In this document: positions 1 through 64,000 of the stretch, piece after piece
Layout of the letters: every line of letters starts with the position of its first letter
Numbering within the stretch: the first letter of the stretch is position 1
Assembly: GCA_030268105.1 (NCBI GenBank)
Contig: BSDZ01000043.1
Span: forward strand, 39,343-103,342
Reading direction: 5' to 3'
Source: Volvox africanus
Taxonomy: Eukaryota > Chlorophyta > Chlorophyceae > Chlamydomonadales > Volvocaceae
DNA: 64,000 nt
The notes under the pieces: model-generated
Seen by the model: the letters and a program-made list of their open reading frames with translations, nothing else
Told to the model about the DNA's origin: nothing
The model's database searches: none
Position numbers and translations under genes: made by a program

Positions 1-411
1 CACTTGAGATCGAAATCCAGTGAGACCTGTACTGCACATTGGTATCGCGACGTGATAGGTGCGAGGACGGCTGCCTAGAGACCGAAGTCGGCTTGACACT
101 AATTTGGGTCAAGTACTCGTGTACTTAACTCGGTCTGATTCTGATATATACGTTTTACTCATTTATTATCGGCCTGAGCTATTCCAGCATAGCATTCCCA
201 GCCGGATGATGAACGCTGCCCGCGGGGTCTGACGGCAGACTCCTAATTTGCAGCTGAAGATCATTGTAAGTTGAATCTTTCCTTATTGATAAGCCTTCCG
301 CTGTCACGTTGCTTGCACTGAAGTGTCTTACTGTTCGTAAGCACCATGCACGTGTAGCTAATACTCAGACGTGCAGATTCAGTGCATGGTTGAAGAAGGA
401 AGGATACAACA
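1..411 (+). mobile_element. Family B LTR, 3' half (5' part outside window)
   Basis: Nearly identical to the 3' half of the complete family B LTR at 44800-45620 and ends with the same GGATACAACA terminus at 411. It contains the palindrome AAGTACTCGTGTACTT found in the other copies. The window begins inside it. Confidence 0.85.
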
Positions 412-884
412 AATTTGGTATCGAGACAGGTTCGTTGCCTGACTGCCTAATGATGCTTGATCGGAAGTAAGTTCTTTCTAGGACGACTGTTGACGATGGG
501 CGACGTAGCCCACTAGACATTATCGCCGAAGAACTTGTCCACGCTATATCAGATACTGTTGCTTCCAAATTGTGATTGCTTTTATACCTTTGTAGTTTAC
601 TGCAATTGTGGTGTGAGCCTTCGCTCTGAGTTGCAGGTGAAACTTGTGGTCTGGCACCGCTCGCGATAGCTTCTGGTTACAACTTGCGTTCTAATCAGCT
701 GGAGGCTTTGATTGCACGGACTACAGGGGCCATATCTACTCGAAGCCTGCAAGAGTATTGTCGGTGTGCTGACCAAATTGTTTGTACTCTTGTGCTAGAT
801 TCGTGTGAATCGCTTGCACACTTGCTTTAGAATTATGTGCATCGTTTATTGTCACGCAATTTGAATATATTGGTCAGTGTTCCA
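412..884 (+). mobile_element. Family B 5' leader (PBS and leader coding remnant)
   Basis: Starts directly after the LTR with AATTTGGTATCGAGACAGG, a primer-binding-like site shared with family A. It then carries a decayed leader peptide related to that of family A (ending ...SDTVASKL then a stop; the initiator ATG position reads AGG). A second leader segment follows, related to family A ALLAAATETGF. Homology to the copy at 45621-46096 stops at about 884, where the sequence switches to a minus-strand family A pol. Confidence 0.7.
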
Positions 885-2750
885 CCGGTGGCCGACACAA
901 TGTGGCCCAAATATTCCACCTGAGGCTGCGCCCAAAAGCATTTGGCGCGTTTAGCAAACAATTGCTCCCGCCTCATAACGTCGAGCACGAGCCGAAGATG
1001 CTCCAAATGCTCCTCGCGCGTCTTAGAATAAACCAAGATGTCATCCAGGTAGCAAACAACGAACCTGTCGATAAACGGCCTAAACATTCGGTCCATAACC
1101 GCCTGAAACGTTGCAGGGGCATTAGTCAAACCAAACGATAGGACCGTATACTCAAAGTGACCGAAGGGCGTCCGAAAAGCGGTTTTCGGAATATCAGAGG
1201 CAGCGATGCGGATCTGATTATAGCCCTGTTGCAAGTCAATCGAGGAAAAATAAGCCGATCCCTTCAGCTTATCCAACAGGTCGTCAACGCGTGGCAAAGG
1301 GTAGCGATTTTTCACCGTACTCGCATTCAACCCCCGGTAATCGATGCACATGCGCAAGGTCCCATCCTTCTTACCGACAAACAAAATCGGTGCAGAATAC
1401 AGGGATGTGCTGGGGCGTATCATACCCTTCGCGAGCAAATCCGTCACCTGGCGCTTTACCTCGTCCAGCTCCAATGGACTCAACCTGTACATTGGCCGGG
1501 CCGTAGGCTGTGCTCCAGGCATGAGAGGGATTGTGTGATCAACAGGACGCATAGGTGGTAGGCCAGGGATATCTTTAAAGACGTCCTCATACTGCGACAG
1601 TAGGGCCTCAACCTCAGGATCCACAGAAATCTGCGCGGTGGTGGCACAACAGCCCACCCGCGGCCTCAAAAGCAGTCCGTGGGCACCCTTCCGTAACAAA
1701 CGGACAGCTTCCTTACGCCCGACTAGCTCTGGTTCGATTTGCGCTGCCATTGCGGTCACAGCGAAATTAACCATAGGCACCGCCTCAGCTTCGCCCTCCT
1801 TTGGTGTGACATGTTCGAACGACAGGAAAGGTACCTTAATCGACAGAGTACCCTTGTACATATGCAGGGTTGCGGTCTCCATGTCGATGCGCGTGCGGTA
1901 CTGTCATAATGTCGAGGACCCCATTATGTACGGTGCAGTCTCTGCTAAGCCCTGCAGCACGTACGGCCGGGCCACAACACGCAAAGGGCCTATCGATAGG
2001 CTAAGGGTAATCCTGCCCACGATGGGATGCTTACCCCCGTCAGCAAGGGTAACCTGTGGACAATCAGACGACTCTGGGGTCAACCCCAGCGCATTCACCT
2101 CTGCGACAGAGATGAAGTCGTCGCTGGCACCGGTGTCAACAAGTGCCTTCAGAGTACGGCCATTCAAACCGATCTGAACCACTGGGACATGGTTATCTGC
2201 GAGCGACTGCCCAGCAGATAACGTTAGGTGGGTCCGTAACCTACGGCACCCTCATCAGGAGCTTCGTACCAAACGTCAACCGAGTAGGATGTGCCTGGCC
2301 ACGGAGCCAGCATACCCTCCCGATCCACACCGTTAAACAAAACGGTGCCCGGCTCGAACCGGTGGACACGCCGCATACCCCTTAACGATGCCTCTGCCTT
2401 GCGCCGACAGAAAGCGGGGAGTAATACACATGCGGCGGTGCCTGGATATTGACGCCTACATCTCCTATAAACGGCCAACTGTTCCGACATCTCACGCAGA
2501 GACGAGGGGATGAACTTTTGTTCATCCACGTGGTTAGACAGATCGATAGACGACAGGGGACGGCGAGGTGCAAACAAATTACACAACGGATCGAAGCAGA
2601 GAAGTCCCGTGCGTCCGTCAAGCGTGATGCGTCGCGCAATGACTCGCTCAATGTGTCCAAGTACGCAAGGCAACAATGCCTTCACGGCTGGCCGTAAGGA
2701 TGACCACCGACCACGCGTTAGTTCAGAAATCCCGGGCGGTGCCCCCTCCA
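885..2750 (-). pseudogene. pol: Ty3/gypsy pol fragment, element A1 (MTase-like segment, protease, RT)
   Basis: Read on the minus strand from about 2750 down to 885. A segment between gag and protease comes first, then a retropepsin with the DTGASDDF active site (near 2120), then reverse transcriptase with [11 protein letters not shown] and the catalytic YLDD box (near 1040). Coding is split over three frames (2224-2886, 1904-2182, 885-1882), so it is not functional as read. The 3' remainder (RNase H, integrase, chromodomain) is missing because the element is truncated at 885 against a family B leader. A 7-bp deletion removed the UAG that separates gag and pol in other copies. Confidence 0.85.
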
Positions 2751-3998
2751 CAGGAACCCGGGCAAGGTCGGCTGAGGTACAAACGGCGGCAGTAACGGGC
2801 AATCCTTCGTAGGATGACTCTCCGCGCACCGTAGACAAACATTGGCCGCTTTCCGACGTTCGAACTCGGAATGATTGCAATTCCATTTTGGCATAAACGA
2901 GTCATCCGTGCGAGTCCGCTTCGCATTGGGGTCAGAGCGCTGTGCGGCTGCCGACGACGGCGCACCACCACGCTTCCTGCTCTTAGCCGGGTCCGAGCTC
3001 GGACCTGCTCCTCCTGACCCGCGGACACCCGAGCTAGCGCCCCCGCGCGCCTGGCGTTGCCGGTTGCTGCGTCGCGTCGCGGCAGTAGGTGTGGGGCGGG
3101 TCGCTCCGAGTTCCTGGTCGAGAGCTACAGCTTCCCCAAGCGGATCCTGCACTTGCACGGCATTTGCACGAGGGGCAGACTTGACTTCTTCCTCACCGGC
3201 AAGGAGTCGTATCTCCGTACCCTTAGCAAAAGTGACCAAGGCATCATACGACTTGATCGGCACCCCAGCCAAGTCAGTAGCGCACCATTTAGCCTAAAGG
3301 TTTGTCAGGCCTCGCTTAAACCAAAAGACACGCTCGGTTTCGGTGAGATCAGCAATGGGGGTCACAAGTGCTTCGAAGCGTGACTGGTACGCAGGTACAT
3401 TTTCACCCCGACGCATGTGGTAGCTACCGGCTGCCAAAACCTTACGAGCCTCCACATCACGTGCTTGAACCTCAGTAGCGAACCGTGCGAGCAAAGCGGC
3501 GATCATCTCGTCAAAAGTATAGTCGCCCTGGGCGGTGGTCCATTCGCGATACCAGTCCTTCGCTGAGCCCTCGAGGGTGTTACCAACGAAGAGACACCTG
3601 ATACCATCATTATCGCCACCTTGAACAGCCTGGAGATACTTTTTAGCGTCACGCACGTACGCACGAGTTGCATCGGCTATGCTAGGTCCTGGTGTCTTTT
3701 CAGTCAGCGAGATATTGAGCCTAGGAACGGGAATTGACAATCTCATCACCTCAGGGATGTCATCATGCCCTCGAGCTTGAGGTAATGGCAGAACCCTTGG
3801 TCCAGCAGTGTTGTCCATATTCGTATTAACTGCTGAATGCGGCACAATTAAGTGAGCAGGGGTCTGAAGGACAAAGGGCTCTTGAGTGGCTCGCGTGCCA
3901 ACAGTCTCAAGACCTCTATCCGGCGCTCTAGCAGCCACAACAAAATCGGGTTGGCTAGCTAAGCTAGTGTGCGGCGTATCGTCACGTTCCACGGACAT
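2718..3998 (-). pseudogene. gag: Gag of element A1, frameshifted
   Basis: Starts at an ATG (3996-3998) with MSVERDD. A capsid-like region follows (YVRDAKKYLQAV, LFVGNTLEGSAKDWY), then a basic S/G/R-rich stretch and a zinc knuckle of the form CX2CX3HX4C. The frame breaks at about 3295 and resumes in 2718-3272. Compared with element A2, the UAG context at the gag end is replaced by a 7-bp deletion (near 2785), so gag runs on to a TAA about 20 codons later and overlaps the pol frame by about 170 nt. Confidence 0.85.
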
Positions 3999-4464
3999 GG
4001 AACACGAAGTGATACCCTAGGTTTGCGTAACAGAAGCCGACTTCTATCGCAAAGGCAAGAGTACAAAGCGATTTGGTGAGCCTACCGACAGTACTCTTGA
4101 GAAGATTCAGTAAACTCAGCAAGTACTTGCCCAGCTGAGTCCTGATCTCCGTAGTTTGGGCGATGAGAGTCGCCAACTGGTCCGGACGAAAGCCGGTCTC
4201 AGTCACCGCGGCAAGCAATGCCGGTGCACTGAGATTACCTGCGACTCAGAGCGTACACTTACACAACAAGTGCAGCAATCTAAGCAAAAGCAATTAAACA
4301 ATTACAAACCGGAAGCGGCGGCGTCCAAAACGGCGCGGCCTAGGTCTTCGGCAAAAGTATCTAGCGGTCCTCGTGGTTCGTCGCTGGAACTCGCCATAGA
4401 AAGAACCTACTTCCGATTAGACAAAGGGAGACAGTTAGGCAACGAACCTGTCTCGATACCAATT
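3999..4464 (-). other. 5' leader of element A1 (PBS, leader peptide)
   Basis: Lies between LTR and gag. It holds the PBS-like TTGGTATCGAGACAGG next to the LTR (about 4446-4462) and the leader reading frame (MASSSDEPRGP-type, with the ATG mutated to ATA here). The second leader segment ALLAAVTETGFRPDQ follows. Confidence 0.7.
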
Positions 4465-5296
4465 TGTTGTACCTCTCCTTCGTGTTTGCACATAAGTATC
4501 TGCGCGTCTGAAGGCTTTGGACACCGATGCGCGAGCACTTGCAAGTACAACAAGGCAAGCGCGAGCAAACAGAGACAGCGGAAGACTTCAAGACAAGAAG
4601 AGATATAACTTACAGTCTTACAGATCGGTGCGGTGCAATGGACGTAATCGCCGTCAGCGCCGGAAGCAAGCAATCATCACGCGGCGGTGATAAGCGAAGT
4701 TTAGGCTTAGCTCGGGCTAAGTAGAGTAGCGTATAGCAATGATAATGTAGAACACACGAGTGTTCTCCGGTGTCGAATATCTTATCTTGCTTAGCCGTCC
4801 TCGCATCTGTTATACTCGTAGCATCGCAATGCCGTACGATTCACACTAGGAGGCCGATCCTAAGTGTGACAACCCTACTGCGTATAGGCGATGTCCAAGC
4901 ATAACAACGTATAAGCCTTTCCGGCATTCGCATGATGCAAGGGTCCGGATAACAATATCCGGTTGCAGGGCATGCATCGCGACAAGTGCGGCGCTCTCAA
5001 CGTGTGCTGTAATGAAGTAATATTATATCAAATAATATTACTTATCGTTTCGTAGCACGAGCATAATGCGCACTTCAATGATTCGGTATTTCATGCATGC
5101 TAGGCGGATTTGCCATGATGCGATGTTGCGATGGATAATGATGACATGCCAAATGCATATATAAATATATACGAATATATTTATATCATGCCAATTCATT
5201 CATATGCATTAATCGTTCATGCGTTCATCAAGATAACACTTCGCCTCGTAGGGTCGCATCGACCTACATCGGCGGGAAATGAACCGTAGCACAACA
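4465..5296 (-). mobile_element. Family A LTR, 5' LTR of element A1 (minus strand)
   Basis: 832 bp, bounded by TGTTGTGC (at 5296, minus strand) and ...GGTACAACA (at 4465). Contains the ordered palindromes described in the findings. The stem ATAAATATAT/ATATATTTAT at about 5160-5183 differs from other copies on both arms together. The flank at 5297 is protease sequence of a second family A copy, so this element landed inside another. Confidence 0.93.
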
Positions 5297-6062
5297 GATC
5301 CTGCCCACGATGGGATGCTTACCCCCGTCAGCAAGGGTAACCTGTGGACAATCATACGATTCTGGGGTCAACCCCAGCGCATTCACCTCTGCAGCAGAGA
5401 TGAAGTCGTCGCTGGCACCGGTGTCAACGAGTGCCTTCAGGGTACGGCCATTTAGACCGACCTGAATCACCGGGACACGGTTATCTACAAGCGACTGCCC
5501 AGCAGATCACGTTAGTGCTCTTTGGGCGGGTCCGTAACCACACGGAACCCTCATCAGGAGCTTCGTACCAAACGTCAACCGAGTAGGATGTGCCTGGCCA
5601 CGGAGCCAGCATACCCTCCCGATCCACACCGTTAAACAAAACGGTGCCCGGCTCGAACCGGTGGACACGCCGCATACCCCTTAACGATGCCTCTGCCTTG
5701 CACCGACAGAAAGCGGGGAGTAATACACATGCGGCGGTGCCTGGATATTGACGCCTACATCTCCTATAAACGGCCAACTGTTCCGAAATCTCACGCAGAG
5801 ATGAGGGGATGAACAAAACCACGTGGTTAGACAGATCGATAGATGACAGGGGACGGCGTGGGGTAAACAGATTACACAGCGGATCGAAGCAGAGAAGTCC
5901 CGTGCGTCCGTCAAGCGTGACGTGTCGCGCAATGACTCGCTCGATGTGTCCAAGTACGCAAGGCAACAATGCCTTCATGGCTGGTCGTAAGGATGACCAC
6001 CGACCACGTGTTAGTTCAGCAATCCCGGGTGGTGCCCCCTCCGCAGGAACCCGGGCAAACCC
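5297..6062 (-). pseudogene. pol: Pol N-terminal part of element A2
   Basis: Same frame as the upstream gag, separated only by TAG (6063-6065). It encodes the MTase-like segment (about 5500-6060) and then, after a frameshift, retropepsin with DTGASDDF (about 5420). It is cut at 5297 by the LTR of element A1; RT and everything downstream are absent from this side. Confidence 0.8.
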
Positions 6063-7304
6063 CTATTCGGGCTTAGGGCCCAACGGCGGCAGCAACGGAC
6101 AATCCTTGGTAGGATGGCTCTCCGTGCACTGTAGGCAAACATTGGCCGCTTTCTGACGTTCGAACTCGGAACGATTGCAATTCCATTTTGGCATCAACAG
6201 ATCATCCGTGCGAGTCCGCTTTGCATCGGGGTCAGGGCGCTGTGCGGCTGCCGTCGACGGCGCGCCCCCACGTTTCCTGCTCTTAGCTGGGTCCGAGCTC
6301 GGACCTGCTCTTCCTGACCCGTGGACACCTGAGCTAGCGCCCCCGCGCGCCTTGCGCTGTCTGTTGCTGTGTCGCACCGTGACAACAGATGCAGGACGAG
6401 TAGCTCCAAGTTCCTGGTCCAGAGCCACAGCTTCCCCAAGCGGATCCTGCGCTTGCACAGCATTTGCACGAGGGGTAGATTTGACTTCTTCCTCACCGGC
6501 AAGGAGTCGTACCTCTGTCCCCCTAGCAAATGTTACCAAGGCGTCGTACGACCTGAACGGCACCCCAGACAATTCAGTAGCGCACCATTTAGCCAAAAGT
6601 TTCGTTAGGCCTCGCTTAAACCAAAAGACACGCTCATTCTCGGTGAGGTCAGCGATGGGGGTCACTAGTGCTTCGAAGTGTGACTGGTATGCAGGTACAT
6701 TTTCGCCCCGACGCATGTGATATGTACCGGCTGCCAAAACCTTGCGAGCCTCAACATCACGTGCGTGCACCTCAGTAGCAAACCGTGCGAGCAGAGCGGA
6801 AATCAACTCGTCAAACGTGTAGTCAATCCGGGCGTTGGTCCATTCGTCGTACCAGTCCTTCGCCGCACCCTCGAGGGTGTTGCCAACGAAGAGACACCTG
6901 ATACCATCATTATCGCCACCATGCACCGCCTGGAGATACTTCTTAGCATCGCGCACGTACGTACGAGTTGAATCGGCTATGGTTGGGCCGGGTGTCTTAA
7001 GGTTTTCATTCAGCGAGATTTTAAGCCTAGGTACGGGAATTGTCAATCTCATCACCTCGGGAATGGCAGCATGCCCTTGCGTTTGAGGTAGAGGAAGACC
7101 CCATGGATCAGCAGCGTTGTCCATATTCGTATTAACTGCTGAACGCGGCACAATTAAGTGGGCAGGGGTCTGAAGGACAAGAGGTTCTAGAGCAGCTCGC
7201 GTGCCAACAGTCTCAAGACCTCTATCCGTAGCTCTAGCAGCCACAACAAATTCGGGTTGGCTTGCTAAGGTAGTAAGCGGCGTATCGTTGCGTCCCGCAG
7301 ACAT
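6063..7304 (-). CDS. gag: Gag polyprotein of element A2 (intact frame)
   Basis: A 413-residue uninterrupted gag, the cleanest in the window. It begins at ATG with MSAGRNDTP. Residues of about 110-270 form the capsid-like region (YVRDAKKYLQAV, LFVGNTLEGAAKDWY, YHMRRGENVPAYQS). A basic, S/G/R/P-rich region follows, and a zinc knuckle CX2CX3HX4C lies near the end. It forms the virus-like particle and binds element RNA. It stops at TAG (6063-6065), and pol continues in the same frame, followed by a CCCGGG...CCCGGG hairpin starting 7 nt downstream. That arrangement suggests readthrough. Protein divergence from the other A copies is clearly higher, marking an older or separate sublineage. Confidence 0.9.
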   Translation of the reverse strand: MSAGRNDTPLTTLASQPEFVVAARATDRGLETVGTRAALEPLVLQTPAHLIVPRSAVNTNMDNAADPWGLPLPQTQGHAAIPEVMRLTIPVPRLKISLNENLKTPGPTIADSTRTYVRDAKKYLQAVHGGDNDGIRCLFVGNTLEGAAKDWYDEWTNARIDYTFDELISALLARFATEVHARDVEARKVLAAGTYHMRRGENVPAYQSHFEALVTPIADLTENERVFWFKRGLTKLLAKWCATELSGVPFRSYDALVTFARGTEVRLLAGEEEVKSTPRANAVQAQDPLGEAVALDQELGATRPASVVTVRHSNRQRKARGGASSGVHGSGRAGPSSDPAKSRKRGGAPSTAAAQRPDPDAKRTRTDDLLMPKWNCNRSEFERQKAANVCLQCTESHPTKDCPLLPPLGPKPE

Positions 7305-7776
7305 GGAACACGAGACAATACCCTAAGCTTGCATAGTAGAAGACGACTTCTACCGCAAAGTCAAAGCTAGAGTACAAAACGATTCGGTGAGCCTACCGAT
7401 AGTACTCTTGAGGATATTTAGCAAATTCAGCAAGCATTTGCCCAGCTGAGTTCGAATCTCCGTAGTTTGAGCGATAAGAATCTCCAACTGGTCCGGGCGC
7501 AAGCCGGTCTCAGTCCTTGCGGCAAGCAATGCCGGAGCACTGAGATTACCTGCGACTCAGAGCGTACACTTACACAACAAGTGCAGCAATTTAGACCAAA
7601 GCAATCAAAACAATTACAAACTGGAAGCAGCGGCGTCCAACACGGCGCGGCCCAGGTCTTCGGTGAAGGTATCTAGCGGTCCACGTGGTTCATCGCTGGT
7701 ACTCGCCATGGAAAGAACCTACTTCCGATTTGACACAAAGAGACAGTTAGGCAACGAACCTGTCTCGATACCAATT
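7305..7776 (-). other. 5' leader of element A2
   Basis: PBS-like TTGGTATCGAGACAGG adjoins the LTR. The leader frame begins MASTSDEPRGPLDTF (ATG near 7710), and the second leader segment follows. Confidence 0.7.
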
Positions 7777-8580
7777 TGTTGTACCTCTCCTTTGGGTTTG
7801 CTCATAAGTATCTGCGCGTCTGAAGACTTTTGATACCGATGCGCGAGCACTTGCAAGTACAGCAAGGCAATCGAGAGCAAACAAAGACAGCGGAAGACTT
7901 CAAGATGAAGAGAGATATAACTTACAATCTTACAGACCGAAGCAATGCAATGGACGTGATCGCCGTCAGCGCCGGAAGTAAGCAATCATCACGCGGCGGT
8001 GACAAGCGAAGTTCAGGCTTAGCTCGGGCTAAGTATAAGAGCGATTAGCAATAATAATGTTGAACACAGAAAAAAAATGTCTTATCTTGCTTAGCCGTCC
8101 TCGCATCTGTTATACTCGTAGCATCGCAATGCCGTACGATTCACACTAGGAGGCCGATCCTAAGTGTGACAACCCTACTGCGTATAGGTGATGTTCATGT
8201 ATAACAACCGATAAGCCTTTCCAGCATTCGCATGATGCAAGGGTCCGAATAACGATATTCGGTTGCAAGGCATGTATTGCGACGAGTGCGGCGTTCCCGA
8301 CGTACGCTACAATGAAGTAATATTATATCAAATAATATTACTTATCGTTCCATAGCACGAGCATAATGCGCGCTTTGATTATTCATGCATGTTAGGCGGA
8401 TCAGCCATGATGCGATGTCGCAGTGTATAATGGTAACATGCCAAACATATATAAATGTATGCAAATACATTTATGTCATGCAAGTTCATTCATATGCATC
8501 GATCATTCATCAAGTTAGCTCATCGCCTTGTAGCGTCGCATTGACCTACGCATTGGCGGGAAATGAACCGTAGCACAACA
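7777..8580 (-). mobile_element. Family A LTR, 5' LTR of element A2 (minus strand)
   Basis: 804 bp with termini TGTTGTGC (8580) and TACAACA (7777). The boundary to unrelated sequence at 8581 is sharp and interrupts the 3' side of the Josephin-like reading frame. The last residues of that frame are therefore LTR-encoded. Confidence 0.93.
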
Positions 8581-9428
8581 TATTGCACCAGGTTCACGTG
8601 GCCACGTCGCGTTTTCGTCACTGAGTTCCACTGGTTGCGGTTGCAGAGAGTCGTGGATGTACCACCGGTCCTTGTGTTTTCGTACCTTGTGATTGCATGA
8701 CCTGTGAGGTGTACGAGGAAGCCCCAGTTGCGTGCGTGTTCTGGCAGTTGGTGTAGTACGCTGCTTAACGTCACATTGGGTTTTATTTCCTGTCCACTCC
8801 CTATGGAGGCAACATGCAGGTGTGCGGAGTCATTTCTTTGCTGTGCAGTTCGCACCGGCACGTTGTAGCGTAGGTACGGATTGATTGCCAGCGTTGAGAA
8901 GTTGCCTGTGTTTTGGTTGTGGGTTAGTCGCCATGTGGCGGCTGCATTGTGGAGTTCCGGGTCAGCCATGTGTTGCAGCATTATATGACAGTATTGCAGT
9001 ACGTGCTGTGGGTCGATGTATGGTCCCCGTAGTAGGTTGTTTATGGTGTGGATCATGCAGAGCTCTTTCTGCTGTTGCTCGTGGTAAAGGGTGTCATCTG
9101 GGTTGTGCGGGTTTGTCATTATCGGCCATGTGACTTGTTTTGATGGGGCCCCGGGCCCTGTTAGCCGCCACACTCGTGTGTTGCTAAGGGGATGGGGTCG
9201 CTCGGTTCGCATGGTTTCATCTTGTGGGCCCACACATTGGGTGCTTTCCGTTCCTTCAGGGTGTCCCTCTATCCCTGGAGCGGAGTCTCTATCCCAACAG
9301 GCAATCATTATCAGTGTAACGATGAGGATTATTGTGGCACCAAATATCGTGTTCTGTGGTATCGCCAAGCCGGCTATCAGATAGATGTGTATCAGCCAGC
9401 TTGCATGTCCCTTTAGCCCTTCAGGCCT
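8581..9428 (-). CDS. Membrane-anchored Josephin-type cysteine peptidase (3' end cut by LTR)
   Basis: The frame is open on the minus strand from 9428 and has no early ATG: the apparent start at 9368 is TTG. About 40 strongly hydrophobic residues at the N-terminus (ATIILIVTLIMIACW) give one or two membrane spans. A linker follows, then a Josephin-like domain. LYHEQQQKELCMIHTINNLL carries the oxyanion Gln and catalytic Cys, GNFSTLAI matches the middle helix, and GFLVHLTGHAITRYE supplies the catalytic His. Known Josephins (ataxin-3, JOSD1/2) hydrolyse ubiquitin and are not membrane anchored at the N-terminus. The domain assignment is by eye from these motifs. The 5' end overlaps the preceding membrane-protein frame by 16 nt in the -1 relation. 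The 3' end is lost to the element A2 insertion at 8581. It could be a peptidase of a virus-like polyprotein or of a mobile element. Confidence 0.6.
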
Positions 9429-10153
9429 TTACCAATTGCGGGGATACTGATCGACAGAATGGAGGCCGTTGGGGCTGCTGTGGCCAGCTGTACACATAGT
9501 GTGACCAGTGTGGCTGCTGACACCATTATCTGCCTAGTCGCCGATGGGTGCTGACCTGCCCACTTGATTGTTTCAGCAGCATAGATTGCGCAGGCGAGAG
9601 CAAGGTCTCTTGCTACGGGTACGGCGCTGGCTGCTATTCGTGTAGTGAAGTGTCGTAAAACCCAAATCAGTCCAACTGTTAGTAATGTTAAATGGATGGC
9701 TAAGTCCAGTGGTCTCAGTGCTACTGCACAGGCGAGGGGCACTGACAGCATAGCCGCAAGTAGGATCGTGTTGCCTGTCTGTTGCATGGATCTCCCTTTG
9801 CTTCGGTTCCACTGTCTTGCTGCTCTATTGACTTTGTAGAGTGCATACGTTACCCCAAGGCCGGCAATGATACTGTACCCAATGAGGATCGTAATTTCGA
9901 GATCGTACAGCAGTGCTTTGATGGTATGGGAAATTAGGTGCCCACCTGCGCGCATTACATCCCCTGGCAGGTGCACCCCAGTCAGTGTGCTTCTTCCCCG
10001 CATAAGATAAGGCAGAAAGGCTTTCCGGATGCCATGTGATGCGATCCATGGGCTAGCCAATCCAAGCATCGTCCCTGCAGTCAAAGATGGCGAGTTCTGG
10101 TGTGTGTAATGCACTTGTGGGGCATTCACTGTACGACAAAGGTTGTCCAGCAT
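9413..10153 (-). CDS. Multi-span membrane protein, unrecognised
   Basis: 246 codons from an ATG at 10151-10153 to TAA at 9413-9415. Four to five hydrophobic segments are visible (ITILIGYSIIAGLGVTYALY, ILLAAMLSVPLACAVAL, LAIHLTLLTVGLIWVL, MVSAATLVTLCVQL). The ATG is directly preceded by TGA, and the frame upstream is the same one as the 231-codon secreted-protein frame. The 29 codons between the two TGA stops are open. The simplest reading is one former coding region with two Trp-to-stop type changes. I do not recognise the family. Tight spacing, shared strand and lack of introns suggest a polyprotein-like organisation with its neighbours. Confidence 0.55.
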   Translation of the reverse strand: MLDNLCRTVNAPQVHYTHQNSPSLTAGTMLGLASPWIASHGIRKAFLPYLMRGRSTLTGVHLPGDVMRAGGHLISHTIKALLYDLEITILIGYSIIAGLGVTYALYKVNRAARQWNRSKGRSMQQTGNTILLAAMLSVPLACAVALRPLDLAIHLTLLTVGLIWVLRHFTTRIAASAVPVARDLALACAIYAAETIKWAGQHPSATRQIMVSAATLVTLCVQLATAAPTASILSISIPAIGKGLKG

Positions 10154-10243
10154 TCAACCAGCAACGTTCACACCTCCTTGGGCTGTGACCTTGATGTCAG
10201 GTGGTTGTTTGATGGATCTCCTTAGATGTCCCCATAATCCTAT

Positions 10244-10939
10244 TCATTGCTTATGGTGGGCTTCGTTGGTTACCAGGTCGTTCGCCTGCAAGTTTCTTAG
10301 GTCTTCCACGTCCTTGCCTTCGTAGTTGCGGCATTTTCCAGAGACCATTCTAGTGTTGCAATTTGTGATTGCAATGATGTATTTTTCTGTTAGGTGTATA
10401 CAGTCAGAAGCTGCTCCTCGAGAAGGGTAGTCTGTTCCAGGTGTCCTTCTGTAGGTTCTGTTTGTAACGTATCTTAGAGAATTATCAGGTCTGTGGAATG
10501 CTTTTTCACAGACTTCGCCATCTGCTGGGCAAGAGTTGCTCTGGCTGTGGTCCTCCTTCAGACCCATAGCCTGGTCGTCACGAGCTGACTCTGAGAAGTA
10601 GGGATATGCATTTACGGCCTTTTGCTTGGTCTCAGTTGGTGGTGAAGCCTGGGCTTCCCTGATTTGAATAATTGGCAGCATCCAGTCGTGACTTATAATG
10701 ATGTTGAAATTAAATTGTTTGGTGCGTTCTTTTCGTGACCCCTCCGGCAATCGCGTCCCACATGTGGCACGTTCCTGCACGTTCGTCGATTGACAAGGGG
10801 GGGGGTGACAGGAAAACACGGGTTCCACCGCTGCCGGAGCCAGGCTGTCACAGAACGCTGTTATCAGCTTGTAGAGTGTTAGGCATAACAGAACGCGGCA
10901 GATTGCAGTCTTTCGCCTCACCTTTTGCTGACTTACCAT
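10244..10939 (-). CDS. Secreted or ectodomain protein with signal peptide, unrecognised
   Basis: 231 codons from ATG at 10937-10939, with an in-frame TGA four codons upstream, to TGA at 10244-10246. Residues of about 10-29 (TAICRVLLCLTLYKLITAFC) form a signal peptide. The rest is hydrophilic with about 8 cysteines and an NRT glycosylation site, as in an ectodomain. It is followed in the same frame by the membrane-protein frame. The start region reads ATGGTAAGT, which also fits a splice donor, so an exon boundary there cannot be excluded. Function unknown. Confidence 0.5.
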   Translation of the reverse strand: MVSQQKVRRKTAICRVLLCLTLYKLITAFCDSLAPAAVEPVFSCHPPPCQSTNVQERATCGTRLPEGSRKERTKQFNFNIIISHDWMLPIIQIREAQASPPTETKQKAVNAYPYFSESARDDQAMGLKEDHSQSNSCPADGEVCEKAFHRPDNSLRYVTNRTYRRTPGTDYPSRGAASDCIHLTEKYIIAITNCNTRMVSGKCRNYEGKDVEDLRNLQANDLVTNEAHHKQ

Positions 10940-11156
10940 TTTTAAATTTCAGCAGCTCGCCTTGTTGTTATTGGAAGCTTTTATGTTATATTACTCAAAA
11001 ACTAGTTTATTAACAAATACTCCATCCTTGCGACCCTGCTTACAAACTCGACGAGGAAAAAACAATTTGTAATTCGTGATATTGCTATATACGCAAATAA
11101 TAATGTCAGGGCGGAGCTTCTCAGTCATCAAAACGCTTCACATACATATTGTGTGT
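10940..11156. other. Spacer without recognisable feature
   Basis: AT-rich, with stops in all frames. It separates the virus-like block from the 3' end of the PAN-domain gene; a promoter for the former and a polyadenylation region for the latter would both be expected here. No specific motif can be assigned. Confidence 0.4.
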
Positions 11157-11572
11157 TCATGAGCAAACGGAGATTGCAGGCAGTGGGACCGAATCACAAA
11201 TATACACTTCATAAAAGCCCAACATATAATGTCCACAGAAAGCGATGATCTGGTCCGTAGACCATGAATTGCAATTTCCATAAATGGAAGCCGCACATTC
11301 ATCACTAGAATAGCCGTATTTTTTCCTCAGTTCTGAGATGACTTTGTTAATTTTATCACAGCCCGCTTGGGATGTGGCCCACACTGCACTGTTGCACATG
11401 ACGGGATAGCTACTGGGAACCTCACCAAAGCAAAAGAATAAATCACTTAAGGAGTATCCATCAGCACATTTAGGGATGCACATCCCATACACTTCATCAT
11501 AGCCGCTCTTGCAGGGAGGAGAGATGTAGTAACCTTCTTTGCGGTTGTAGGCTTTTCGAAGGCAGAAAGAAC
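11157..11572 (-). CDS. Predicted C-terminal exon of the PAN-module gene: Cys-rich domain
   Basis: Candidate exon opening after GATGCAG (acceptor, phase 1) at 11572 and running to TGA at 11157-11159, 138 codons. It has about 14 cysteines, including GYDEVYGMCIPKCADGYS and CAASIYGNCNSW, typical of disulphide-rich extracellular modules. Family not recognised. Its phase matches the donor of the short proline exon at 11903-11969, which supports membership of the same minus-strand gene. The TGA inside that exon would prevent it being reached by normal translation. Confidence 0.5.
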
Positions 11573-11902
11573 CTGCATCTGTATGTACATGTAAGCGGGT
11601 GGTCGTGCATAGGGACCAAATCCCAATTGGAAATCGTTTGCTGGAGTTTAATCCAAGCTGAGCAAGCAATTCATGGATCTAGCTTTCAGATACATACAGG
11701 TACAGTGAGACCCATCGCAGTAATATGCACTGGTGGTGAAAGATGGATGTCTGCCCACTCCAAATAATCACCAGCCATCGATCTGCAGCAGGTGATGAAC
11801 GAATCAACAAACCCTAAAACCCTAAGCCAGCATAACTGGCCTCAGATGAACTTCTCGTGCCTAAACATCACCTGTTTAAACATCTTGTGTTTCCCAATTT
11901 AC
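11573..11902 (-). other. Intron-like spacer
   Basis: Between two candidate exons. A CCCTAAAACCCTAA stretch at 11813-11826 is telomere-like but only about two units long. No coding signal stands out. Confidence 0.35.
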
Positions 11903-12320
11903 CTGGTGATGGTAGTCATGGTGATGGGGGTGGTGGTGATGGAGGAGGTGGTGATGGGGGTCCACTTGCCTGCGACCAGCAGTGAGGGAATGCACCAGCC
12001 AGAAAAATAGTAAGGCAGGATGGTGTACCATTGCACGTGCTTCATTCTGTGCACCGACCATGCATGTGAGGAATACCCAGTATTATTAGGCAGCCGCCTC
12101 ACGGCCATCAGTTGCACGATGATATTAATTTCAGTTGATAACGTAATCAACTGGCTAGGTATATAATTCTGGATCATGATAGCCGGCAAATTAAGGCTGT
12201 CCTATAATATGGCGGCACACTAAACCTATAAATACACACAAAAAAATATATATATATAGACAACTAGAGACATGTGAGCGAGGCGGCGGTTGGAATAATA
12301 GTTGTGATGTCGTTTCAGCA
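11870..12320. repeat. Diverged partial copy of the 2.9-kb unit end
   Basis: Homologous to the proline-linker exon region and following sequence of the complete units (compare about 14640-15000). It differs by many substitutions and ends where unit 1 begins, so it is an older remnant at the array edge. Confidence 0.7.
11903..11969 (-). pseudogene. Short proline-rich exon remnant with in-frame TGA
   Basis: Equivalent to the start of module exon A: GTCGCAG acceptor, then ASGPPSPPPPSPPPPSP. Codon 18 is TGA (11916-11918), followed by LPSP and a good donor CCAG|GTAAAT at 11902. Length 67 nt gives phase 0 in and phase 1 out. This exactly bridges exon C of module 1 (phase 0) and the C-terminal exon (phase 1). 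The PAN half that follows in other copies is absent. Confidence 0.5.
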
Positions 12321-12560
12321 ACCACCTACGATGACATAGACGGGTCACTCAAACAGACAATTATGAGCAACCTAATGATTCCCAACTGCCACATACAAAC
12401 CCTTACACCGATGGGGGTGGTGGTGGTGAGTGTTACATATTACATACCACAAGGAGCAATTATCTGTTGATGCAAACAACTGTGCAGCGTTAGGCAGGTA
12501 GGTGGAAAGGTTGGGTATGCGGTATACATAGAATAGGAAAGTGGGTATGAAGATACCCAC

Positions 12561-14714
12561 CCTGAAGCAGACTTTGTCCACATATGTGCTTGTATTTGTA
12601 GGTCCACAAACGCCAGTCAGTGGGTTAAGCTTCAAGTAACAGTAGTTGCCATCTGTGTGAACAAAGAACTCGCATCTTGAGTCTTGACTGCATGCATTAC
12701 TGCAACTCTGTAGACTGATGTTTGTGGCAAAGGAAGGACACGCTTTGGCGATGTCACCCACGTGGTCTCCTTTTACGTCATAATCTGCAGCACATTGGTA
12801 CTGGCCACCTGCATCGATCCACACACACATCAAGAGCGGAGGGCATACAATCTCAAAGGCACGACATTTGGCTCTTCAGAATTTATCTCAGGACACAACC
12901 AACATACATTATACATCCGAGGAAAAATAATGATCCCATATTTCATCGGCCCAAATTGAAGTTGCTGTGGTGAAGTCAGTATGGGGCTGGGTGGCACCTG
13001 TATACATGAGGATTATGATATCCATCGTCATCATAGTGACTTGCTTGCAAGCCCACTGTGATAGGAGATTTCTATTGGACGTCACTGAACCTCTGCTGTG
13101 TGGCATCCACCACTCACCGCCTAATGATGAATAAATGCGCGTAAACCTTTACCCCCTTTACATCCTCGGGGCCCAGCTGTTTATCAAAACTGCTACAAAT
13201 AAGATCAACATTGGGACCCCAGGGGCCAGGGAAAGAATGCTGCACCCACCTTCACACTTATTATTCCAGTCAGCACACATGATACGCCAAACACACATCA
13301 TTTTGTGTCTTCAAATTAGTGCAGAGTTGCTTGAGGAGGTATAGAGTTGTAGCCCTCTCCCCAAACCACCATACAGAGTGTGTAGATGCATGCCCATCAA
13401 CATGCAGCTGCTGATTGAACTTATCCTATCTTGTGCGCGACCCCCGACCTATCTACCTACCATGCGTACTTTCCACCCAGGCCGTCCCTACCCTGCTGGC
13501 TCTATCTGGATCCCTGCAACACCAGCCTTTGATGACCTTAACTCCCTGACCTATCCCTTGACCTATTTTGACCTCGATTGATCTCTTGATTTTGATGAAT
13601 AGCTTCGTTCCTATACCATGGCCTGTACATACCATAGTTTGGGCGCACGAAGCAAAGTACATCCACGTAGTTTGGGCTGTAGTTATTGCTTCCAGCGGTT
13701 CCATTAAGAAACGAATACTTAAGATAGCACTTGCGGTCAAGAGTTCGCACAGAAAAGGTACACCTGTAGGAATGATCAATTTGCAGTTGCAAATGAAATG
13801 TACACCCAGTTGCATGCATGCATGTATGCTTTATGCATGAACCATATGTATGCATGGGATACATGTACAATGCACTGCATGACATATGTATATACGTACT
13901 TTATAATGGACCATGCTCTAATAACAAGAAAGAGCTCACCAGAAAGAGCTTACATCAGGATTAGATGTCCTAATCATGATCACGATACTACACTTACACA
14001 TTACACCGCATTGCATAGTATACACATACTTCATGCGCGCGCATACACACACACACACACACACAAGGCATACTAATACGTGACATACAAGAATGAATGA
14101 ATGATGCACCTTCAGGGCATTCTTTTAAACATTGTCGAGACATTTTATTTGTTTGGTCCTCCACATATGTTTATATACATATATACATGTATACGTGTAT
14201 ATATAAATATATATACATACCTAGTATTCGCGCCCTGTCACTCAAGCGACATTAGATGATGATGCAAATAAATTGTGCAGATGAATGCATGACCAGTTCA
14301 GGAAAGCATGCATGCCAGCTATGGAACTACATCTGCTAAGCGTAATACGTAACGACTGTCGTGCATGCACGATGCATATACATACTCATGATAAGGCAGC
14401 GAGCATCATATGTTATACCTATATACCTACATGGGCTCATTGTAACACTCCTGGCGACAAGCGAGATAGTCGACTGTTTGGTTAATGATTCGAATGTCCT
14501 TTCCAAGGAAGTCAATTTTAGCGTAGCAGCCCCAAGGCAGAGCTGGTGCTACAGGCGGTGATGGTGGTGGTGGTGATGCCAGAAGCGGTTTAGGAGGTGG
14601 TTGAGGCCGCGGTAAAGGAAGCTGTGGTGGAGGTGGTGATGGTGGCTTCGGTGATGGGGGTGGTGGTGATGGGGGTGGTGGTGATGTGGGAGGTGGTGAT
14701 GGGGGTCCACTTGC
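12561..14714 (-). CDS. PAN module 1: proline linker plus two PAN/Apple domains (exons 14431-14714, 13633-13763, 12561-12808)
   Basis: Three exons on the minus strand. Exon A (284 nt) follows GTCGCAG and encodes about 58 residues of SPPP repeats, then the first half of a PAN/Apple domain (GCYAKIDFLGKD...ACRQECYNEP). It ends CCCAT|GTAGGT in phase 2. Exon B (131 nt) follows CCTACAG and completes the domain (CTFSVRTLDRKCYLKY...VLCF), ending TATG|GTATGT in phase 1. Exon C (248 nt) follows GATGCAG and encodes a second PAN domain with CSNACSQDSRCEFFVH and CYLK, ending AGG|GTGGGT in phase 0. The sum is 663 nt, exactly 221 codons. PAN/Apple domains bind protein or carbohydrate outside the cell, and the linker resembles hydroxyproline-rich wall glycoproteins. 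Exon C can splice in phase to the next exon A, so modules may be repeats within one gene rather than separate genes. Confidence 0.65.
14044..14066. repeat. (CA)n microsatellite inside the unit
   Basis: A run of about 11 CA repeats. It is present at the same place in each unit and two bases shorter in units 3 and 4, which explains their slightly shorter period. Confidence 0.9.
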
Positions 14715-15213
14715 CTGCGACCAGCATTGATGGAATGCACCAGCCAGGAAAATAGTAAGGAAGGATGGTGTACCATTGCACGTGCTTCATTCCGTGCACC
14801 GATCATGCATGTGAGGAATACCCAGTATTATTAGGCAGCCGCCTCACGGCCATCAGTTGCACGATGATATTAAATTCAGTTGATAACGTAATCAACTGGC
14901 TAGGTACATTATTCTAAATCACAACAACCTGCAAAGTAAGGTGGTGCTTAGTAGCTGTCCAGTAATATGGCGGCACACAAAACAAATTAACACGCACTCA
15001 ATAAAGAATATAAAGACGATCAAAAACACGTGAGCGAGGCGGCAGTCGGAATAACGAAGGCCGCCATGTGGATGAAGGTTGCCACGGCCGCCGGATGCAT
15101 GAGAATCGGCGACAGACTGGTGAAAACAGCCCCAAATGAATGTCGTACAGTATAAATAATCTGTACATAGGCACTACAGCGCAATGCCAGAATTCATGAG
15201 GCCTTTTTAAGCG

Positions 15214-18106
15214 ACCACCTACGATGACATAGACGGGTCACTCAAACAGACAATTATGAGCAACCTAATGATTCCCAACTGCCACATACAAACCCTTACA
15301 CCGATGGGGGTGGTGGTGGTGAGTGTTACATATTACATACCACAAGGAGCAATTATCTGTTGATGCAAACAACTGTGCAGCGTTAGGCAGGTAGGTGGAA
15401 AGGTTGGGTATGCGGTATACATAGAATAGGAAAGTGGGTATGAAGATACCCACCCTGAAGCAGACTTTGTCCACATATGTGCTTGTATTTGTAGGTCCAC
15501 AAACGCCAGTCAGTGGGTTAAGCTTCAAGTAACAGTAGTTGCCATCTGTGTGAACAAAGAACTCGCATCTTGAGTCTTGACTGCATGCATTACTGCAACT
15601 CTGTAGACTGATGTTTGTGGCAAAGGAAGGACACGCTTTGGCGATGTCACCCACGTGGTCTCCTTTTACGTCATAATCTGCAGCACATTGGTACTGGCCA
15701 CCTGCATCGATCCACACACACATCAAGAGCGGAGGGCATACAATCTCAAAGGCACGACATTTGGCTCTTCAGAATTTATCTCAGGACACAACCAACATAC
15801 ATTATACATCCGAGGAAAAATAATGATCCCATATTTCATCGGCCCAAATTGAAGTTGCTGTGGTGAAGTCAGTATGGGGCTGGGTGGCACCTGTATACAT
15901 GAGGATTATGATATCCATCGTCATCATAGTGACTTGCTTGCAAGCCCACTGTGATAGGAGATTTCTATTGGACGTCACTGAACCTCTGCTGTGTGGCATC
16001 CACCACTCACCGCCTAATGATGAATAAATGCGCGTAAACCTTTACCCCCTTTACATCCTCGGGGCCCAGCTGTTTATCAAAACTGCTACAAATAAGATCA
16101 ACATTGGGACCCCAGGGGCCAGGGAAAGAATGCTGCACCCACCTTCACACTTATTATTCCAGTCAGCACACATGATACGCCAAACACACATCATTTTGTG
16201 TCTTCAAATTAGTGCAGAGTTGCTTGAGGAGGTATAGAGTTGTAGCCCTCTCCCCAAACCACCATACAGAGTGTGTAGATGCATGCCCATCAACATGCAG
16301 CTGCTGATTGAACTTATCCTATCTTGTGCGCGACCCCCGACCTATCTACCTACCATGCGTACTTTCCACCCAGGCCGTCCCTACCCTGCTGGCTCTATCT
16401 GGATCCCTGCAACACCAGCCTTTGATGACCTTAACTCCCTGACCTATCCCTTGACCTATTTTGACCTCGATTGATCTCTTGATTTTGATGAATAGCTTCG
16501 TTCCTATACCATGGCCTGTACATACCATAGTTTGGGCGCACGAAGCAAAGTACATCCACGTAGTTTGGGCTGTAGTTATTGCTTCCAGCGGTTCCATTAA
16601 GAAACGAATACTTAAGATAGCACTTGCGGTCAAGAGTTCGCACAGAAAAGGTACACCTGTAGGAATGATCAATTTGCAGTTGCAAATGAAATGTACACCC
16701 AGTTGCATGCATGCATGTATGCTTTATGCATGAACCATATGTATGCATGGGATACATGTACAATGCACTGCATGACATATGTATATACGTACTTTATAAT
16801 GGACCATGCTCTAATAACAAGAAAGAGCTCACCAGAAAGAGCTTACATCAGGATTAGATGTCCTAATCATGATCACGATACTACACTTACACATTACACC
16901 GCATTGCATAGTATACACATACTTCATGCGCGCGCATACACACACACACACACACACAAGGCATACTAATACGTGACATACAAGAATGAATGAATGATGC
17001 ACCTTCAGGGCATTCTTTTAAACATTGTCGAGACATTTTATTTGTTTGGTCCTCCACATATGTTTATATACATATATACATGTATACGTGTATATATAAA
17101 TATATATACATACCTAGTATTCGCGCCCTGTCACTCAAGCGACATTAGATGATGATGCAAATAAATTGTGCAGATGAATGCATGACCAGTTCAGGAAAGC
17201 ATGCATGCCAGCTATGGAACTACATCTGCTAAGCGTAATACGTAACGACTGTCGTGCATGCACGATGCATATACATACTCATGATAAGGCAGCGAGCATC
17301 ATATGTTATACCTATATACCTACATGGGCTCATTGTAACACTCCTGGCGACAAGCGAGATAGTCGACTGTTTGGTTAATGATTCGAATGTCCTTTCCAAG
17401 GAAGTCAATTTTAGCGTAGCAGCCCCAAGGCAGAGCTGGTGCTACAGGCGGTGATGGTGGTGGTGGTGATGCCAGAAGCGGTTTAGGAGGTGGTTGAGGC
17501 CGCGGTAAAGGAAGCTGTGGTGGAGGTGGTGATGGTGGCTTCGGTGATGGGGGTGGTGGTGATGGGGGTGGTGGTGATGTGGGAGGTGGTGATGGGGGTC
17601 CACTTGCCTGCGACCAGCATTGATGGAATGCACCAGCCAGGAAAATAGTAAGGAAGGATGGTGTACCATTGCACGTGCTTCATTCCGTGCACCGATCATG
17701 CATGTGAGGAATACCCAGTATTATTAGGCAGCCGCCTCACGGCCATCAGTTGCACGATGATATTAAATTCAGTTGATAACGTAATCAACTGGCTAGGTAC
17801 ATTATTCTAAATCACAACAACCTGCAAAGTAAGGTGGTGCTTAGTAGCTGTCCAGTAATATGGCGGCACACAAAACAAATTAACACGCACTCAATAAAGA
17901 ATATATAGACGATCAAAAACACGTGAGCGAGGCGGCAGTCGGAATAACGAAGGCCGCCATGTGGATGAACGTTGCCACGGCCGCCGGATGCATGAGAATC
18001 GGCGACAGACTGGTGAAAACAGCCCCAAATGAATGTCGTACAGTATAAATAATCTGTACATAGGCACTACAGCGCAATGCCAGAATTCATGAGGCCTTTT
18101 TAAGCG
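15214..18106. repeat. Tandem unit 2 (2893 bp)
   Basis: Near-identical to unit 1 over its whole length, introns included. Confidence 0.97.
15454..17607 (-). CDS. PAN module 2 (exons 17324-17607, 16526-16656, 15454-15701)
   Basis: Same exon structure, splice sites and predicted residues as module 1. No disabling change is seen in the three exons. Confidence 0.63.
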
Positions 18107-20997
18107 ACCACCTACGATGACATAGACGGGTCACTCAAACAGACAATTATGAGCAACCTAATGATTCCCAACTGCCACATACAAACCCTTACACCGATGG
18201 GGGTGGTGGTGGTGAGTGTTACATATTACATACCACAAGGAGCAATTATCTGTTGATGCAAACAACTGTGCAGCGTTAGGCAGGTAGGTGGAAAGGTTGG
18301 GTATGCGGTATACATAGAATAGGAAAGTGGGTATGAAGATACCCACCCTGAAGCAGACTTTGTCCACATATGTGCTTGTATTTGTAGGTCCACAAACGCC
18401 AGTCAGTGGGTTAAGCTTCAAGTAACAGTAGTTGCCATCTGTGTGAACAAAGAACTCGCATCTTGAGTCTTGACTGCATGCATTACTGCAACTCTGTAGA
18501 CTGATGTTTGTGGCAAAGGAAGGACACGCTTTGGCGATGTCACCCACGTGGTCTCCTTTTACGTCATAATCTGCAGCACATTGGTACTGGCCACCTGCAT
18601 CGATCCACACACACATCAAGAGCGGAGGGCATACAATCTCAAAGGCACGACATTTGGCTCTTCAGAATTTATCTCAGGACACAACCAACATACATTATAC
18701 ATCCGAGGAAAAATAATGATCCCATATTTCATCGGCCCAAATTGAAGTTGCTGTGGTGAAGTCAGTATGGGGCTGGGTGGCACCTGTATACATGAGGATT
18801 ATGATATCCATCGTCATCATAGTGACTTGCTTGCAAGCCCACTGTGATAGGAGATTTCTATTGGACGTCACTGAACCTCTGCTGTGTGGCATCCACCACT
18901 CACCGCCTAATGATGAATAAATGCGCGTAAACCTTTACCCCCTTTACATCCTCGGGGCCCAGCTGTTTATCAAAACTGCTACAAATAAGATCAACATTGG
19001 GACCCCAGGGGCCAGGGAAAGAATGCTGCACCCACCTTCACACTTATTATTCCAGTCAGCACACATGATACGCCAAACACACATCATTTTGTGTCTTCAA
19101 ATTAGTGCAGAGTTGCTTGAGGAGGTATAGAGTTGTAGCCCTCTCCCCAAACCACCATACAGAGTGTGTAGATGCATGCCCATCAACATGCAGCTGCTGA
19201 TTGAACTTATCCTATCTTGTGCGCGACCCCCGACCTATCTACCTACCATGCGTACTTTCCACCCAGGCCGTCCCTACCCTGCTGGCTCTATCTGGATCCC
19301 TGCAACACCAGCCTTTGATGACCTTAACTCCCTGACCTATCCCTTGACCTATTTTGACCTCGATTGATCTCTTGATTTTGATGAATAGCTTCGTTCCTAT
19401 ACCATGGCCTGTACATACCATAGTTTGGGCGCACGAAGCAAAGTACATCCACGTAGTTTGGGCTGTAGTTATTGCTTCCAGCGGTTCCATTAAGAAACGA
19501 ATACTTAAGATAGCACTTGCGGTCAAGAGTTCGCACAGAAAAGGTACACCTGTAGGAATGATCAATTTGCAGTTGCAAATGAAATGTACACCCAGTTGCA
19601 TGCATGCATGTATGCTTTATGCATGAACCATATGTATGCATGGGATACATGTACAATGCACTGCATGACATATGTATATACGTACTTTATAATGGACCAT
19701 GCTCTAATAACAAGAAAGAGCTCACCAGAAAGAGCTTACATCAGGATTAGATGTCCTAATCATGATCACGATACTACACTTACACATTACACCGCATTGC
19801 ATAGTATACACATACTTCATGCGCGCGCATACACACACACACACACACAAGGCATACTAATACGTGACATACAAGAATGAATGAATGATGCACCTTCAGG
19901 GCATTCTTTTAAACATTGTCGAGACATTTTATTTGTTTGGTCCTCCACATATGTTTATATACATATATACATGTATACGTGTATATATAAATATATATAC
20001 ATACCTAGTATTCGCGCCCTGTCACTCAAGCGACATTAGATGATGATGCAAATAAATTGTGCAGATGAATGCATGACCAGTTCAGGAAAGCATGCATGCC
20101 AGCTATGGAACTACATCTGCTAAGCGTAATACGTAACGACTGTCGTGCATGCACGATGCATATACATACTCATGATAAGGCAGCGAGCATCATATGTTAT
20201 ACCTATATACCTACATGGGCTCATTGTAACACTCCTGGCGACAAGCGAGATAGTCGACTGTTTGGTTAATGATTCGAATGTCCTTTCCAAGGAAGTCAAT
20301 TTTAGCGTAGCAGCCCCAAGGCAGAGCTGGTGCTACAGGCGGTGATGGTGGTGGTGGTGATGCCAGAAGCGGTTTAGGAGGTGGTTGAGGCCGCGGTAAA
20401 GGAAGCTGTGGTGGAGGTGGTGATGGTGGCTTCGGTGATGGGGGTGGTGGTGATGGGGGTGGTGGTGATGTGGGAGGTGGTGATGGGGGTCCACTTGCCT
20501 GCGACCAGCATTGATGGAATGCACCAGCCAGGAAAATAGTAAGGAAGGATGGTGTACCATTGCACGTGCTTCATTCCGTGCACCGATCATGCATGTGAGG
20601 AATACCCAGTATTATTAGGCAGCCGCCTCACGGCCATCAGTTGCACGATGATATTAAATTCAGTTGATAACGTAATCAACTGGCTAGGTACATTATTCTA
20701 AATCACAACAACCTGCAAAGTAAGGTGGTGCTTAGTAGCTGTCCAGTAATATGGCGGCACACAAAACAAATTAACACGCACTCAATAAAGAATATATAGA
20801 CGATCAAAAACACGTGAGCGAGGCGGCAGTCGGAATAACGAAGGCCGCCATGTGGATGAAGGTTGCCACGGCCGCCGGATGCATGAGAATCGGCGACAGA
20901 CTGGTGAAAACAGCCCCAAATGAATGTCGTACAGTATAAATAATCTGTACATAGGCACTACAGCGCAATGCCAGAATTCATGAGGCCTTTTTAAGCG
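18107..20997. repeat. Tandem unit 3 (2891 bp)
   Basis: Near-identical to units 1 and 2. The period is 2 bp shorter through the CA repeat at about 19829. Confidence 0.97.
18347..20498 (-). CDS. PAN module 3 (exons 20215-20498, 19419-19549, 18347-18594)
   Basis: Same exon structure and sequence as modules 1 and 2, with the proline linker intact. Confidence 0.63.
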
Positions 20998-23444
20998 ACC
21001 ACCTACGATGACATAGACGGGTCACTCAAACAGACAATTATGAGCAACCTAATGATTCCCAACTGCCACATACAAACCCTTACACCGATGGGGGTGGTGG
21101 TGGTGAGTGTTACATATTACATACCACAAGGAGCAATTATCTGTTGATGCAAACAACTGTGCAGCGTTAGGCAGGTAGGTGGAAAGGTTGGGTATGCGGT
21201 ATACATAGAATAGGAAAGTGGGTATGAAGATACCCACCCTGAAGCAGACTTTGTCCACATATGTGCTTGTATTTGTAGGTCCACAAACGCCAGTCAGTGG
21301 GTTAAGCTTCAAGTAACAGTAGTTGCCATCTGTGTGAACAAAGAACTCGCATCTTGAGTCTTGACTGCATGCATTACTGCAACTCTGTAGACTGATGTTT
21401 GTGGCAAAGGAAGGACACGCTTTGGCGATGTCACCCACGTGGTCTCCTTTTACGTCATAATCTGCAGCACATTGGTACTGGCCACCTGCATCGATCCACA
21501 CACACATCAAGAGCGGAGGGCATACAATCTCAAAGGCACGACATTTGGCTCTTCAGAATTTATCTCAGGACACAACCAACATACATTATACATCCGAGGA
21601 AAAATAATGATCCCATATTTCATCGGCCCAAATTGAAGTTGCTGTGGTGAAGTCAGTATGGGGCTGGGTGGCACCTGTATACATGAGGATTATGATATCC
21701 ATCGTCATCATAGTGACTTGCTTGCAAGCCCACTGTGATAGGAGATTTCTATTGGACGTCACTGAACCTCTGCTGTGTGGCATCCACCACTCACCGCCTA
21801 ATGATGAATAAATGCGCGTAAACCTTTACCCCCTTTACATCCTCGGGGCCCAGCTGTTTATCAAAACTGCTACAAATAAGATCAACATTGGGACCCCAGG
21901 GGCCAGGGAAAGAATGCTGCACCCACCTTCACACTTATTATTCCAGTCAGCACACATGATACGCCAAACACACATCATTTTGTGTCTTCAAATTAGTGCA
22001 GAGTTGCTTGAGGAGGTATAGAGTTGTAGCCCTCTCCCCAAACCACCATACAGAGTGTGTAGATGCATGCCCATCAACATGCAGCTGCTGATTGAACTTA
22101 TCCTATCTTGTGCGCGACCCCCGACCTATCTACCTACCATGCGTACTTTCCACCCAGGCCGTCCCTACCCTGCTGGCTCTATCTGGATCCCTGCAACACC
22201 AGCCTTTGATGACCTTAACTCCCTGACCTATCCCTTGACCTATTTTGACCTCGATTGATCTCTTGATTTTGATGAATAGCTTCGTTCCTATACCATGGCC
22301 TGTACATACCATAGTTTGGGCGCACGAAGCAAAGTACATCCACGTAGTTTGGGCTGTAGTTATTGCTTCCAGCGGTTCCATTAAGAAACGAATACTTAAG
22401 ATAGCACTTGCGGTCAAGAGTTCGCACAGAAAAGGTACACCTGTAGGAATGATCAATTTGCAGTTGCAAATGAAATGTACACCCAGTTGCATGCATGCAT
22501 GTATGCTTTATGCATGAACCATATGTATGCATGGGATACATGTACAATGCACTGCATGACATATGTATATACGTACTTTATAATGGACCATGCTCTAATA
22601 ACAAGAAAGAGCTCACCAGAAAGAGCTTACATCAGGATTAGATGTCCTAATCATGATCACGATACTACACTTACACATTACACCGCATTGCATAGTATAC
22701 ACATACTTCATGCGCGCGCATACACACACACACACACACAAGGCATACTAATACGTGACATACAAGAATGAATGAATGATGCACCTTCAGGGCATTCTTT
22801 TAAACATTGTCGAGACATTTTATTTGTTTGGTCCTCCACATATGTTTATATACATATATACATGTATACGTGTATAAATGTGTATATAGGTACCTACATT
22901 CTATATGTGTATATATAAATATATATACATACCTAGGCCAGGCGAAAGCCTGTGAGGGCTCGCTGGCCCTAGTGAGAGGGGGAGCACGTGGCAGGACAGA
23001 CAGACAAAGCCACGTGTTCCTCCCCTGCGCTGTGGCTCGGTCCGGTCAGGACCCCCGGTGCTCGTCTTTGAAGGGTGAGTCGCCCACAGTGTAACACCCA
23101 AAATACCTAGTATTCGCGCCGTGTCACTCAAACGACATTAGATGATGATGCAAATAAATTGTGCAGATGAATGCATGACCAGTTCAGGAAAGCATGCATG
23201 CCAGCTATGGAACTACATCTGCTAAACGTAATACGTAACGACTGTCGTGCATGCACGATGCATATACATACTCATGATAAGGCAGGGAGCATCATATGTT
23301 ATACCTATGTACCTACATGGGCTCATTGTAACACTCCTGGCGACAAGCGAGATAGTCGACTGTTTGGTTAATGATTCGAATGTCCTTTCCAAGGAAGTCA
23401 ATTTTAGCGTAGCAGCCCCAAGGCAGAGCTGGTGCTACAGGCGG
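20998..23444. repeat. Tandem unit 4, partial and interrupted
   Basis: Matches the unit to about 22876. It carries about 228 bp of extra sequence (22877-23104, including a dispersed repeat) and resumes to 23444, where it stops just before the proline linker. Several substitutions in the last part mark it as the oldest or founder end of the array. Confidence 0.9.
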
Positions 23445-23452
23445 TATTGTCA
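21238..23452 (-). CDS. PAN module 4, lacking the proline linker (exons 23317-23452, 22310-22440, 21238-21485)
   Basis: Exons B and C equal those of the other modules. Exon A is a 136-nt version: acceptor GGCAG at 23453-23457, then TIPPVAPALPWGCY and the same PAN half-domain, with no SPPP repeats. It opens in phase 1, which fits the donor of the upstream exon at 23844. This makes module 4 the first module of the gene in transcription order. Confidence 0.6.
22938..23098. repeat. Dispersed hairpin-containing short repeat, copy 1
   Basis: About 160 bp lying inside the extra sequence of unit 4. It shares with 24463-24609 the blocks CTGCGCTGTGG, CGGTCAGG, CCCCGGTGCT and the terminal GTCGCCCACAGTGTAACACC. 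An inverted pair AGCACGTGGC/GCCACGTGTT can form a hairpin. It is preceded by TA-rich DNA in both copies. SINE-like in size, but no clear A or B box. Confidence 0.65.
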
Positions 23453-23843
23453 CTGCCTGCTGATGGGCAACAGCAGACATGCACGTACACCTTCACATTA
23501 GTAAGGGTGACATCATGAGAATCCCAAAACCCTTATGCCAACATATGCCAGATCCTGTCTGACTGGGTGGGGCTGTACCCCCTGATAAGGGAGAGTAACT
23601 GTGGTATCTCATATCGATTATGGATCTTGATCTGTCTTTTACTCACGAGCCCTCTGTTTGATGGATGATGAGACAACACCGATATATTCTGTCGTCTGCT
23701 GTGCATGTCCATCCTATATAATATATGTTATATATATCTAATGATATTATTTTTATTATTGTCAATTCATGATAATGATTATGCTGTCTAATCCTGACGT
23801 TAAATCACAAGCTCCTTCTTAGAGCATGATACAGCAAATACAC

Positions 23844-24002
23844 CTACATTCAGCCACAAGGTTTCACCCAGCGAGCGTACGTATCCCATGCATGGGCTGA
23901 CGCACTCCATTATCACGTACCATACGGCAGTACCTGAACGGCAGTAGTATAGCCAGTTGAGGAGGACAGGTCCCTCCTCGCCGTCCCAGAGACGCCTGCT
24001 GC
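23844..24002 (-). CDS. Predicted upstream exon of the PAN-module gene
   Basis: Open segment encoding RRLWDGEEGPVLLNWLYYC...MECVSPCMGYVRS...LWLNV, with several Cys and Trp, following a CACCCAGCAG acceptor. It ends AATGTAG|GTGTAT at 23844 in phase 1, compatible with exon A of module 4. Domain family not recognised; probably extracellular. No start codon or signal-peptide exon upstream was identified, so the gene's 5' end is unresolved. Confidence 0.45.
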
Positions 24003-24462
24003 TGGGTGAAAGAAAGATCTCAATCGTTGGCTTGAGGAATAAGTGCAAGCATATGTACCTTCAATTATTTGTGAGATCGCAGCGCCCCAATCGATCTTAT
24101 CCTAGATACCAGTGGCTCGTTGGCGGCGACCAAGGCTGTCGGAAGGTGCACCCACGCGTTCGCTCAATTTGCTTCACACCAGTAAACGACTAAACCCCGT
24201 GCTTTCGCTCGTTAAGGCCTGTTATGAACACACAGCCAGGCGCACGCACGGCTGGCGATGGCCCGCTTGCCTAAACAAGATGAAGCTTGTAAGAACAGAT
24301 AGCACTTGGCGTCACGTATGTAGCAAGTCTGACAAATGCAAGGGCGTAGCGTTGCCAAAGACATGCGCTGATAAGATGGAAGCAGGGGTAATTAGACGTA
24401 ACGACTTATCATAGGAGAAAAATGCAATACATACATATATAGATATATACATGTATATATAC

Positions 24463-24609
24463 ACTGGATCGAGTGACGGGAGGTGCGCACAGCAGGATGA
24501 ACAGGCTAAGCCATGTGTATGTTCCACCCTGCTGCGCTGTGGTAGGTTTGGCCCGGTCAGGGTCCCCGGTGCTTATCCTTTCAGGGCACGTCGCCCACAG
24601 TGTAACACC
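24463..24609. repeat. Dispersed hairpin-containing short repeat, copy 2
   Basis: Shares the blocks listed for 22938-23098 and the same 3' end. Its own inverted pair is AGCAGGATGAACA / TGTTCCACCCTGCT (one base skipped), so the hairpin persists although the sequence differs. Flanked 5' by TA-rich repeats. Confidence 0.65.
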
Positions 24610-27510
24610 TTATAATACATGTTAAAAGCCGTATGACTAAACAAGGAAGTTGCATCCGCAAAAGATGTAGCTCGCTCAATCAGCACCCATTCCCTTGTTG
24701 GGCGACCAGTAGCATCCATGCATTTATGGTCTTATGCATATAAATTGTTCCGGCTCTCTTGCAACAGAGATGGGCGGGTAAAAATCGGTATGTATGAAGT
24801 AAGTAATGCAGACCAGCTTGGTACTTGGCTTGAAGTCTGGTTTATTAGGGGGTTCGTCGTTCCCATTCTAAGACCGTAATGACGTAGTTTTGAAATCCTA
24901 GTATAAAACGTAGCATAGCATACACAATCAACGTGGGTATGGATTGAAAGACCAAGATATTTAGGCAAGACGAGATCAGCTTGTAAGTCCACGACTTCTT
25001 TCAACTTCTGAGGATGTGAACATGGGTTTTAGTGGTGCTTTAACACAAGGACGCGCCCTTCCCTGCCATTGCCTAATCCTAAACTACCTAGTACATACAT
25101 CGCTATCTCCCTTATGTTTGCCACTTACCTGCAAATGGCAAAACAAACACGAAAATAGCCAACATCTTGAATGACATCAACATCTTCGATTAACATTGCG
25201 CGAAAGGGTGGGAAAAAAGATTAGCAACCTCGTATGTCGGTATAACCGCATGTACAACCGGATCTAAACAAGTGATACGACATACTTTCTCATACTACAT
25301 GACCCAAACTCACCAAGAGATGTTTTGAGATCACCCCGAGGGCGTCTTTCGATAGCCGGGAGGTTTGGCTAATATGACGAGAGACGCTTGCGAGCCGCGC
25401 TACTTAAGGGATAGGTAGCCAAATGTGCTATTAGAGGTCATCGGCTTGGTTCTTGGTCAAGGCTTCTCGACTTGAGAAGCAGTTCTCACAAACAAACGAT
25501 GAATACAACACACTGCAAATGTTCGCTTGGAACTAAATAACCTGGCGGTTGATCCAGGGAGGGTGCGTCGAAGTAGATTGTGAAAGCGTTGCAACCGTGC
25601 CCACTGGCCCAAACCAGGGTTATAGCATTTAGAAGTCAAGGAGTCATATTCATACATACACGTATCCACCCTCTTGCTGCGTGAGGCTCCCTGAAGCCAG
25701 GCACCTACTTAAGAATCGAAAGAAACCCCTACTAAAATGAAACGGTTTCAGGAATGCTTATAGAACAATAAGTCTGATACATACGAAAGCTTGAAAAATC
25801 GGGTACCTCTAGGCAAAGGGTATCACAAACTTGCCGCATCACGCATCTGGAGACTAGTGAGTACCTGGATGGCATCTAGATTACAGCGGCATCTAGGTGC
25901 TTCCTAGCCCCCATCTCTATTAGCGAGCTTTGCCCCGGTCGGGACTCCGAACGTTTGAACTTTTTTCCACTAATGCCCGGGAAAGCGTTCGGCCGGCTCC
26001 GGAGACCCCCGAAATTTTTTTACCGCGCGAAGTGCGGCTTATTGGGGGCAGAAATATAGATATTCTCGTTTATAAATTTTATATTTGGGGGTCCCCGGAA
26101 AGGTTTTGCCGAAAGTAAGGTTCGATTCCGGGGACAGCGACTGCTGGTTCCGGAACCCTATAACTTGTAGCGGTTCGCAAGATCTATTGTCAATTGCGAC
26201 AATCGACTGTCGATTGCACTCGTTGCCGAGAACAAAATCTGGAAGTCGTACTTTTGTTGGCATCAGCAATCTTGCCAAAAACAACCAGTTACATACATAT
26301 TAGTTTGTATTGGCAGCTCAGCGTCTGTGCGAAATTAGTTGCTTTTTGCAAAATTGCGGATGCGCGGCTAGGTCTCGATACGTGGGATACAACATATCGT
26401 GGGCATCACAAACTAAATTGATCTTAACAGGAGCCTCAGTTGCGATCTACTATAATCTCGGTATACCACTGTGTAGGGGACGTCACTATAAGTGGGACAC
26501 CACGTTAAATGGCGTCGACGCAAAGCCGCCAAAGGTATTGCAAGTCGTATTGCGTCATACCGCGCTTGCTCAATTGTGCAGCTTTCTGGCTAACTATTTC
26601 ACACAAAGATAGTGAAATCAGTACATGTTAAGCACATGCCATGCCAACCACTTGCCAAGCGTCATGGCAGCCATGCTTGGTCCCCACCATAACCATCTTT
26701 AGATATGAAGGCATCAAACTTGGATTTCGTCTGTCTGTGTTATGTATGCAGTGTGAGCCAACGCGGCACGTTCTAGAGAGGAATACGGCTTCTTGGGGAC
26801 TGCTGTCCAGATGGGTTCAGCAACCAATCAACTGCCTGCCTAAATGCGTTCCGTGCAATACGCCTAGGAATGTGTGCTGGAAGGGGTTTTCAATTTGGAC
26901 TCCGGATTTCACAGGGATTGAAGCTCTGCAGTTCCATGATCCACATGCTTGCCTTTCTTTCGTGGTGAGCTTATCATGTCGAAGCTGATTAGGAAGGGAA
27001 GGGGCTGATGGATGGGGGAAGAGAGGGAGGGAGAGTCTGGTTTCTCCTTCCTACCTACCTACCTCCGTCCGTTTGTCTGTTCATCCATCCCTATACACAA
27101 TGTCCCATAGTTAAGGTTAACCATTCGGACCTGTGGCATGCTATGCAAGGATATCCATAGGGTAATGGCCATTTCAGCTCTGTTACACTCACGCATATCG
27201 TGCAATGGGGCCTCGCTTGCAAAAGGAAGCCCGGTCAACCAAAATACCGACCACAGCGATCCATACGATGACCCAATTTAACCATGACATCATCATACAT
27301 GCATTGGTATGCGCTTAGTAATGCCCGCCTGGAAACTATGTTGTCCTGTTTTGAAGCTCCCCAGATGCTCACAGACAGAACCTAAATCACCATTATATAT
27401 CCTCGTATGTTACATCCATTCAGCATCATCTATTCATTCATGATTATCTGGTTAAGTCGAATGGCGCGATGGTTAACGGCGCGGTGCAGCTGGCAGGGCA
27501 ATGAAACAAG
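24610..27510. other. About 2.9 kb without a recognisable gene
   Basis: Only short frames without family motifs occur (for example 26641-26988 plus, 115 codons with scattered Cys). A CCGG-rich foldback lies at 25930-26160. Short pyrimidine and CCTA runs lie near 27000-27100. It may include introns or 5' exons of the minus-strand gene, but I see no supported exon. Confidence 0.4.
25999..26098. repeat. Imperfect inverted repeat (CCGG-rich foldback)
   Basis: Arm CCGGAGACCCCCGAAATTTT (25999-26018) faces AAATTTTATATTTGGGGGTCCCCGG (26074-26098). GC-rich ends flank an AT-rich stem base, with a loop of about 55 nt. Nearby CTCCGAACG/CGTTCGG copies extend the foldback to about 25940. Confidence 0.5.
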
Positions 27511-27647
27511 TCATAATGCACGACATATCAAACCAGCTAAATATATGCAAATATATTCATAACTAGTATGCATTTATTACGTTCGTCTATCACCTTCTAA
27601 AGTCGCATCGACCCACACATAGGTGATAATCAAAGTGTGATACAACA
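27511..27647 (-). mobile_element. Family C LTR fragment
   Basis: Minus-strand LTR start TGTTGTATCACACTTTG at 27647. It resembles family A only at the terminus and in the GTCGATGCGAC palindrome. Sequence similarity fades at about 27511. Confidence 0.6.
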
Positions 27648-28165
27648 ATTATCCCCCCGCCCCTATGCAGCATCCTCGCTGCATCGCACAGCATCGACTG
27701 CAAGGATCATTTGGTCTGGGTGACACGTATGCAGGCTTTCTCCAACAGGGGCTTCATATCCGGCGAAAAGTTATGTGCCGGTTCCCACGAATTATGCTCG
27801 CTTGAATACCCAGTCCACTTGACCAGATACTTGTGCACCGTCCGCTTGCGTCAATGTCGACCCACGTGATGCACACAATAGTTCAATATCCGCTCAATAT
27901 CATAATAAAACCTCTGTTTGCCTGCAATCCAGGTCTCAGGACCCGGTTCCACTGCTGCAGGGTGTTAGTTGTATCAGGGACAGATTCCGTACCACGATAA
28001 GGGTGTACGAGGGATACATGGAACGTAGGGTGAATGGTCATATCAATGGGCAAAGCTAGTTCAACTGCTACATTCCCAACCATGCACGCAACGGCATATG
28101 GACCGATCCAGCAGGGCAATAGTTTTTGGGACCCTTCAGCAAGTGAGCATAGGTTTTTAGTGCTC
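27648..28165 (-). pseudogene. Gypsy integrase C-terminus and chromodomain fragment, family C
   Basis: Minus strand: an integrase C-terminal region with KLLPCWIGPYAV and IHPTFHVSLVHPYRG, then a decayed chromodomain with SEHNSWEP, then a stop. A hairpin ATGCAGCGAGGATGCTGCAT and a purine tract follow next to the LTR. Frameshifts separate the pieces, and the 5' side is cut at about 28165. Confidence 0.75.
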
Positions 28166-28189
28166 AGCAAACCCTATAACAACGAATTT

Positions 28190-28620
28190 GTGCGTTAGCT
28201 CGCGTTAAGCTCGTGTTAGGGACCCCTAACACGAGCCTAACGTGAGCTTAACGTGAAAAAACACAAGTTTACGCAAAGCCTAACGCAAAGAAAACGCATT
28301 GTGTTATTTTTTGCGTATCACTGACTCAATCCTAACGCACCCTAACACAAACGAAAATAATTTTTTTGTGAGGGACGAATATTTTTGCGTTTACTTTGCG
28401 TTAGCTTACACAACCTAACGCAAACTTACACAATGTCATTCACGCTCAGATAGATTCTAAGGTGTGCGTTAGGCCTAACGCACCGCAAGCGTTAGAGACC
28501 CACGCGCAAGCAAAAAAACAAAGCGTGCATGGAAGGTAACGCACTAAAAGTTCTCTAACGCACAATTCACACAGGCTAAGTGCGCATTAACGTGAATTAA
28601 CGCGCTTGAATGCATGTTTC
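28190..28620. repeat. Dense two-orientation array of a TAACGC motif
   Basis: At least eleven copies of TAACGC or its complement GCGTTA, plus near variants (TAACGTG, TAACAC), occur in about 430 bp of AT-rich sequence. Spacing is irregular, so it is not a tandem satellite or a CRISPR array. Confidence 0.75.
28198..28249. repeat. Long hairpin within the TAACGC array
   Basis: Perfect 13-bp arms GCTCGTGTTAGGG / CCCTAACACGAGC with a 2-nt loop. Outer arms AGCTCGCGTTAA / CTAACGTGAGCT extend the stem with two mismatches to about 25 bp. Confidence 0.8.
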
Positions 28621-29276
28621 CGTATGCTGCGAATAATGCGTACACAGCAAGTGGTTGTGGATTGCGTAAAAGCTTTAAATGCATGTAACTCACATATTCG
28701 CACACTTTTGCAAGGTCTTACACACGCGATAGCAACATTTGCACCACTTTCACTTTGTGTACGAGGCAGATTCGCATTCTTGCTCACTGTAACTACTTTG
28801 GTTGTTCTGGTTATTTCTTTATTGTTTCAGTTATCATTCCTTTTTCCGCGTGTGTAGGATAGGGGGGTACATCACCCGTGGCCAATAACCTGGCAGTCCC
28901 TACCTTCCCCGGTGTTTCAGGGCACCCTCATCCAGTCTCCCATGCCAACTTCTCCAAAATCAGTGGTTTTCCCAGGTTCAGCACCCACCACCAGCATCCA
29001 GCGGAATCTGCCGAATTAACTAAGGCGTCAACTCCGCTACTGGTCAACTCGCAGGTCACTTTAATTGGGGTCGTCACCGTCCATCGACATGGGGGCACCC
29101 TGCCCTTAACTATAGGGTCTTTGGCCCGCTCTCGGTCGGGGAAGAACCTGGAACTCCAGGGGCATATTAGTCGTGCCATAACAGTTGTGCCTGAACACGT
29201 TCCTGTTTTTGTTTGCTGTTTTACCCACCCGCTGCAGAATTTTTTTTGTGTGTACGGAAACTATCCTGTTGTAATG
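28621..29276. other. Unassigned sequence; possible decayed coding segment
   Basis: Open frames on both strands between about 28880 and 29276. The minus-strand frame at 28928-29179 contains KVTCELTSSGVDALVNSADS, faintly like a decayed retropepsin (ALVDSG). This is too weak to call. The right end is a clean LTR insertion boundary at 29277. Confidence 0.25.
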
Positions 29277-30102
29277 TGTTGTGCTACGGTTCGTTTCCCA
29301 CCGATGCGTAGGTCGATGCGACCCTACAAGGCGAAGTGTTATCTTGATGAACGCATGAATGATTATTGCATATGAATGAACCTGCATGATATAGATGTAT
29401 TCGCATACATTTATATATGCATTTGGCATGTTATCATTATCCATCGCGACATCGCATCATGGCAAATCCGCCTAGCATGCATGAAATACCGAATCATTGA
29501 AGTGCGCATTATGCTCGTGCTATGAAACGATAAGTAATATTATTTGATATAATATTACTTCATTACAGCACACGTTGAGAGCGCCGCACTCGTCGCGATG
29601 CATGCCTTGCAACCGAATATCGTTATTCAGACCCTTGCATCATGCGAATGCCGGAAAGGCTTATACGTTGTTATGCTTGGACATCGCCTATACGCAGTAG
29701 GGTTGTCACACTTAGGATCGGCCTCCTAGTGTGAATCGTACGACATTGCAATGCTACGAGTATAACAGATGCGAGGACGGCTAAGCAAAAAAAGACATTC
29801 GATACCGGAGAACACTCGTGTGTTCTACACTATAATCACTATACGCTATTCTACTTAGCCCGAGCTAAGCCTAAACTTCGCTTATCACCGCCGCGTGATG
29901 ATTGCTTGCTTCCGGCGCTGACGGCGATTTCGTCCATTGCACCGCTTCGATCTGTAAGACTGTAAGTTATATCTCTTCTTGTCTTGAAGTCTTCCGCTGT
30001 CTCTGTTTGCTCGCGCTTGCCTTGCTGTACTTGCAAGTGCTCGCGCATCGGTGTCGAAAGCCTTCAGACGTGCATGAGCAAACACGAAGGAGAGGTACAA
30101 CA
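29277..30102 (+). mobile_element. Family A LTR, 5' LTR of element A3
   Basis: 826 bp, from TGTTGTGC to TACAACA, followed at once by the PBS. It contains the full palindrome series, including AAGTAATATTAT...ATAATATTACTT and CACACTTAGGA...TCCTAGTGTG. Confidence 0.95.
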
Positions 30103-30120
30103 ATTTGGTATCGAGACAGG
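30103..30120 (+). other. Primer-binding site
   Basis: TTTGGTATCGAGACAGG directly follows the LTR. TGGTATC matches the complement of eukaryotic initiator tRNA-Met 3' ends, with the following bases partly different. The same position is conserved in all A copies and in family B. Confidence 0.6.
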
Positions 30121-30169
30121 TTCGTTGCCTAACTGTCTCTCTTTGTCTAATCGGAAGTAGGTTCTTTCT

Positions 30170-30265
30170 ATGGCGAGTTCCAGCGACGAACCACGAGGAC
30201 CGCTAGATACTTTTGCTGAAGACCTAGGCCGCGCCATTTTGGACGCCGCCGCTTCCGGTTTGTAA
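30170..30265 (+). CDS. Retrotransposon leader peptide / putative first gag exon
   Basis: 31 codons starting MASSSDEPRGPLDTFAEDLG and ending AAASGL-TAA, intact in A2, A3, A4' and others. A related remnant in family B shows it was under coding constraint. A donor-like G|GTTTGT at 30258 and acceptor GTCGCAG at 30328 would remove 71 nt. They would join it in phase to a second segment (NLSAPALLAAATETGFRPD), continuing towards gag. It may be an N-terminal gag extension or an upstream ORF that tunes gag translation. Confidence 0.5.
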   Translation: MASSSDEPRGPLDTFAEDLGRAILDAAASGL

Positions 30266-30568
30266 TTGTTTAATTGCTTTTACTTAGATTGCTGCACTTG
30301 TTGTGTAAGTGTACGCTCTGAGTCGCAGGTAATCTCAGTGCACCGGCATTGCTTGCCGCGGCGACTGAGACCGGCTTTCGTCCGGACCATTTGGTGACTC
30401 TCATCGCCCAAACTACGGAGATCAGGACTCAGCTGGGCAAGTACTTGCTGAGTTTACTGAATCTTCTCAAGAGTACTGTCGGTAGGCTCACTGAATCACT
30501 TTGTACTCTTGCCTTTGCGATAGAAGTCGGCTTCTATTACGCAAACCTAGGGTATCGTTTCGTGCTCC

Positions 30569-31805
30569 ATGTCCGTGAAACACGACGATACACCGCACAC
30601 TAGCCTAGCTAGCCAACCCGATTTTGTTGTGGCTGCTAGAGCACCGGATAGAGGTCTTGAGACTGTTGGCACGCGAGCCACTCAAGAGCCCCTTGTCCTT
30701 CAGACCCCTGCTCACTTAATTGTGCCGCATTCAGCAGTTAATACGAATATGGACAACACTGCTGGACCAAGGGTTCTGCCATTACCTCAAGCTCGAGGGC
30801 ATGATGACATCCCTGAGGTGATGAGATTGTCAATTCCCGTTCCTAGGCTCAATATCTCGCTAACTGAAAAGACAGCAGGACATAGCATAGCCGATGCAAC
30901 TCGTGCGTACGTGCGTGACGCTAAAAAGTATCTCCAGGCTGTTCATGGTGGCGATAATGATGGTATCAGGTGTCTCTTCGTTGGTAACACCCTCGAGGGC
31001 TCAGCAAAGGACTGGTATCGCGAATGGACCACCGCCCGGGGCGACTATACCTTTGACGAGTTGGTCGCCGCTTTGCTCGCACGGTTCGCTACTGAGGTTC
31101 AAGCACGTGATGTGGAGGCTCGTAAGGTTTTGGCAGCCGGTAGCTACCACATGCGTCGGGGTGAAAATGTACCTGCGTACCAGTCACGCTTCGAAGCACT
31201 TGTGACCCCCATTGCTGATCTCACTGAAACCGAGCGTGTCTTTTGGTTTAAGCGAGGCCTGACGAAACTTTTGGCTAAATGGTGCGCTACTGACTTGGCT
31301 GGGGTGCCGATCAAGTCGTATGATGCCTTGGTCACTTTTGCTAAGGGTACGGAGATACGACTCCTTGCCGGTGAGGAAGAAGTCAAGTCTGTCCCTCGTG
31401 CAAATGCCATGCAAGTGCAGGATCCGCTTGGGGAAGCTGTAGCTCTTGACCAGGAACTCGGAGCGACCCGCCCCACGCCTACTGCCGCAACGCGACGCAG
31501 CAACCGGCAACGCCAGGCGCGCGGGGGCGCTAGCTCGGGTGTCCGCGGGTCAGGAGGAGCAGGTCCGAGCTCGGACCCAGCTAAGAGCAGGAAGCGTGGT
31601 GGTGCGCCGTCGTCGGCAGCCGCACAGCGCTCTGACCCCAATGCGAAGCGGACTCGCATGGATGACTCGTTTATGCCAAAATGGAATTGCAATCGTTCTG
31701 AATTCGAACGTCGGAAAGCGGCCAATGTTTGTCTACGGTGCGCGGAGAGTCATCCTACGAAGGATTGCCCGTTACTTGCCACCGTTTGTACCTCAGCCGA
31801 AATAG
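30569..31805 (+). CDS. gag: Gag of element A3 (one indel near the 3' end)
   Basis: Starts at ATG with MSVKHDD. Capsid-like region, basic S/G/R-rich region and CX2CX3HX4C zinc knuckle appear in that order. The frame is open to about 31780, where one extra T (ccgttacttgcc) shifts it. In the restored register it stops at TAG (31803-31805) just as in A2 and A6. About 410 residues, the normal length for this family. It assembles the particle and binds RNA. Confidence 0.9.
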
Positions 31806-32722
31806 GGGCTTGCCTGGGTTCCTGTGGAGGGGGCACCGCCCGGGATTTCTGAACTAACGCGTGGTCGGTGGTCATCCTTACGGCCAGCCGTGAAGGCATT
31901 GTTGCCTTGCGTACTTGGACACATCGAGCGAGTTATTGTGCGACGCATCACGCTTGACGGACGCACGGGACTTCTCTACTTCGATCCGTTGTGTAATTTG
32001 TTTACACCTCGCCGTCCCCTGTCGTCTATCGATCTGTCTAACCACGTGGTTTTGTTCATCCCCTCGTCTCTGCGTGAGATTTCGGAACAGTTGGCCGTTT
32101 ATAGGAGATGTAGGCGTCAATATCCAGGCACCGCCGCATGTGTATTACTCCCCGCTTTCTGTCGGTGCAAGGCAGAGGCATCGTTAAGGGGTATGCGGCG
32201 TGTCCACCGGCTCGAGCCGGGCACCGTTTTGTTAAATGGTGTGGATCGGGAGGGTACGCTGGCTCCGTGGCCAGGCACATCCTACTCGGTTGACGTTTGG
32301 TATGAAGCTCCTGATGAGGGTGCCGTAGGTTACGGACCCGCCTAACGTTATCTGCTGGGCAGTCGCTCGCAGATAACCGTGTCCCAGTGGTTCAGATCGG
32401 TTTGAATGGCCGTACTCTGAAGGCACTTGTTGACACCGGTGCCAGCGACGACTTCATCTCTGTCGCAGAGGTGAATGCGCTGGGGTTGACCCCAGAGTCG
32501 TCTGATTGTCCACAGGTTACCCTTGCTGACGGGGGTAAGCATCCCATCGTGGGCAGGATTACCCTTAGCCTATCGATAGGCCCTTTGCATGTTGTGACCC
32601 GGCCGTACGTGCTGCAGGGCTTAGCAGAGACTGCACCGTACATAATGGGGTCTTCGACATTACGGCAGTACCGCGCGCGCATCGACATGGAGACCGCAAC
32701 CCTGCATATGTGCAAGGGTACT
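31806..32722 (+). pseudogene. pol: Pol N-terminal part of element A3 (MTase-like segment and protease)
   Basis: Continues in the frame of the TAG at 31803 (31824-32345 open). It then shifts into the retropepsin frame (32387 on) with [15 protein letters not shown], and runs into a solo LTR at 32723. The region between gag and protease contains a [11 protein letters not shown]...GMRRVHRxEPGT block reminiscent of the degenerate methyltransferase-like segments of algal gypsy elements. Confidence 0.8.
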
Positions 32723-33588
32723 TGTTGTACCTCTCGTTCGCGTTTGCTCATAAGTATCTGCACGTCTGAAGGCTTTCGACACCGATGCGTGAGCACTTGC
32801 AAGTACAACAAGGCAAGCGCGAGCAAACAGAGACAGCGGAAGACTTCAAGACAAGAAGAGATATAACTTACAGTCTTACAGATCGGTGCGGTGCAATGGA
32901 CGCAATCACCGTCAGCGCCGGAAGAAAGCAATCATCACGCGGCGGTGATAGCGAAGTTTAGGCTTAGCTCGGGCTAAGTAGAGTAGCATATAGCAATGAT
33001 AATGTAGAACACACGAGTGTTCTCCTGTGTCGAATATCTTATCTTGCTTAGCCGTCTGTTATACTCGTATAGCCGTCTGTTATAACGTCCTCGCATCTGT
33101 TATACTCGTAGCATCCCGATGCCGTACGATTCACACTAGGAGGCCGATCCTAAGTGTGACAACCCTACTGCGTATAGGCGATGTCCATGTATAACAACGT
33201 ATAAGCCTTTCCGGCATTCGCATGATGCAAGGGTCCGAATAACGATATTCGGTTGCAAGGCATGCATCGCGACGAGTGCGGCGCTCTCAACGTGTGCTGT
33301 AATGAAGTAATATTATATCAAATAATATTACTTATCGTTTCGTAGCACGAGCATAATGCGCACTTCAATGATTCGGTAATCCATGCATGCTAGGCGGATT
33401 TGCCATGATGCGATGTCGCGATGGATAATGATAACATGCCAAATGCATATATAAATGTATGCGAATACATCTATATCATGCAGGTTCATTCATATGCAAT
33501 AGTCATTCATGCGTTCATCAAGATAACACTTCACCTCGTAGGGTCGCATCAACCTACGTATCGGCGGGAAATGAACCGTAGCACAACA
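32723..33588 (-). mobile_element. Solo family A LTR with 5-bp target duplication GTACT
   Basis: 866 bp, minus orientation, flanked by GTACT at 32718-32722 and 33589-33593. The uninterrupted pol of other copies reads GGGTACTCTGTCG here, so this is a clean insertion followed by LTR-LTR recombination. An internal duplication of GCCGTCTGTTATA (about 33051-33090) makes it longer than its relatives. Confidence 0.95.
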
Positions 33589-34048
33589 GTACTCTGTCGA
33601 TTAAGGTACCTTTCCTGTCGTTCGAACATGTCACACCAAAGGAGGGCGAAGCTGAGGCGGTGCCTATGGTTAATTTCGCTGTGACCGCAATGGCCGCGCG
33701 AATCAAACCAGAGCTAGTCGGGCGTAAGGAGGCCGTCCGTTTGTTACGGAAGGGTGCCCACGGACTGCTTTTGAGGCCGCGGGTGGGCTGTTGTGCCACC
33801 ACCGTGCAGATTTCAATATATCCTGAGGTTGAGGCCCTACTGTCGCAGTATGAGGACGTCTTTAAAGATATCCCTGGCCTACCACCTATGCGTCCTGTTG
33901 ATCACACAATCCCTCTTATGCCTGGAGCGCAGCCTACGGCCCAGCCAATTTACAGGTAGAGTCCATTGGAGCTGGACGAGGTGAAGCGCCAGGTGACGGA
34001 TTTGCTCGCGAAGGGTATGATACGCCCCAGCACATCCCCGTATTCTGC
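33589..34048 (+). pseudogene. pol: Pol of element A3, continuation into RT N-terminus
   Basis: Continues the frame interrupted by the solo LTR ([15 protein letters not shown]... to [16 protein letters not shown]). One in-frame TAG (33957) occurs before the RT. It ends abruptly at 34048, where a minus-strand LTR fragment begins. Confidence 0.85.
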
Positions 34049-34124
34049 GTTCATCAAGATAACACTTCGCCTTGTAGGGTCGCATCGACCTACACATCGG
34101 AGGGAAACGAACCGTAGCACAACA
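34049..34124 (-). mobile_element. Truncated 3' LTR (first 76 bp) of minus-strand element A4'
   Basis: Minus-strand TGTTGTGCTACGG at 34124 adjoins the polypurine tract. Only 76 bp remain before the junction with A3 pol at 34048/34049, which shows TGCG-type microhomology. Confidence 0.9.
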
Positions 34125-34140
34125 ATTATCCCCCCTCCCG
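34125..34140 (-). other. Polypurine tract of element A4'
   Basis: Minus-strand GGGAGGGGGGATAAT immediately upstream of the 3' LTR, the expected plus-strand primer for Ty3/gypsy elements. Confidence 0.8.
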
Positions 34141-34183
34141 TATGCAGCGTCCCTCGCTGCTTCATACAGCCTCGACTGCAGGG

Positions 34184-37100
34184 TCATTGGGCTTGCGTGG
34201 CACGTTTGCGGGCTTCCTCGAGCAGGGGCTTCATGTCCTGCGAGAAGTTGCGTGCCGGTTCCCATGAGTTGTGCTCGCTGGTATACCCTGTCCACTTGAC
34301 CAAGTACTCGTGTACTGTCCGCTTACGTCGGTGTCGGCCCACACGATGTGCGCGATAATCTAACACCCGCTCCACATCGTAAAACTTCTGTTTACCAGTG
34401 ATCCAGGTCTCGGGAACTGGTTCTATCGCTGCGGGGGGCGTTAGCAGGCTCAGGGACGGGTTCCGTACCACGATAAGGACGAACAAGCGATACGTGAAAA
34501 CGTGGGGTGAATGGTCATATCAGCGGGCAATGCAAGCTCCACAGCCACATTCCCAACCATGCGCATGACAGGATACGGACCAATCCAGCGGGGTAAGAGT
34601 TTTCGGGATCCGTCGGCCAAGGAACGCAAGTTCTTGGTGCTTAGCAACACGAGTTTCCCTTCCGAAAACGTCACATCCTGCTTGGATTTGTTGTAGTATT
34701 CCGTCGTTCGTTGCTGCGCCGCGTCCAAACACGACTTCGCGTCTGTGATTCGGGACATTAAAAACTTGGCAAAAGGTTTAGCAGCAGGCACGTTCACTTC
34801 CAACTCACGCCACACGGGTAGCGCGGGATGAAACCCGTAGTTGAGAAAGAACGGACTTTTGCCTGTAGAGCGGTTAATAGCGTTGTTAAGCGCGAATTCT
34901 GCCGCAGTCAAATACGTATCCCAAACGAGAGGTGTGCGACCAGCATAATTGCGCAACATATCACCCAACGTGCGGTTTGTGCGTTCGGTTTGACCATCAG
35001 TCTGCGGGTGGTACGCTGTGCTCAGGTTGACACGCATGCCAACTAGCTTGCAGAGTGCTTCCCAAAACTTAGACGTGAACTGTCCACCGCGGTCCGAGAT
35101 CACATTTTTGGGAACCCCGTGTAACCGAACCACATTGTCGAAAAACAAACGTGCGGTTTGCTCAGCCGTGCAGGATGATGTGCATGGTGCTAGGTGGACC
35201 ATCTTAGTCAGGCGATCGACCATTACGAACACCGCATCATATCCCCCCTCAGTTTTGGGCAGCGCGACTATGAAGTCCATGGAAACACTTTCCCAAGGCG
35301 CATCCGGACAGGCAACGGTTGCAACAACCCATGACCCTTACCGGACAAAGCCTTATTGCGCTGGCACAGACTGCATGTCTGTACGAAGTTCGCCGCATCG
35401 TTAGCCAAACGAGGCCACCAAAAGGAACGTTGCACCAACTCGACCAACCGCTTGCTACCAGGGTGTCCTGCTAACGGGTCCTCGTGGAACCACGCAAGGA
35501 TGTCGTAGCGTAGCGCGTCGTCGTTCGGAACGACGATTTGCGTAGCTGCACCCTCCGTCCGTAGCCAAAGGCCATTCTGCTTGCGAAGGTTTTCTACATT
35601 AGGCGGTTCTGAGAACCAGGCATCAGCATTGTAGGCCACCTTCAACCGCTCCGCGAGGTCCGTCGTGATCGGCACCTCCTCGTTATGCGGTCGCACGACG
35701 GGCGCTGCTAAAATTGCAGCGTGTAGCAACGGATGTCGACTGAGAGCATCAGCAATATTTAGTTTACCAGAAATGTACTCCCAGGTGCAGTCGAACCTAG
35801 CTAGGTATTCCATCCACCTAGCCTGACGGCGGTTCAACGTCGGAACGCTTTGCAAAAACGTTAGGGGCTTGTGTCAGTCTTTAAAGTAAATGGGGCGTCC
35901 CTCGAGGTAACAGTGCCATTCCTTTAAAGCATGCAGCACTGCCAGAAGCTCCTGTTCCCCGGTGGTGTAGCAAATCTCCGCACCAGAAAACTTCTTACTC
36001 GTGAAAGTGATCAGTCGCCCTTTCTGTAACAATACAGCGCCACTTCCAAATACTGAGGCATCAGACACTACCTCAACATGAAACGGCAACAAGTAATCAG
36101 GGAATGCAAGGGTGACATCTTCGGCAACGGTTCGCTTGAGCTGTTCGAATGCCCGCTGGCATTGCAACGTCCACGACTTGAGCGAAACAAAAACGCCTTT
36201 GCGAGTTAAGTTAGTAAGCGGGGCCGCAATGATGGAATATTTTTCAATGAACTTCCGGAAATAATTGGTCAAGCCAAGGAACTTACGCAGCTCCGTGAGG
36301 TTCTGAGGCGCGGGCCAATCGCGAACCACGGCGACCTTCCGCGGGTCCATCTTCACACCAGTGGCCGACACAATGTGGCCCAAATATTCCACCTGAGGCT
36401 GCGCCCAAAAGCATTTGGCGCGTTTAGCAAACAATTGCTCCCAGCCTCATAACGTCAAGCACAAGCCGAAGATGCTCCAAGTGCTCCTCGCGCGTCTTAG
36501 AATAAACCAAAATGTCATCCAGGTAGCAAACAACGAACCTGTCGATAAACGGCCTAAACATTCGGTCCATAACCGCCTGAAACGTTGCAGGGGCATTAGT
36601 CAAACCAAACGATAGAACCGTATACTCAAAGTGACCGAAGGGCGTCCGAAAAGCGGTTTTCGGGATATCAGAGGCAGCGATGCGAATCTGATTATAGCCC
36701 TGTTGCAAGTCAATCGAGGAAAAATAAGCCGAGCCCTTCAGCTTATCCAACAGGTCGTCAACGCGTGGCAAAGGGTAGCGATTTTTCACCGTACTCGCAT
36801 TCAACTCCCGGTAATCGATGCACATGTGCAAGGTCCCATCCTTCTTACCGACGAACAAAATCGGTGCAGAATACGGGGATGTGCTGGGGCGTATCATACC
36901 CTTCGCGAGCAAATCCGTCACCTGGCGCTTTACCTCGTCCAGCTCCAATGGACTCAACCTGTACATTGGCCGGGCCGTAGGCTGCGCTCCAGGCATGAGA
37001 GGGATTGTGTGATCAACAGGACGCATAGGTGGTAGGCCAGGGATATCTTGAAAGACGTCCTCATACTGCGACAGTAGGGCCTCAACCTCAGGATAGACAG

Positions 37101-38240
37101 AAATCTGCGCGGTGGTGGCACAACAGCCCACCCGCGGCCTCAAAAGCAGTCCGTGGGCACCCTTCCATAACAAACGGACGGCCTCCTTACGCCCGACTAG
37201 CTCTGGTACGATTCCTGCGGCCATTGCGGTCACAGCGAAATTAACCATAGGCACCGCCTCAGTTTCGCCCTCCTTTGGTGTGACATGTTCGAACGACAGG
37301 AAAGGTACCTTAATCGACAGAGTACCCTTGCACATATGCAGGGTTGCGGTCTCCATGTCGATGCGCGTGCGGTACTACTTGCCGTAATGTCGAAGACCCC
37401 ATTATGTACGGTGCAGTCTCTGCTAAGCCCTGCAGCACGTACGGCCGGGTCACAACACGCAAAGGGCCTATCGATAGGCTAAGGGTAATCCTGCCCACGA
37501 TGGGATGCTTACCCCCGTCAGCAAGGGTAACCTGTGGACAATCAGACGACTCTGGGGTCAACCCCAGCGCATTCACCTCTGCGACAGAGATGAAGTCGTC
37601 GCTGGCACCGGTGTCAACAAGTGCCTTCAGAGTACGGCCATTCAAACCGATCTGAACCACTGGGACACGGTTATCTACGAGCGACTGCCCAGCAGATAAC
37701 GTTAGTGCACTTAGGGCGGGTCCGTAACCTACGGCACCCTCATCAGGAGCTTCGTACCAAACGTCAACCGAGTAGGATATCCCTGGCTACGGAGCCAGCA
37801 TAACCCTCCCGATCCACACCATTAAACAAAACGGTGCCCGGCTCGAACCGGTGGACACACCGCATACCCCTCAACGATGCCTCTGCCTTGCGCCGACAGA
37901 AAGCGGGGAGTAATACACATGCGGCGGTGCCTGGATATTGACGCCTACATCTCCTATAAACGGCCAACTGTTCCGACATCTCACGCAGAGACGAGGGGGT
38001 GAACAAAACCACGTGGTTAGACAGATCGATAGACGACAGGGGACGGCGAGGTGTAAACAAATTACACAACGGATCGAAGCAGAGAAGTCCCGTGCGTCCG
38101 TCAAGCATGATGCGTCGCGCAATGACTCGCTCGATGTGTCCAAGTACGCAAGGCAACAATGCCTTCACGGCTGGCCGTAAGGATGACCACCGACCACGCG
38201 TTAGTTCAGAAATCCCGGGTGGTGCCCCCTCCACAGGAAC
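34184..38240 (-). pseudogene. pol: Near-complete gypsy pol of element A4', frameshifted
   Basis: Domains in order on the minus strand. MTase-like segment 37764-38240. Retropepsin DTGASDDF (about 37610). RT 36424-37000 with [15 protein letters not shown] and YLDDILVYS. RNase H (36060 region, [12 protein letters not shown]). Integrase zinc finger (HxxxxxxH...CSLCQRNK, about 35370-35480). Integrase core 34700-35280 with DRLTKMVHLAP, DRGGQF and AYHPQTDGQTER. Integrase C-terminus, then chromodomain 34184-34400 ([15 protein letters not shown]) ending in TGA. Five or more frame changes break it. The domain order RT-RH-IN-chromodomain is diagnostic of Ty3/gypsy chromoviruses. Confidence 0.9.
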
Positions 38241-39400
38241 CCGGGCAAGCTCGGCTGAGGTACAAACGGCGGCAGTAACGGGCAATCCTTCGTAGGATGG
38301 CTCTCCGCGCACCGTAGACAAACATTGGCCGCTTTCTGACGTTCAAACTCGGAACGATTGCAATTCCATTTTGGCATAAAGGAGTCATCCGTGCGAGTCC
38401 GCTTCGCTTTGGGGTCAGAGCAACTGTGCGGCTGCCGACGACGGCGCACCACCACGCTTCCTGCTCTTAGCTGGGTCCGACTCGGACCTGCTCCTCCTGA
38501 CCCGCGGACACCCGAGCTAGCGCCCCCGCGCGCCTGGTGTTGCCGGTTGCTGCGTCGCGTTGCGGCAGTAGGCGTGGGGCGGGTCGCTCCGAGTTCCTGG
38601 TCGAGAGCTACAGCTTCCCCAAGCGGATCCTGCACTTGCACAGCATTTGCACGAGGGACAGACTTGACTTCTTCCTCACCGGCAAGGAGTCGTATCTCCG
38701 TACCCTTAGCAAAAGTGACCAAGGCATCATAATGACTTGATCGGCACACCAGCCAAGTCAGTAGCGCACCATTTAGCCAAAAGTTTCGTCAGGCCTCGCT
38801 TAAAACCAAAAGACACGCTCGGTTTCAGTGAGATCAGCAATGGGGGTCACAAGTGCTTCGAAGCATGACTGGTACGCAGGTACATTTTCACCCCGACGCA
38901 TGTGGTAGCTACCGGATGCCAAGACCTTACGAGCCTCCACATCACGTGCTTGCACCTCAGTAGCGAACCGTGCGAGCAAAGCGGCGATCATCTCGTCAAA
39001 GGTATAGTCGCCCCGGGCGGTGGTCCATTCGCGATACCAGTCCTTCGCTGAGCCCTCGAGGGTGTTACCAACGAAGAGACACCTGATACCATCATTATCG
39101 CCACATGAACAGCCTGGAGATACTTTTTAGCGTCACGCACGTACGCACGAGTTGCATCGGCTATGCTATGTCCTGGTGTCTTTTCAGTCAGCGAGATATT
39201 GAGCCTAGGAACGGGAATTGACAATCTCATCACCTCAGGGATGTCATCATGCCCTCGAGCTTGAGGTAATGGAAAAGGGGCTCTTGAGTGGCTCGCGTGC
39301 CAACAGTCTCAAGACCTCTATCCGGTGCTCTAGCAGCCACAACAAAATCGGGTTGGCTAGCTAAGCTAGTGTGCGGCGTATCGTCGTGTTCCGCGGACAT
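38201..39400 (-). pseudogene. gag: Gag of element A4', frameshifted and deleted
   Basis: Same gag as A1, in several pieces (39361-39400 start MSAEHDDTP, 38988-39233, 38800-38991, 38201-38749). A deletion of about 100 bp lies near 39275, and there are single-base indels. It shares with A1 the 7-bp deletion that removes the gag-terminal UAG (near 38250). Confidence 0.85.
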
Positions 39401-39867
39401 GGAGCACGAAGCGATACCCTAGGTTTGCGTAATAGAAGCCGACTTCTATCGCAAAGGGCAAGAGTACAAAGCGATTCGGTGAGCCTACCGACAGTACTCT
39501 TGAGAAGATTCAGTAAACTCAGCAAGTACTTGCCCAGCTGAGTCCTGATCTCCGTAGTTTGGGCGATGAGAGTCGCCAAATGGTCCGGACGAAAGCCGGT
39601 CTCAGTCGCCGCGGCAAGCAATGCCAGTGCACTGAGATTACCTGCGACTCAGAGCGTACACTTACACAACAAGTGCAGCAATCTAAGCAAAAGCAATTAA
39701 ACAATTACAAACCGGAAGCGGCGGCGTCCAAAACGGCGCGGCCTAGGTCTTCGGCAAAAGTATCTAGCGGTCCTCGTGGTTCGTCGCTGGAACTCGCCAT
39801 AGAAAGAACCTACTTCCGATTAGACAAAGAGAGACAGTTAGGCAACGAACCTGTCTCGATACCAATT
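39401..39867 (-). other. 5' leader of element A4'
   Basis: Contains the PBS-like TTGGTATCGAGACAGG next to the LTR and the two leader coding segments of family A (leader ATG mutated to ATA). Confidence 0.7.
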
Positions 39868-40703
39868 TGTTGTACCTCTCCTTCGTGTTTGCACATAAGT
39901 ATCTGCACGTCTGAAGGCTTTGGACACCGATGCGCGAGCACTTGCAAGTACAGCAAGGCAAGCGTGAGCAAACAGAGACAGCGGAAAGACTTCAAGACAA
40001 GAAGAGATATAACTTACAGTTCTTACAGATCGAAGCGATGCAATGGACGAAATCGCCGTCAGAGCCAGAAGCAAGCAATCATCACGCGGTGGTGATAAGC
40101 GAAGTTTAGGCTTAGCTCGGGCTAAGTAGAATAGCGTATAGTGATTATAGTGTAGAACACACGAATGTTCTCCGGTATCGAATGTCTTATCTTGCTTAGC
40201 CGTCCTCGCATCTGTTATACTCGCAGCATCCCAATTGTGTACGATTCACACTAGGAGGCCGATCCTAAGTGTGACAACCCTACTGCGTATAGGCGATGTC
40301 CAAGCATAACAACGTATAAGCCTTTCTGGCATTCGCATGATGCAAGGGTCCGAATAACGATATTCGGTTGCAAGGCATGCATCGCGACGAGTGCGGCGCT
40401 CTCAACGTGTGCTGTATGAAGTAATATTATACCAGATAATATTACTTATCGTTTCGTAGCACGAGCATAATGCGCACTTTAATGATTCGGGATTTCATGC
40501 ATGCTAGGCGGATTTGCCATGATGCGATGTCGCGATGGACAATGAATAACATGCCAAATGCATATATAAATGTATGCGAATACACCTATATCATGCAGGT
40601 TCATTCATATGCAATAATCATTCATGCGTTCATCAAGATAACACTTCGCCTTGTAGGGTCGCAGCGACCTACGCATCGGCGGGAAACGAACCGTAGCACA
40701 ACA
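39868..40703 (-). mobile_element. Family A LTR, 5' LTR of element A4'
   Basis: 836 bp with intact termini (TGTTGTGC at 40703, TACAACA at 39868). Five bases after it (TCCCG) differ from those before the A3 LTR, so the 29277-40703 block did not move as one unit. Confidence 0.95.
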
Positions 40704-41159
40704 TCCCGTACATGGATGGATAATGAGCTTCCTGTGCGTATGCATGTAAATTTACTATGCAGGTCTATTATTCGTTATTGGGCAATTTACTAAGTGTAAA
40801 TTACGCAGACATGCATGTTCCACATTATTATTTAGTACTTCACATGCATGAGTGCTGCCTGTCGCACTCCATACAATGAAGTCCTTTCTCTTGTCAGATT
40901 ACAGTTCTTTAAGAAAAACAGTCTCATCCTGCTACGTACTGTATATTGAACATGCTCATAACCACTCCCTTTATTAGGCTTTTTCTGTGGCATCACTTTC
41001 GGTTTGCTGGTGCCTCTTACGCTGCTCTTTATGCCCCTGTTTTAGATGATGTATATGTAACAGAATTTTTAGTGTGGATACTCATGGGTTCTTCTGTCTT
41101 TGTTCTCATGACAGTGTTGGGCATTGCGATAGGGCAGTACCGCTCAACGGTGTCATTTA
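40704..41159 (+). other. Flanking segment with a short membrane-protein-like frame
   Basis: Frame 40952-41159 (ATG at 40952) includes FLVWILMGSSVFVLMTVLGIAIGQ, a convincing membrane span, and is cut by a family B LTR at 41160. It could be an exon of a host gene or a piece of another mobile element. Not recognised. Confidence 0.3.
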
Positions 41160-41962
41160 TGTGTATGCCAGTTCGATTACCGTTATGTCGAAGTAGGCTG
41201 CAATCTATCCGAGCACTATTGAACATGATGTAAGCATATTAGCATGATATTTTCGAATATATCTAGCTAATGAAGCACGCTGCATTATCACTCGCGACAT
41301 CACGCTGTTGGTCAACATGTTTGACTTGAGGCTGATATCAATGCACGAATCCACCATTGGCATAGTATACCACTAATAATGTTTCAAATATTATTACCTC
41401 ATCCGTATCATAAACCATACGCGTATGCGGGAATGCGACGATCGCAATGGTTGGGTCGGCAACCGAATATCGATATTCGGACCTTTGCATATTGCATACG
41501 TTGCATCCACTAATATCACGGATTACACGATATTTAGAACAGTGCCATGATAGTACTCACACTTGAGATCGGAATCCAGTGAGACTTGTACTGCACATCG
41601 GTATCGTGAATGTGATAGGTGCGAGGACAGCCGCCTAGAGACCGAAGTCGGCACGATGCTACTTTGGATTGTGTACCCACGGGTTCAACTCAATCTAACT
41701 CTCATAGCATACGTATTATTCGGCCTGAGCTATTCCAGCATACCATATCCAGCCGGATGATGAACGCTGCCTGCGGGGTCTGACGGCAGACTTCTATTCT
41801 GCAATCAAAGATCATTCTAAGTTGAATCTTTCCTTGATGATAAGTCTTCCACTGTCACATTACTCACATTGAATCGCCTTGCTGTTCGTAAGCACGATGC
41901 ACGTGTAGCTAACACTCAGACGTGCAGGTTCAGTGCATGGTTGAAGAAGGAAGGATACAACA
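41160..41962 (+). mobile_element. Family B LTR (subtype B2), first copy
   Basis: Aligns with 44800-45620 throughout, from a degraded TGTGTATGCC start to GGATACAACA. It is followed by a leader that differs from B1. Confidence 0.85.
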
Positions 41963-42184
41963 AATTTGGTAGTGAGACGTTTCGACTCACGGCTGTTAAG
42001 TTCTCGCACGAACGAGTGGCGGCGAAAGGCATCACAAGACAACCCCACTGGAAAGTCTGTGATGCACAATCTTATTTCCAAATCACTGGTGTCGTGTTTA
42101 TCCTTCAACACTAATCATATATTTGCTATCAGGATCCTCGGCAAGTTTATACCTGCACCGATTCGTGGCTTGGAAAATTAACCG
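41963..42184 (+). mobile_element. Leader remnant of the B2 element
   Basis: Starts AATTTGGTAGTGAGACG, a variant primer-binding site, and shares blocks (CGTGCGAGCGAG-type, ACCAATCATAT) with 43443-43640. It ends at about 42184. Confidence 0.55.
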
Positions 42185-42453
42185 AGAAAAAAACAAGCGG
42201 TTCAGGCCTCAGGGGCAAGGAGCTCGCGCGTGGTGTGTATGTGGATGCGGGTTTGACTTATAGGGGCGGAGAGACATGCAGCAGCTGAAAAAATCTCCAT
42301 ATGCTGAAACCTCTCCCGCCCCCACCCACCACACCTTCTTGCCCCCGAAAATATCACGCTCTTCCCCAGCTGTTATTCTGTCTCTTACACTGTCCACATA
42401 TAGACAGGCACGGGGTGTCGTAACCCGCCATCAACTCGCCGCACATTAAGTAC

Positions 42454-42628
42454 CTGTACAGCAGCAACTTATTTCCGCATGCCAAAGATATGAACTGGTC
42501 CATGTACACGAAGCGAGCCGTGCGAACCTCGTGGTGCAGCAGCGGATTGGCAGCGGGCACGGCTGCCAGTGGCGGGGCCGCCCGCCGGCAGTGGCGGCGG
42601 CGGCGGTGTGGTGGGTGCGCCGGCAGGG
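42454..42628 (-). pseudogene. Host exon fragment, possible beta-propeller protein, cut by an LTR
   Basis: GC-rich segment unlike its AT-rich neighbours. Minus-strand reading gives a Pro/Arg/Ala-rich stretch, then HHEVRTARFVYMDQF and SLACGNKLLLYR. It ends TACAG|GTACTT, a good donor at 42453. The alternating hydrophobic pattern resembles a WD40-type strand pair, but family assignment is tentative. The upstream side is interrupted at 42629 by a family B LTR. Confidence 0.4.
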
Positions 42629-43442
42629 TGTTGTACGCTGGTTCGATCATCGTTCATACCAAAGTAGACCGCAATACAATTCGAGCATTATGAAGCATGA
42701 CATAATCATATTAGCATGATATATTCGAGTATATCTAGCTAATCAGGCACGTCGCATTATCATCTACGACATCGCGCTGTCGGTCAACATGTTTGACTCG
42801 AGGCTGATATTAATGCGAGATCTATCCGTTGGCATAATATTCCACGTAATAATACTTTAAATATTATTACCTCATCTGTGTCATAAACCATACGTGTATG
42901 CAAGAACGCGACGATCGTGATGGTTGGGTCGGCAACCGAATATCATATTCGGACCTTCGCATATTGCATGCGTTGCATCCATTAATATCACGGATTACGC
43001 GATATTCAGAATAGTGCTACGAAGGTACTCACACTTGAGATCAGAATCCAGTGAGACCTGTACTGCACATCGGTATCACGGCGTGATAGATGCGAGGACG
43101 GCCGCCTAGAGACCGAAGTCGGCTCGATGCTACTTTGGACCAAGTACTTGCATACTTAATGCTATCTATTCACATACATACGTTTTACTCATTTATATTC
43201 GGCCTGAGCTATTCTAGCATATCATCTTCAGCCGGATGATGAAACATTGCCCGCGGGGTCTGACGGCCGACTACCAATCTGTAACCGAAGACTATTGTAG
43301 TTGGATCTTTCCTTGTTGTTGAGTCTTTTCGCTCTCACTTTACTCGCATTGAATCACCTTACTGTTCGTAAGCACGGTACGCACTTAGCTAACATCCAGA
43401 CGTGCAGATTCAGTGCATGATCGAGGAAGGAAGGATACAACA
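42629..43442 (+). mobile_element. Family B LTR (subtype B2), second copy
   Basis: 814 bp from TGTTGTACGCTGG to GGATACAACA. Contains GTAATAATA/TATTATTAC and other family B palindromes. Confidence 0.9.
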
Positions 43443-43771
43443 AATTTGGTAGACGAGACGGTTTGACTCACGGCTGTCTCATCATTACTATTGGAGAGTA
43501 GATTCTCGTGCGAGCGAGCGGCGGCGAGGAGTATCACGGGATAACCTCGTCAGAAAACCGGTATTGTAATATTCTCTTTCCAAACTATTGATATAATATT
43601 TGTCCTTTCATACCAATCATATCTACGCTACCAGTGAAGTCTTAAATCCACAGAAGGGGATTCCATCGCCATCATACTCGGAATTGTTTATCTGATAGTT
43701 GAAACATCTGGCAGAATCAGCTACTAAGACTACATCAATTTGAAGGTTACAACGCGTTGGTGGGTTACATT
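43443..43771 (+). mobile_element. Internal region of the second B2 element, left part
   Basis: Begins AATTTGGTAGACGAGACG (variant PBS). No coding frame is recognised. It is interrupted by a solo family A LTR and resumes at 44593. Confidence 0.55.
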
Positions 43772-44592
43772 TGTTGTGCTACGGTTAGTTTCCCGCCGAT
43801 GCGTAGGTCGATGTGATCCTACAAGGCGAAGTGCTTTTGTGATGAACGCATTACATATGAATGAATCTGCATGATATAAATGTATTCGCATACATTTATA
43901 TATGCATCTGGTATGTTATCATTATCCATCGCGACATCGCATCATGGCAAATCCGCCTAGCATGCATGAAAGGACCAACGCATTGAAATGTACATTATGC
44001 TCGTGCTACGAAACAATAAGTAATATTATCTGATATAATATTACTTCATTTAAGCACACGTTGAGAGCACCGCACCCGTCGCGATACATGCCCTGCAACC
44101 GGATATCGTTATCCGGACCCTTGCATCATGCGAATGCCGGAAAGGCTTATACGTTGTTATACGTAGACATCGCCTATACGCAGTAGGGTTGTCACATCTA
44201 GGATCGGCCTCCTGATGTGAATCGTACGGCATTGCGATACTGCGAGTATAACAGATGCGAGGACGGCTAAGCAAGACGATTCGATACCGGAGAACACTTG
44301 TGTGTTCTACATTACTATTGCTATACGCTACTCTACTTAGCCCGAGCTGAGCCTGAACTTCGCTAATCACCGCCGCGTGATGATTGCTTGCTTCCGGCGC
44401 TGACGGCGATTTCGTCCATTGCATCATTCCGATCCGTAAGACTGTAAGTTATATCTCTCTTCGTCTTGAAGTCTTCCGCTGTCTCTGTTTGCTCTCGCTT
44501 GCCTTGCTGTACTTGCAAGTGCTCGCGCATCGGTGTCGATAGTCTCCAGACGTGCAGATACTTATGAGCAAACGCGAACGAGAGGTACAACA
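43772..44592 (+). mobile_element. Solo family A LTR with 5-bp target duplication ACATT
   Basis: 821 bp with both termini, flanked by ACATT at 43767-43771 and at 44593-44597. It represents an insertion reduced to a solo LTR. Confidence 0.95.
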
Positions 44593-44743
44593 ACATTACC
44601 ATTCTCGTCGGAATTTACTCGTGCGTGAACGGTACGCGGAAGAAATTTCTAAGGTATAGAAACCATCTCTCTCTACCCTTGCAAGATACTAATTAGCATA
44701 TATGTCGGATAACCAGTATCAACGGACTACAGGGGGAGTGAAC
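44593..44743 (+). mobile_element. Internal region of the second B2 element, right part
   Basis: Continuation after the solo LTR, about 150 bp, no coding frame. Truncated by the LTR fragment that follows. Confidence 0.45.
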
Positions 44744-44799
44744 TGTTGTACCTCTCCTTCGTGTTTGCTCATAAACATCTTCGCGTCTGAAGGCTTCGA
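44744..44799 (-). mobile_element. 56-bp family A LTR terminus (minus strand)
   Basis: TGTTGTACCTCTCC... equals the 3' terminus of a family A LTR in inverted orientation. It is cut by the next family B LTR at 44800. Confidence 0.8.
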
Positions 44800-45620
44800 T
44801 GTTGTATGCGGGTTCGATCCCCACTTGCACCGAAGTAGACTGCATTATATTCGAGCATTACGAAGCATGATATAATCATATTAGCATGATATATTCGAGT
44901 ATATCTAGCTAATCAGGCATATCACATTCTCATCTACGACATCGCGCTGTCGGTCAACATGTTTGACTCGAGGCTGATAATTAATGCGCGATCTATCCGT
45001 TGGTATAATAATTCCGCGTTATAATGCTTTGAATATTATTACCTCATCTGTGTCCATAAACCATACGCGTATGCAAGAATGCAAACGCTAGCGATGGTTG
45101 GGTCGGCAACCGAATATCGATATTCGGGACCTTCGCATATTGCATGCGTTGCACTCATTAATATCACGGATTACGTGGTATTTAAAATAGTGCTATGAAG
45201 GTACTCACACTTGAGATCGAAATCCAGTGAGACCTGTACTGCACATTGGTATCCGCGACGTGATAGGTGCGAGGACGGCTGCCTAGAGACCGAAGTCGGC
45301 TTGACACTAATTTGGGTCAAGTACTCGTGTACTTAACTCGGTCTGATTCTGATATATACGTTTTACTCATTTATTATCGGCCTGAGCTATTCCAGCATAG
45401 CTATCCCAGCCGGATGATGAACGCTTGCCCGCGGGGTCTGACGGCAGACTCCTAATTTGCAGCTGAAGATCATTGTAAGTTGAATCTTTCCTTATTGATA
45501 AGCCTTCCGCTGTCACGTTGCTTGCACTGAAGTGTCTTACTGTTCATAAGCACCATGCACGTGTAGCTAATACTCAGACGTGCAGATTCAGTGCATGGTT
45601 GAAGAAGGAAGGATACAACA
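44800..45620 (+). mobile_element. Family B LTR (subtype B1), 5' LTR
   Basis: 821 bp from TGTTGTATGCGGG to GGATACAACA. From about 45207 on it is almost identical to 1-411. Confidence 0.95.
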
Positions 45621-46096
45621 AATTTGGTATCGAGACAGGTTCGTTGCCTGCCTGCCTAATGATGCTTGATCGGAAGTAAGTTCTTTCTAGGACGACTGTT
45701 GACGATGGGCGACGTAGCCCACTAGACATTATCGCCGAAGAACTTGTCCACGCTATATCAGATACTGTTGCTTCCAAATTGTGATTGCTTTTATACCTTT
45801 GTTAGTTTACTGCAATTGTGGTGTGAGCCTTCGCTCTGAGTTGCAGGTGAAACTTGTGGTCTGGCACCGCTCGCGATAGCTTCTGGTTACAACTTGCGTT
45901 CTAATCAGCTGGAGGCTTTGATTGCACGGACTACAGGGGCCATATCTACTCGAAGCCTGCAAGAGTATTTTCGGTGTGCTGACCAAATTGTTTGTACTCT
46001 TGTGCTAGATTCGTGTGAATCGCTTGCACACTTGCTTTAGAATTATGTGCATCGTTTTATTGTCACGCAATTTGAATATATTGGTCAGTGTTCCAT
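45621..46096 (+). mobile_element. Family B1 leader
   Basis: PBS AATTTGGTATCGAGACAGG and leader segments related to family A: RSPLDIIAEELVHAISD, ending TGA, and LAPLAIASGYNLRSNQLEAL after a TTGCAG acceptor. The leader ATG is AGG. Near-identical to 412-884. Confidence 0.7.
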
Positions 46097-47000
46097 GATG
46101 GCGGGACGTGACGACCCGTCGTTTGTAGCTTGGCATGCCAACCTGAGCCAGATACCGTTCCTAGAATGTTTGATAGGGATTCTGAGACTATTGACACAAT
46201 TACTGGCTCAAGATCCTCTTGTGTTTCAGGCCCCTATCCATCCTTACTACGCCACACTTGGCAGCCCTGACGGTTACAGATGGAATTGTCATCAACGGGG
46301 TTGCTATCGCCTCAAATGCAAGACCGCGCCCAAAGGTAATGAGGTGAAGTGGTTTACTATCCCGGCACCGAAATTGTTTACCTTGCATGATATGAATGTT
46401 GAGCGTGACATTGGTGAATGCAACTCATTTCTATCTACGTGATATTTGGAAGTACCTGCAGTTGGTCCATGGCGGTGAACATGGATGAGGTGAGGTGTCT
46501 CTTTGTTGGGAATACCCTCGAGGGTATAGCAAGGACATGTATGATCAATGGATCACTGCACGGGAAAACATCACGTTTGATGAGTTGATTGTCGCCCTAC
46601 TTGCACACTTTATCCCACAAGTCACGTGGATATTGAGGCACGCTGTATACTAGCCTTCGGCTCCTTTTTCATGTTTCTGAATGAAACTGTAACTGCCTAC
46701 CAATCGTTTTGAGGCTCTTGTGATGCCATTTATCCCTAAGAGCTGAGATGTGTATTTTAGCTAGAGAAAATGCTTTAAGATTTGTGCCTCATGTGACTGC
46801 CATGCAAGCGCAGGACTCATGACTGACAAAATGGGAAGTGTATGCAATCCAAGCTTGTGCGTTGGAAGGAGATCACTCTCTGTTGGAGATGTGCGGTGAG
46901 TTATCTCTGATGGATTGCCATTGGTTGCCGCCTTTGGCCCCACGGTCAAAGTAGGGGGATGCCTGGATTGATGCGGAGTTGACTCCATCCCGGACAGCTG
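46097..47000 (+). pseudogene. gag: Decayed gag of the B1 element
   Basis: Begins with MMAGRDDPSFVAWH (ATG 46096), comparable to the MSxxxDDTP start of family A. It then reads in shifting frames through LFVGNTLEG-like and ITFDELIVALLAHF blocks (about 46480-46620). Many stops and frameshifts. No intact zinc knuckle is seen. Confidence 0.7.
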
Positions 47001-48497
47001 AACAAATGCATGGTCGGTGGTCATTCGTATGTCCAACTGTGAAGCATCGTTGCTTTTAGTCCTTGAGAACGTATCGTTGTTCATCCCCTCATCTCCAAGT
47101 GAGCCGTTCGAACAGCTGGTCAGGTAACAGGAGATGCAGACATCAATGTCCGGACACTCCCGCATGTTTGTTGCTTACTATTTCACAGCCAGCGTAGGGC
47201 TACCGCTTTGTTAAACAGTAGCCAACGTGTCCTCTGATTCAAGTCAGGCCTGTATTGATTGATGATGTGAACGTGGCGGGATCCGCAGTTCTGTTGCCGG
47301 AATTGTCCTATGCCTTTGATGTCTGATATGAAGCTCCTATGACGGGTTATATTAATTTTGAGCCCGTTCTGGAATCACTTTTGTTATCTGTGGAGTCGAC
47401 TCTGACAGGTTAGTTGTGTTTCTGTTATTGAAGTCGGCCTCGCTGGGTCGAATGATGAAGGCACTTGAGGATACTAGTGCCAGTGACGACTTCATCTCAG
47501 CAAAGGAGGTGAAGGTGTTGGGGTCGACCCCACAGTCATCTGATTGTGTCAGGTTACCCTCGTTGATGAGGGTAAGCATCCCATCGTGGGCAGGATCACC
47601 CTTAGTCGTCGAAGGACCCTCTGTGTGTTGGGGCCCAATGAGTGCAACAAGGTCCTCTCGGAGACAGCACTACATGGACATTGGGTGCCGCGAACATAAC
47701 GACAGTACCGCGCGCGCATCGATATGGAGTCCAGCACAATTGGCCGTTGTCCAAAAGGGAACCTATTGCCTAAGGTACCTTGTCTGTCGTACCAAGATGT
47801 CAGAGGAGGGCGGAACTGTTGCGGAGCCTGAGGTTAATTTCACTTTGGCAGCAATCGCCAGCGGAAATCACGAACCCAAGCTAATTGGGGCACAAAGAAA
47901 ACCGATCGGATGATACGGAAAGGCGCCCATGTGTTGCTTGTGAGGCCACGGGTTGCAATCGAATGCTACCACCATGCAGTCCACCGTGAAGGATCTTGAG
48001 GTCGAAGCCCTCCTGCATAAATATGCTGATGTCTTTGGTGACATCCCAGGGCTCCCACCGATGTTACCTGCTGACCATCTGATCCCTCTTGTGCTCGAGC
48101 CACAACCCGTTTCACAACCTATGTACAGGTTAAGCTCGCTAAAGTTCAGCGGATGAAACGGCAAGTGAGGGATCTGCTCGCAAAGGGTATGGTTCGGCCC
48201 AGCACGTCGGCCATATTCTGCACGGATATTGTTTGTCGGTAAGAAGGATGGGATGTTGCATATGTGCATTGATTGTCGGGGCTTGAATGGCGACTACGGT
48301 TAAAAATCGCTACCCTTTGCCGTGGCGTCGATGACCTGCTCGATAAGCTGAAGGGCTCAGCTTATTTTTCCTCGATTGACCTTCAACAAGGGTATAATCA
48401 GATACGCATCACCTGCCTCTGATATTCCGAAAAACCGCTTTCCGGAACCCCTTTTTGGTCACTTCGAGTACCACAGGTCTTGTCGTTTGGACTTACT
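47001..48497 (+). pseudogene. pol: Decayed pol of the B1 element (protease to RT)
   Basis: Retropepsin region 47446-47600 reads EDTSASDDFIS, so the catalytic DTG is DTS. The linker to RT lies around 47953-48156 ([20 protein letters not shown]). RT start follows with KNRYPLP-like and [15 protein letters not shown] blocks in broken frames to 48497. There a family A LTR interrupts it after the GHFEY region. Confidence 0.8.
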
Positions 48498-49327
48498 TGT
48501 TGTGCTACGGTTCATTTCCCGCCGATGCGTAGGTCGATGTGATCCTACATGGCGAAGTGCTTTTGTGATGAACGCATTACAGATGAATGAATCTGCATGA
48601 TATAATGTATTCGCATACATTTATATATGCATTTGGCATGTTGTCATTATCCATCGCGACATCGCATCATGGCAAAATCCGCCTAGCATGCATGAAATAC
48701 CGAATCCTTGAAGTGCGCATTATGCTCGTGCTACGAAACGATAAGTAATATTATCTGATATAATATTACTTCATTAAGCACACGTTGAGAGCGCCGCACC
48801 TCGTCGTGATACATGCCTTGCAACCGGATATCGTTATCCGGACCCTTGCATCATGCGAATGCCGGAAAGGCTTATACGTTGTTATGCGTAGACATCGCCT
48901 AGGACGCAGTAGGGTTGTCACATCTAGGATCGGCCTCCTGATGTGAATCGTACGGCACTGCGATGACTGCGAGTATAACAGATGCGAGGGACGGGCTAAG
49001 CTAGTCGAGACATTCGATACCGGAGAACACTTGTGTGTTCTACATTACTATTGCTATACGATACTCTACTTAGCCCGAGCTAAGCCTGAACTTCGCTAAT
49101 CACCGCCGCGTGATGATTGCTCGCTTCCGGCGCTGACGGCGATTTCGTCCATTGCATCATTCCGATCTGTAAGACTGTAAGTTATATCTCTCTTCGTCTT
49201 GAAGTCTTTCCGCTGTCTCTGTTTGCTCACGCTTGCCTTGCTGTACTTGCAAGTGCTCGCGCATTCGGTGTCGATAGTCTTCAGACGTGCAGATACTCAT
49301 GAGCAAACGCGAACGAGAGGTACAACA
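48498..49327 (+). mobile_element. Family A LTR, 5' LTR of element A4
   Basis: 830 bp with both termini, carrying the CACATC...GATGTG variant of the covarying stem. It is inserted in family B pol. Confidence 0.95.
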
Positions 49328-49799
49328 ATTTGGTATCGAGACCAGGTTCGTTGCCTAAACTGTCTCTCTTGTCTAATCGGAAGTAGGTTCTTTCTATGGC
49401 GAGTTCCAGCGACGAACCACGAGGACCGCTAGATACTTTTGCCGAAGACCTAGGCCGCGGCCGTTTTGGACGCCGCCGCTTCAGGTTTGTAATTGTTTAA
49501 TTGCTTTTGCTTAGATTGCTGCACTTGTTGTGTAAGTGTAACGCTCTGAGTCGCAGGTAATCTCAGTGCACCCGGCATTACTTGCCGCGGCGACTGAGAC
49601 CGGGTTTTCGTCCGACCAGGTTGGCGACTCTCATTGCTCAAACTACGGAGATCAGGACTCAGCTGGGCAATTACTTGCTGAGTTTGCTGAATCTTCTCAA
49701 GAGTACTGTCGGTAGGCTCACCGAATCGCTTTTGTACTCTTGCCTTTGCGATAGAAGTCGGCTTCTATTACGCAAAACCTAGGGTATCATTTCGTGTTC
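49328..49799 (+). other. 5' leader of element A4
   Basis: PBS with one inserted base (GAGACCAGG), the leader ORF starting MASSSDEPRGP (ATG 49396) with an indel, and the second leader segment. Confidence 0.7.
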
Positions 49800-51044
49800 C
49801 ATGTCCCGCGGAACACGACGATACGACCGCACACTAGCCTAGCTAGCCAACCCGATTTTGTTGTGGCTGCTAGAGCACCGGATAGAGGTCTTGAGATTGT
49901 TGGCGCGCGAGCCACTCAAGAGCCCCTTTTTCCTTCAGACCCCTGCTCACTTAATTGTGCCGCATTCAGCAGTGAACACAAATATGGGACAACACTGCTG
50001 GACCAAGGGTTCTGCCATTACCTCAAGCTCGAGGGCATGATGACATCCCTGAGGTGATGAGATTGTCGATTCCCGTTCCTAGGCTCAATATTTCGCTGAC
50101 CGACAAGACACCAGAGCATAGCATAGCCGATGCAACTCGTGCGTACGTGCGTGATGCTAAAAAGTACCTCCAGGCTGTTCATGGTGGCGATAATGACGGT
50201 ATCAGGTGTCTCTTCGTTGGTAACACCCTCGAGGGCGCAGCGAAGGACTGGTATCGCAATTGGACCAACGCCCGGGGCAAGCTATACTTTGACGAGTTGG
50301 TCGCCGCTTTGCTCGCACGATTCGCTACTGAGGTTCAAGCACGCGATGTGGAAGCTCGTAAGGCTTTGGCAGCCGGTAGCTACCACATGCGTCGGGATGA
50401 AATGTACCTGCGTAACCAGTCACGCTTCGAAGCACTTGTGACTCCCATTGCTGACCTCACCGAATCTGAGCGTGTCTTTTGGTTTAGGCGAGGCCTAAAC
50501 GAAACTTTTGGCTAAATGGTGCGCCACTGACTTGGTTGGAGCGCAGATCAAGTCGTATGACGCGTTGGTCGCTTTTGCTAGGGCGCGGAGATACGACTCC
50601 TTGCCGGCGGAGGAAGAAGTCAAGTCTGCCCCTCGTGCAAATGCTGTGCAGGTGCAGGATCCGCTTGGGGAAGCTGTAGCTCTCGACCAGGACCCTCGGC
50701 GCGACCCGCCCCACGCCTACTGCCCGCGACGCGACGCAGCAACGGGCAACGCAAGGCGCGCGGGGCGCTAGCTCGGGTGTCCGTGGTACAGGAGGAGCAG
50801 GTCCGAGCTCGGACCCAGCTAGGAACAGGAAGCGTGGTGGTGCGCCGTCGGTCGGCAGCCGCACAGCGTTCCGACCCCAACGCGAAGCGTACTCGTACGG
50901 ACGACACATTTATGCCAAAATGGAATTGCAATCGTTCCGAATTCGAGCGTCGAAAATTGGCCAACGTTTGTCTACGGTGTGCGAGAGCCATTCTACGAAG
51001 GATTGCCCTTAATGGCCGTCCGGTTTGTACCTCAGCCGAAATAG
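49800..51044 (+). pseudogene. gag: Gag of element A4, frameshifted
   Basis: All gag regions are present in order, ending with the zinc knuckle and TAG (51042-51044), but spread over four frames by single-base indels. Protein blocks match A6 almost exactly. Confidence 0.88.
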
Positions 51045-51788
51045 GGGCTTGCCCGGGTTCCTGCGGAGGGGCTCTACCTGGGTTTTCTGAACTAACGCGT
51101 GGTCGGTGGTCATCCTTACGCCAGCCGTTAAGGCATTGTTGCCTTGTGTACTTGGACACATCGAGCGAGTCATTGCGCGACGTATCCACGCTTGACGGAC
51201 GCACGGGACTTCTCTGCTTCGATCCGTTGTGTAAATTTGTTTACACCTCGCCGTCCCCTGTCGTCTATCGATCTGTCCAACCACGTCGTTTTGTTCATCC
51301 CCTCGTCTCTGCGTGAGATGTCGGAACAGTTGGCCATATACAGGAGGTGTAGGCGTCAATATCCAGGCACTGCTGCATGTGTTTTACTCCCCGCTTTCTG
51401 TCGGCGCAAGGCAGAGGCATCGCTAAGGGGTATGCGGCATGTCCACCGGTTCGTACCGGGCACCGTTTTGTTTAATGGTGTGGATCGGGAGGGTACGCTG
51501 GCTCCGTGGCCACGCCTATCCTACTCGGTTGACGTTTGGTACGAAGCTCCTGATGGGGGTGCCGTTGGTTACGGACCCGCCTTAAGTGCACTGACGTTGT
51601 CTGCTGGGCAGTCGCTCGTAGATAACCGTGTCCCTGTGGTCAGATCGGTTTGAATGGCCGTACTCTGAAGGCACTTGTTGACACCGGTGCCAGCGACGAC
51701 TTCATCTCTGTCGCAGAGGTGAACGCGCTGGGGTTGTCCCCAGAGTCGTCTGATTGTCCACAGGTTACCCTTGCTGACGGGGGTAAGC
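51045..51788 (+). pseudogene. pol: Pol N-terminal part of element A4
   Basis: MTase-like segment, then retropepsin DTGASDDF (about 51680). Cut at 51788 (after GGGGGTAAGC) by a minus-strand LTR. Confidence 0.82.
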
Positions 51789-52608
51789 TGTTGTACCTCT
51801 CGTTCGCGTTTGATTCATGAGTATCTGCACGTCTGAAGACTATCGACAACGATGCGCGAGCACTTGCAAGTACAAGCAAGGCAAGCGAGAGCAAACAGAG
51901 ACAGCGGAAAGACTTCAAGACGAAGAGAGAGTATAACTTACGGTCTTACAGATCGGAATGATGCAATGGACGAAATCGCCGTCAGCGCCGGAAGCAAGCA
52001 ATCATCACGCGGCGGTGTTAGCGAAGTTCAGGCTTAGCTCGGCTAAGTAGAGTATCGTATAGTAATAGTAATGTAGAACACCCAGTGTTCTCCGGTATCG
52101 AATGTCTCCACTAGCTTAGCCGTCCTCGCATCTGTTATACTCGCAGCATCGCAGTGCCGTACGATTCACATCAGGAGGCCGATCCTAGATGTGACAACCC
52201 TACTGCGTCTAGGCGATGTCCAAGCATAACAACGTATAAGCCTTTCCGGCATTCGCATGATGCAAGGGTCCGGATAACGATATCCGGTTGCAGGGCATGC
52301 ATCGCGACGAGTGCGGCGCTCCCACGTGTGCTTTAATGAGTAATATTATATCAGATAATATTACTTATCGTTTCGTAGCACGAGCATAATGCGCACTTCA
52401 ATGATTCGTATTTCATGCATGCTAGGCGGATTTGCCATGATGCGATGTCGCGATGGGATAATGACAACATGCCAGATGCATATATAAATGTATGCGAATA
52501 CATTATATCATGCAGATTCATTCATATGTAATGCGTTCATCACAAAAGCCTTCGCCTCGTAGGTTCGCGTCGACTACGCGTCGGCGGGAATGAACCGTAG
52601 CCACAACA
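51789..52608 (-). mobile_element. Family A LTR, 3' LTR of minus-strand element A5
   Basis: 820 bp, and directly followed (minus-strand upstream) by the polypurine tract at 52609-52623, so it is a 3' LTR. Confidence 0.92.
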
Positions 52609-54429
52609 ATTATCCCCCTCCCGTATGCAGCGTCCTCGCTGCATCATACAGCATCGACTGCAGGGGTCATTGGGCTTGCGTGGCACGTTTGCGGGCTTCT
52701 TCGAGCAGGGGTTTCATGTCCTGTGAGAAGTTGCGTGCCGGTTCCATGAGTTTGTGCTCGTCGGCTATACCCTGTCCACTATAACCAAGTTACTCGTGTA
52801 CTGTTCGCTTACGTCGGTGTCGGCCCACACGACGCGCGCGATAATCTAACACCCGCTCCCAATCGTAAAACTTCTGTTTACAGCGATCCAGTCTCGGAAC
52901 TGGTTCGATCGCTGCGGGGGCGTTAGAAGGCTCAGGGACGGGTTCCGTACCACGATACGACGAACAAGCGATACGTGGAACGTGGGTGAATGGTCATGTC
53001 AGCAGGTAATGCAAGCTCACAGCCACATTCCCAACCATGCGCATGACAGGATACGGACCAATCCAGCGGGGTAAAAGTTTTCGGGATCCGTCGGCCAAGG
53101 ACGCAAGTTCTTGGTGCTTAGCAACACGAGTTCCCTTCGAAAACGTCACATCCTGCTTAGATTTGTTATAGTATTCCGTCGTTCGTTGCTGCGCCGCGTC
53201 CAAACACGACTTCGCGTCCTGTGATTCGGGACATAAAAAGACTTGGCAAAAAGTTTAGCAGCAGGCACGTTCACTTCCCAACTCACGCCACAACGGGTAG
53301 CGCGGGATGAAACCCCAGTAGTTAAGAAAGAACGGGCTTTTGCCTGTAGAGCGGTTAACAGCATTGTTAAGCGCGAATTCTGCCGCAGTCAAATACGTAT
53401 CCCAACGAGTGGTGTGCGACCAGCATAATTGCGCACATATCACCCAACGTGCGGTTTGTGCGTTCGGTTTGACCATCAGTCTGCGGGTGATACGCCGGTG
53501 CTCAGGTTGACGCGCATGCCAACTAGTTTGCAGAGCGCTTCCCAAAAACTTAGACGTGAACTGCACACCCACAGTCCGAAATCACATTTTTTGGAACCCC
53601 CGTGTAACCGAACCACATTGTCGAAAAAACAAACGTGCGGTTTGCTCAGCCGTGCAGGATGACGTGCATGTGCTAGGTGAACCATCTTAGTCAGACGATC
53701 GACCCTTACGGAAACACCGCATCGTATCCCCCCTCAGTTTTGGGCAAGCGCGACTACGAAGTCCATGGAAACACTTTCCCAAGGCGCATCCGGGACAGGC
53801 AACGGTTGCAACAACCCATGGCCCTTACCGGACAAAGCCTTATTGCGCTGGCACAGACTGCATGTCTGGACGAAGTTCGCCGCATCCTTAGCCAAACGAG
53901 GCCACCAAAAGGAACGTTGCACCAAGTCGATCATCGCTTGCTACCAGGGTGGTCCTGCTAACGGGTCCTCGTGGAACCGCGCAAGGATGTCGTAGCGTAG
54001 CGCGTCGTCATTCGGAACGACGATTTGCGTAGCTGCACCCTCCGTCCGTAGCCAAAGGCCATTCTGGCTTGCGAAGGTTTTCTACATTAGCCGGGTCGCG
54101 AACCAGGGCGTCTTGCGTTGTAGGCAACCTTCAACCGCTCCGCGAGGTCCGTCGCGATCGGTACCTTCCTCGCTACGCGGCCGCACGACGGGCGCTGCCA
54201 AAATTGCAGCGTGTAGCGACGGATGTCGACTGAGAGCATCGGCAATATTCAATTTACCAGAAATATACTCCCAGGTGCAGTTGAACTAGCTAGATATTCC
54301 ATCCACCTAGCTTGACGGCGGTTCAACGTCGGAACGCTTTGCAAAAACGTTAGGGGCTTGTGGTCAGTCTTTAAAGTAAACGTGGCGTCCCTCGATGTAA
54401 CAGCGCCATTCCTTTAAAGCATGCAGCAC
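52609..54429 (-). pseudogene. pol: 3' half of pol, element A5 (RNase H, integrase, chromodomain)
   Basis: Minus strand: end of RNase H at 54250-54420, integrase zinc finger (CSLCQRNK, about 53850), integrase core, integrase C-terminus (RWIGPYPVMRMVGNVAV, about 53040), chromodomain near 52750-52830. Numerous single-base indels. Truncated at 54429 by a family B LTR piece. Confidence 0.88.
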
Positions 54430-54795
54430 GATATTAATGGATTCAACGCATGCAATATGCGAAGGTCCAAACATCGATATTCGGTTTGCCGACCCAACCA
54501 TCACGATCCGTCGTGTTCTCGCATACACGTATGGTTTATGACACGGATGAGTAATAATATTTAAAGTATTATTACGTGAGATATTATTCCAATGGATCAG
54601 ATTAGCACATTAATATCAGCCTCGAGTCAAACATGTTGACCGACAGCGCGATGTCGTAGATGATAATGCGACATGCCTGATTAGCTAGATATACTCGAAT
54701 ATATCATGCTAATATGATTAATATCATGCTTCATAATGCTCGAATATAATGCTGTCTACTTCGGTGCAAGTGGTGATCGAACCGGCGTACAACAA
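54430..54795 (-). mobile_element. Family B LTR fragment (3' LTR, first 366 bp)
   Basis: Minus-strand TGTTGTACGCCGGTTCG at 54795 adjoins a polypurine tract. Only the first part of the LTR remains. Confidence 0.85.
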
Positions 54796-55262
54796 CTATC
54801 CCCCCTCCCGTATGCAGCGTCCTCGCTGCATCGGGCAGCATCGACTGCAGAGATCATTGGGTCTGTGTGGCATGAATGCGGGCTTCCTCCAATAAAGAGT
54901 TCATATCCAGCGAAAAGTTACGTGTTGGCTCCCATGAGTTATGCTCGCTTGAATACCCAGTCCACTTGACTTGATACTCGTGGATTGTCCGCTTACGCCG
55001 GTGTCGGCCAACACGGCAAGTACGATAATCTAACACCCACTCCACATTGTAAACCTTCTGTTTACCAGCGATCCAGGTCTCCAGGACTGGTTAAACCGCT
55101 GCAGGGGTGTTAGCAAGCTCAGGGGCAGGTTCCGTACCACAATAAGGCATACGAGGGATACATGGAACGTGGGGTGAAGCATACCCTTAGCAGGCAAATC
55201 AGTCGCCTGGCACTGCACTTCGTCCATCATAGTGGGCTCAACCTGTACATGGGTCGTGCAAA
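54796..55262 (-). pseudogene. Internally deleted family B pol, copy 1
   Basis: Minus strand: RT start (DEVQCQATDLPAKGM, about 55180-55230) is fused directly to the integrase end (LHPTFHVSLVC). A chromodomain follows ([20 protein letters not shown], 54854-55045), then TGA, hairpin and polypurine tract. RT palm, RNase H and the integrase core are missing. Confidence 0.8.
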
Positions 55263-56048
55263 TGTTGTATCCTTCCTTCTATCAATCATGCACTGATCTG
55301 CACGTCTGAGTGTTAACTACACATGCATGGTGCTTACAAACAGCAAGACACTTCAGTGCGAGCAACATGACAGCGGAAGATAAGGAAAGATTCAACTTAC
55401 AATAGTCTTCAATTGCAAATTAGAAGTCTGCCGTCAGACCCTGCGGGCAATGTTCAATCATCCGGCTGAAGATGCTATGCTAGAATAGCTCAGGCCGAAT
55501 ATAAATGCATAAAAATGTATGTATGGCGAATTAGGTAGAGTTAAGTACGCGAGTACTTAGTCCAAAGTAGCATGAGCGACTTCGGTCTCTAGGCGGCCGT
55601 GCCTCGCACCTATCACGTCGCGATACCGATGTTGCAGGTACAGTCTACAGTCTTCGTAGCACTGTTCTGAATATCGCGTAAACCGTGATATTAATGAATG
55701 CAACGCATGCAATATGTGAAGGTCCGAATATCGATATTTGGTTGCTGACCCAACCATCGCGATCGTCGCATTCTTGCATACGCATATGGTTTATGACACG
55801 ATGAGTAATAATATTCAAAGCATTATTACGCGGAACATTATACCAACGGATAGATCGCGCATAAATAATCAGCATCAAGTCAAACATGTTGACCGACAGC
55901 GCAATGTCCGTAGATGATAATGCGACATGCCTGATTAGCTAGATATACTCGAATATATCATGCTAATATGATTATATCATGCTTCATAATGCTCGAATAT
56001 AATGCTGTCTACTTCGGTGCAAGTGGTGATCGAACCGGCGTAACAACA
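55263..56048 (-). mobile_element. Family B LTR, 3' LTR of copy 2
   Basis: 786 bp with both termini. It adjoins the polypurine tract of the next fragment and is inserted into the pol of copy 1 at 55262. Confidence 0.88.
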
Positions 56049-56548
56049 ACTATCCCCCCTCCCGTATGCAGCATCCTCGCTGCATTGGACAGCATCGACT
56101 GCAGAGATCATTGGGTCTGTGTGGCACAAATGCGGGTTTCCCCCAATAAAGAGTTCATATCCGGTGAAATGTTACGTGCTGGCTCCCATGAGTTATGCTC
56201 GCTTGAATACCCATGTCCACTTGACTTGGTAACTCGTGCAGTTGTCCGCTTATGCCGGCGTCAGCCCACACGGCAAGTACGATAATCTAACACCCACTCC
56301 ACATTGTAAACCTTCTGTTTACCAGCGATCCAGATCTCCGGGACTGGTTAAGCCGCTGCAAGGGGTGTTAGCAAGCTCAGGGGCAGGTTCCGTACCACAG
56401 TAAGGCATACGAGGATACATGGAACATGGGGTAACGTATACCCTTAGCAGGCAAATCAGTCGCCTGGCACTGCCACTTCGTCCATCTTAGTGGGGCTCAA
56501 CCTGTACATGCATCGTGCAACAGGTTGTGCTTCAGGTACTGTTGTGTC
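56049..56548 (-). pseudogene. Internally deleted family B pol, copy 2
   Basis: Carries the same RT-to-integrase fusion as copy 1 (junction at about 56435-56445), then integrase end, chromodomain and polypurine tract. Its 5' part is cut by the insertion of element A6 at 56549. Confidence 0.8.
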
Positions 56549-57372
56549 TGTTGTGCTACGGTTCATTTCCCGCCGACGCGTAGGTCGACGCGACCCTACG
56601 AGGCGAAGTGCTTTTGTGATGAACGCATTGCATATGAATGAATCTGCATGATATAAATGTATTCGCATACATTTATATATGCATCTGGCATGTTGTCATT
56701 ATCCATCGCGACATCGCATCATGGCAATCCGCCTAGCATGCATGAATAACCGAAGCATTGAAGTGCGCATTATGCTCGTGCTACAAAACGATAAGTAATA
56801 TTATCTGATATAATATTACTTCATTTAAGCACACGTTGAGAGCGCCGCACTCGTCGCGATACATGCCCCGAAACCGGATATCGTTATCCGGACCCTTGCA
56901 TCATAGCGAATGCCGGAAAGGCTTACACGTTGTTTATGCGTAGACATCGCCTAGACGCAGTAGGGTTGTCACATCTAGGATCGGCCTCCTAATGTGAATC
57001 GTACGGCAATTGCGATGCTGCGAGTATAACAGATGCGAGGGACGGCTAGCTAGACAAGACATTCGATACCGAGAACACTTGTGTGTCTACATTACTATTA
57101 CTATACGATATTCTACTTAGCCCGAGCTAAAGCCTGAACTTCACTAATCACCGCCGCGTGATGGATTGCTTGCTTCCGGCGCTGACGGCGATTTCTTCCA
57201 TTGCATCATTCCGACCTGTAAGACCGTAAGTTATATCTCTCTTCGTCTTGAAGTCTCCGCTGTCTCTGTTTGCTCTCGCTGCCTTGCTGTACTTGCAAGT
57301 GCTCGCGCATCGGTGTCGATAGTCTCCAGACGTGCAGATACTCATGAGCAAACGCGAACGAGAGGTACAACA
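56549..57372 (+). mobile_element. 5' LTR of element A6
   Basis: 824 bp, TGTTGTGC...GGTACAACA. Carries stems GGATATCGTTATCC and CACATC/AATGTG. Transcription should start within it, but no TATA or start signal can be singled out. Confidence 0.95.
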
Positions 57373-57841
57373 ATTTGGTATCGAGACAGGTTCGTTGCCT
57401 AACTGTCTCTCTTTGTCTAATCGGAAGTAGGTTCTTTCTATGGCGAGTTCCAGCGACGAACCACGAGGACCGCTAGATACTTTTCGCCGAAGACCTAGGC
57501 CGCGCCGTTTTGGACGCCGCCGCTTCCGGTTTGTAATTGTTTAATATGCTTTTGCTTAGATTGCCGCACTTGTTGTGTAAGTGTACGCTCTGATCGCAGG
57601 TAATCCTCAGTGCACCGGCATTGCTTGCCGCGGCGACTGAGACCGGCGTTTCGGTCCGGACCAGTTGGCGCTCTCATTGCCCAAACTACGAGATCAGGAC
57701 TCAGCTGGGGCAATTACTTGCTGAGTTTGCTGAATCTTCTCAAGAGTACTTGTCGGTAGCTCACCGAATCGCTTTGTACTCTTGCCTTTGCGATAGAAGT
57801 CGGCTTCTATTACGCAAAACTAGGGTATCGTTTCGTGCTCC
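57373..57841 (+). other. 5' leader of element A6
   Basis: PBS TTTGGTATCGAGACAGG at 57374-57390. Leader ORF from ATG 57440, with one inserted C (cttttcgccg) that breaks it. The second leader segment also carries indels. Confidence 0.7.
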
Positions 57842-59083
57842 ATGTCCGCGGAACACGACGATACGCCGCACACTAGCCTAGCTAGCCAACCCGATTTCGT
57901 TGTAGCTGCTAGAGCGCCGGGTAGAGGTCTTGAGACTGTTGCGCGCGAGCCACTCAAGAGCCCTTGTCCTTCAGACCCCTGCTCACTTAATTGTGCCGCA
58001 TTCAGCAGGTGAACACGAATATGGACAACACTGCTGGACCAAGGTTCTGCCATTACCTCAAGCTCGAGGGCATGATGACAATCCATGAGGTGATGAGATT
58101 GTCGATTCCCTTTCCTAGGGCCTCAATATTTCGCTGACCGACAAGACACAGGGCCATCAGCATAGCCGATGCAACTCGTGCGTACGTGCGTGACGGCTAA
58201 AAAGTACCTCCAAGCTGTTTCATGGGGGCCGACACATGACGGTATCAGGTGTCTCTTCGTTGGTAACACCCTCGAGGGCGCAGCGAAGGACTGGTATCGC
58301 AATTGGACCAACGCCCGGGGCAGCTATACTTTTGACGAGTTAGTCGCCGCTTTGCTCGCACGATTCGCTACTGAGGTTCAAGCACGCGATGTGGAAGCTC
58401 GTAACGTTTTGGCAGCGGGTAGCTACCACATGCGTCGGGATGAAAATGTACCTGCGTACCAGTCACGCTTTGAAGCACTTGTGACTCCCATTGCTGACCT
58501 CACCGAATCTGAGCGTGTCTTTTGGTTTAGGCGAGGCCTAACGAAACTTTTGGCTAAATGGTGCGCCACTGACTTGGTTGGAGCGCAGATCAAGTCGTAT
58601 AACGCGTTGGTCGCTTTTGCTAAGGGCGCGGAGATACGACTTCTTGCCGGCGAGGAAGAAGTCAAGTCTGCCCCTCGTGCAAATGCCGTGCAAGTGCAGG
58701 ATCCGCTTGGGGAAGCTGTGGCTCTCGACCAGGACCTCGGCGCGACCCGCCCCACGCCTACTGCCGCGACGCGACGCAGCAACGGGCAACGCAAGGCGCG
58801 CGGGGGCGCTAGCTCGGGTGTCCGTGGTACAGGAGGAGCAGGTCCGAGCTCGGACCCAGCTAGGAACAGGAAGCGTGGTGGTGCGCCGTCGTCGGCAGCC
58901 GCACAGCGTTCCGACCCCAACGCGAAGCGTACTCGTACGGACGACACATTTATGCCAAAATGGAATTGCAATCGTTCCGAATTCGAGCGTCGGAAATTGG
59001 CCAATGTTTGTCTACGGTGTGCGGAGAATCATTCCACGAAGGATTGCCCTCTAATGCCGCCGTTTGTACCTCAGCCGAAATAG
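57842..59083 (+). pseudogene. gag: Gag of element A6, N-terminal third frameshifted
   Basis: Begins MSAEHDDTP at 57842. Several single-base indels disturb 57940-58200. From about 58200 the frame is open to TAG (59081-59083) through the capsid-like region (LFVGNTLEGAAKDWYRNW), the basic region and the CX2CX3HX4C knuckle. The TAG is followed in the same frame by pol and, 7 nt later, by the hairpin CCCGGG...CCTGGG (59091-59122). Apart from the indels it would match the 413-residue gag of A2. Confidence 0.88.
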
Positions 59084-62000
59084 GGGCTTGCCCGGGTTCC
59101 TGCGGAGGGGGCACCACCTGGGATTTCTGAACTAACGCGTGGTCGGTGGTCATCCTTACGGCCAGCCGTTAAGGCATTGTTGCCTTGTGTACTTGGACAC
59201 ATCGAGCGAGTCATTGCGCGACGCATCACGCTTGACGGACGCACGGGACTTCTCTGCTTCGACCCGTTGTGTAATTTGTTTACACCTCGCCGTCCCCTGT
59301 CGTCTATCGATCTGTCTAACCACGTGGTTTTGTTCATCCCCTCGTCTCTGCGTGAGATGTCGGAACAGTTGGCCATATACAGGAGATGTAGGCGTCAATA
59401 TCCAGGCACTGCCGCATGTGTATTACTCCCTGCTTTCTGTCGGCGCAAGGCAGAGGCATCGTTAAGGGGTATGCGGCATGTCCACCGGTTCGAGCCGGGC
59501 ACCGTTTTGTTTAATGGTGTGGATTGGGAGGGTACGCTGGCTCCGTGGCCATGCCTATCCTACTCGGTTGACGTTTGGTACGAAGCTCCTGATGGGGGTG
59601 CCGTTGGTTACGGACCCGCCTTAAGTGCACTGACGTTGTCTGCTGGGCAGTCGCTCGTAGATAACCGTGTCCCTGTGGTTCAGATCGGTTTGAATGGCCG
59701 TACTCTGAAGGCACTTGTTGACACCGGTGCCAGCGGACTTCATCTCTGTCGCAGAGGTGAACGCGCTGGGGTTGTCCCAGAGTCGTCTGATTGTCCACAG
59801 GTTACCCTTGCTGACGGGGGTAAGCATCCCATCGTGGGCAGGATTACCCTTAGCCTATCGATAGGCCCTTTGCGTGTTGTGACCCGGCCGTACGTGCTGC
59901 AGGGCTTAGCAGAGACTGCACCGTACATAATGGGGTCGTCGACATTACGACAGTACCGCGCGCGCATCGACATGGAGACCGCAACCCTGCATATGTGCAA
60001 GGGTACTCTGTCGATTAAGGTACCTTTCCTGTCGTTCGAACATGTCACACCAAAGGAGGGCGAAACTGAGGCGGTGCCTATGGTTAATTTCGCTGTGACC
60101 GCAATGGCCGCGCGAATCGAACCAGAGCGAGTCGGGCGTAAGGAGGCCGTCCGTTTGTTACGGAAGGGTGCCCACGGACTGCTTTTAAGGCCGCGGGTGA
60201 GCTGTTGTGTCACCACCGCGCAGATTTCTGCGGATCCTGAGGTTGAGGCCCTACTGTCGCAGTATGAGGACGTCTTTAAAGATATCCCTGGGCTACCACC
60301 TATGCGTCCTGTTGATCACACAATCCCTCTCATGCCTGGAGCGCAGCCTACGGCCCGGCCAATGTACAGGTTGAGTCCATTGGAGCTGGACGAGGTAAAG
60401 CGCCAGGTGACGGATTTACTCGCGAAGGGTATGATACGCCCCAGCACATCCCCGTATTCTGCACCGATTTTGTTTGTCGGTAAGAAGGATGGGACCTTGC
60501 GCATGTGCATTGATTACCGGGGGTTAAATGCGAATACAGTGAAAAATCGCTACCCTTTGCCACGCGTTGACGACCTGTTGGATAAGCTGAAGGGCTCGGC
60601 TTATTTTTCCTCAATTGACTTACAACAGGGCTACAATCAGATCCGCATCGCTGCCTCTGATATCCCGAAAACCGCTTTTCGGACGCCCTTCGGTCACTTT
60701 GAGTATACGGTCCTATCGTTTGGTTTGACTAATGCCCCTGCGACGTTTCAGGCGGTTATGGACCGAATGTTTAGGCCGTTTATCGACAGGTTCGTTGTTT
60801 GCTACCTGGATGACATCTTGGTATATTCTAAGACGCGCGAGGAGCACTTGGAGCATCTGCGGCTCGTGCTCGACGTTATGAGGCGGGAGCAATTGTTTGC
60901 TAAACGCGCCAAATGCTTTTGGGCGCAGCCTCAGGTGGAATATTTGGGCCACATTGTGTCGGCCACCGGTGTGAAGATGGACCCGCGGAAGGTCGCCGTG
61001 GTTCGCGATTGGCCCGCGCCTCAGAACCTCACGGAGCTGCGTAAGTTCCTTGGCTTGACCAATTATTTCCGAAAGTTCATTGAAAAATATTCCATCATTG
61101 CGGCCCCGCTTACTAACTTAACTCGCAAAGGCGTTTTCGTTTCGCTCGAGTCATGGACGCCGCAATGCCAGCGGGCATTCGAAGAGCTCAAACGAATTAT
61201 TGCCGAAGATGTCACCCTTGCATTCCCTGATTACTCGTTGCCATTTCGCGTTGAGGTAGTGTCTGATGCCTCAATATTTGGAAGCGGCGCTGTATTGTTA
61301 CAGGAAGGGCGACCGATCGCCTTCACGAGTAAGAAATTTTCTGGTGCGGAGATTCGCTACACCACCGGGAACAGGAGCTTCTGGCCGTGCTGCATGCTTT
61401 AAAGGAATGGCGCTGTTACCTCGAGGGACGCCCGTTTACTTTAAAGACTGACCACAAGCCCCTAACGTTTTTGCAAAGCGTTCCGACGTTGAACCGCCGT
61501 CAAGCTAGGTGGATGGAATATCTAGCTAGGTTCAACTGCACCTGGGAGTATATTTCTGGTAAATTGAATATTGCCGATGCTCTCAGTCGACATCCGTCGC
61601 TACACGCTGCAATTTTGGCAGCGCCCGTCGTGCGGCCGCGTAGCGAGGAGGTTCCGATCGCGACGGACCTCGCGGAGCGGTTGAAGGTTGCCTACAACGT
61701 AGACGCCTGGTTCGCGGACCCGGCTAATGTAGAAAACCTTCGCAAGCAGAATGGCCTTTGGCTACGGACGGAGGGTGCAGCTACGCAAATCGTCGTTCCG
61801 AACGACGACGCGCTACGCTACGACATCCTTGCGAGGTTCCACGAGGACCCGTTAGCAGGACACCCTGGTAGCAAGCGATTGATCGACTTGGTGCAACGTT
61901 CCTTTTGGTGGCCTCGTTTGGCTAAGGATGCGGCAAACTTCGTCCAGACATGCAGTCTGTGCCAGCGCAATAAGGCTTTGTCCGGTAAGGGCCATGGGTT

Positions 62001-63135
62001 GTTGCAACCGTTGCCTGTCCCGATGCGCCTTGGGAAAGTGTTTCCATGGACTTCGTAGTCGCGCTGCCCAAAACTGAGGGGGGATACGATGCGGTGTTCG
62101 TAATGGTCGATCGTCTGACTAAGATGGTCCACCTAGCACCATGCACATCATCCTGCACGGCTGAGCAAACCGCACGTTTGTTTTTCGATAATGTGGTTCG
62201 GTTACACGGGGTTCCAAAAATGTGATCTCGGACCGCGGTGGACAGTTCACGTCTAAGTTTTGGGAAGCGCTCTGCAAACTAGTTGGCATGCGCGCCAACC
62301 TGAGCACAGCGTATCACCCGCAGACTGATGGTCAACCGAACGCACAAACCGCACGTTGGGTGATATGTTGCGCAATTATGCTGGTCGCACACCACTTGTT
62401 TGGGATACATATTTGACTGCGGCAGAATTCGCGCTTAACAATGCTGTTAACCGCTCTACAGGCAAAAGTCCGTTCTTTCTTAACTACGGGTTTCATCCCG
62501 CGCTACCCGTGTGGCGTGAGTTGGAAGTGAACGTGCCTGCTGCTAAACTTTTTGCCAAGTCGTTTATGTCCCGAATCACAGACGCGAAGTCGTGTTGGAC
62601 GCGGCGCAGCAACGAACGACAGAATACTACAACAAATCCAAGCAGGATGTGACGTTTTCGGAAGGGCAACTCGTGTTGCTAAGCACCAAGAACTTGCGTT
62701 CCTTGGCCGACGGATCCCGAAACTCTTACCCCGCTGGATTGGCCCGTATCCTGTCGTGCGCATGGTTGGGAATGTGGCTGTGGAGCTTGCATTGCCCACT
62801 GATATGACCATTCACCCCACGTTTCACGTATCGCTTGTTCGTCCGTATCGTGGTACGGAACCCGTCCCTGAGCCTGCTAACGCCCCCGCAGCGATTGAAC
62901 CAGTTCCCGAGACCTGGATCGCTGGTAAACAGAAGTTTTACGATGTGGAGCGGTGTTAGATTATCGCGCGCGTCGTGTGGGCCGACACCGACGTAAGCGA
63001 ACAGTACACGAGTACTTGGTTAAGTGGACAGGGTATACCGACGAGCACAACTCATGGGAACCGGCACGCAACTTCTCACAGGACATGAAACCCCTGCTCG
63101 AAGAAGCCCGCAAACGTGTCACACAAGCCCAATGA
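59084..63135 (+). pseudogene. pol: Pol polyprotein of element A6 (protease, RT, RNase H, integrase, chromodomain)
   Basis: Open without a stop from the gag TAG to about 61402. MTase-like segment 59100-59640. Retropepsin 59680-59950 with DTGAS, the next residues garbled by two compensating indels. RT 60370-60960 with [22 protein letters not shown] and YLDDILVYS. RNase H 61240-61520 with [13 protein letters not shown] one-base loss (accgggaac) at about 61370 shifts the frame. The zinc finger HEDPLAGH...CSLCQRNK follows in 61387-62058. Further shifts occur near 62020 and 62215, where the core has DRLTKMVHLAP, DRGGQF and AYHPQTDG. Integrase C-terminus (HPTFHVSLVRPYRG) and chromodomain ([15 protein letters not shown], 62953-63090) end at TGA 63133-63135. 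It copies element RNA to DNA and integrates it; the chromodomain probably steers insertion to particular chromatin. Confidence 0.93.
59091..59122 (+). promoter_or_regulatory. Hairpin downstream of the gag UAG, putative readthrough element
   Basis: Stem CCCGGG (59091-59096) with CCTGGG (59117-59122), starting 7 nt after the UAG. In A2 both arms are CCCGGG; in A3 they are CCTGGG/CCCGGG. Pairing is therefore kept, using G-U, in diverged copies. Confidence 0.5.
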
Positions 63136-63157
63136 CCCCTGCAGTCGATGCTGTATG

Positions 63158-63177
63158 ATGCAGCGAGGACGCTGCAT
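63158..63177 (+). other. Conserved hairpin before the polypurine tract
   Basis: ATGCAGCG-AGGA-CGCTGCAT, 8-bp perfect stem with a 4-nt loop, two bases before the polypurine tract. Related hairpins sit at the same place in families B and C. Confidence 0.7.
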
Positions 63178-63179
63178 AC

Positions 63180-63194
63180 GGGAGGGGGGATAAT
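63180..63194 (+). other. Polypurine tract of element A6
   Basis: GGGAGGGGGGATAAT immediately before the 3' LTR, the primer for plus-strand DNA synthesis. Confidence 0.85.
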
Positions 63195-64000
63195 TGTTTG
63201 TGCTACGGTTGTCGACGCGAACCTACGAGGCGAAGTGCTTTTGTGATGAACGCATTGCATATGAATGAATCTGCATGATATAAATGTATTCGCATACATT
63301 TATATATGCATCTGGCATGTTGTCATTATCCATCGCGACATCGCATCATGGCAAATCCGCCTAGCATGCATGAATAACCGAAGCATTGAAGTGCGCATTA
63401 TGCTCGTGCTACAAAACGATAAGTAATATTATCTGATATAATATTACTTCATTTAAGCACACGTTGAGAGCGCCGCACTCGTCGCGATACATGCCCCGCA
63501 ACCGGATATCGTTATCCGGACCCTTGCATCATGCGAATGCCGGAAAGGCTTACACGTTGTTATGCGTAGACATCGCCTAGACGCAGTAGGGTTGTCACAT
63601 CTAGGATCGGCCTCCTAATGTGAATCGTACGGCATTGCGATGCTGCGAGTATAACAGATGCGAGGACGGCTAAGCTAGACAAGACATTCGATACCGGAGA
63701 ACACTTGTGTGTTCTACATTACTATTACTATACGATATTCTACTTAGCCCGAGCTAAAGCCTGAACTTCGCTAATCACCGCCGCGTGATGATTGCTTGCT
63801 TCCGGCGCTGACGGCGATTTCTTCCATTGCATCATTCCGACCTGTAAGACCGTAAGTTATATCTCTCTTCGTCTTGAAGTCTTCCGCTGTCTCTGTTTGC
63901 TCTCGCTTGCCTTGCTGTACTTGCAAGTGCTCGCGCATCGGTGTCGATAGTCTCCAGACGTGCAGATACTCATGAGCAAACGCGAACGAGAGGTACAACA
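63195..64000 (+). mobile_element. 3' LTR of element A6
   Basis: 806 bp beginning TGTTTGTGCTACGG and ending TACAACA at the last base of the window. It lacks most of the CATTTCCCGCC...GTAGG segment present in the 5' LTR. Confidence 0.93.

Follow-up and report, generated by a model that had tools for sequence, protein, structure and literature searches.

A truncated and decayed LINE in Volvox africanus, probably of the Dualen/RandI type, with a Josephin domain behind a hydrophobic N-terminus

Kojima and Fujiwara are said to have reported a cysteine protease in Dualen LINEs in 2005. In the parts of the published descriptions available, the Dualen kind combines APE, RLE and RNase H (PMC4640811), occurs in all species curated, including volvocine algae (PMC8226300), and green-algal RandI tails consist of (ATT)n or (CTATTT)n (PMC3747384). 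Ubiquitin- or SUMO-type proteases are also known from other mobile elements. NeSL and Utopia LINEs carry an N-terminal ubiquitin-type cysteine protease before the RT, as does the element described here; in contrast to it, theirs is Ulp1 and not Josephin, they are without APE, and the accessible text reports no comparable membrane block (PMC4640811). The DNA transposons Ginger1 and Helentron differ from a LINE in kind but show a similar feature: OTU and Ulp1 alternate in the C-terminus of the Ginger1 transposase, and the study proposes that the ubiquitin pathway is involved in transposition (PMC2836005), and Helentrons carry OTU-like proteases (PMC4067079). Josephin is mentioned zero times in these two texts (PMC2836005, PMC4067079).

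The window analyzed here is a stretch of 64,000 nucleotides from Volvox africanus (contig BSDZ01000043.1, positions 39,343 to 103,342). It holds three minus-strand open frames, the second and third overlapping by 16 bases just as the earlier note had described them. They are almost certainly the decayed 5' end, from about 10990 to 8580 on the minus strand, of a dispersed non-LTR retrotransposon. As a whole, the locus is best explained as a decayed Dualen/RandI-type LINE with a Josephin domain as its proposed deubiquitinase, a reading to which we assign a probability of about 0.8. The features, in window coordinates, are as follows.

10948–10247, minus strand: first frame, 234 aa, with an ATG at 10939 (ORF listing)
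10153–9416, minus strand: second frame, 246 aa, in the same reading frame as the first
9428–8523, minus strand: third frame, 302 aa, in a different reading frame, with a 16-base overlap with the second
10940–10990, minus strand: 5' terminus of the LINE with a short 5' UTR (common terminus; homology edge at 10989–11000)
10247–10939, minus strand: first frame from its ATG, with a hydrophobic leader (10909–10850) and a poorly conserved "ectodomain" (hydropathy; single frame of copy L018)
9416–10153, minus strand: second frame, a hydrophobic, possibly multi-span membrane block with segments at 9913–9857, 9778–9707, 9703–9647 and 9529–9473 (hydropathy)
8581–9428, minus strand: element part of the third frame, with the last hydrophobic segment (9380–9318) and a Josephin remnant (Pfam PF02099, E 1.2e-4)
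8581–8829, minus strand: last part of the Josephin remnant, lying in another frame and including the catalytic Asp at 8652–8650 (ORF listing, frame mapping)
8580/8581, unstranded: truncation point; the APE-RT-RNase H-RLE part is missing, with repeat sequence beyond (other copies continue)

The stretch is a dispersed repeat with at least 45 matches in the 141-Mb genome. Homology between the window and other copies runs from about 10990 to 8580 and ends there; compared with each other, the copies share the 5' edge and many extend far beyond the point corresponding to 8580. Only 10989–8580 of the window matches the adjoining stretches L018 and L030. The 5' terminus is identical in all 14 fetched copies with an alignable start, and the upstream flanks differ in most of them, being shared within L009/L011, within L014–L016 and within the window group. 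Because the terminus is common and copies continue past 8580, we take 10990 as the 5' end of the element and 8580 as the point where the window copy is cut off, as the earlier note had supposed for this boundary. The third frame itself reads past 8581 into the flank, so its element part is shorter than the open frame. Nine places are 97–100% identical (two each on C118 and C42, the window included, and one each on C120, C49, C117, C119 and C73) and the remaining matches 83–95%. Since those of the near-identical places that were fetched also have common flanks, they appear to have arisen later by duplication of the entire segment.

The three frames are not separate genes: in L018, leader, hydrophobic block and Josephin are pieces of a single 1839-aa frame. 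The window copy has the leader, the hydrophobic block and the Josephin Cys and His spread over three frames and the Josephin Asp in a fourth piece, and its Josephin is broken between His and Asp. Of 18 other copies, nine have the Josephin Cys in frame with the hydrophobic block, two have the leader joined in frame to both, and five have the Josephin Asp in frame with APE; these counts cover the copies other than L022 and L023, which are copies of the window's own segment, and L014–L016 look like one triplicated locus. Counted from the ATG, frame positions match in five of the 14 aligned copies (L012, L014–L016 and L018) and vary in the remainder. Given that copies have the blocks in one frame and that the positions vary, the overlap and the two TGA stops are best read as decay rather than as a coding strategy.

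The full domain order was read from better preserved copies. In L018, the 1839-aa frame comprises the leader, the hydrophobic block, Josephin (residues 625–777), APE (1011–1227) and the start of the RT; one in-frame stop follows, after which the RT continues. L020 has an 1812-aa frame running off the end of the fetched stretch, in which the hydrophobic block and Josephin are joined to Exo_endo_phos (8.6e-9) and RVT_1 (8.7e-26). RT, Josephin and APE all score above their Pfam cut-offs in these two copies. With a LINE-type RT and an APE in one frame, the element is almost certainly a LINE. L030, which adjoins L018, is open for 1442 aa and contains RNase H (PF00075, E 6.8e-16). Between RT and RNase H (P0001 residues 684–770, from L030:2-4327) lies a weak match to PCIF1 (PF12237, 1.3e-4, below cut-off), a relative of an RNA-cap methyltransferase; such a region was called in many of the RT relatives listed. 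The C-terminus of L030 shows the motifs CxxC...H...C, RHN and RPD...E[VI]GY...D...K, of which RPD...E[VI]GY is conserved, and we take these zinc, RHN and RPD...E motifs to be an RLE signature. A profile of the relatives has its best solved-structure matches in R2 and LINE-1 ORF2 proteins, and aligns with R2 strongly over the RT (E 5.2e-52); near the C-terminus, the zinc/RHN part aligns as well, but weakly (i-E 0.0028, 0.0035 and 0.029 in the three matches shown). Altogether, the copies encode leader, hydrophobic block, Josephin, APE, RT, a PCIF1-like region, RNase H and a zinc/RLE end, in one frame but for one stop in the copy read. All five 3' ends seen carry (ATT)n or (ATT)n-like tails. In L030, the sequence after the (ATT)n end repeats 212 bp of the 5' flank without a difference (L018:3495-3706, L030:4460-4671); such a flank duplication is clear in one of three copies tested and not in the other two. 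At 212 bp, this identical direct repeat is very long for a target-site duplication.

This continuation also bears on the proposal that the block derives from an endogenised virus polyprotein or is cargo of a large virus-like element. A leader, a membrane block and a cysteine peptidase in one polyprotein do resemble virus layouts, and the best match in a viral structure library is a giant-virus Josephin protein, but with an E of 1.3. Against this, the element goes on as APE, LINE-type RT, RNase H and an RLE-like end. A single scan of a viral contig collection gave no confirmed relatives, and the three records matched in a phage collection show short similarities of 25–28% identity confined to the RT part. 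Pfam scans of the frames of L018, L020, L029 and L030 contained no virion or virus-polymerase families. In view of the continuation and of the lack of virus-hallmark genes in the scanned copies, we reject an endogenous virus, which we consider highly improbable. The mobile element that the earlier note had offered as its alternative is what the other copies bear out.

By its anatomy, the LINE very probably belongs to the Dualen/RandI clade. It has an APE recognized by Pfam, an RLE judged from conserved motifs and the weak R2 alignment of the zinc/RHN part, and RNase H; the (ATT)n tails and the occurrence in a volvocine alga agree with the available descriptions of these green-algal LINEs. Searches with the RT gave 140 proteins, the best 120 of which were listed. 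They include a Pleodorina starrii protein with Josephin (P0009), annotated as ubiquitinyl hydrolase 1. Proteins of Haematococcus lacustris are also among them, and a Josephin was called in five of these. An RT tree with 117 rows places the window's LINE with P0003 (support 98), then with P0004 (99), and near P0009; the tree consists of unnamed, Pleodorina and Haematococcus proteins and holds no sequence named Dualen or RandI. Compared with the published Dualen description, the element appears to differ in having its Josephin protease behind a multi-segment hydrophobic block and in its PCIF1-like region. It represents a known kind of LINE whose N-terminus is a variant. Since Dualen LINEs with a cysteine protease have reportedly been published, the presence of a protease is in itself probably no novelty, and the previous statement that no described system has this arrangement is too strong. 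In the literature searched, we found no report of Josephin in a LINE or of a three-way exchange of Josephin, OTU and Ulp1.

The Josephin assignment was examined in the window and in the copies. In the window, the third frame has a Gln (9074–9072) five residues before a Cys (9059–9057) and a His (8699–8697). The recognisable Gln, Cys and His of the first description are therefore all there, in a domain that is incomplete and has its Asp in a different frame. Its PF02099 match (E 1.2e-4, residues 119–184) reaches 22.4 bits, below the curated cut-off of 26, and L018 and L020 score 39.2 and 39.3 bits, so that family membership follows from the copies. In the Josephin alignment, the Cys is present in 19/19 rows reaching it, His and Asp in 20/20 and Gln in 18/19, and we presume that these residues have the roles known from other Josephins. 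A profile built from these domains matches 20 of the 122 proteins gathered. The Gln-Cys-His-Asp pattern is that of the deubiquitinases JOSD2 and ataxin-3, both of which are also matched by sequence (JOSD2 6pgv, E 1.8e-4), and fold matches are to PcJOS, PaJOS and ataxin-3, all of them weak. Neither of the observations named earlier as refuting was made: the homologues found are LINE proteins, not ordinary spliced cellular genes, and the proteins weakly matched by fold are Josephins. Unlike ataxin-3, JOSD2 and the bacterial JOS clippases, the domain is joined in one protein to retrotransposon enzymes and a hydrophobic block, which upholds the remark that cellular Josephins are not built this way.

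We further estimated dN/dS against L018 as reference, with 15 pooled copies; L015 and L016, whose ORFs and values equal those of L014, and the window-type L022 and L023 were dropped. Josephin gave 0.22 (bootstrap 0.14–0.38; shifted frames 1.09 and 1.35), next to 0.19 for the RT part, 0.29 for the middle, 0.47 for APE and 0.65 for the linker. With L015 and L016 retained (8 to 17 copies per region), the pattern was unchanged, and decay after insertion raises all these ratios. Purifying selection acts on Josephin with about the same strength as on the RT. Leader and ectodomain gave 0.56 (shifted frames 0.79 and 0.82) and the hydrophobic block 0.65 (0.41–1.03; shifted frames 0.56 and 0.81), with no constraint seen in the block.

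By hydropathy, the first frame has one leader-like segment, the second has four segments and the third has one; the signal peptide proposed earlier is putative, the evidence for it being this hydropathy. In one less likely reading, the hydrophobic leader would be a fast-evolving N-terminus that serves no fixed function, followed by a Josephin under selection, and not a functional membrane part. This would agree with ratios close to those of shifted frames and with the divergence from P0003, the one protein (2472 aa, from a metagenome, 71% identity over 87%) recovered by a search with the hydrophobic-Josephin stretch: 178/196 residues are identical in Josephin, 117/217 in the block and 53/277 in the ectodomain. 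Likewise, the 17 other Josephin LINEs have zero to two hydrophobic segments before Josephin. What speaks against it is that P0002, P0003 and P0009 each keep six segments, despite a block identity of 37/172 between P0002 and P0009, and that relatives without Josephin have at most three.

Across the RT relatives, Josephin is scattered within an 88-row branch of the tree, with 13 changes as counted, a figure raised by fragments. Fragments are common among the 120 database proteins, and APE was found in 63/122; whether Josephin is present was assessed in the 30 proteins with at least 400 residues before APE (P0002 of this genome included). It is present in 18 of them. From the 12 without it, ten (all but P0050 and P0071) were scanned, giving three Ulp1-type proteases, two OTU and five with neither, the protease position being that of Josephin. 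Ulp1/C48 was identified in P0088 (4e-5), P0046 (3.5e-4) and, by motif, P0060 (Pfam E 0.13), and OTU in P0076 (0.0023) and P0093 (0.0016), both below the Pfam cut-off and both with a DGDCL[FY] motif; the motifs are ones we take to be characteristic of OTU and Ulp1. The protease position thus seems interchangeable among these relatives. A further variable feature is an NPG/NPGP motif, presumably 2A-like, in 5/122 proteins (P0013, P0117 and the Haematococcus lacustris proteins P0051, P0052 and P0054). In four of the five, P0117 being the exception, it lies just before the Josephin region, between leader and Josephin; the window's own family (P0002, P0003 and P0009) is without it. A possible parallel is the 2A-like N-terminal sequence described, in the part of the source available, as serving both as signal sequence and as recoding element (PMC4981915).

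Tentatively, and with less than even confidence, we suggest that the position before APE in Dualen/RandI-like LINEs may be a dedicated slot for a ubiquitin/SUMO protease, filled by Josephin, OTU or Ulp1 at different times and coupled to a multi-span membrane anchor in one lineage and to a 2A-like break in others. A membrane-tethered deubiquitinase would then be carried because host ubiquitination restricts the LINE, perhaps at the ER or nuclear membrane.

A working model, to which as a whole we would give even odds, could run as follows. Translation of the element RNA would yield a polyprotein about 3,500 residues long, whose N-terminus the hydrophobic block would tether to a membrane. Josephin might deubiquitinate either the protein or RNP made by the element itself or a host factor, which would spare the element protein from proteasomal or ER-associated degradation. 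APE and/or RLE would nick the target, where the RT would copy the RNA starting at the (ATT)n end. Ataxin-3 takes part in ER-associated degradation, and a membrane tether would therefore fit protection from that pathway.

The likeliest role of Josephin would thus be that of a deubiquitinase protecting the element's protein, with polyprotein cleavage as its main rival. In that case, the LINE would be the same, and the Josephin-fold peptidase would mainly process the polyprotein and release the APE-RT part from the hydrophobic leader. We consider this less likely, even though Josephin sits between leader and enzymes in one long frame, P0002, P0003 and P0009 are without the 2A-like motif found in some relatives, and OTU and Ulp1-like folds also act on viral polyproteins. 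Against it, P0013 and three Haematococcus proteins retain Josephin with a 2A-like motif already in place between the leader and this domain, and all three folds in the slot are typical of ubiquitin or SUMO removal. Because Josephin persists where a 2A-like motif follows the leader, and because its alternatives are OTU and Ulp1, deubiquitination is favoured over self-cleavage. Three ubiquitin-type protease folds at one place, with Josephin selected about as strongly as the RT, make a need for ubiquitin removal in LINE retrotransposition testable; if there is such a need, it would link host protein quality control to the control of LINEs.

Some further features of the surroundings were observed. 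The repeated segment around the truncated LINE corresponds to window 7081–12439; its two copies on C42 lie about 47 kb apart and those on C118 about 37 kb apart, and the near-identical copies are mostly on short contigs or close to contig ends. This points to a large repeated segment, perhaps one near centromeres or the ends of chromosomes, or to an effect of the assembly. Window 3777–5299 and 7081–8580 both match one and the same stretch of L001, and Gypsy-like gag and pol frames were identified by eye elsewhere in the window. Cysteine-rich open frames occupy 11157–12875 on the minus strand (e.g. 12372–12875) and by eye have the look of PAN/apple-type domains. Finally, at 10939–10931 on the minus strand, the start codon of the first frame lies directly 5' of GTAAGT, a 5' splice-site consensus.
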